A stretch of DNA of 30,538 nucleotides from the IMG/VR virus record IMGVR_UViG_3300009553_000058, positions 1-30,538 of that record, one strand, 5' to 3'. The notes under the pieces are model-generated. The model made no database searches. It saw nothing but the letters and a program-made list of their open reading frames with translations, and had not been told where the DNA came from. The stretch comes from a virus. Below are positions 1 through 30,538 of the stretch, one piece after another; within the stretch, counting starts at the first letter, position 1, and the number at the start of each line of letters is the position of its first letter. Made by a program: the position numbers and the translations under genes.

Positions 1-1
1 A

Positions 2-661
2 AGGGCAATTATCCGCAACGTACACTGGCGCGTGCCCCACATGCAGTGGCCCGATTGGGCTATCGAGGGCGAGGTCCGGACCCTGGACGAGTGGGACGCC
101 AAGTGTATCCCAGACAACAGCGCCATCATCTGCCGCAACAACGCCCCCCTGATGAAGTGCGCCCTCACCCTGCTGATGTCCGGGCGCGGCGTACACCTAG
201 TGGGCACGGACCTTGGTCCCCAGTTGGTCAAGGCCCTCAAGAAGTTCGGCGACACCAACATGACACAACAGGAGGTTTTCAATGCCATCGACATCTGGGA
301 GGCGACCAAACTCAAACGTGCACGAAACGCTGGAACCGTTGCTGATAAGGCTGAATGTCTCCGTGTCTTCGCAGGATTCGGCGAGACACTGGGGGCGGCT
401 ATTGCATACTGCGAGCACCTATTTGCTGCCAAAGGCCCAATCCAGCTTCTATCAGGACATAAGTCAAAAGGGCTTGAATGGCAGACTGTATATCACCTGG
501 ACCCCCACAGAATTCCTTCCCCGTGGTCCAAAGAGGGCGAAGCCCTCGAGCAAGAACGAAATGTCAAGTATGTCATTGAGACCCGGGCCAAAGAGGCCCT
601 CTACTACGTGACTCTCGAGGGGTTCAATGGCGAACTGCGCGGAGGACTGGCCGATGTCTAA
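2..661 (+). CDS. UvrD/Rep-like superfamily 1 helicase, C-terminal part (5' end cut by window)
   Basis: The reading frame is open from the first base, so the start lies to the left of the window. What remains matches the C-terminal half of UvrD/Rep/PcrA-type helicases: LLSGHKSKGLEW corresponds to the motif V region and EQERNVKYVIETRAKEALYYV to motif VI with its arginine. These motifs contact DNA and ATP and drive 3'-5' unwinding in the family. The Walker A half is not in view, so the activity cannot be checked. It is the first of a same-strand run of early genes, and its stop overlaps the next ATG by 8 bases, which suggests coupled translation. Exact subfamily (UvrD, PcrA or a Dda-like phage helicase) is open. 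Confidence 0.8.
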   Translation, partial: RAIIRNVHWRVPHMQWPDWAIEGEVRTLDEWDAKCIPDNSAIICRNNAPLMKCALTLLMSGRGVHLVGTDLGPQLVKALKKFGDTNMTQQEVFNAIDIWEATKLKRARNAGTVADKAECLRVFAGFGETLGAAIAYCEHLFAAKGPIQLLSGHKSKGLEWQTVYHLDPHRIPSPWSKEGEALEQERNVKYVIETRAKEALYYVTLEGFNGELRGGLADV

Positions 662-974
662 AGGTGGTATGCTCGGAGTCGAAGAGATCCGAGAAGTGTT
701 CGACCGGGCGCTCAACGCAGAGATCGGTGTCCGCGTCCCCTGTCGCTCACGCGGCGCAGCAATCAATCTGCGGTCACGCTTCAACTACATTCGGAAGCTC
801 GACCGGCAGGAGAACGCCCAGACCTATCCGCCCGGCCACAGTATGCACGGTAAGTCCCAGTACGACCAACTTATACTCCGTATTCCCGGCAAGTGGGAGC
901 CGGACTCGACTGTACTCTACATCGAGCATCGTGTCTACGAGGCCTTCGAGATAGAGAACGTCCAAGAACTCTAA
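654..974 (+). CDS. Hypothetical protein, 106 aa
   Basis: I do not recognise this protein. The start at 654 is chosen over an in-frame ATG at 627 because GGAGG at 641-645 lies 8 bases upstream of it. The protein is mixed alpha/beta and charged, with an N-terminal helix (VEEIREVFDRALN), an arginine-rich middle (RSRFNYIRKLDRQEN) and a C-terminal stretch ending VYEAFEIENVQEL. There is no signal peptide or membrane segment. It overlaps the helicase gene by 8 bases and is followed by the 120-base promoter region, so it probably closes the upstream transcription unit. A DNA-metabolism role is suggested only by position. Confidence 0.65.
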   Translation: MSKGGMLGVEEIREVFDRALNAEIGVRVPCRSRGAAINLRSRFNYIRKLDRQENAQTYPPGHSMHGKSQYDQLILRIPGKWEPDSTVLYIEHRVYEAFEIENVQEL

Positions 975-1003
975 AAAATCGACATCAGAAACGAAAATAA
1001 TGG

Positions 1004-1032
1004 TTGACAAACCTCACGAGTGGGCGCACAAT
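1004..1032 (+). promoter_or_regulatory. Sigma70-like promoter candidate
   Basis: A perfect -35 box TTGACA (1004-1009) is followed after 17 bases by CACAAT (1027-1032), a 4/6 match to the -10 consensus. It lies in the 120-base gap before the gene at 1095, one of the two longest gaps on the early strand. A 27-codon ORF (1000-1083) overlaps it and is considered less likely. Activity is inferred from sequence only. Confidence 0.5.
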
Positions 1033-1036
1033 GCCC

Positions 1037-1056
1037 GAACCATACCGATATGGTTC
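1037..1056. promoter_or_regulatory. 20-bp palindrome downstream of the promoter (operator candidate)
   Basis: The arms GAACCATA and TATGGTTC are perfect 8-base inverted repeats around the centre CCGA. The site begins 5 bases after the -10 box and covers the expected transcription start, where a repressor would bind. It shares AACCATA with the right end of the 30-bp near-palindromes at 6538 and 26840. It could equally be an RNA hairpin in the leader. Confidence 0.45.
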
Positions 1057-1094
1057 CGGTCAATGGTATGTATCAAACCCTAGGAGACATTAAC

Positions 1095-1619
1095 ATGGCT
1101 ACCAACGGCAACGCAAACTACGACCAGATCACCATCCAGGGCCATCCGTTCCGGGTTCCGCTGCGCTACGCGGCCGGGCACGTTCTCCTCGAGAACGAGG
1201 CCAGCGCCCTCAATCAGACCTTCCACGAGAACCTCCGCAACAATTTCGCTAAGAAGGTGGCCGAGGGCGTTGAGGCTGGTGTCCCGATGGAGACCCTTCA
1301 GCAGCAGCTCGACGACTACGCTAACGACTACGCTTTCGGCGTCCGCACTGGCGGCGGCTTCCGTGGCGACCCTGTGATGACCCAGGCGATGAACATCGCT
1401 CGCGAGGTCGTCCGTCAGGCTATCAAGTCCAAGAACCTTAACCAGGACGAGTGGCCGGCCAGCAAGATCACCGCGGTCGCCAAGGCTCTCCTCGACACCC
1501 AGGGCGAGAACGGCGGCATTATCCAGACTGCCCGCAAGCAGGTCGAGGCCGAGCGTAACAGTGCCCGCGAAGCACTCGCGGGCGTCAACGAGATCATCGA
1601 CCAGACCCATGCGGGCTAA
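1095..1619 (+). CDS. Hypothetical early protein, 174 aa
   Basis: I do not recognise the function. The start at 1095 is preferred over in-frame upstream starts (1020, 1050, 1068) because AGGAGA lies 7 bases before it. The protein is soluble and mostly helical. It has a conserved-looking N-terminal block (GHPFRVPLRYAAGHVLLENEASALNQTFHENLRNNFA), a central Gln/Asp-rich helix, a glycine-rich turn (GVRTGGGFRGDP) and a C-terminal helix. It is the first gene after the best promoter and the palindrome, so it may be an abundant early product. There are no cysteines and no nuclease motif. Possibilities include a DNA-binding or host-takeover protein, but nothing in the sequence decides this. Confidence 0.8.
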   Translation: MATNGNANYDQITIQGHPFRVPLRYAAGHVLLENEASALNQTFHENLRNNFAKKVAEGVEAGVPMETLQQQLDDYANDYAFGVRTGGGFRGDPVMTQAMNIAREVVRQAIKSKNLNQDEWPASKITAVAKALLDTQGENGGIIQTARKQVEAERNSAREALAGVNEIIDQTHAG

Positions 1620-1697
1620 TCTCTCCTTGAGATAGGGCTGCAGTGATGCTACCCCGCCGACAAAGTCCTCGGATAACGCGCGGTCACGAGGGATCTC

Positions 1698-1925
1698 ATG
1701 ATTGACGTTAAGGAGCCAATCCTTAACCACTGGTATCGGGCGTTACACTCTCCCTTCGGGATAGAGCTTGTAACGTCCGATGCCCATGCTATTCGTTCGC
1801 GGCTCTACGCAGTGCGCCGGGACGCCAAGGATGTTGACCTCCAGAAAATTTCCATCTGTTCGAGCCCGTTCGACCCAATGCGACTCTGGCTAGTCAAGAG
1901 GGACCCCAGCGATGCGACGCCGTGA
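1698..1925 (+). CDS. Hypothetical small protein, 75 aa
   Basis: This is a short soluble protein of no family I recognise. The ATG at 1698 has GAGGGA a few bases upstream. The sequence starts MIDVKEPILNHWYRALHSPFGIEL and contains SDAHAIRSRLYAVRRDAKD, probably a helix. Its 3' end overlaps the next gene by 14 bases, as is usual in this block of small early genes. It follows a 78-base gap in which I see nothing clear. Confidence 0.6.
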   Translation: MIDVKEPILNHWYRALHSPFGIELVTSDAHAIRSRLYAVRRDAKDVDLQKISICSSPFDPMRLWLVKRDPSDATP

Positions 1926-2124
1926 AGCTCGTCCAATCACCAAGCACACCCTCAATCTCTACGTAGGAGACTACAACAAACTCCAGATCCTTTACTCCTC
2001 TCGTGTTGGCGCGGCCAAAGTGATCCGCGACATAATCCATGCTCACATTCGCAAGATCGAGGAGGATGCCGCACAGAAGATGATCCTTGACCTCTCTGGC
2101 GAAGAAGTGGAGCTGGACGCATGA
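1912..2124 (+). CDS. Ribbon-helix-helix-like small protein, 70 aa
   Basis: After a basic N-terminus (MRRREARPITK) comes a possible beta strand (HTLNLYV) and two helices (DYNKLQILYSSR and AAKVIRDIIHAHIRKIEE). This is the strand-helix-helix order and spacing of MetJ/Arc/CopG-type DNA-binding proteins, in which paired strands enter the major groove. The call rests on pattern only. The size fits the family. It would be a natural binder of the palindromes noted in this window, but that link is speculative. It overlaps its upstream neighbour by 14 bases and the downstream one by 4 (ATGA). Confidence 0.55.
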   Translation: MRRREARPITKHTLNLYVGDYNKLQILYSSRVGAAKVIRDIIHAHIRKIEEDAAQKMILDLSGEEVELDA

Positions 2125-2429
2125 CCCAGAGTTTTGTGAAGATGCCAGACATCGTGGAGCGCCTTCGCAACCCCTACAACCACTTCGGCGATGACCGCCA
2201 CAAGAAGCTGATGGACGAGGCTGCCGCAGAGATCGAGCGGCTGCAGGCGAAGGTGGAAACAAAAGAAAGCCTCGCTCGTCATTGTTGCGACGAGATCGAG
2301 CGGCTAAAGGGCAAGCTTGCTGCTGAGCGCGAGCGATGCGTGCAAATACTCAAATGGTATGCGACTGATGACGGACGCCTCATGCAGAACGACATTAGCC
2401 TGATAGTCGCCGACATCAGGAGCGAGTGA
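2121..2429 (+). CDS. Coiled-coil small protein (DIVERLR / AAAEIERL type), 102 aa
   Basis: The N-terminal phrase DIVERLRNP followed by DEAAAEIERLQAKVETK is a pattern common in small proteins of alphaproteobacteria and their phages and is one of the host hints here. Residues roughly 30-75 form a heptad-like helix. The C-terminus (QNDISLIVADIRSE) resembles the end of similar phage proteins. It starts with an ATGA overlap and ends one base into the next ATG, so it is probably translated as part of a coupled series. Molecular role unknown. Confidence 0.7.
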   Translation: MTQSFVKMPDIVERLRNPYNHFGDDRHKKLMDEAAAEIERLQAKVETKESLARHCCDEIERLKGKLAAERERCVQILKWYATDDGRLMQNDISLIVADIRSE

Positions 2430-2512
2430 TGCGACAGGAACACTTCATGTCTCTAGTAATCCTCGCCCTAACAGTCTGCATACTTCGCGTCCTCTGGGAC
2501 CAACTGAGGTAA
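2429..2512 (+). CDS. Very small single-pass membrane protein, 27 aa
   Basis: The ATG at 2429 overlaps the preceding stop (TGATG) and has AGGAG at 2418-2422, 6 bases upstream. After a short polar start (MRQEHF) comes a hydrophobic stretch, MSLVILALTVCILRVLW, long enough to enter a membrane, then DQLR. Support comes from the Shine-Dalgarno site, the tight packing and the hydrophobic segment. At this length chance cannot be excluded. Role unknown. Confidence 0.45.
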   Translation: MRQEHFMSLVILALTVCILRVLWDQLR

Positions 2513-2518
2513 GGCACC

Positions 2519-2713
2519 ATGCAACAGCTCTACGAAGTTCGAGTGTTCATACTTGAGTCCTCGGGCCCTCAGAAATGCTACAAGGTTATGCTCGAGCATC
2601 CCAACGGCGACCGGGAGATCAGCCACCAAACATACTCTACTAGAGATGAGGTCGAGGCCGCAGTGAGAAAGTATGCCGAAGATACTAACGGTACGATCCA
2701 ACGAGCTAACTGA
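2519..2713 (+). CDS. Hypothetical small protein, 64 aa
   Basis: This is a compact alpha/beta protein: a strand (QLYEVRVFILES), a second strand (KCYKVMLEHPNGDREISHQTY), then a helix (RDEVEAAVRKYAEDTNG). GAGGTAAGG precedes the ATG. The beta-beta-alpha layout resembles several tiny phage proteins but I cannot assign a family. It is followed after 16 bases by the next gene. Confidence 0.6.
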   Translation: MQQLYEVRVFILESSGPQKCYKVMLEHPNGDREISHQTYSTRDEVEAAVRKYAEDTNGTIQRAN

Positions 2714-2729
2714 CATCTGGGAGCTACAC

Positions 2730-2936
2730 ATGACTGATCGCACAACTATTCTCACGCGCGAGGATGCAGACAACGCCTACGTTCTCCAAGTCACGGTCGA
2801 TCAACTCCGTAGATACTTTGATGGAGTTGAGATTAACGAGGTGTTACCAGACTTTGACCTGATAGTGGATCAGGCTCAGGGAGACGTCAAGCAGAGCGGT
2901 CAACGACGCTGGATAATGATCGAGGTAGTCCCGTGA
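2730..2936 (+). CDS. Hypothetical small protein, 68 aa
   Basis: The ATG at 2730 is chosen over the in-frame ATG at 2673 because the latter lies inside the upstream gene and GGGAG sits 7 bases before 2730. The protein has a beta start (YVLQVTVDQLRRYFDGVEI), an acidic middle and a C-terminal strand (RRWIMIEVVP). No motif is recognised. It overlaps the next gene by 4 bases through GTGA. Confidence 0.6.
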   Translation: MTDRTTILTREDADNAYVLQVTVDQLRRYFDGVEINEVLPDFDLIVDQAQGDVKQSGQRRWIMIEVVP

Positions 2937-3118
2937 GCGATCTTTCCGAACTGTTCGACCGCGACCCCCTGCATCTCTCGGATCAGGATATCGCCCAGAT
3001 CATTGCGCGTATGCGCGAGGCCCAGGCGCAGTACGAACTTGGGGCCAAAGCCGCTCCCGCCGAAAAGGCGAAGAAGTCCACCAAAACTGAAAACCTCTTG
3101 AAGGATCTAGGACTATGA
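2933..3118 (+). CDS. Hypothetical small protein, 61 aa (GTG start)
   Basis: It begins with GTG in a GTGA overlap with the preceding stop. The first half (SELFDRDPLHLSDQDIAQIIARMREAQAQYELG) reads as a short acidic start and a long helix. The second half is Ala/Lys-rich (APAEKAKKSTKTENLLKDLGL) and probably disordered. The phrase DRDPLHLSDQDI is of a kind seen in small phage proteins near recombination genes, but I cannot name a family. It overlaps the next gene by 4 bases. Confidence 0.6.
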   Translation: MSDLSELFDRDPLHLSDQDIAQIIARMREAQAQYELGAKAAPAEKAKKSTKTENLLKDLGL

Positions 3119-3360
3119 CAACACACACTCCAGGCCTCCAGAAAACCGCCCTGACTCCGCACGAGAAGCTTGCAGTCGCTTACTACCACGAGTGCTACGG
3201 CTTGCCCCAGCACGTCCTGGGCAGCATGTACATGGTCAATCCCGCCCGGATAAACGAGGCTATCCGAGCCGTCCGCGCGGCCTGTGACTTTCCAAAGACA
3301 CGATCTCTCGATGTACTCGCGGCCGCTGGGATCAATCCTGATCTCGTCGAGTCCGACTAA
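3115..3360 (+). CDS. Helix-turn-helix-like small protein, 81 aa
   Basis: Residues about 15-58 (HEKLAVAYYHECYGLPQHVLGSMYMVNPARINEAIRAVRAA) fit a helix-turn-helix of the type that places a recognition helix after a short turn (LPQHVLGSMYMVNPARINEAI). This resembles HTH segments of phage regulators and terminase small subunits. Its position among early genes argues for a regulator. It starts in an ATGA overlap, and its stop shares a base with the nuclease ATG (TAATG), so translation is probably coupled to the recombination module. Identification is by pattern only. Confidence 0.5.
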   Translation: MTTHTPGLQKTALTPHEKLAVAYYHECYGLPQHVLGSMYMVNPARINEAIRAVRAACDFPKTRSLDVLAAAGINPDLVESD

Positions 3361-4319
3361 TGGACCAGCACCTCTCTCCCTTCATAGAGGGAGCCAAACT
3401 CCAGTGGGCGTGGGATAGCACGTCCCTGGGCTGGCTCAAAGAGTGCCCTCGCAAGTACCAGTACCACATGCTCGAGGGGTGGACCGGGCGCGGCGAGTCT
3501 GTCCACCTCGAGTTCGGCATCCTCTATCACGAGGCCTTGGAGTCCTATGAGCGACATCGCTTTGCAAAACTTGATCACGATCAGGCTGTCGTCACCGTCG
3601 TCAGGGAACTTCTTGTCGCTACCTGGCGAGACGGTAAGCCCTGGCGACGAGCCTCAGACCTTTCTTCTGAGGACAAGGCTAGTCTCAAAAGCAGGGAAAA
3701 TCTTGTTCGACTGGTCGTATGGTATCTCGATAAGTTCAGAGATGATCCCGCTCGTACTAGAATGCACCCTATTACCGGAGCCCCGATGACTGAACTGCAC
3801 TTCCAGTTCTCTATCGGACAATACGCGGGCGGGAGTATGGCCAACGTCGAGTATAGCCTCTGTGGATATCTCGACCGTATCGTGGACTTCCAAGACCAGC
3901 CCTTCGTGATGGACCGCAAGACTACCACCACCACCCTAGGGTCCTATTACTTCGACCAGTACGACCCCGACAACCAGATGTCCCTGTATACCATTGCATC
4001 CCAGGTGGCATTCAAGACTCCCGTCAAGGGCGTCATAGTGGACGCTGCTCAGATCGCCGTTGGCTTTAACCGCTTTGTCAGGTCGTTCATCTTCAAAACG
4101 CCCGACCAGATCGACGAGTGGATGTGCGACCTGCGCGTGTGGCTACGCCAGGCTGAGATGTACGCAACCGAGAACTATTGGCCCCAGAACGACAAGTCCT
4201 GCCATAAGTACGGCGGCTGCGCGTTCCGCGGTATCTGCTCGAAGTCCCCACAAGTGCGCGACAAGTTCCTCGAAAGTAACTTCGAGAGGCGCTCATGGAA
4301 CCCATTGATACCCCGCTGA
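3360..4319 (+). CDS. Cas4/RecB-like PD-(D/E)XK nuclease with Fe-S cysteines, 319 aa
   Basis: The RecB-type nuclease motifs occur in order: H57 in LYHEALE; D172 in GYLDRIV; D185 and K187 in MDRKTT; and a Q-Y motif in NQMSLY. Four cysteines, C29 (ECPRKYQY) and C281, C287, C293 (SCHKYGGCAFRGIC), match the split iron-sulphur cluster of Cas4 and AddB. The family cuts single-stranded or end DNA and in phages accompanies recombination proteins, consistent with the Sak4-like and ssDNA-binding candidates downstream. It is not linked to any CRISPR locus here. The length is above a minimal Cas4 (about 200 aa) and typical of phage exonuclease-like members. Confidence 0.85.
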   Translation: MDQHLSPFIEGAKLQWAWDSTSLGWLKECPRKYQYHMLEGWTGRGESVHLEFGILYHEALESYERHRFAKLDHDQAVVTVVRELLVATWRDGKPWRRASDLSSEDKASLKSRENLVRLVVWYLDKFRDDPARTRMHPITGAPMTELHFQFSIGQYAGGSMANVEYSLCGYLDRIVDFQDQPFVMDRKTTTTTLGSYYFDQYDPDNQMSLYTIASQVAFKTPVKGVIVDAAQIAVGFNRFVRSFIFKTPDQIDEWMCDLRVWLRQAEMYATENYWPQNDKSCHKYGGCAFRGICSKSPQVRDKFLESNFERRSWNPLIPR

Positions 4320-4492
4320 CCAGTCTCACAGACGAAGCCCTGATAAACTATCTTCGGCGCGCAGCCGGGATTTGGTTCAAGAACACTGATCTCCTCCTCT
4401 TAGAGGAGTTTATCCGTCGCTTTAACAAACGGAGTCTGCCATGCCCACCCTCGAAAAACACCAATCCTCCGAGTTCACCAAGCTCCTCTTAA
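4295..4492 (+). CDS. Hypothetical small protein overlapping both neighbours, 65 aa
   Basis: The ATG at 4295 has GAGAGG upstream. The first 45 residues (MEPIDTPLTSLTDEALINYLRRAAGIWFKNTDLLLLEEFIRRFNKRS) look like a genuine small helical protein. The tail (PCPPSKNTNPPSSPSSS) lies in the 52-base overlap with the Sak4-like gene and reads like out-of-frame sequence. Overlap with the nuclease is 25 bases. No family recognised; the long overlaps keep confidence moderate. Confidence 0.5.
   Translation: MEPIDTPLTSLTDEALINYLRRAAGIWFKNTDLLLLEEFIRRFNKRSLPCPPSKNTNPPSSPSSS
4431..4440 (+). promoter_or_regulatory. Stereotyped ribosome-binding cassette GGAGTCTGCC
   Basis: This cassette lies immediately before the ATG at 4441. 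It is one of five sites sharing GGAGTCT, three bases, ATG. Confidence 0.6.
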
Positions 4493-5226
4493 TGGGTGAC
4501 TCAAAGTCCGGCAAGACCGGGGCGCTCGCACCGCTCGCGGTGAAGGGCTATAAGCTCCGTATCCTCGACTTCGACAACGGCCTGGACGCCTTGGCGCAGA
4601 TCATCAAGCGCGACGCGCCAAAGGCGCTGGCCAATGTGGAGTTTCGCACCCTGCGCGACAAGATGAAGGCTACCCCAATGGGACCGCAGGTTGACGGCGC
4701 GGCCACGGCTTTCATCGAGGGCATCAAACTCCTCGATCACTGGCCAGACCTTGGTCGCCCGGCCGAGTGGGGACCGGAGTGTATCCTGGTCGTGGACTCG
4801 CTGACCTTCATGGCCGACGCCGCCTTCAACTTCCGGGAACCTTTGGTTCCCCGCTCGCGGGATGGTAAGTATGATGTTCGCGCCGTCTACAAAGACGCTC
4901 AAGACGCTATTGAAAGTGTTCTTGCGCTCCTCACGTCTGAGTCCTTCAGAACAAATGTCATCGTCATATCTCACGTGCGCTATGTTGACAACCCTGACGG
5001 AACGAAAAAGGGTTATCCGACGGCAGTCGGTGCAGCTTTATCCCCTCAGATACCGAGGTATTTTAACTCAGTTGCGCTCGCCCAGACGGGTCCGGGAGGC
5101 AAGCGCCAAATACAGACCACGGCGACGGCCATGATCGACCTCGCCAATCCAGCAGCATTCAAGATGTTGCCTACGTTGCCAATAGAGACCGGGTTGGCGA
5201 CGTTCTTCGAGACATTGAGGAGCTAG
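4441..5226 (+). CDS. Sak4-like RecA-fold ATPase (recombination), 261 aa
   Basis: Walker A is GDSKSGKT (residues 19-26). A Walker B-like ILVVDSLTF follows, then a sensor-like NVIVISHVRY, the layout of small phage RecA-like ATPases of the Sak4 type. Those proteins promote single-strand annealing or strand exchange together with a phage ssDNA-binding protein. The neighbouring Cas4-like nuclease and DUF669-like gene fit that module. The size is right for Sak4. The start is fixed by the GGAGTCTGCC site directly upstream. A generic AAA-24-type NTPase is the alternative name. Confidence 0.75.
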   Translation: MPTLEKHQSSEFTKLLLMGDSKSGKTGALAPLAVKGYKLRILDFDNGLDALAQIIKRDAPKALANVEFRTLRDKMKATPMGPQVDGAATAFIEGIKLLDHWPDLGRPAEWGPECILVVDSLTFMADAAFNFREPLVPRSRDGKYDVRAVYKDAQDAIESVLALLTSESFRTNVIVISHVRYVDNPDGTKKGYPTAVGAALSPQIPRYFNSVALAQTGPGGKRQIQTTATAMIDLANPAAFKMLPTLPIETGLATFFETLRS

Positions 5227-5228
5227 GG

Positions 5229-5558
5229 ATGTTTCAATATAACCCTTGCACTGGGCAATTCACTAAGAATGGTAAACCAGTTGGATGGCGGCGTAAAGAT
5301 GGCTATATCTTCATTAGCCAAGGAAGGGGAAAGTTGTATTTAGCGCACCGTCTTGCGTGGAAGTTTATCTATGGAAGATGGCCAACTGAAATAGATCACT
5401 TGGATGGAAATCCAAGTAATAATTCCATGTGGAACCTGAAAGAAGTATCTCATCAAGAGAACTTATTTAACCTAAAGTTCCATAGGAATGGGGGTAAGTC
5501 CAGTCGAAAGCGACCGGGTCACTGGCATCCCCGCCAATATTATCTATTCCGGTCATAG
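5229..5558 (+). CDS. HNH endonuclease, AT-rich insertion, 109 aa
   Basis: A phage-type HNH domain is visible: H40 in YLAHRLAW, the DH pair at residues 56-57 in EIDHLDGNPSNNSMWNL, and N78 in SHQENLFN. The N-terminal strands (FTKNGKPVGWRRKDGYIFIS) are typical of free-standing homing HNH proteins. The gene is clearly richer in A and T than its neighbours and lies 2 bases after the Sak4-like stop. This suggests it arrived as a selfish endonuclease in the recombination operon. The last 20 residues (SRKRPGHWHPRQYYLFRS) are GC-richer and may be host sequence read through after the insertion. It might nick DNA near its insertion site in phages lacking it. Confidence 0.85.
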   Translation: MFQYNPCTGQFTKNGKPVGWRRKDGYIFISQGRGKLYLAHRLAWKFIYGRWPTEIDHLDGNPSNNSMWNLKEVSHQENLFNLKFHRNGGKSSRKRPGHWHPRQYYLFRS

Positions 5559-5568
5559 GGAGTCTACC
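5559..5568 (+). promoter_or_regulatory. Stereotyped ribosome-binding cassette GGAGTCTACC
   Basis: It lies directly before the ATG at 5569 and fixes that start. Same pattern as at 4431. Confidence 0.6.
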
Positions 5569-5796
5569 ATGTCACTTGACAAGGGTGTACTACGCGAGGC
5601 CCAGTCGAAGATATCCGAGGCCATTACTATGGTCGAGGCCGTCAAGGACGAGGCCAGGGAGGCCTGGGATGAGTCCTCCGAGAAGTGGCAAGAGTCCGAC
5701 GCGGGCGTACTCGCAGAGGAGAAGATAGCCGAACTTGAGGAGATCGTCGAGAACCTCAATACCGCCGACTCGTCTATCGAGTCAGTAATGAAATGA
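5569..5796 (+). CDS. Acidic helical small protein, 75 aa
   Basis: The start at 5569 is set by the GGAGTCTACC cassette; an in-frame ATG at 5488 lies inside the HNH gene and lacks such a site. The product is highly acidic and almost wholly helical (EAQSKISEAITMVEAVKDEAREAWDESSEKWQESDAG, then AEEKIAELEEIVENLN), probably a coiled coil or helical hairpin. It lies between the recombination ATPase and the ssDNA-binding candidate. I do not recognise the family. Acidic helical proteins of this kind can be DNA mimics, but nothing here proves it. Confidence 0.7.
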   Translation: MSLDKGVLREAQSKISEAITMVEAVKDEAREAWDESSEKWQESDAGVLAEEKIAELEEIVENLNTADSSIESVMK

Positions 5797-5798
5797 AA

Positions 5799-5808
5799 GG
5801 AGTCTAAC
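5799..5808 (+). promoter_or_regulatory. Stereotyped ribosome-binding cassette GGAGTCTAAC
   Basis: It lies directly before the ATG at 5809. Same pattern as at 4431 and 5559. Confidence 0.6.
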
Positions 5809-6255
5809 ATGCCTAGCTTTGAAGAGATCCTTAACATGCCAGCATCGTCCATCAAGCCGCCCGAGGCCCTGCCCGTGGGCACCTACCACGCCCTAGTCGA
5901 CGGCCTGCCCACCCCGGGCAAGTCCTCGCAGAAGCAGACCGACTTCTTGCAGTTCAAGTTCAAAATCCTGAAGCCTCTTCAGGACGTGGACGCGGCGAAG
6001 GCCACCGAACAGCAAGTTATCGGTAAGAACATCACCTCGGACTACTACATCACCGAGAACGCGGTGTGGCGGCTCAAGGAACTCCTTGTGGATCACCTGG
6101 GCATCGCCGAGACCAACGGCTCGGGCCAGGAGAAGTCCCTCAAGGAACTCGTGGCTGAGTCCCAGGGCCAGCAAGTTCTCGTGAAGCTCCGTCACGAGGC
6201 CAGTCAAGATGGAAAGCGTGTGTTCCATCGCGTCGATAGCACAGCGCACGTCTAG
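5809..6255 (+). CDS. DUF669-like ssDNA-binding protein candidate, 148 aa
   Basis: The sequence has the plan of phage ssDNA-binding proteins related to DUF669: ALPVGTYHALVDGLPTPGKSSQKQTDFLQFKFKIL (strand pair with a charged turn), a middle helix (VWRLKELLVDHLGI), and a late strand pair (QQVLVKLRHEASQDGKRVFHRVDSTAHV). In other phages these genes sit beside Sak-type annealases, as here. No acidic C-terminal tail of the classic SSB type is present. The start follows the GGAGTCTAAC cassette. Function is inferred from pattern and context. Confidence 0.55.
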   Translation: MPSFEEILNMPASSIKPPEALPVGTYHALVDGLPTPGKSSQKQTDFLQFKFKILKPLQDVDAAKATEQQVIGKNITSDYYITENAVWRLKELLVDHLGIAETNGSGQEKSLKELVAESQGQQVLVKLRHEASQDGKRVFHRVDSTAHV

Positions 6256-6277
6256 GCAGACTCCCCGCTGTGCTAGG

Positions 6278-6312
6278 CCGGGGGCGGAGGCTCCCGATGT
6301 TTCCGCCCCCGG
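6278..6312 (+). terminator. Strong GC hairpin without a T-tract
   Basis: Eleven perfectly paired bases (CCGGGGGCGGA at 6278-6288 with TCCGCCCCCGG at 6302-6312) enclose a 13-base loop, 22 bases after the DUF669-like stop. The following bases (TCACTCTCAAGG) have no T-run, so it is more likely a mRNA stabiliser, pause or factor-assisted terminator than a classic intrinsic terminator. Confidence 0.5.
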
Positions 6313-6332
6313 TCACTCTCAAGGAGGCTAGT

Positions 6333-6533
6333 ATGGCACAGACAGCGATCACTAAAATCTGCGCGCACTGTCTCTACTCTATACCGAACGACAAGACTTC
6401 AGTCGTCTGCCGAAGATATCCCCCTAGCATAACGAAGGTAGAGAACCTACAGATCACATGCTTCTTTCCTATCTTGGCCCCAAATCACTGGTGTGGAGAA
6501 TGGAAAGCTCGTCCCCGTGAAACCAAACAGTGA
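6333..6533 (+). CDS. Small zinc-ribbon-like protein, 66 aa
   Basis: AAGGAGG lies 5 bases before the ATG at 6333, a strong ribosome-binding site. Cysteines C10, C13, C26 and C54 (with C43 spare) are arranged as CxxC...C...HWCGEW, a pattern of tiny phage zinc-binding proteins. The domain fills the whole protein. It is separated from upstream genes by the strong hairpin and from downstream ones by the 30-bp near-palindrome. Target (protein or nucleic acid) unknown. Confidence 0.7.
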   Translation: MAQTAITKICAHCLYSIPNDKTSVVCRRYPPSITKVENLQITCFFPILAPNHWCGEWKARPRETKQ

Positions 6534-6537
6534 AACA

Positions 6538-6567
6538 TATGGCTAGGCAAATCATTTGCCAACCATA
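6538..6567. repeat. 30-bp near-palindromic element, copy 1
   Basis: The left part TATGGCTAGGCAAAT (6538-6552) is the near-exact inverse of the right part ATTTGCCAACCATA (6554-6567), with one central base and a small asymmetry. The site starts 4 bases after a stop codon and ends 21 bases before the ATG at 6589. A second copy at 26840-26869 differs at one base only, in the same + strand orientation. It may be a DNA operator, a phage-specific promoter or an RNA hairpin. Confidence 0.8.
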
Positions 6568-6588
6568 CCATCAACTGGGAGTTCTGCC

Positions 6589-6912
6589 ATGACACTCATC
6601 GACCAAGAGAAGATCGCCAACGCTATCCTCGATATCAAGTATAACGTACCTAAGACGCCCATGCTCACAGCCGAGGTCCAGCCCTTTGTGGCCCTGTCCG
6701 AGAAACTGGCCGACTCGATCGTGGAGGTGTACCAACAGCAACTGACCGAGATACAGAATAAACTCGAGAAGGCCAAGATCGTAGCAAACGACATCCGAAA
6801 TCTGGCCAAGGATCGAGCTGCCGACATTCAAGACTTTCGCAACCGTGTGGCGGCCTTCAGCAATTCCCTGATCGAGGCCCACGATGAGTTTAACAAGGGA
6901 GACGAGAAATGA
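6589..6912 (+). CDS. Coiled-coil protein, 107 aa
   Basis: The start at 6589 follows GGAG with a spacer close to the local cassette (GGAGTTCTGCC); an in-frame upstream ATG at 6556 lies within the 30-bp element. The protein is almost entirely helical: residues 30-107 (VALSEKLADSIVEVYQQQLTEIQNKLEKAKIVANDIRNLAKDRAADIQDF...) show heptad spacing. No cysteines, no membrane segment. It overlaps the Acb2-like gene by ATGA and opens the counter-defence operon. Function unknown; a defence-related role is guilt by association only. Confidence 0.75.
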   Translation: MTLIDQEKIANAILDIKYNVPKTPMLTAEVQPFVALSEKLADSIVEVYQQQLTEIQNKLEKAKIVANDIRNLAKDRAADIQDFRNRVAAFSNSLIEAHDEFNKGDEK

Positions 6913-7130
6913 CACTCCACGAGTCAACCTTCGACTATCTGAGGCCAACCGACAACCAGGTGGCGAGTATGACTGCCGCCCGTCAGGCAGCAGCAGATTA
7001 CGCTCGCAAACTTGATGAACTGGTCCCGGACGGGCCGGACAAAACCTACCTCTTTCGGAAACTGCGGGAGGCAGCTATGTGGGTAAACGTAGCTATAACC
7101 CGTGGCCCTGATGGGAGCCCGCGCACTTGA
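6909..7130 (+). CDS. Acb2-like (Acb2/Tad1 hairpin) anti-CBASS protein, 73 aa
   Basis: The sequence follows the helical-hairpin pattern of Acb2, the phage sponge that binds cyclic oligonucleotides and blocks CBASS immunity. It has an aromatic start with proline and Gln (FDYLRPTDNQ, residues 8-17), M21 and R25 in a first helix (MTAARQAAADYARKLDELVPDGPD), then a second helix with the hallmark LREAAMWVNVAITR (residues 52-65). The length fits the single-domain family. Family members act as oligomers in the host cytoplasm. It overlaps both neighbours (ATGA and TTGA), so it should be made together with the ParB-methyltransferase, itself a possible anti-restriction protein. Ligand preference cannot be read from sequence. 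Confidence 0.75.
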   Translation: MTLHESTFDYLRPTDNQVASMTAARQAAADYARKLDELVPDGPDKTYLFRKLREAAMWVNVAITRGPDGSPRT

Positions 7131-8434
7131 CCTCCGGTACTTTCCATATCGTCGCGCTTGACTCAATAGTTGTCAAGCGCGACGAGCGCCAGCGGCGAGA
7201 ACTATCTGACATAGACGTTCTGGCTGACTCTATCCGCCGCCTCGGCCTGATCCACCCTATCGTGGTGACGCGGGGCGAACTCGAACTGGTCGCGGGCGAG
7301 CGGCGCCTTGCGGCGTGTACCAAGCTGGGCTGGACCAACATTCCTGTCCACTACACCGACGAGCTCGAGCCCTCGCGCCTTCGAGCTATAGAGCTCGAAG
7401 AGAACATCAAGCGCCAGGACATCACCTGGCAGGACCAGGCCACAGCCGTGCGCGAGTATCACAAGCTACGTCTGGCTGAGGATCCAAACTGGACCCAGTC
7501 CGACACGGCCGAGGCCATTGGCGTCACACGGCAGCACATCGGCAACTTTCTGCTCGTGGCCAACGAGATGCTCAGTGGGAACGCCAAGATAGGTGACCTG
7601 CCCAAACTCTCCACGGCCATAGGCATAGTCCGTCGCGGGATCGAGCGCAAAGACCTGCAGACCCTCGACAAACTGCACGAGTCCTTCTCTGGTGTGGCCC
7701 TCTCGCCCGACCGACCCGAGGACAACATTATCACCGGGGACTTCAGAACCTGGGTCGAGGGCGAAATCGTCCCCAGGTTCAACCTGATCCACTGTGACTT
7801 TCCCTACGGTATCGACGCAGATAACTTCCCACAAGGAGGAGCAGCTTCCCATGGCGGATATCTTGACACTAAAGAGACGTGGTCTCAACTTATTGGAGCG
7901 CTCGATGTTGCTACTAGGCGCATCACCGCCCCCTCGTGCCACCTCATGTTCTGGTTCGCAATGCGACGAGGAGACGAGCGACTCTACGAGCCCACAGCTA
8001 AAGCCCTTGAACGAATGGGCTGGGACATTAACCCCATGCCCCTCGTCTGGCTCAAAAGTGACGGAACTGGCATCATCCCAGACCCCGAGCGAGGCCCCCG
8101 TCAAATCTACGAGACCTGCTTTATTGCATCTCGGGGAGACCGCAAAATTGTTAGAGCTGTTGCAAACGCATATAGCGCTCCAACGGTTTCAGAGAGACAT
8201 ATGTCTGAAAAACCAGAGCCAATGCTACGGCACTTCTTCCGGATGCTCGTGGACGAGAATACAGTTATGCTCGACCCCACCTGTGGAAGTGGAAGTGCAC
8301 TGCGAGCGGCTGACTCCCTGGGTGCAAAATATGTGCTCGGTCTTGAGATCAATGAGGAGTTCGCCGGGCTAGCCCGCGACGCACTAAGTCGTGCACGAGC
8401 GCTGAAGCGCGCAGAAGAACGGGCAGTGAGTTAA
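7127..8434 (+). CDS. ParB-domain / DNA methyltransferase fusion, 435 aa
   Basis: Residues about 5-100 form a ParB/Srx-like N-terminal domain with the nucleotide-binding motif GERR (57-60). Residues about 115-150 hold a helix-turn-helix (TQSDTAEAIGVTRQHIGNFL). From about 200 a DNA amino-methyltransferase follows, with the catalytic DFPY (224-227, a variant of DPPY) and the AdoMet site DPTCGSG (383-389). The catalytic motif precedes the AdoMet motif, as in beta-class N6A/N4C enzymes. ParB-methylase fusions are known in phages and may protect their DNA from restriction. The start is TTG within a TTGA overlap with the Acb2-like stop; a later start is possible but would remove part of the ParB domain. 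Confidence 0.85.
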   Translation: MTSGTFHIVALDSIVVKRDERQRRELSDIDVLADSIRRLGLIHPIVVTRGELELVAGERRLAACTKLGWTNIPVHYTDELEPSRLRAIELEENIKRQDITWQDQATAVREYHKLRLAEDPNWTQSDTAEAIGVTRQHIGNFLLVANEMLSGNAKIGDLPKLSTAIGIVRRGIERKDLQTLDKLHESFSGVALSPDRPEDNIITGDFRTWVEGEIVPRFNLIHCDFPYGIDADNFPQGGAASHGGYLDTKETWSQLIGALDVATRRITAPSCHLMFWFAMRRGDERLYEPTAKALERMGWDINPMPLVWLKSDGTGIIPDPERGPRQIYETCFIASRGDRKIVRAVANAYSAPTVSERHMSEKPEPMLRHFFRMLVDENTVMLDPTCGSGSALRAADSLGAKYVLGLEINEEFAGLARDALSRARALKRAEERAVS

Positions 8435-8477
8435 AGAGCCATATGTTAGATTGGAATTTTTTCCAACTCTGGGAAGT

Positions 8478-8487
8478 GGAGTCTGCC
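8478..8487 (+). promoter_or_regulatory. Stereotyped ribosome-binding cassette GGAGTCTGCC
   Basis: It lies directly before the ATG at 8488 and supports a small gene there. Identical to the site at 4431. Confidence 0.55.
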
Positions 8488-8586
8488 ATGGAAACGTGCC
8501 CTGTCGACATTTGGTATCAAGCTTCGGTCATAATGAACGTGATCCAGTTAATCTTTGGGTCAATTCTCTTAGGACTGCTGCGATAA
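8488..8586 (+). CDS. Very small membrane protein, 32 aa
   Basis: The ATG at 8488 is preceded by the recurrent GGAGTCTGCC cassette, the main evidence that the gene is real. The protein has a short polar start (METCPVDIWYQ) and one hydrophobic helix (ASVIMNVIQLIFGSILLGLLR). Its TAA shares its last base with the ATG of the UDG-exonuclease gene (TAATG), implying coupled translation. An in-frame ATG at 8443 would give 47 aa but has no good ribosome-binding site and begins before a small hairpin (8451-8466). Role unknown. Confidence 0.55.
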   Translation: METCPVDIWYQASVIMNVIQLIFGSILLGLLR

Positions 8587-9611
8587 TGTCGTACAAAATT
8601 GCCCTCGTCGGAGAAGCCTGGGGCGAGCACGAAGAACGTGAGCGTGCGCCCTTTGTCGGCCCGGCGGGCTGGCAGTTAAACACTATGCTGCGCGAGGCCG
8701 GGATCGTGCGGGCAGAGTGTTTCCTGACTAACGTGTTCAACTTGCGTCCCCGGCCTACCAATAAGATCGAGAACTTATGTGCAACCCGCAAGGAGGTACG
8801 TCATGCGCTCCCGCCGCTATCATCTGGCAAGTACATCCGTGATGAATTTCTCCCTGAACTCGAAAGACTTTACGCAGAACTTGCTGCAGCTAATCCAAAT
8901 GTCATTGTCTGCCTCGGGGGAACTGCCTCCTGGGCAGTACTACGTGACGGTAGAATATCGAAACTTCGTGGGACAGTCACGAGTTCCCCCATTCTGGCAG
9001 GCAAAAAGTGCCTCCCAACCTTCCACCCCTCCTACATCCTCCAAGGAGGATACGAAGCCCGACACGTCACAGTCCTCGACCTCCAAAAAGCTCGACGAGA
9101 GTCAGAGTACCCCGAAATCCGTCGTCCTATCCGTACCGTCTACACCGAGCCTCTTATCGGCGATCTCGAGTGGTTCTACACCAACCACATAGAGCCATCC
9201 AAGAGGATGGCAGTGGACATCGAGACCCGGGACGAGCGCATCACTTGTATAGGGTTCGCCCCGGCCACGGATGTGGCCCTGGTAGTTCCCTTCGAGGACC
9301 TGCGCAAGACAGGCGGGAACTACTGGGGCTCCGTCGAAGCTGAACTTGCCGCGTGGGACTGGGTAAGGCGTACCTTGGGTTCTCCGGTGAACAAGGTGTT
9401 CCAGAATGGACTTTTTGATCTACATAGACTGTGGAGGACATACGGTATTCCAGTTAGAAACTGCGAGCACGACACTATGTTACTCAGTCATGCCCTCCAT
9501 CCAGAGTCTCCCAAGGGACTTGCCTTTCTGGGTTCTGTGTACACTGACGAGTCCGCCTGGAAACTCAACATCCGACTCAAGCACAAAGGAACCATAAAGA
9601 AGGAGGAGTAA
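8586..9611 (+). CDS. Uracil-DNA glycosylase fused to the first part of a DnaQ-type 3'-5' exonuclease, 341 aa
   Basis: Residues 1-185 match family 4/5-like uracil-DNA glycosylases: GEAWGEHE (9-16), PFVGPAGW (22-29), LTNVFNLRP and HPS (147-149). Residues about 205-330 begin the 3'-5' proofreading exonuclease of a family A polymerase: Exo I is D211/E213 in VDIETRD and Exo II is N274/D278 in QNGLFDL. Exo III is missing and appears instead at the start of the polymerase ORF at 10102. A UDG domain at the N-terminus of the polymerase is known from SPO1-like phages; here the protein ends after VYTDESAWKLNIRLKHKGTIKKEE. The start at 8586 is the first ATG before the UDG strand SYKIALVGE and overlaps the upstream stop. 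Confidence 0.85.
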   Translation: MSYKIALVGEAWGEHEERERAPFVGPAGWQLNTMLREAGIVRAECFLTNVFNLRPRPTNKIENLCATRKEVRHALPPLSSGKYIRDEFLPELERLYAELAAANPNVIVCLGGTASWAVLRDGRISKLRGTVTSSPILAGKKCLPTFHPSYILQGGYEARHVTVLDLQKARRESEYPEIRRPIRTVYTEPLIGDLEWFYTNHIEPSKRMAVDIETRDERITCIGFAPATDVALVVPFEDLRKTGGNYWGSVEAELAAWDWVRRTLGSPVNKVFQNGLFDLHRLWRTYGIPVRNCEHDTMLLSHALHPESPKGLAFLGSVYTDESAWKLNIRLKHKGTIKKEE

Positions 9612-9612
9612 C

Positions 9613-9768
9613 ATGATCCGGCCAGTTCCTAAGAAGAACTTCCCCTTGCGAGCCTTCCGCGACCTCCGAAACTTCGGTCGTCCCACACAGAAGGCTATCA
9701 ACCACATCCAGATGGCCCGGCGTAACAAGCGCATCAAGATAACCCTCGCCCCTATCAAGGGAGTCTGA
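9613..9768 (+). CDS. Basic small protein inside the divided polymerase locus, 51 aa
   Basis: The ATG at 9613 follows the upstream TAA by one base and has AGGAGGAG 4-11 bases before it. The protein is strongly basic ([24 protein letters not shown]... [18 protein letters not shown]), with lysine and arginine spread along its length, which suggests contact with nucleic acid. It ends one base before the next ATG. I recognise no family. Its location between the two halves of the polymerase makes an accessory role worth testing. Confidence 0.6.
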
Positions 9769-9769
9769 C
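9760..9769 (+). promoter_or_regulatory. Stereotyped ribosome-binding cassette GGAGTCTGAC
   Basis: It lies directly before the ATG at 9770 and overlaps the end of the upstream gene. Fifth member of the set. Confidence 0.6.
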
Positions 9770-10105
9770 ATGCCTATCCCTGCCGCTATTCTTGCCCGGA
9801 TCATCAGCAGCCTGGGTGTGGCCGCGGCCGAGGGCGAGGAAGGCTCGGTCCTGTCCCGACTCGCCGCGCAAGCGGGCATCCACCTCGAGGGTGAGGACGA
9901 GAACGATCTCAAGATCACTATACCCGTGGACAGTACCGCCATCAACGAGATTGGCTACGATGGACAGGGCATAATCAGTGTGACCTTCCGTCGGGGCGGA
10001 TCACTCACCTACGAGTTCCCCGGCACGCCCGAGGAGTTCCTGGCGTTTGCCCTATCCCCCTCGAAGGGAACCTTCTTCAACGAGCACTTCAGAGACCGCG
10101 CATGA
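9770..10105 (+). CDS. KTSC-domain protein, 111 aa
   Basis: Residues about 52-110 ([56 protein letters not shown]) match the KTSC domain. That domain is named after the C-terminus of some lysyl-tRNA synthetases and is frequent as a stand-alone domain in phages; the S-x-I-x-x-I/V-G-Y-D start and [12 protein letters not shown] end are characteristic. The first 50 residues form a small helical, acidic region. Its stop overlaps the polymerase start (ATGA), so the two are probably translated together. The biochemical role of phage KTSC proteins is not established. Confidence 0.8.
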
Positions 10106-11601
10106 AGTCCACCCGCACGGACCTGCTCGAGCCCGGCTGGCCTAAGTCCGAGACCGAACGTCTCTGGATATACAACGGCCTGGACTGCTGTGTAACCCTC
10201 GAGGTTCTAGAAGCTTTGCTTCCCCAACTCGACAACCTGACCACGAGCACCTATACACTCTCGCGTAACCTTCAGGGGCCAGTCCTGGAAATGAACATGA
10301 GAGGAGTACTCATAGATGAACGCGCGCGCCAGCAAGCCATCGACAATTATCGAAGTGACAGCGACCGACTTGAACGGAACCTCTACCGTATTGTTCACGA
10401 GGGCGTTGGATATGTCAACTTCAGAGATTCGGGAAAGACTAAAGCCTGGCGATCCAACAGCCATGTCGCGGCTCTGCTCTATGATGTACTGCGTCTCCCA
10501 GAGGTCCGAAAGAGAAACGATCGAGGCGAAATGGCCCGCACCGTCAACAGAGATGCTCTTGAGCGCCTTCAGATACACTTCATTGGGCAGCCAATCATAT
10601 CCCATATCCTTACTCTTCGAGACTTTGGTAAGAAAATTGGAGTCCTTCAAACGAAGATTGATCGCGATGGCCGCTTGCGTACCTCATACAACATTGCAGG
10701 AACGACGACTGGTCGCTTCTCATCTAGCCTCAATGATTTCGGAAGTGGAGGAAATCTGCAAAACATCGAAGAGCGCCTTCGCAAAATTTTCATCGCTGAC
10801 CCAGGGATGAAGTTTGCCAACATCGACCTCGAGCAGGCCGACTCCCGCAACATAGGAGCACTGTGCTGGAATGTTTTTAGAGACCCGAAATATCTGGATG
10901 CTTGCGAGTCCGGTGACTTGCACACCACAGTCGCTCGAATGTCCCGACCTGAGATGCCCTGGAGTGGAGATACAAAGGCTGACCGTAGGCTGGCCGAACA
11001 ACCATACTACCGTCATTACGGGCTTCGGCATATGTGCAAAGTGCTTGGACACGGTACAAACTACATGGGTTCGCCGTTCGAGATGTCCAAGCACACCAAG
11101 ATCGACCAGTCGACGATCAAAGAGTTCCAAGCGCTCTACTTCCAGACGTTCCCGGCCATCCCGAGGCTCCACGGATGGATAGCCCAGCAACTGCTGGACA
11201 CCGGGAACCTCGTTACGCCCTTCGGCCGCAAGCGCTGGTTCTTCGGCAGGCGCGACGACAAGGATACTCTCAAGCAGGCCGTCGCGCACATGGGCCAGTC
11301 AATGACAGCCGACGAAATGAACTTTGCCATGTTGGCGCTATGGCGCCTCGACATAGTAAACATTATGTTACAAGGTCACGACTCAATACTAGTCCAATAT
11401 GCAGAGGATAAAGAAGATGAGATCATACCACGTGTACTCCAAGCCATGAGAGTCCCGCTCGAACTAGAAGGGGGCCGGCAGTTCACAGTTCCGCTAGATG
11501 TAAAGGTCGGGTGGAACTGGGGTCTAGCCAACGAAGAAAACGCCGACGGACTCTCGAAGTGGCCTGATGCTCGCACCGGCAGGACCAAGACGGCTGGGTA
11601 A
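10102..11601 (+). CDS. Family A DNA polymerase, polymerase part with Exo III motif, 499 aa
   Basis: The N-terminus carries the Exo III motif Y24xxxD28 ([12 protein letters not shown]), which belongs to the exonuclease domain begun in the ORF at 8586. The polymerase domain follows with motif [11 protein letters not shown] (D242), motif [16 protein letters not shown] (R309, K313, Y321) and motif C GHDSI (H426, D427). The residue aligned with E. coli Pol I F762 is His317, and motif C has Ser428 where HDE is usual; both are seen in some phage polymerase groups. The protein replicates phage DNA, presumably assembled with the UDG-exonuclease product. The start overlaps the KTSC stop, and the end overlaps the next gene by 35 bases. 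Confidence 0.85.
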
Positions 11602-12811
11602 CTGGGTAGACACCTACATGGAGTACACGGAAATCCTTCCGTCTCCTCCATTGTTCCGTAAGTGGGCTGCCATATCGGCCGTAGCTTCAGCGGTTGAACG
11701 TAAGATCTGGGTCCGGACCATGGGCTCCGACCTATACCCAGGCTTGTACATCATCTTAGTGGGTCCGCCCGGGGTCGGCAAGGGCCAGGCCATACACCCT
11801 GCGGAGTCTCTCCTCCGCGAAGTCCCAGACCTTCAGGTTGGCCCGTCGGACATGACCACAGCATCGCTGATCGACGCCCTGCACGCTGCGGTGCGCAGGT
11901 TCATTCTCCTGGGCAACCCGCCCTTCGTGGAGTTCAACTCCCTAACTGTCATCTCTCGTGAGCTAGGAGTACTCATTCCCTCCTGGGAAACCTCCCTCAT
12001 GAACAACCTAACGGATATCTACGATGGCTTCACAGTCGATCAGAAACGACGAGGTAAAGATCTCCACATCAAAATCAAGGCTCCACAAATTAACCTTCTG
12101 GGAGCGTGTACTCCTTCATACCTTAATGAAGTCCTTCCTGCGGGAGCATGGGATCAAGGTTTCATATCAAGAACTTTCCTCATATATTCCGGTGAGCGTG
12201 TCGTACGAGACCCATTCGCTGAGGATGCCCAGGCCGATCTCACAGAGCGCCTGCGTGGTGATCTCTTTCACGATCTCAAAACTATAGCCCAAGAGTATGG
12301 GCAGATGAAGTTCACTACGCCCGCCGCGGCCGCACTGAAGGCCTGGATCGCGAACAAGTGTGCTCCCGAACCCAGCCATCAGAAGCTCCAGTTCTACAAT
12401 GCGCGCCGGATCGCACACCTCCTGAAGCTGTGTATGATCTCTAGTATCTCCCAATCGGGCGAGAAGGTGATTGGCCTGGAGCACTACCGCGAGGCCATGA
12501 ACTGGCTCGTCGAGGCCGAGACGTACATGCCAGACATCTTCAAGTCAATGATCTCTGGCGGGGACTCGAATGCTATGGAGGAGGCCTGGAACTATACCTG
12601 GAACCTCTACTCCAAAGAGAACCGGCCCATCGCAGAGCACCGCATCATACACTTCCTACGCGAGCGCGTGCCCGCGCACTCTGTCATGCGAGTACTGGAG
12701 ATCATGATAAAGTCCCGGATGATCGAGGTCATCGTGGGCAGCGGAGGCTTCCAGGGCTACAAACCTACTTCAAGGGAGGATCGTCTGACAGGCGGGCCGA
12801 CTGCTCCCTAG
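11567..12811 (+). CDS. DUF3987-like P-loop ATPase (helicase/primase-associated), 414 aa
   Basis: Walker A is GPPGVGKG (66-73), preceded by [40 protein letters not shown] and LYPGLYIILV, the arrangement of DUF3987-type phage and plasmid ATPases found beside primases and polymerases. Later sections (LLGACTPSYLNEVLPAGAWDQGFISRTFLIY) match the ATPase core, and the C-terminus resembles a winged helix (RIIHFLRERVPAHSVMRVLEIMIKSRMIEVI). It probably acts as a replicative helicase or loader. The ATG at 11567 keeps the conserved WVDTY block; the next ATG (11618) would cut into it. The 3' end overlaps the convergent gene at 12765 by 47 bases. Confidence 0.7.
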   Translation: MLAPAGPRRLGNWVDTYMEYTEILPSPPLFRKWAAISAVASAVERKIWVRTMGSDLYPGLYIILVGPPGVGKGQAIHPAESLLREVPDLQVGPSDMTTASLIDALHAAVRRFILLGNPPFVEFNSLTVISRELGVLIPSWETSLMNNLTDIYDGFTVDQKRRGKDLHIKIKAPQINLLGACTPSYLNEVLPAGAWDQGFISRTFLIYSGERVVRDPFAEDAQADLTERLRGDLFHDLKTIAQEYGQMKFTTPAAAALKAWIANKCAPEPSHQKLQFYNARRIAHLLKLCMISSISQSGEKVIGLEHYREAMNWLVEAETYMPDIFKSMISGGDSNAMEEAWNYTWNLYSKENRPIAEHRIIHFLRERVPAHSVMRVLEIMIKSRMIEVIVGSGGFQGYKPTSREDRLTGGPTAP

Positions 12812-13040
12812 CAGTAGACTGCTTCAGTCCCTCGGCCAGGCCCTCAGCTCGACTGGCCTTGCCCGTCGCGAGTACGAGTGCGTCCTTCATACTGTTTGTA
12901 GCCTTCTCGATTGTAGCGATATCATTCCTAGCATCCTTGATCTGATCGTGGTTCTTGAAGGCCAGGAAGGCCGTGAACAGGTTCGCCAGCGCGATGACTG
13001 CCAAGATGATGTTGTTCACTATATTGGGATCGGTCAGCAT
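12765..13040 (-). CDS. Small membrane protein with coiled coil (holin or spanin candidate), 91 aa
   Basis: A hydrophobic helix near the N-terminus (NIILAVIALANLFTAFLAF) is followed by a charged coiled-coil region (KNHDQIKDARNDIATIEKATNSMKDALVLATGKASRAEGLAEGLKQ) and a polar tail. This is the shape of many phage holins, antiholins and inner-membrane spanins, and the gene is the last of the lysis cassette. The ATG at 13040 has AGGA 6-9 bases upstream. The 3' end lies antisense to the end of the DUF3987-like gene. A second similar candidate lies at 13686-13895, so which is the holin is open. Confidence 0.7.
   Translation of the reverse strand: MLTDPNIVNNIILAVIALANLFTAFLAFKNHDQIKDARNDIATIEKATNSMKDALVLATGKASRAEGLAEGLKQSTAREQSARLSDDPPLK
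12800..12815. other. Short hairpin in the convergent overlap
   Basis: ACTGCT and AGCAGT pair around CCCT at the end of the + strand gene. There is no T-tract on either strand, so it is at most a weak bidirectional terminator. Confidence 0.25.
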
Positions 13041-13048
13041 CTGTTATC

Positions 13049-13504
13049 CTAACATTGATAGCGGTGTGGGAACTCTGATCCTGGGATCAGTGTGATGACT
13101 GGCCTGAACCAACCCCCTTTGTTATCCAGTCCGTGGTGCCGGTCGATCACCTCGAGAGCGTCCGAGGGATATCGCTCGCGCATTACCTGAGTCCCTTCGT
13201 CACTGATAGTGTAGTGGGCTAGACCAAGCAGGTACGGTACGTACCCTGGATGGAAGCCCAGCACCGCATCCTTCTCTAGACATGTGTTGGGATAGCCCAG
13301 GACCATCGTGCAACTGCTGTAGCACGCCCCGCGGACTACTACCCGTACGTTGTCCTGATAGAGCTTGTCGTACCGGCGAGTGTAGGCCACTATGTCGCCG
13401 CCACCATCTGCGTCGATGTACGTAGTCTTTATGACCGCCGCGCCACCAGCGAGCGCGGCAACTGCTATGCCAACGGCAGCCCCCTTCTTGACTGAGGGGA
13501 TCAT
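13049..13504 (-). CDS. Signal-anchored ClpP/crotonase-like serine protease candidate, 151 aa
   Basis: Residues 4-25 form a signal peptide or membrane anchor (KKGAAVGIAVAALAGGAAVI). The body resembles periplasmic ClpP-fold proteins common in alphaproteobacteria: GGGDIVAYTRRYDKLY (34-49, glycine loop and helix), then VVVRGACYSSCTMVLG (55-70) with the candidate nucleophile S63 inside a CxSxC motif, then LGFHPGY with H85. In the ClpP fold this order gives the oxyanion loop, Ser and His. C61, C65 and C75 suggest a disulphide, fitting export. It lies in the lysis cassette, overlapping its upstream neighbour by ATGA. The gene may modify the envelope during lysis or act in exclusion. The fold call is from motifs only. 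Confidence 0.6.
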   Translation of the reverse strand: MIPSVKKGAAVGIAVAALAGGAAVIKTTYIDADGGGDIVAYTRRYDKLYQDNVRVVVRGACYSSCTMVLGYPNTCLEKDAVLGFHPGYVPYLLGLAHYTISDEGTQVMRERYPSDALEVIDRHHGLDNKGGWFRPVITLIPGSEFPHRYQC

Positions 13505-13689
13505 CCGCGTGCCCTCTCTGCTGCATCAAGTGCCACACGAACGACATTGAGTAGCATCTGTCGGCCTTCGGGACTCTTGAACTTCTCTACAACCATACTG
13601 TGAAACATGAAGTCGTGAGAGTCCAGCTCCTGTACGAGCCGGGCGTACGCCGCGTCGAACGCAGCATTCTGTTCCTTGACCGTGCTCAT
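13501..13689 (-). CDS. Helical small protein of the lysis cassette, 62 aa
   Basis: This is a soluble, mostly helical protein (MSTVKEQNAAFDAAYARLVQELDSHDFMFHSMVVEKFKSPEGRQMLLNVVRVALDAAERARG). GGAGG precedes the start, and both ends overlap neighbours by ATGA. No signal peptide or motif is seen. Its place among lysis genes is the only functional hint. Confidence 0.65.
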   Translation of the reverse strand: MSTVKEQNAAFDAAYARLVQELDSHDFMFHSMVVEKFKSPEGRQMLLNVVRVALDAAERARG

Positions 13690-13895
13690 CCGTCGTCCCT
13701 CCTTGTAAGGGCTTTTTCCGTGATCTGCTTCGCATTATACGCTTGCTGTTGCAGATCGAGTTCCTGTTTGAGTTGCTGACCGCGCTGGATCGTCCGATTG
13801 ACGATCAAGACGATCAGCACGACAGCCGGGCCAGCACCCAATGTAAAAATGGCAAACGCCGCTGGTCCCCCCATCTGCATGAAGTCATGGAACAT
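13686..13895 (-). CDS. Holin-like membrane protein, 69 aa
   Basis: One strong hydrophobic helix (FAIFTLGAGPAVVLIVLIV, about residues 14-32) follows a short N-terminus, then a basic-polar amphipathic tail (NRTIQRGQQLKQELDLQQQAYNAKQITEKALTRRDDG). A single-pass protein of this size beside a peptidoglycan-binding protein and a lysozyme suits a holin, antiholin or i-spanin. AGGAG lies 6 bases before the ATG. It overlaps the upstream gene by 11 bases and the downstream one by ATGA. Confidence 0.65.
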   Translation of the reverse strand: MFHDFMQMGGPAAFAIFTLGAGPAVVLIVLIVNRTIQRGQQLKQELDLQQQAYNAKQITEKALTRRDDG

Positions 13896-14316
13896 CTGTT
13901 GCTCCTAGATGTTTGTTCATCAGACCCATCAGTGCCGTCTGAACGAGGTTCCCAGCCCAGCCGTCCACGGTCAGGCCCAACTGGGCCTGAAAGGCCTTGA
14001 CCGCCGCGGCAGTCTTGGGACCATAGACCCCATCGACTACCAAGTTGGGACTTGGTGTCACAAAGGCATTGAGCCCGCCCTGTATCCACTTGTTGAGGTC
14101 CGTGTCGTACTGGGTCATGGCCACCGCAGCAATGTGCAGCGCGGGTTTGACCCCGGGGAACAGCAGTCCGCCAAGGGTCTCGAGGGGTTCCGCCAAGTGT
14201 GGAAGAGTCTCTCTGATCTTACTTACTATGTCGTCGTTGTTCTGCGCTATGGTCACGATACTGTTGATTGCGCTCGCCGATGACATCAGCATCGGTATCA
14301 GGGCTAACCAGTTCAT
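13885..14316 (-). CDS. Peptidoglycan-binding protein with N-terminal hydrophobic segment, 143 aa
   Basis: The C-terminal half holds a peptidoglycan-binding domain of the PG_binding_1 type (VDGVYGPKTAAAVKAFQAQLGLTVDGWAGNLVQTAL), with the usual D-G-x-x-G-P-x-T and F-Q signature. The N-terminus (MNWLALIPMLMSSASAINSIV) is a weak signal or anchor. No catalytic domain is present, so it probably works with the separate lysozyme encoded just upstream. The ATG at 14316 (AGGA 6 bases upstream) is preferred to a TTG at 14322. Confidence 0.75.
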   Translation of the reverse strand: MNWLALIPMLMSSASAINSIVTIAQNNDDIVSKIRETLPHLAEPLETLGGLLFPGVKPALHIAAVAMTQYDTDLNKWIQGGLNAFVTPSPNLVVDGVYGPKTAAAVKAFQAQLGLTVDGWAGNLVQTALMGLMNKHLGATDVP

Positions 14317-14318
14317 GT

Positions 14319-14885
14319 TCAATCCTCTCTAACAAAGTGTATAGTTGGGTCCATCTCAGCCAATACCTTCAGTATTGGCGCTACTCCCGGTTGAGTATCC
14401 CAGGTCGTGGCCGAGAATACTCCATCCTTCACATACTTCCCAGCACGTTGGACACTCGTACCGCCCCAAAGATACGGAGAGGGCAACCCCCGAAGTTCAT
14501 AGCCCGTCCCATTGTACAACTCCATATAGTAGAGTTGCTTCTCGAGGCGCCAGTCCCTCACACTGGTCAGTCCGTCATGCTTGAGCGACCAGACTGCACT
14601 CTCTTCGAAGTTCTGGAACGGCCCAGAAATGGGAATGTGAGTGGACCTTCGATCCCAGGGATCACCTTGCGCGAGCGACCGAGAGAAGTCATTATTCGAC
14701 TCTCGCAGGTGGATCAGTGCAATCATGTACCAGGGTACGCCCGTCCGGGCTTCGATAGGAGTGTACCTATATTTCAGTGCTATGAAATGATGGGCAATGT
14801 TCTCGAACTCCCGGCGCCGCCCGGGCTTGATGACCATCGAGTCCCACTGCTTAGCATACACTGGCCACTTGAGAGAGTATCTCAT
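14319..14885 (-). CDS. Endolysin, lysozyme-like muramidase, 188 aa
   Basis: The protein matches the single-domain lysozyme family common in alphaproteobacteria and their phages. Conserved blocks are ARTGVPWYMIALIHLRESNNDFSRSLAQGDPW with the likely catalytic E62, then YYMELYNGTGYE and SPYLWGGTSVQRAGKYVKDG. It cleaves peptidoglycan and would need a holin for release, since no signal peptide is visible. It stands at the head of the lysis cassette, directly after the structural genes; its ATG follows the previous stop without a gap (TAGATG). Confidence 0.8.
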   Translation of the reverse strand: MRYSLKWPVYAKQWDSMVIKPGRRREFENIAHHFIALKYRYTPIEARTGVPWYMIALIHLRESNNDFSRSLAQGDPWDRRSTHIPISGPFQNFEESAVWSLKHDGLTSVRDWRLEKQLYYMELYNGTGYELRGLPSPYLWGGTSVQRAGKYVKDGVFSATTWDTQPGVAPILKVLAEMDPTIHFVRED

Positions 14886-15218
14886 CTAGTCCACCACTGC
14901 TATGGAGCCGAGCACTAAAGGTACTATCTCCGCGCCATCATCCAGTAGGAGGATGACCTCGTAAGTGTTGGGATCGAGAGCCCCCATACGATCCGCCGAA
15001 CAGGTCCACTGGATGATCCCGAGCGAGGGCAGAGTGATGTCCCCGTTGGTCATAGTGAGGATCAACTCGTCGAACTTGGTCGAGGGATCCTTCAGCTTCA
15101 GGGTGATCTCGGTCAGAGCAGAGAAGTCATAGAGACTATCGTCCTCGATACTCGTGACCTCTATGTTATCTGCCCAGGTTCCGTAGATCGTAGTTGGCGA
15201 GAGCGGGCCAGCGTACAT
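14886..15218 (-). CDS. Beta-rich structural protein, 110 aa
   Basis: The sequence is rich in alternating hydrophobic strands (NIEVTSIEDDSLYDFSALTEITLKLKDPSTKFDELILTMTNGDITLPSLGIIQWTCS, then TYEVILLLDDGAEIVPLVLGSIAVVD), typical of small beta-sandwich virion or baseplate proteins. AGAGG lies 6 bases before the ATG. It is located between the collar/fibre gene and the lysozyme. I know no exact family; an attachment or fibre-tip role would suit the position. Confidence 0.6.
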   Translation of the reverse strand: MYAGPLSPTTIYGTWADNIEVTSIEDDSLYDFSALTEITLKLKDPSTKFDELILTMTNGDITLPSLGIIQWTCSADRMGALDPNTYEVILLLDDGAEIVPLVLGSIAVVD

Positions 15219-15227
15219 GGTGTGCCT

Positions 15228-16412
15228 CTAGAGTTTGATGAACCAGGTTACCATCCGGACTAGCGGCATGTTGTCGAAGGCTGTACCACTCCCCACTGAA
15301 CTGGTAGTGAACGTATGCGAGTGCGTCCCGTCGGAAGTGATAGTGAATGTGTGGGTGTGCAGTGCGGACTCCGCATTGCTCGTGAAGGTGTGCGTATGTG
15401 GAGCACCCTCGCCCGGCGTAGTGTTCAGTCCGACCGATACACTTGAAGTATTTGGCCCGCCCGTCCCAGCTGTGTACCCAGTGACAGCCGTCAGACCGCC
15501 GCCGGAGGCAAATCCACCTAGGGTCGTTAGGGCGGGTATAGCATGAACGTGCGCGTCGGTGATACCAGTGTGAGTATGCTGCGTGGCCGCACTGTCCGTC
15601 GTTCCAGTATGGGCGTGCGCGGGGAACTCCGTTGAGGTAGTGTACGCCCCGCCGTGAGCATGAGAGCCATCACTCGAGGTCGAGCCCGTGTGCGTATGGG
15701 CTGGTATGTTGGCCGTGGCGAGTGTCTTGGCATTGGCACCAGCCAGCCCGGCCGCGATGATAGCGCTCCCTACCGAGAACGTCTGAGCAGCATACGCCCC
15801 GGCCGCGGTCGAGCCCATATCGTCCAACCCTGCCATAGTGGTCCCGCGCATGTCTGGCAGGGTAATCGTTTTGTTCGCTGCAAAGTCAACCGCGGCGGAG
15901 CCCCCACGGCCACTGGACACTGGCGCTACCGCGTCGGTCAGGTTGTTCCACAGATACGTAAAGAGCGTACTCGTGTCCGCGTTGGCTCGCTCTGTGGCCA
16001 CTGAGGTGGCCGAGCCGATCGTCCGTCCATTCAGCCGAACGTACCCTGTCTTAGTAGTGTTGACAAACTCAGCGTGGATCATCCCTGTCTGCACCGTGTT
16101 CAGTGGGTCCACTGTCACAGTCAGATCGACCGGGTCTGGATTAGGGATGTTCTGAGTGAACGTCAACTGTACATTGTTCGCGTCCGTGACCTGCACATCA
16201 TACGCCAGTATGTAGGGAACGAACACGTCAGGCCAGCGTCCATTCGCGTCGGCCAGCAGTGGATGCGGATGTGCCGCGGACGCCCCTGCATCCTGAAAGA
16301 CTGTCAGGGCTGTGGTAGTCCCGCCCGTAAAGAAGTAAGCCTTGGCGCCAGCGGCGCGAATGTCATCGGCGTACCGCTCTACCGTGCCCGACCTGTTCCA
16401 GAGGCTGCCCAT
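15228..16412 (-). CDS. Tail collar/fibre protein with HxH repeats, 394 aa
   Basis: The N-terminal 100 residues (YFFTGGTTTALTVFQDAGASAAHPHPLLADANGRWPDVFVP) resemble the particle-binding domain of phage tail fibres. A collar-like section (TTMAGLDDMGSTAAGAYAAQTFSVGS with TLPDMRG) precedes a histidine-rich distal part with eight HxH pairs (HTHT, HAHG, HAHT, HTHT, HVHA, HTHT, HTHT, HSHT). Such pairs bind metal ions along the axis of T4 gp12-like trimers. The C-terminus (FDNMPLVRMVTWFIKL) is the usual end of collar-domain proteins. It is likely a receptor-contacting fibre, additional to the tail spike at 20341. Confidence 0.8.
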   Translation of the reverse strand: MGSLWNRSGTVERYADDIRAAGAKAYFFTGGTTTALTVFQDAGASAAHPHPLLADANGRWPDVFVPYILAYDVQVTDANNVQLTFTQNIPNPDPVDLTVTVDPLNTVQTGMIHAEFVNTTKTGYVRLNGRTIGSATSVATERANADTSTLFTYLWNNLTDAVAPVSSGRGGSAAVDFAANKTITLPDMRGTTMAGLDDMGSTAAGAYAAQTFSVGSAIIAAGLAGANAKTLATANIPAHTHTGSTSSDGSHAHGGAYTTSTEFPAHAHTGTTDSAATQHTHTGITDAHVHAIPALTTLGGFASGGGLTAVTGYTAGTGGPNTSSVSVGLNTTPGEGAPHTHTFTSNAESALHTHTFTITSDGTHSHTFTTSSVGSGTAFDNMPLVRMVTWFIKL

Positions 16413-16414
16413 CT

Positions 16415-17554
16415 CTATGGTCCTTTCAAGACGTCACTGAGGGTCAAATCTGTCCCCAGGTTATTGTTCAGATTGCGAGTCGCGAGATCGAGCGAGGCCT
16501 TTGCCTCCGGACTGAACTTAGCTCGTGCGGCCCGCTCGTACACCCTCACCCAGTTAGCCACACTCGCGGCCTTGCCGGGGGTAGATAGGGCCCCTTTCAT
16601 GGAGGGTAGCGCCGCCTCGAGGGCGGCGATTGGTGCCGTCGTGCGAGCAGTTACAGTATTGATACTCTTGATATGTGGTTCGATCGCAGACTGCATCGCC
16701 TGCTCTTTGGCACTCAGGTTGGAGGGTGACTCTGGATTGAGTCTGTCCTTCAGTTCCACACCCTTTCGCACGGCTCCGAACTCCCGCACTAACTGCGGCG
16801 GTAACAGTGGCGATGGCGGAGGCGAAGGTGTTACCGGCCCGGGCATCTCGATGGGTGCGCCCGTACTCTCCGGGGGCATCTCTCCAGTATCCCGTAGTCG
16901 TTGAGCTACCCGTTTGGCCTCGGCCTGAGCCCTGAGAACTTCTGGTGACTGCGATCGAGGAACTGGCTGATACTCTAACTGGAGTGGTGGAGGTGGCGGC
17001 TCGGGTACTGTCCTCGTTGGCATAGTTGGAGAGCGGGGACTGGTCCGAGCGAGCATACTACCCCATACTGCTTCGGGGATAGCATTCTCTGGATGCTGTA
17101 CCAGGTCTGGACGTTGACCCTGCGCGGCTTCGCCCGCAGTTCGGACCAGTCCAATCAATCCGCTGATTGGCCCTTTAGGCTCGACGTTCTTCAGGAACCG
17201 TTGAACCTTGGAGTCCTCCTCGATCGGAGTAAAACCCTTGGGTACCGGGAACTCCTTGGACTCGTCTATCGGAGTGAACCCCTTCGGCACAGGAAACTCT
17301 GCGGGTGTATCAGGCGTAGGCACTGGCCCCGCGATGACCTTAGTGGGATCGAGGAACCTCTCGCGTGTTCCGGGCATAACTGGTCGTCCGGGCGGGGGCT
17401 GTTGCTCGATATAGTCTCCCATCGGGTCAGAGCTGAACGGAGCAAACCGCTGCCGGAACGTATCCACTGATGGATCGACCGGGTTGAGTCTGCCTGCTCG
17501 CCCGAGCGCGGGCGGGATCGTATCTGACTCTAGTTGGTCAAAGCGAGTTGCCAT
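16415..17554 (-). CDS. Putative internal virion protein, Pro-rich, 379 aa
   Basis: The start at 17554 (MATRFDQLESD) is preferred over 17581 because GGAG lies 7 bases upstream. The N-terminal half is proline-rich and probably disordered and contains a tandem duplication, EFPVPKGFTPI twice with a 15-residue period (17222-17298). The C-terminal third is helical (AKEQAMQSAIEPHIKSINTVTARTTAPIAALEAALPSM). The location between tail spike and fibre genes, after two other such proteins, fits an ejection protein set like P22 gp7/gp16/gp20, but similarity is not evident. Confidence 0.6.
   Translation of the reverse strand: MATRFDQLESDTIPPALGRAGRLNPVDPSVDTFRQRFAPFSSDPMGDYIEQQPPPGRPVMPGTRERFLDPTKVIAGPVPTPDTPAEFPVPKGFTPIDESKEFPVPKGFTPIEEDSKVQRFLKNVEPKGPISGLIGLVRTAGEAAQGQRPDLVQHPENAIPEAVWGSMLARTSPRSPTMPTRTVPEPPPPPLQLEYQPVPRSQSPEVLRAQAEAKRVAQRLRDTGEMPPESTGAPIEMPGPVTPSPPPSPLLPPQLVREFGAVRKGVELKDRLNPESPSNLSAKEQAMQSAIEPHIKSINTVTARTTAPIAALEAALPSMKGALSTPGKAASVANWVRVYERAARAKFSPEAKASLDLATRNLNNNLGTDLTLSDVLKGP
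17222..17298 (-). repeat. Tandem 45-bp-period coding duplication
   Basis: Two copies of about 32 bases, starting at 17222 and 17267, encode EFPVPKGFTPI twice. They differ at several third positions, so the duplication is not recent. Confidence 0.7.
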
Positions 17555-19199
17555 TGCCTTGCTCCGGGACCATAGTCCCATCTGGACCCATTATGTAGAT
17601 ACCGCCATCTGGTCCTCTGAACCTCTTGTTTGGAGGTGACGTCCGCCGAGAACTTGCCGGGGGAGGTGTCTGTGCCGCCTTCGCCTCCTCCTGAAGAGCC
17701 TTGTCGATCTTGAGTCTCAACTGAGTTGGATTACCGTTGCCGTAGGTGAGTAGCCCCTTGTCACCATACTTCTTAGCGACCGCGTCCTGAACTCTCTGGT
17801 CCATTCCAACTGTAGTCGCCCGCGGATTGTCCTTGAGATAGTCCCGAGCAACCTGGGCCTGGAGCTTGTACCGGTCTGCGACTTCACTCATGAAGCCCAT
17901 TACCTTCTCAGAACCACCCTTGGTCATGAGCAGACTCGAGAAGGCATCGGCCATATACTTGCGGTCTGGGTCGGATATCTGACGACCGAGCCCGCCGAGC
18001 ATTGCAATGACAGCCTGATTGCTTATGGCTCGATAGGCCTCACGGAGTGCAGTGGGCTCAGTGATATTCTTTATTTGCTCTGGCGAAAACAGTGGTGGTA
18101 CGCCGATTGATTTGAGCTTGTCGTTCACCGAGCCAATCAGACTAGTGACCTCGTCGATATAGCCAGGCTCGCCGGGCGCGAACCTCGGGTTCTTCGCTAT
18201 ATTAGCTAGGGCAGCTACCGAGTGGATAACCTCGTCGGCCTTCTGGTCCTTGCCCCGGTAGTCCTTCTCGTAGGCATCGTTGGCCTTCAGAGCCAGCGCA
18301 GGGGCATTCTGTGTATCAATCTTCCAGTTAGTATAGGTCTGGAGTGGCAGGCCATTTTTGTAATTATCGGCCTGCTCATTATACCATTCCTTATACTTCG
18401 GTTCGAGTGTAGGATCGCTGTTAATCTTGTCCTTGTGGGCCTGGGCAATTGCCGCTCGTTGTGCAGTAGCCCTTGGTCCCATCTGTGCCTGTGCAGCATT
18501 CAACGCGGCCGCCTCACCTGCACTCGCCGAGCCTGGAGCAGGAGGCATGGTCGGAGTGGCCTGCGGCGCCGGAGGCGCTTGCGGAGGCGGCGGGGGTGGG
18601 GGTAAACCCCCTGCACCCAAGAACGGTACAGCACCCGTGGGGGGTGGGGCGGTGTCTGGTGTCGGCGGGGGTCCGGTCAGTTTCATACCGGCCATATCAG
18701 GCGGAGGCGCGGCTTCCGACTGTGGCCCCATCTGCGGTACTCCCGGCGGAGGTGGCGGCAACTGAGAGGGAGACAGACCCTGTGGCATTGGTGCTGGCCC
18801 AGGAGGGGCCGCTGGAGGCTCTGGGAACGAGGGTACAGGCGGACCCTCTCGCAGTGGAGGTGCTCCAGGCGCTCCGGGTGCCCTGCCGCCGAGAAGTGCA
18901 GATACAGCGGGGGCAACACTTCCTATGTAGGATACGTCTCGAGCCCGCGTAATGTCAGCATTCTCGCGGGCCTGTGCGGCAGTCGAGAGTCGCATACCAG
19001 CCTCGATCCCGCCCTTAGTACCCAGGGCGAAGGCCCTCGCCGCTGCATCGCGCAAGTCCTTAATACTCCCGGACTTGAGTGTGCCGAGCGTATCCTTGAG
19101 CTGCTGCGACTCCTGTGCAGCAGTATACGTCTCTGGTAGATCGCCCAGGATACTGAAGTCGATCTTCGGCAGATGCAGATTGGGAAACATATCAGCCAT
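17538..19199 (-). CDS. Putative internal virion/ejection protein, poly-Pro rich, 553 aa
   Basis: The start is the ATG at 19199 (AGGTGG 6 bases upstream, one base after the previous stop) rather than the GTG at 19208. Domain order: a helical N-terminus (about 1-95), a long proline/alanine/glycine linker with PPPPPP runs (about 100-225), and a large helical C-terminal domain (QAHKDKINSDPTLEPKYKEWYNEQADNYKNG onward), ending in a short glycine-rich tail. The helical C-terminal domain is typical of proteins ejected with the DNA. It overlaps the next gene by 17 bases. No enzymatic motif is seen. Confidence 0.65.
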   Translation of the reverse strand: MADMFPNLHLPKIDFSILGDLPETYTAAQESQQLKDTLGTLKSGSIKDLRDAAARAFALGTKGGIEAGMRLSTAAQARENADITRARDVSYIGSVAPAVSALLGGRAPGAPGAPPLREGPPVPSFPEPPAAPPGPAPMPQGLSPSQLPPPPPGVPQMGPQSEAAPPPDMAGMKLTGPPPTPDTAPPPTGAVPFLGAGGLPPPPPPPQAPPAPQATPTMPPAPGSASAGEAAALNAAQAQMGPRATAQRAAIAQAHKDKINSDPTLEPKYKEWYNEQADNYKNGLPLQTYTNWKIDTQNAPALALKANDAYEKDYRGKDQKADEVIHSVAALANIAKNPRFAPGEPGYIDEVTSLIGSVNDKLKSIGVPPLFSPEQIKNITEPTALREAYRAISNQAVIAMLGGLGRQISDPDRKYMADAFSSLLMTKGGSEKVMGFMSEVADRYKLQAQVARDYLKDNPRATTVGMDQRVQDAVAKKYGDKGLLTYGNGNPTQLRLKIDKALQEEAKAAQTPPPASSRRTSPPNKRFRGPDGGIYIMGPDGTMVPEQGNGNSL

Positions 19200-19200
19200 G

Positions 19201-20331
19201 TTAGCCACCTATCCTGGGATACGGTCCCACCGAAGGTCCACCACCGGCGGGTAGCAGTCCTGCGAGTGTCGTGGGCGATCCCGCTGCAGCCTTTGCCGCG
19301 TTCAGTCCTAGGTTCCACAAGTTGGTTGACCCGTACATATCCGCTGTGCCTTCGGCACCGTAGGTCGAGCCGTAGAGTGGGTTCTGTTGTCCCGTGTAGT
19401 TGGTCTGCAGTTGGGTCATCTGGCCCAGCAAGTTGGCCTGCTGTATCGCCGCCTGCAGATCAGCATTGGCCGTTGCCGTCCCACCTGTCATGGCGATGTC
19501 GCCCAGCGTCTTACCCGTCCCGGTGTAGACTCCAGAGATATCCCGGCCACCCTGAGAGTACAGATCGGCCAGCCTCGAGCCCGTGTTCATATAGATATTG
19601 GCCGCGCCCGTGCCACCTGCGAGGGCGGCATTGGCTCGACCGCCAGCCGCTGTTCCGGCCCCACTCAGGGCCAGTGGAGCATAGAGTCCTTGCCGGGCCC
19701 GCAGGGCCGCCATGTAGTTGTCCCACTCCTTGTTAGCCGCGTTCGTAACATACTCGCCCGCGGCCGCTAGAGTGTTCCCGCCCGGAGCCATCCCCGCTGC
19801 ATTGGCCCCGCGAACAACTCCCTGTAGACCCTGTTCGGTGGAGAACTGATATCCCGGACTTGTAGTGAACGCCGCCCGCGAGCGCGCAATTCCTTCGGGG
19901 CCATTCAGCCCCAATGCATCAGCCTCTGCCTGCGAGGTCGAGCTTGTATATCCACTGTACTGATTAGAAATATCAGAGACCGGATTATACGCTGCGCCTG
20001 CTGCCGTAGCACCGCCTGTAATAGCCGCTAGGGCCGGATCGACCGCACTCGTCAGCGCATTCGCCCCGGCGTACTGTCCACTCTGCAGTGCGGCAAGCGC
20101 ATTGGGCTGAGCGCCCTCGACATAGCCCGTCGCGGCGTTCACACCTCCTGTGATGGCGTTGGTCGCCCCTGTGGCACCAGCAGTCAGCGCTCCAAGGCCC
20201 TGCCCTGTATTGCCAGAGATGTTCTGGGTAGTCAGAGCGTTCTGTGTATCCAGGTACTGGCGCTGCTTCGCCGCCGCGGCCTTAATCGGATCACCAGTGA
20301 ACGCATTCGTAAAGATATCTGTAAGGGCCAT
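19201..20331 (-). CDS. DNA-transfer/ejection-like virion protein, Ala/Gly rich, 376 aa
   Basis: The segment SPGYQFSTEQGLQGVVRGANAAGMAPGGNTLAAAGEYVTNAANKEWDNYMAALRARQGLYAP is a recurrent block in phage proteins annotated as DNA transfer or internal virion proteins. Flanking regions are alanine/glycine-rich with low complexity (GATGATNAITGGVNAATG). AGGAGGGG precedes the ATG. In P22-like phages such proteins leave the head with the DNA and help it cross the periplasm. Assigned by pattern and position after the tail spike. Confidence 0.65.
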   Translation of the reverse strand: MALTDIFTNAFTGDPIKAAAAKQRQYLDTQNALTTQNISGNTGQGLGALTAGATGATNAITGGVNAATGYVEGAQPNALAALQSGQYAGANALTSAVDPALAAITGGATAAGAAYNPVSDISNQYSGYTSSTSQAEADALGLNGPEGIARSRAAFTTSPGYQFSTEQGLQGVVRGANAAGMAPGGNTLAAAGEYVTNAANKEWDNYMAALRARQGLYAPLALSGAGTAAGGRANAALAGGTGAANIYMNTGSRLADLYSQGGRDISGVYTGTGKTLGDIAMTGGTATANADLQAAIQQANLLGQMTQLQTNYTGQQNPLYGSTYGAEGTADMYGSTNLWNLGLNAAKAAAGSPTTLAGLLPAGGGPSVGPYPRIGG

Positions 20332-20340
20332 TGACCCCTC

Positions 20341-22692
20341 CTATCTGCGAGCCAGCTCGGCCTCGAGCCGCTCCACTTTCAGTGACAAATCCTTAATGGC
20401 CTGCACGAGCAGGGGCGTTATCCGGCCGTAGCCCATCATCCAAGGTGCCTTCTGAGGATCATCCCCACCAGGAGTAACAGCCTCAGGATAGATCTGGAAC
20501 ACATCCTGGGCTGCTAGACCCTGTGCCCGATCCCCATCAGGCCCATAGTCAATCACTCTTAACTTCAGGAGATCACTCAGGCCACGTACTGTCTCTCTAA
20601 CATTGGACTTCAGTCTGATATCCGAGGTCTGGTTGTAGTTTACTGTTCGTGTCCCGGCCGCATCAGCACGGACAATCGCCCCGCACTGAGTATTATTGGG
20701 CGTAACAAGGTTCACAAATACTGTCGAGGTGTCGGTAGTACTAGCATTGTTCCCGGCCTGTAGAATGATCCCGTGATCTCCAACAGCATTATGAGTGTTC
20801 CCTATCGTAGCCATGAAAGTACCAGACAGGGAGGCTGTTATCGTCGAGGCTGTGATCCCGCCCGATATGATCAGAGAGTTCCCGTTGAAGCTCAATCCCC
20901 TGACCGAGCCCGTATCGTTCCGAGTGATTGACCCGCACAGGTTCGCAGAGGGATCAAGGAAGTCTATAAAGACTGTACTGGTGTCCGAGGTCGTGCTCGC
21001 GCCGCCAAAGATCACTATTCCGTGGTCGCCCGCAGTATTATTCTGGTTGCCTAGGTTCACACCAAAGGCGTTGTTGATGTTTCCCAGAATGGTACTAGTC
21101 TGATTGCCCTTGATGGTAGTCGCGTCCCCTGTGAACCCCGTAGTCGTAGGTGGGCCAAACCCATTATCATAGAAGTTATTGTCGAAGATCACCTTCACTC
21201 CGCCTGCGTTGTTCACACAGGATTGCGTGGCGCCGACGAACTGATTGCTGACAAAGCAGTTGCCCGTAACGAGGATATCATGCGCGGTGGCCTGGATGAT
21301 CAGCGGCACGCTGGCATTCACACCACTACCATTACCAAAGAACCCTGCGATAATGTTGTTAGCAATGAGCGTTGCGGTAGTCGCTGCCGTCCCGGCCAGG
21401 CTGATCCCTGTGAGCTTGGTCCCAACCGTACTCGCACCGCCGGGCCAGCCGGGCGCGACCATCGAGCAGTTCGTGATCTGAACGTGCTTGGTCGTGGCCA
21501 GAATGATATAGCCTGCTGGCCCTGTTACCTGAGCCATGTTAAAGTTGGAACTGTCGATCTGAAGAAACGCTACCGCATTGGTCATTGTAATAGCATTGGA
21601 GTTTGTAGCATAAACACCAAACTCGCTATTGACAATCGACACGGCACTGTCGAGGTTCGACGAGCCTCCAGTTAGGTTAACTCCTACTGTGCAGCCATTT
21701 ACCTGACATGCCGTCAGATACATACCCTGCACGAAGTCCAGCATCAAGATGCCGTTCGTAAACTGATTGATTGCACAGTCATTGAAGTATAGTCCCGTCG
21801 CGAAGTTCGAGCTATTCGTGCCCTCCCAGCTGACTCCCGTGCCCGCGACCGCTCCAGTACCGAACATCGAGCATCCAGTGAACTGGACGTTCGAGACATC
21901 TGCACACTTAACACAGATCCCCCATCCGTTCGAGCCCACTGGGCCATCGCTGCCCATGAAGTTAACTCGAGTAAACTCGCTGTATGCTGTGTACGCCCCG
22001 TTCAGACTTCCGGACTGGTTCAGGAACACACCAATCTGACTCGGCGTGCTGTCCGCACTGATAACAGAGATATCCCTCATATGGAAGGACTGTGCAGCAA
22101 GCGAGGTATTCGAGTTGAAGTTGATCTTCAGTCCGTCCACGGCCGCAGGCCAGAGCAACCATGTCGCGTCAGACCCCTCACCCAAAAGAGTAAGATCGTA
22201 GAGTGCATTCAACACCATACTGACCGTTTGCAAAGATGCAAACTTATAGCTTCCTCTCGGAAAGAAGATCGTGCCGCCTCGCGAGCCTATGGCAGTTATG
22301 GCTGTGGTGAAGGCCCCCGAGTTATCCGTAGTCCCATCTCCAACTCCGCCACAGTCAGTTACGAAGTTAAGATATGTCTCTGCGGCCACGATCGAGCTGC
22401 GTACGAACGCAGTCGTAGCAATAGAGGTATCATTGTCGCCCGCTGCAGGTGTCGGGGCCTTGGGATCGCCCGTGAAGGTGGGCGACGCAATCGGAGCGTA
22501 GGGCGACGTCAGTCCCTGGAGCGTACTCGCATTTACCCATTGAGCCAGTTGGCCCGCGACGGGCACCCCACTGATGCCGATCCCGCCCGCAGACAGTGTA
22601 AACTGTTGCAGCCAAGAGTACCACTCCGGCGTCCACCTCCGGTTCTTATCGACCACCTCCGAGAAGGGGTCACGAGGTGCTGGGATCGTCAT
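20341..22692 (-). CDS. Tail spike with pectate-lyase fold and S74 self-cleaving C-terminus, 783 aa
   Basis: Residues 1-40 (RDPFSEVVDKNRRWTPEWYSWLQQF) form a virion-binding start. From about 105 the pectate-lyase-3 signature FVTDCGGVGDGTTDNSGAFTTAITAI...GGTIFFPRGSYKF opens a right-handed beta-helix that runs to about 520, typical of spikes that bind or cut surface polysaccharide. The last 94 residues (S690 onward, SDIRLKSNVR...GLAAQDVFQIYPEAV...LLVQAIKDLSLKVERLEAEL) are an S74 intramolecular chaperone, which trimerises the spike and cuts itself off before the conserved Ser. The catalytic site of the beta-helix cannot be read. It overlaps the gp10-like gene by 4 bases. Confidence 0.85.
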   Translation of the reverse strand: MTIPAPRDPFSEVVDKNRRWTPEWYSWLQQFTLSAGGIGISGVPVAGQLAQWVNASTLQGLTSPYAPIASPTFTGDPKAPTPAAGDNDTSIATTAFVRSSIVAAETYLNFVTDCGGVGDGTTDNSGAFTTAITAIGSRGGTIFFPRGSYKFASLQTVSMVLNALYDLTLLGEGSDATWLLWPAAVDGLKINFNSNTSLAAQSFHMRDISVISADSTPSQIGVFLNQSGSLNGAYTAYSEFTRVNFMGSDGPVGSNGWGICVKCADVSNVQFTGCSMFGTGAVAGTGVSWEGTNSSNFATGLYFNDCAINQFTNGILMLDFVQGMYLTACQVNGCTVGVNLTGGSSNLDSAVSIVNSEFGVYATNSNAITMTNAVAFLQIDSSNFNMAQVTGPAGYIILATTKHVQITNCSMVAPGWPGGASTVGTKLTGISLAGTAATTATLIANNIIAGFFGNGSGVNASVPLIIQATAHDILVTGNCFVSNQFVGATQSCVNNAGGVKVIFDNNFYDNGFGPPTTTGFTGDATTIKGNQTSTILGNINNAFGVNLGNQNNTAGDHGIVIFGGASTTSDTSTVFIDFLDPSANLCGSITRNDTGSVRGLSFNGNSLIISGGITASTITASLSGTFMATIGNTHNAVGDHGIILQAGNNASTTDTSTVFVNLVTPNNTQCGAIVRADAAGTRTVNYNQTSDIRLKSNVRETVRGLSDLLKLRVIDYGPDGDRAQGLAAQDVFQIYPEAVTPGGDDPQKAPWMMGYGRITPLLVQAIKDLSLKVERLEAELARR

Positions 22693-24107
22693 CCTGAAAA
22701 TGACCTCGGTTCAGCTTCAACCACGCCGCCCGAAAGGCCGACATGGACGGGATCAGAGACTCGTAGTCTGTACCGGACTCCCTGACCCTTGGACAGTCCG
22801 CTGTTGAGTACGTAGGGATGGGACTTGGTCTCTCCTGGGCCCCCCAGCCCACGCAGTACAGGATCACCATAGCTGTACCCTCCATCGAGGGACCATGAGA
22901 TCTCGACCCGGGCACCCTCCGAGAGGGGATGTGGTCCTACTCCTGACGTGATATGAAAGCTCGCCCGCGGGATCACCATTCCCCTTGGGAACCCCGACAG
23001 TATTCCACTCTCTACATGCCAGATCAGTGGATCGCTCCCCTCCAGAAAGTACGTCCCACTGATGTTATATAGTTCTCCCGTGTACTGATCCCCAATCAAC
23101 CACCTATCGAACATCCGCAGGGACTTCATTCCCTTCCAGTTCTCCCTGTTGTACGACACCCGCTCGTTCCACTCCCCGGTCGAGATGTTGTGCTCCCAAG
23201 TCCACCGGCCCGGACAGGTCACCGCCCAGAACGCGCTCTTGTCATACATATACACATAGGCCACTATATTGTTCCGGTCCCCGGCGAGTACCGCGGTCTG
23301 GATAGCCCGGCTCACATCATTCGTCGAGATAGGTACCGGAGTATAGCCATTCAGACTATACACTACGAAGTCATCCCCGACCCAGATTAACTGGTTCGCC
23401 CAGCCCGACTCCCAGCCCGCGATCGCATGAGTCCCCACGATACCTCTTGGGATCGTGACTTCGCGCGCGAGCGGGAACGGTGTGGTGCCAGCATCCCGGT
23501 AAACCGCTGTCCACTTGTCCCCGAAGTAATACAGCCTGCCCGAGTATCGAACGACCCGGCGACCTATCAGGCCCTGTTCAGTATTGAATGACAGGGCGTT
23601 CACTGTGATATCGTTCAGATCCGAGGCCCAAATCTGTCCATTAGCAAATGACCAAATAAAGTATCCATCAAAATCGCACACGCTCGTTGGACTGGCCGGG
23701 AGATCAGGATCGGCGAATGCTGTTGGGGCGGACGCAGTAAACAGATTGAAACAGCCCGCATTGCACACTACTAGCAGATCGTTCGTGGCCTTGTTGTTCC
23801 GTGCCACGGTGACTGGATCGGTCCCGGTGAGCGCCCCAATGTCCACTATCGTGAAGGCACTATTCAAAGACAGCACCCTATTGTCCAGTATCCACAGCGC
23901 CAGCGATCCCGTGTCTAGGAAGCCCCGCGTATGCACGTAGGTGCCCGTGACCGCCAACCGCTCGAGCCCGGGCGATCTCTTGTGAATGATATCTGACGGC
24001 GTGCCCACCAGCGTCTTTTCGGCAAAGGCATTGATGAGCCGTCCCCCGGACTCCTGTGGAGCCTGGCCGGGCGCTGACGTTGGCGGAAACGTGATAGGTG
24101 TCGGCAT
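22689..24107 (-). CDS. P22 gp10-like tail hub (packaged DNA stabilisation) protein, 472 aa
   Basis: The sequence agrees with P22 gp10-type proteins: the start TFPPTSAPGQAPQESGGRLINAFAE, the phrase KRSPGLERLA, and a series of beta-propeller-like repeats (GYFIWSFANGQIWASDLNDITVNALSF, RLYYFGDKWTAVYRDAG, WANQLIWVGDDFVVYSLNGYTP). In P22 gp10 plugs the portal-tail channel and carries the spikes; the next gene here is the tail spike. Length is close to P22 gp10. The ATG overlaps the previous stop (TAATG). Confidence 0.8.
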   Translation of the reverse strand: MPTPITFPPTSAPGQAPQESGGRLINAFAEKTLVGTPSDIIHKRSPGLERLAVTGTYVHTRGFLDTGSLALWILDNRVLSLNSAFTIVDIGALTGTDPVTVARNNKATNDLLVVCNAGCFNLFTASAPTAFADPDLPASPTSVCDFDGYFIWSFANGQIWASDLNDITVNALSFNTEQGLIGRRVVRYSGRLYYFGDKWTAVYRDAGTTPFPLAREVTIPRGIVGTHAIAGWESGWANQLIWVGDDFVVYSLNGYTPVPISTNDVSRAIQTAVLAGDRNNIVAYVYMYDKSAFWAVTCPGRWTWEHNISTGEWNERVSYNRENWKGMKSLRMFDRWLIGDQYTGELYNISGTYFLEGSDPLIWHVESGILSGFPRGMVIPRASFHITSGVGPHPLSEGARVEISWSLDGGYSYGDPVLRGLGGPGETKSHPYVLNSGLSKGQGVRYRLRVSDPVHVGLSGGVVEAEPRSFSG

Positions 24108-24451
24108 TAAAAGTACTCGTTCTCCAGCACTCCATACGTGGGGTCGCTGGCTGTCACCCGCATGAGCACCTGCTGGTAATGATCCTTGATATTTGGATCA
24201 TAGTTCTTACCACCCAGCGAAGCACAGACATTCCCTAAGAGCCCGGCGAGTGCGTCAAACCACTCACTCGGTATCTTGTCATCATTGACGACCTCGCAGA
24301 TCCCATCCGACGCGAGCTGCATAAGCAGGGGATCAATGCTGTCATCGAACCGCTGTGCATACTCGGCCTCGAGCACCTGCCCGGTCCCGACGATGTTCAG
24401 CTTCTCCGCCGCCTCGCGGATCAACTGGGCGCGTGTCTTAGTTATGTTCAT
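24107..24451 (-). CDS. P22 gp4-like head-tail adaptor, 114 aa
   Basis: Helical protein (TRAQLIREAAEKLNIVGTGQVLEAEYAQRFDDSIDPLLMQLASDGICEV... WFDALAGLLGNVCASLGGKNYDPNIKDHYQQVLMRVTAS) with the helix order of gp4/gp6-type head completion adaptors that attach to the portal. It lies directly before the gp10-like gene as in P22-type phages. P22 gp4 itself is somewhat longer and has muramidase activity; no such residue can be pointed to here. ATGA overlap with the upstream gene. Confidence 0.7.
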   Translation of the reverse strand: MNITKTRAQLIREAAEKLNIVGTGQVLEAEYAQRFDDSIDPLLMQLASDGICEVVNDDKIPSEWFDALAGLLGNVCASLGGKNYDPNIKDHYQQVLMRVTASDPTYGVLENEYF

Positions 24452-25083
24452 ACTGTCACCACATCTAGAGCAAGGGTCAGCCTGGTGAACGTCGCTACGC
24501 TATCCACATTGATCCGCAGAGTATCACCGGCCGTGATCGTAGTGTTCCACCCCGTCAGTACGGCATCCTGATAGCTCAGTCCCCCTGAGATCGTTGGCTT
24601 GGCCGAGGCCGTGATCGTGTCGGCCACTGTGGGTGGATAGTTAGCGAAGGTATCCTTCCAGATGTCGATGACGATACTGCCTGTCTGGTCGCCCATCAGC
24701 GTCACTCGGGAGATCGTGCCCGAGAAGGGCACCAGAAAGTCAGCTTTGATACCCGTAGAGATCGGAGCACCCGTCAGGGGAATGGATATAAACCTGACTC
24801 TCTGGTTAGACTGTAGTTGAACACCGCCCGCTCCCGTGAAGCCGAGCCCGGCTCCAAGAGTCAACTCCTCGACCACACCCACTCCACCCGTGTCCCGCCC
24901 AAGCAACCTGTCCGCCGTGATGTCCGGCAGGTCTGCGAGCGTGGCTACTACACCCGTCGCGGCAAAGGTGTACGTCCCGCCGCTCTTGGTGATAACCATC
25001 CCACTCCCAGCTATCACATTGGCCGGGAACTTGGCGAGCATCCGCGCCCGGATACTGGGCTGACTCGAGGAGAAGATAGTCAT
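24448..25083 (-). CDS. Putative head/tail fibre or decoration protein, 211 aa
   Basis: The N-terminal half (NVIAGSGMVITKSGGTYTFAAT...ADRLLGRDTGGVGVVEELTLGAGLGFTGAGGVQL) is a repetitive fibre-type sequence often found in phage fibres. The C-terminal 110 residues (RFISIPLTGAPISTGIKADFLVPFSGTISRVTLMGDQTGSIVIDIWKDTFANYPP...) look like a beta-sandwich carbohydrate- or surface-binding domain. It lies among capsid genes and may be a head fibre. ATGA overlap with the gp4-like gene; AGGG lies 8 bases before the ATG. Confidence 0.65.
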   Translation of the reverse strand: MTIFSSSQPSIRARMLAKFPANVIAGSGMVITKSGGTYTFAATGVVATLADLPDITADRLLGRDTGGVGVVEELTLGAGLGFTGAGGVQLQSNQRVRFISIPLTGAPISTGIKADFLVPFSGTISRVTLMGDQTGSIVIDIWKDTFANYPPTVADTITASAKPTISGGLSYQDAVLTGWNTTITAGDTLRINVDSVATFTRLTLALDVVTV

Positions 25084-25086
25084 TGG

Positions 25087-25221
25087 TTAGCCCTTCTTGG
25101 CCGTGCTCGAAGATGTCGCAACTGGAACGGGCTCGCCCGGCTTTGGGACTGGACCCTGTGCCGATTGCTGAGATGGGGGCACCTGTAGTGCCGGTTTGGC
25201 CGGTGGTTTCTGCTCTGCCAT
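25087..25221 (-). CDS. Small Pro-rich protein, 44 aa
   Basis: The gene is short but has a good ribosome-binding site (GGGAGAGAG about 7 bases before the ATG) and fills the gap between two structural genes. The product (MAEQKPPAKPALQVPPSQQ ... ATSSSTAKKG) is unstructured, proline-rich and lacks motifs. Its start lies just after the GGGGGC hairpin. Possibly an unstructured capsid-associated peptide. Confidence 0.6.
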   Translation of the reverse strand: MAEQKPPAKPALQVPPSQQSAQGPVPKPGEPVPVATSSSTAKKG

Positions 25222-25240
25222 TTCTCTCTCCCAAGATAGA

Positions 25241-25259
25241 AGGGGGCACTATGCCCCCT
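25241..25259 (-). terminator. Intrinsic-terminator-like hairpin after the capsid pair
   Basis: On the - strand AGGGGGC and GCCCCCT pair perfectly around ATAGT, followed by TCTATCTT, a weak T-rich tail. It lies 5 bases after the stop of the capsid-associated gene and could partly stop transcription so that capsid genes are made in excess. Confidence 0.5.
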
Positions 25260-25264
25260 CCCCG

Positions 25265-25660
25265 TTACACGTTAGGCTTCGTGAACCAGACCGAGATCAT
25301 TGAGTCTCCAGCGGAAGCTCCGCTGGTGATCTGCGCCCACACATCCAGGTCCGCCGTCAAGGGCTGAGTTACGTTGGTGAGAGCCTGAACGAAGCTCGCA
25401 GCAATCGTATTCAGTCCGGATGCGATGTTGTTGGGAGTAGTTCCACTCCCTCCAACTGTCACACCCATAGCCGCCGCGGTCGCATACGCAGTCACGACCC
25501 GATGGTTGACGCCCTGGATAACGGCCCCGATCGGCAGAGTGCCGATCTTCGACGTGACTGCAGTACCCGCCGCGAGCGTAGTGATACGCCCAGCGATATA
25601 CTGCATCATTTCGTAGCCCGCCTCGCGGGCGGTAGTCTGAGAGTTCAGTTGGCTTACCAT
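25265..25660 (-). CDS. Capsid-associated (decoration-like) protein, 131 aa
   Basis: The ATG at 25660 (MVSQLNSQ) is preferred to the one at 25666 because GGAGG is 7 bases before it but only 1 base before the other. The protein has a helical start and then beta-rich sequence (AAGTAVTSKIGTLPIGAVIQGVNHRVVTAYATAAAMGVTVGGSGTTPNN... LDVWAQITSGASAGDSMISVWFTKPNV). It lies directly after the capsid gene, the usual place for decoration or cement proteins. Family not certain. Confidence 0.65.
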   Translation of the reverse strand: MVSQLNSQTTAREAGYEMMQYIAGRITTLAAGTAVTSKIGTLPIGAVIQGVNHRVVTAYATAAAMGVTVGGSGTTPNNIASGLNTIAASFVQALTNVTQPLTADLDVWAQITSGASAGDSMISVWFTKPNV

Positions 25661-25672
25661 TGTCATGCCTCC

Positions 25673-26815
25673 TTAATCAGCAGACGAGGCATAGAACCCA
25701 GTCGCCACACCCCACTGCTTGAGGTTGGTTCCTGTGTTCGGATGCTTCTTGAACATCTTCGCCACACCGTAGGCCATCTCGATGCCCACGCCAGTGATGA
25801 AGCCGTAGTCATCTTCCTTACGGAAGGTGGGCTTGGCCATCTGGCCCCAGCCAAACACGGCGGCCTGCTGTCCACAGAGGAACACCGGCTCGCAGCGGTT
25901 GCTCGAGGCGCCTGCGGTCAGGAGGCTTGTCCAGACGTTAGACACGAAGGTAGAGATCTCGGGGACTTCCCGAACGATCACTCCATCGTAGATCTGATCG
26001 CCGTCTTGGAAGATGGGGTTCTTCAGGCCCGCCGCTTCACGCGGCCGAGCGTCTTTGTTGATGGTCTCGAGCGAGATCTTGAGATCCCGGAACGAGTTCG
26101 TGCCCGCGAAGCAGATGAAGTGTTCATACCCGTCCGCAGTCCTATACGGCCGGATACGAGGAGAGGCAAGCCTAGCCTGCCGCTTGAGCAGGCTCAGGTT
26201 TGTCGCGGTGAACTTGTCCGCTGTGGTGTCGAGGTTGCCCAGCGAGGTCACGAAGTTGCCCGCGCTGAGGTTCGACGTGAGCGCACCGAACACGATGCGG
26301 TCACTGTTGGCATCCTGCCAAGTCGAGCGCTGGGCAGCGGTCGCCAGGTCGAACTGGATACCGTTCACCCGCACACCAGTAGATGACGTGGGCAGGGTCT
26401 CCGTGGGGAGAGCCATCAGCGCGGCGATCAGCTCGTCCCGCTGAAGTTCCTTGCCCCAATCACTCAGAAGGGGCTTGGCCTCGCCGAAGATATCCGCCGA
26501 GTCTTTGTGGCTTTCGGCCTTGGTCGTGACGACCGCGTGCCTGGCCCACTCCATTCTGAGGCGCATACCGTAGTTGTCGATCTTCTCCTCGTTCCCAACC
26601 AGGGTCCCGGTTGCGACACCGGCACCACTGAGCTTGGTCACGAGGGGAATGTTCATATCCTCGCCGCCGGACTTCAGCTCACTCCGGACGCGAATGATAG
26701 CAGTCAGGCCCTCGCCCATGTAGGGAGAGAACATATTCTCGCGAACAAACTCACGGTTGATATCCTGAGTGAACTTGATGAGTTTGTTATTACTGTCGAT
26801 GACTGTCACAGCCAT
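25673..26815 (-). CDS. Major capsid protein, DUF4043/N4-gp56-like, 380 aa
   Basis: The plan matches the DUF4043 and N4 gp56-like capsid families: N-terminal KFTQDINREFVRENMFSPYMGEG, then DMNIPLVTKLSGAGVATGTLVGNEEKIDNYGMRLRMEWARHAVVTTKAESHKDSADI, LLSDWGKELQRDELIAALM, and a late RIRPYRTADGYEHFICFAG...FRDLKIS block. These have the HK97 fold and form the shell. Position between scaffold and decoration-like gene agrees. The gene follows the second 30-bp near-palindrome, with AAAGG upstream of the ATG. Confidence 0.85.
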   Translation of the reverse strand: MAVTVIDSNNKLIKFTQDINREFVRENMFSPYMGEGLTAIIRVRSELKSGGEDMNIPLVTKLSGAGVATGTLVGNEEKIDNYGMRLRMEWARHAVVTTKAESHKDSADIFGEAKPLLSDWGKELQRDELIAALMALPTETLPTSSTGVRVNGIQFDLATAAQRSTWQDANSDRIVFGALTSNLSAGNFVTSLGNLDTTADKFTATNLSLLKRQARLASPRIRPYRTADGYEHFICFAGTNSFRDLKISLETINKDARPREAAGLKNPIFQDGDQIYDGVIVREVPEISTFVSNVWTSLLTAGASSNRCEPVFLCGQQAAVFGWGQMAKPTFRKEDDYGFITGVGIEMAYGVAKMFKKHPNTGTNLKQWGVATGFYASSAD

Positions 26816-26839
26816 GGCTGCAACCCTTTCTTAACTCGA

Positions 26840-26869
26840 TATGGCTGGGCAAATCATTTGCCAACCATA
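26840..26869. repeat. 30-bp near-palindromic element, copy 2
   Basis: This copy differs from the one at 6538 by one base (G for A at the eighth position). On the - strand it touches the stop codon of the scaffold gene (26870-26872) and ends 24 bases before the capsid ATG. It is thus in the same place relative to its genes as copy 1, although transcribed in the opposite direction. Confidence 0.8.
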
Positions 26870-27664
26870 TCATCGCCTCATCGCATAATCCCAGAGGCTG
26901 GCATCACTCATGTCACCCGCTCGGCCCTCGGTATTACCCGCTGCGGCCGTCGTTTTCGAGAGTGATGGGGGAAGTTTAGTCACGGAAGGACGGGTGGCAG
27001 CACCCGCACGGACCTTCTCCAGCAGTTGAGACTGGAACTGTGGATCAGCAAGCTTCGCCTCGAGTTGCTTCTCGAACCATGCAGTAGGATCGTCCCCGAC
27101 CGAACTGAGTACGTTCTGTCGCTTGTGCCACTGCACCACCGCATCGTAGCGATTGGGTGATTGCACTACCCTCTCGTAGTCGGCGGGGTCGAGCGTCATG
27201 TCGTCCCTGGCCTGCAAGAAGGCCGCTTCTGCTGCGGTCACCTTGTCAGTACCGTGGAACTGCTCCGCCATCATCTTGCCCAGGTACATCGTTGTTCGTC
27301 TCTGCTCTTCCGCGAACGGCTGCAGAGCCCGGTTGATGATATCCTGGGTAGCCTGGTCCGGGTTTTCGAAGAAGTCGGGCTTTTTCTGTGCCTGACGCAT
27401 ATGTTCAGCCACTTGATTGAGTCGGGCCTCCAACGCGGCGGCACGACTCTCAGCCTGACGTCTCGCCTCGGCCTCCTCTCGGAGGCGCCACGAGGGAACA
27501 CCCGGATCAGTTGGCTCCGCCGGTGGAGGTACTGTCGGTGCCGCCTCAGCAGGTACTTGGGGCGGAACCGTTCCCTCCACCGTCTCCGGTGGCGGAGCTG
27601 CGGGCGCGAGCGCCTCTTGAAACATTTCTTGCTGTGCTTGCTCGGGAGTCTGTTCGTCTGCCAT
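26870..27664 (-). CDS. Capsid scaffolding protein, 264 aa
   Basis: An acidic, proline-rich N-terminus (residues 1-58) leads to a long helix (WRLREEAEARRQAESRAAALEARLNQVAEHMRQAQKK), a helical middle with a tryptophan-containing segment (YDAVVQWHKRQNVLSSVGDDPTAWFEKQLEAKL), and a C-terminal Ser/Thr-rich tail ending WDYAMRR. This matches the usual shape of phage scaffolds, and it lies directly upstream of the capsid gene. GGAGAAGGA precedes the start. Confidence 0.75.
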   Translation of the reverse strand: MADEQTPEQAQQEMFQEALAPAAPPPETVEGTVPPQVPAEAAPTVPPPAEPTDPGVPSWRLREEAEARRQAESRAAALEARLNQVAEHMRQAQKKPDFFENPDQATQDIINRALQPFAEEQRRTTMYLGKMMAEQFHGTDKVTAAEAAFLQARDDMTLDPADYERVVQSPNRYDAVVQWHKRQNVLSSVGDDPTAWFEKQLEAKLADPQFQSQLLEKVRAGAATRPSVTKLPPSLSKTTAAAGNTEGRAGDMSDASLWDYAMRR

Positions 27665-27701
27665 CTTACATCCTTCTCCGCACTGTCGTCGCGGTAACGA
27701 A

Positions 27702-27746
27702 GTCCAGGCTATCGCCCTGGACGGCGAGGCACTGTATCGCCAGTGC
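27702..27746 (-). other. Two adjacent hairpins before the scaffold gene
   Basis: GCACTG/CAGTGC (27729-27746, loop of 6) begins at the upstream stop codon, and GTCCAGG/CCTGGAC (27702-27722, loop of 7) follows. Neither has a T-tract on the - strand. They may protect mRNA or mark a processing site in the 81-base gap before the scaffold gene. Confidence 0.4.
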
Positions 27747-27934
27747 TAGCGTTTTCCTTTGTATTCACCTGATCGGAGCCTTGCGAGGATCGCTCCTGCA
27801 ACCCTAGCTCCAGCCTCCTTGGAGCCATATCGCCTTCCGGCGGACTCCTCGATCTTGGAGAAATTCTTGCCCGGCTTCCCTATGTCCTTGCCGTGCGCGG
27901 CCGCTTTCGCGGAATAGGAGTTTGTTGCCATCAT
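27746..27934 (-). CDS. Small basic phage protein, 62 aa
   Basis: The protein (MMATNSYSAKAAAHGKDIGKPGKNFSKIEESAGRRYGSKEAGARVAGAILARLRSGEYKGKR) is lysine/arginine/glycine-rich. The block GKNFSKIEESAGRRYGSKEAGARVAGAILARLR is of a type common beside portal and scaffold genes of podoviruses, though I cannot assign a function. It overlaps the upstream gene by ATGA. A DNA-associated head protein is possible because of the charge. Confidence 0.7.
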   Translation of the reverse strand: MMATNSYSAKAAAHGKDIGKPGKNFSKIEESAGRRYGSKEAGARVAGAILARLRSGEYKGKR

Positions 27935-28131
27935 CGTCCCCTATATCCACCAGACTTCAGTCGATCTATTCCGCCCCGGCGCTTGCTCATGCCCGCCTCG
28001 TTCAGGGCGATCGCTATGGCCTGCTTGCGGTTGGTCACAACAGGCCCACTCTTCGAGCCGCTGTGAAGTTCGCCCGCTTTGAACTTGTGCATCTCTTGCT
28101 CGACACCCTTCGAGCCTTTCTCTACAGGCAT
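27931..28131 (-). CDS. DUF6496-like small basic protein, 66 aa
   Basis: VEQEMHKFKAGELHSGSKSGPVVTNRKQAIAIALNEAGMSKR agrees with the DUF6496 pattern (MHKFK.G.L.SG..G..V..RKQAIAIAL.EA), widespread in phages and a few bacteria and of unknown role. AGGAGGG lies shortly before the ATG. It forms a pair with the next small basic gene. The C-terminal GGIDRLKSGGYRGR resembles the end of that neighbour (LRSGEYKGKR), which may reflect shared ancestry or a common binding tail. Confidence 0.75.
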   Translation of the reverse strand: MPVEKGSKGVEQEMHKFKAGELHSGSKSGPVVTNRKQAIAIALNEAGMSKRRGGIDRLKSGGYRGR

Positions 28132-28140
28132 CGTACCCTC

Positions 28141-28311
28141 CTATGGCCTGATCGCGGCACCGAAGACGTGCCAGCCCAATAGGAAGAACAGAATGAACAG
28201 AAACGCACTGTTCCCCCATATCCAGTTCGGGTTCGGAGTCATCCAGCCCCAGAAGCCATAGATGAGCCACAGGAGCATGAGCAGCCAGAAGATCAAACCG
28301 AAAGTAAGCAT
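28141..28311 (-). CDS. Trp-rich small membrane protein, 56 aa
   Basis: The gene is short but has GGAGG 5 bases before the ATG. The protein has two hydrophobic helices (FGLIFWLLMLLWLIYGFWGW and AFLFILFFLLGWHVFGAAI) joined by a short turn (MTPNPNWIWGNS), with an unusual number of tryptophans (eight by my count). It lies between the Pro-rich gene and the DUF6496-like gene. Role unknown; candidates are membrane contact of the virion, superinfection exclusion or an extra holin-like factor. Confidence 0.65.
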   Translation of the reverse strand: MLTFGLIFWLLMLLWLIYGFWGWMTPNPNWIWGNSAFLFILFFLLGWHVFGAAIRP

Positions 28312-28312
28312 T

Positions 28313-28672
28313 TTAGCCTCCGTTGTTTGCTACGCCCGCGAATAGTCCTCGGGGATTGAAATATCCCTGGAACGAGGGCACCATTCCAGAACTCTGCGTG
28401 GTCTGGCCAGGTAGGGTCATTGGTAAGCTGGCGAGCGATCCGGGCGCGCCAAAGATCGGACGCTGTGGGGGCACTTGTGCCTGCGAGGGCAGTTGCCCAG
28501 GGGGCACTTGTCCCGGAGGCAGTTGCCCCGGAGGCATTACCCTTGGCGGTTGCACATAGGGTTGTGGGCGCTCCGGCCCCGGCCCCGTCTGAGGTGGCGG
28601 CGCATTCAGGGCCGGTGGTCCGCCAGCCGGAGGTGCGCCAGTGGGCGGCATATATCCAGCAAATGGGTTCAT
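28313..28672 (-). CDS. Pro-rich protein with PPGQ repeats, 119 aa
   Basis: The sequence is about one third proline with the repeat MPPGQLPPGQVPPGQLPSQ around its centre and no predicted fold until a short C-terminal motif (FQGYFNPRGLFAGVANNGG). It begins in an ATGA overlap with the portal gene, so it is probably made with it. Such proteins next to the portal may be flexible virion parts. No family recognised. Confidence 0.65.
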   Translation of the reverse strand: MNPFAGYMPPTGAPPAGGPPALNAPPPQTGPGPERPQPYVQPPRVMPPGQLPPGQVPPGQLPSQAQVPPQRPIFGAPGSLASLPMTLPGQTTQSSGMVPSFQGYFNPRGLFAGVANNGG

Positions 28673-30538
28673 TTGGTAGCTCCCTTCGGCTTGGCCGCAG
28701 CCTGCTGTCGCATCTGTTGCATCTTCTGCTGATGGGCCTGTTCGGACTGACGTATCTTCATCATACTCTGCAGGGCATCAGTCTTGATCTTGTTCTCGGA
28801 CTGTATCCTATTAGTCTGCAGATCCATGAACTTACTGTGAGCGTCAATCCGGGCCTTCTCTTTGTCGCCCTCGATCTTGGCCATGCCCTCAGTCATCTTC
28901 ATTCGATGCTGATCCTGGGCCATCGCAGCGTCCATCTGGCGCTCGACTATCCCGTGCGCGCCGCCCTGTGCGACTTCCCGGGCCTTAGCAAGGTTCAGTT
29001 GTGTCTCGGACTGTGTCTTGCCTACGTTCGCAGTCTCTGACTGGAGGGCAATCTGTTTGGCCTGTTCAGCGGCCGGATCTGGCTTCTGAAGGATGGCCAG
29101 CAGCTTCCGTTTAGTGCTCGCGCCCACGGGGGAAAGTTCAATGAGGATCTCTGGCGGGACCTTTGCTCCCTGAGACGACAGTGCGATAAGGGTGTCATAC
29201 GCGTCTCCCATCTGGTTAACCTCGTCTGGCCCCTCATCCAGTATAAAATTCACGTCCAACTGCCCCACCGAGTTGACGAGCCTGGGCAGGCCCCACTGAT
29301 CCACTCCCACACCATTTATCTGTATCTGCTGCGCCAGACCCTCATCATCCGTGACCCTGATCCACCGTTCCGCAGTCCAGTACCGCTGTACTTGCGCCCA
29401 AATGGCCCGGTAGATCCGCAGTTTCCAGTTTCGTACGCCTACCACAAAAGGACCAAGCTCGGCGATCCCCGCTTGTTGCAGCAGGTTGATCGCCCGCCCG
29501 GACTTGTACTCAAGTCCCTGCCCTATCAGCGCCGGGTTGGGTCCGAAGTTCTCAATCTCGTTCTTGGCATCCTCGAGAAACTTCAGTTGGCCCTCGACGT
29601 TAGCCATCCTGGCCGCGTCGTCGAACTCCATCTCGAAGCCCTTGTTGTAGATCACAACACCGTCTGGTCGAACGGCCTCTCTCCGAGTGAGTTCGATGTC
29701 ACTGAAGGCGCCGTCCTCGGCCTTGATCCTTCGGGACATCAGCTCGTGCAGGCCCTTCGATCGCCTCTGGTTGATTTCGTCCTGGCTACTCCGCAGTCCG
29801 CGCACGAAACCGTAGCGATCTCCGTCGTGATCGACAAAGCTCGAGAACATGATGTACTTGCAGATCTTAGTGTTCTTCTCGTCGTAGAAGTATCCGTCGC
29901 CCTCGTCAAGCTTCATCCCTCCGGTGAACATACACCAGCACCATCCACCCTGGCTCTTGTACCATATGTCCACTATGCGGATGCGCTTGAACTCTGTACT
30001 GGTCTGAAACCAGCGTCGTTCACGATCCGGGCTCGATGTAAGGTCCGAGCCCTGGCCGCTCTGCATGAGGTTGTCCAGCTCGCTCGCTTTTTCCGGGAAC
30101 ATATCTTTAGCATCGTCCAAATCGACCCACTTTCCCTGACCCATATAGCGTGCATCAGAGAAGTCGTGCATGTACGAGCGCGGATCGTAGAAGAAGCTGT
30201 CGGGCTGCACGAGCGCGAACCCAATATCTCTGTCACCCTTTTCACCCTCCACGAGCATCATCTCTATGCCGCCAATGCCATCTACGGCCGCGTTCTCAGT
30301 GGCAAACGGAAATTTGTCTTTCTGCAGATCGTTCTCAAGCACGTACCGGACCACCGCCGTTGCCAGTTCGGCACCCCCTTCATCCGTAGCACGTGGGTTC
30401 CGAGCATAGGCCTTTGGCGATTGCCGAAGCTTCTCCATCAGCCCCACGATACTGTCGATCTTCCGACCTATCCGGTTGTACGTCACTACTGGCTGTTTGC
30501 GCTTGTTCAGGGTCTCGACCTGCGAGACCGTCCACTGT
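28669..30538 (-). CDS. P22-like portal protein (N-terminus cut by window)
   Basis: The frame stays open to the right edge, adding QWTVSQVETLNKRKQPVVTYNR before the GTG at 30486, so the true start is outside. The sequence fits the P22 portal family: RKQPVVTYNRIGRKIDSIVGLMEKLRQSPKAYARN, then ATENAAVDGIGGIEMM, FYDPRSYMHDFSDARYMGQGKWVDLDDAKDMFPE, SSFVDHDGDRYGFVRGLRSSQDEINQRRSKGLHELMSRR and PNPALIGQG...SGRAINLLQQAG. The portal is the dodecameric ring through which DNA enters and leaves. The C-terminal 110 residues are a Gln/Lys/Met-rich coiled coil (the barrel region of P22). At least 622 residues are in view. Confidence 0.88.
   Translation of the reverse strand, partial: QWTVSQVETLNKRKQPVVTYNRIGRKIDSIVGLMEKLRQSPKAYARNPRATDEGGAELATAVVRYVLENDLQKDKFPFATENAAVDGIGGIEMMLVEGEKGDRDIGFALVQPDSFFYDPRSYMHDFSDARYMGQGKWVDLDDAKDMFPEKASELDNLMQSGQGSDLTSSPDRERRWFQTSTEFKRIRIVDIWYKSQGGWCWCMFTGGMKLDEGDGYFYDEKNTKICKYIMFSSFVDHDGDRYGFVRGLRSSQDEINQRRSKGLHELMSRRIKAEDGAFSDIELTRREAVRPDGVVIYNKGFEMEFDDAARMANVEGQLKFLEDAKNEIENFGPNPALIGQGLEYKSGRAINLLQQAGIAELGPFVVGVRNWKLRIYRAIWAQVQRYWTAERWIRVTDDEGLAQQIQINGVGVDQWGLPRLVNSVGQLDVNFILDEGPDEVNQMGDAYDTLIALSSQGAKVPPEILIELSPVGASTKRKLLAILQKPDPAAEQAKQIALQSETANVGKTQSETQLNLAKAREVAQGGAHGIVERQMDAAMAQDQHRMKMTEGMAKIEGDKEKARIDAHSKFMDLQTNRIQSENKIKTDALQSMMKIRQSEQAHQQKMQQMRQQAAAKPKGATK

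Follow-up and report, generated by a model that had tools for sequence, protein, structure and literature searches.

The window analyzed here is the whole 30,538-bp virus record IMGVR_UViG_3300009553_000058 (positions 1 to 30,538). It carries an ORF with UDG and exonuclease domains (ORF1) and, after two small genes, an ORF with a family A polymerase domain (ORF2). In a profile search, PHROG_17 ("DNA polymerase") was matched at 544-789 by ORF1 and at 804-1235 by ORF2, and because the matches are consecutive we read the ORFs as two successive pieces of one polymerase. In loci of this type, two adjacent ORFs together correspond to one polymerase, of which intact kin exist.

Table 1. Genes, domains, and signals at the divided polymerase locus of the window
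Feature	Position	Strand	Basis or remark
UDG-exonuclease half (ORF1), 341 aa	8586..9611	+	Pfam, PHROG, alignment of Exo residues
UDG domain of ORF1	residues 4-154	+	Pfam PF03167, E 2.8e-20
DNA_pol_A_exo1 of ORF1	residues 206-321	+	Pfam; ends at profile position 129 of 173
Exo I, D211/E213	codons 9216-9218, 9222-9224	+	in ORF1
Exo II, N274/D278	codons 9405-9407, 9417-9419	+	in ORF1
Shine-Dalgarno AAGGAGG	9600..9606	+	within final ORF1 codons (..KKEE); serves 51-aa ORF, ATG 9613-9615
51-aa basic ORF	9613..9768	+	cargo gene; only in two near-copies of the window (L001, L031)
KTSC-domain gene, 111 aa	9770..10105	+	Pfam PF13619, E 3.6e-8
Polymerase half (ORF2), 499 aa	10102..11601	+	Exo III first, then family A polymerase domain
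Exo III, Y24/D28	codons 10171-10173, 10183-10185	+	start of polymerase half
DNA_pol_A of ORF2	residues 115-473	+	Pfam, E 2.3e-30, 106 bits vs cut-off 34.3

The tight spacing described in the original prediction was borne out: the 51-aa ORF begins 1 nt past the ORF1 stop (TAA-C-ATG), the KTSC gene begins 1 nt past the stop of the 51-aa ORF (TGA-C-ATG), and the KTSC stop and the polymerase ATG share 4 nt (ATGA). The prediction had also given both small genes ribosome-binding sites of their own, of which a clear one was found for the first. The start of the polymerase gene has a weak Shine-Dalgarno sequence only, and its translation probably relies on coupling to KTSC. The KTSC protein scored above the family cut-off (33.5 bits vs 25), and the 51-aa ORF had no match in Pfam or PHROG. 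Differences between the window and a relative lie at third codon positions in 2/2 cases for the 51-aa gene and 9/11 for the KTSC gene; both therefore look coding, the 51-aa ORF on thin evidence.

The UDG domain (8586-9047) belongs to the UDG superfamily by its Pfam match and resembles type-4 (SPO1-type) UDGs, whose structures are its best solved matches. By eye, the N-terminal Fe-S cysteine pair is absent, and the domain may be inactive or structural. H317 of the polymerase half occupies the motif position equivalent to Klenow F762; the histidine is invariant in 33 polymerase halves and in the fused protein of phage Mel-JY34, and its effect on nucleotide selection is a point of interest.

The exonuclease site in split and fused relatives

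All six residues that the original prediction assigned to Exo I and Exo II in the UDG ORF (D211, E213, N274, and D278) and to Exo III in the polymerase ORF (Y24 and D28) were found, so that the DEDDy set (D, E, D, Y...D) is complete but distributed over two proteins. A scan of IMG/VR gave 80 relatives of the locus. Every IMG/VR locus in which both halves were found (74/74) is broken at the window's place, with gaps of -4 to 1087 bp, and the same break occurs in Caulobacter phage Kuura (L081) and metagenomic locus L090. More distant relatives have an uninterrupted gene (Microcystis phage Mel-JY34, MW202489, Desulfofustis phage LS06-2018-MD01, vir526, and MW202455), as do most of the 26 IMG/VR loci around Mel-JY34. 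Across 78 aligned rows, the six Exo residues are invariant in 52/52 split pairs, 19/19 fused relatives, and 7 relatives broken elsewhere. Alignment to the intact UDG-exo-pol relatives revealed no residue missing at the break and no Exo III of its own in ORF1. The fused proteins have a short loop between Exo II and Exo III (..YWKDEGKEW....WxYNxKDA..); in the split proteins the first ends ..WKLMRxRGKTTIKRDE and the second opens MKxIxTxxLxP.. (followed by 14 protein letters not shown here), a gain of ~10-15 residues on each side of the break.

In a maximum-likelihood tree (quick method, midpoint root), the 52 split rows form one clade with a support of 100, sister to fused UDG-exo-pol proteins whose genes stand in the same order (methyltransferase, pol, DUF3987). 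No fused member was seen within the 52 rows of the split clade, and the simplest reading of these sequences would be one fission with no re-fusion in the sample.

Among 33 diverse polymerase halves (37-81% identity to that of the window), W22, Y24, N25, G26, D28, and T32 are invariant. These are 6 of 51 invariant columns, they fall within residues 22-32 around Exo III, and the chance of 6 invariant positions in 11 consecutive columns is ~3e-4. This pattern argues for strong selection on the proofreading site. Each of the contigs searched (13/13) had a single match to DNA_pol_A and none to DNA_pol_B, so the divided enzyme is probably the phage's sole replicase. Pairwise identities correlate as strongly between exo and pol (r 0.90) as they do, within one chain, between UDG and exo (r 0.85), and the pairwise identity patterns gave no clear sign of half-swapping among lineages. 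Conserved residues speak of selection, whereas we infer that the halves bind each other rather than other partners.

The halves might instead stay apart, leaving a polymerase without proofreading and a UDG-exo protein that acts as a separate repair enzyme. UDG is a repair domain and separate genes permit separate use, although these points are general knowledge and no result here favors them. Exo III would then be free to decay, yet its Y, N, and D and their neighbors are invariant. Pol I-type exonucleases need the Exo III aspartate (Klenow Y497/D501), which the exo half would be without. We consider separate halves very unlikely.

The halves of two relatives, L068 (L068:1766-1774) and L067 (L067:882-890), share a frame and are parted by one TAG and one codon. 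Amber reassignment was considered for these contigs on 4 kb of sequence; their polymerase ORF ends in TAA, and their other frames end with all three stops. The joint could be an amber read-through or a minimal split. We modeled L068 as a natural joined chain (TAG as Q) using AlphaFold2 and a 58-row alignment that included fused relatives and left out two rows of an annotated record. The chain gave one Klenow-like fold (mean pLDDT 89.6, pTM 0.87), in which disorder (pLDDT below 50) is confined to the joint at 359-370 and one other loop at 560-578. Its best solved match in Foldseek was Klenow/Pol I (E 4.8e-28, TM 0.74 by target), and a single HMM alignment to Klenow extends from Exo I through both halves to the polymerase C-terminus. 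Residues 374-377, which open the polymerase half (RIIN), adopt a strand, and the Exo III helix begins at 389, in a block with a pLDDT of ~76-94. When the polymerase half of the window was modeled alone (pLDDT 86.3, pTM 0.80), its first 40 residues scored 61-73 and the strand was missing; this comparison, which is between different proteins and different alignments, suggests that the start of the polymerase half folds against the other half. As a linked-chain prediction with fused relatives in the alignment, the model would report on the compatibility of the halves, not on their affinity.

Contents and translation of the gap

The original prediction further proposed that the two intervening proteins may belong to the polymerase complex, where they would be structural subunits bridging its halves. 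Their genes do lie between the halves with tight spacing, all 14 tree rows of the window's subclade retain the KTSC gene, which requires one change on the tree, and the KTSC domain has been described as DNA-binding (PMC9503650). The proposal is not supported, as the same split in relatives has an empty gap or other genes. There is no intervening gene in at least six split lineages (L026, L058, L062, L067/L068, L075/L076, and L078), the 51-aa gene is confined to near-copies, and no KTSC gene was found in 9/9 sister contigs (26-50 kb) outside the window's subclade, which were all the other split members tested. Searching annotated phages by tblastn returned no KTSC relatives. Moreover, the KTSC protein is only ~50% identical where its flanks are ~80% identical. 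A bridge made of these small proteins is thus quite improbable, and KTSC could still have a role inside the window's own subclade, which retains it stably.

The content of the gap ranges from none up to 1.1 kb. HNH_3 nucleases lie in the gaps of L019, L022, L030, L050 (twice), and L059, and that of L027 is a near-copy of the one in L019; L041 has a weak LAGLIDADG-like ORF, below the cut-off. Nucleoside deoxyribosyltransferase-like genes were identified by test in L040, L059, L061, and L070 and by eye in others, and L090 has an RNase H. The homing nucleases in the gap show 6 changes in 6 tree rows and are therefore recent, separate gains; the deoxyribosyltransferase group also shows 6 changes. 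The states behind both counts were scored partly by eye. The gap at the split is at least 120 bp in 88% of 74 loci. The junction upstream of the UDG gene reaches this length in 62% of 53 loci and holds cargo too, and the polymerase-DUF3987 junction is closed (at least 120 bp in 2% of 62 loci). Because the UDG-upstream junction also has cargo, the split gap is a cargo site that is not unique but one of at least two in the operon.

L077 has a small Acb2/Tad1-hairpin-like gene in its gap (L077:4043-4267; Pfam E 1e-4, below the cut-off), and the window has a gene of similar appearance (6909-7130) upstream of its methyltransferase gene. This gene seems to move between cargo sites and is possibly a counter-defense gene. 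The polymerase half of the same contig (L077:4532-6003) gives matches in two frames, one for residues 1-224 and one for residues 229-491, and the contig may hold a frameshift.

The tail of the first half holds Shine-Dalgarno matches of at least 5 nt in 29/56 distinct loci, compared with ~6% of control windows and with a mean of 18.6 and a maximum of 27 loci in 500 synonymous shuffles. In 53/56 loci, a start codon is found no more than a few bases from the stop. We interpret the ORF1-type tail as doubling as a ribosome-binding site, so part of its conservation may serve translation rather than protein contact.

Other breaks and the origin of the split

The polymerase gene family has been broken at three or more places. 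An HNH_3-domain gene just upstream of the Exo I motif parts UDG from exo-pol in L114 (L114:5626-5967; near-copy L108:1343-1684). The nuclease ORF overlaps both of its neighbors, the UDG half at its end and the exo-pol half at its start, and the UDG-exo-pol gene is uninterrupted in the nearest kin, L093/L095, which have ~86-89% DNA identity to L114/L108. We read L114/L108 as a recent gene fission by a homing nuclease. A third break point falls between the NLQN motif and polymerase motif A (L084:5662-6216, L105:6644-6796, L110:5248-5520, and L116:6676-7573), with different genes in each gap, and Vibrio phage VS-ABTNL-3 is also broken just before polymerase motif A. By analogy, a nuclease origin of the window's break is plausible but unproven; most split members have no homing nuclease at this junction, and a nuclease role in the first break is therefore conjecture.

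If the gap were removed or bypassed, by a group I intron, an intein, ribosomal bypass, or read-through, a single chain would result. Introns and inteins do occur in phage polymerase genes (PMC10580990, PMC6892783), and the lone in-frame TAG and codon of L067/L068 would fit read-through. However, no Rfam ribozyme was detected in 12 relatives at the gathering score, and window positions 8400-11700, searched at Rfam E up to 1, gave one chance-level match to an unrelated family. Gap sequences are unrelated among members, several members have an overlapping stop and start with their halves out of frame, and start codons and Shine-Dalgarno sites are in place in most. We regard a single chain as highly improbable. 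An intron- or intein-interrupted polymerase was considered as a class and set aside, as there was no Rfam intron and the halves of overlapping members are in different frames. Finally, frameshifts can occur in metagenomic contigs, and L077 apparently has one in its polymerase half. Even so, the likelihood of a sequencing or assembly error is negligible, and a frameshift artifact is excluded, because the same break recurs in over 70 contigs, which come from many metagenomes, and in Kuura, an isolated phage with an assembly that was verified by restriction digestion (PMC9959647).

A probable two-gene replicase and its known counterparts

We conclude that the locus very probably encodes a UDG-exo-pol family A replicase from two genes, which arose by one ancient fission, whose halves reassemble, and whose gap is a cargo junction. 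That the two proteins must assemble to proofread is strongly implied by the retention of all Exo residues, their conservation, the history of the gene, and the modeling. On sequences and models together, we infer a heterodimer, and this reading is well supported. According to this two-gene model, a single ancient fission would have occurred in the Exo II-Exo III loop. The UDG-exo and polymerase proteins would be made from one tight operon and would fold together into the usual Klenow-like body, with the Exo III helix of the polymerase half presumably completing the exonuclease active site of the other half. The junction would be a stop/Shine-Dalgarno/start module at which unrelated small genes could be gained repeatedly with the enzyme undisturbed; those gained by the window would be the 51-aa gene and KTSC. 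The original break was perhaps made by a homing nuclease gene, as is in progress in a relative, and this is the least certain step. Of note, the split might be kept because it is useful, with proofreading as a detachable subunit that is varied through the ratio or timing of UDG-exo, or with UDG-exo used alone for repair, and with gap genes tuning the ratio. We think this unlikely; if true, detachable proofreading would account for the lack of re-fusion in the 52-row clade.

The open-access literature searched contained no ancient, conserved break inside the proofreading site of a UDG-bearing family A replicase, and nothing on UDG-polymerase fusions. The locus would offer a replicase whose proofreading site has been divided between two chains in nature and over a long time. 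It is a system for studying how the fission of a gene can leave its active site working, whether the amount of proofreading can be adjusted, and how essential genes become landing sites for cargo through homing nuclease genes. Kuura is a cultured phage with a testable pair (Kuura_029 and Kuura_026). Its UDG-exo half (Kuura_029, L081:4267-5376) is annotated as a hypothetical protein, so the proofreading part of this group's replicase has been missed in annotation.

Intact Mel-JY34 and its relatives share the domain order, Exo residues, and neighboring genes of the split loci, but have one uninterrupted gene, a short Exo II-Exo III loop (WKDEGKEW), and no extra tails. The OM43 phages MEP401 and MEP402 likewise encode their family A polymerase by two ORFs, which flank a small unknown ORF (PMC10580990). 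In these phages, however, the first ORF comprises the exonuclease and an N-terminal part of the polymerase domain; the proofreading site is whole, and it is the polymerase domain that is interrupted, as in L084, L105, L110, and L116. In Aeromonas phage Aeh1, an essential enzyme, NrdA, is split by insertion of mobE into two pieces that together restore full enzyme activity (PMC2988022); there the split was made by a homing nuclease gene, but the enzyme is a different one and the nuclease gene itself lies in the gap. In the Aeromonas T4-like phages 25 and 44RR, gene 43 is split into 43A and 43B, the products of which copurify and have polymerase activity (PMC2988022). As in the window, the two replicase genes are neighbors separated by a mobile or intergenic element, whereas 43A/43B are of family B, have no UDG, are reported from few phages, and are separated by a homing nuclease or by untranslated sequence. 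Aeromonas 43A/43B is a precedent for split phage replicases that function as two chains; an ancient break inside the exonuclease site is new within the open-access literature searched.
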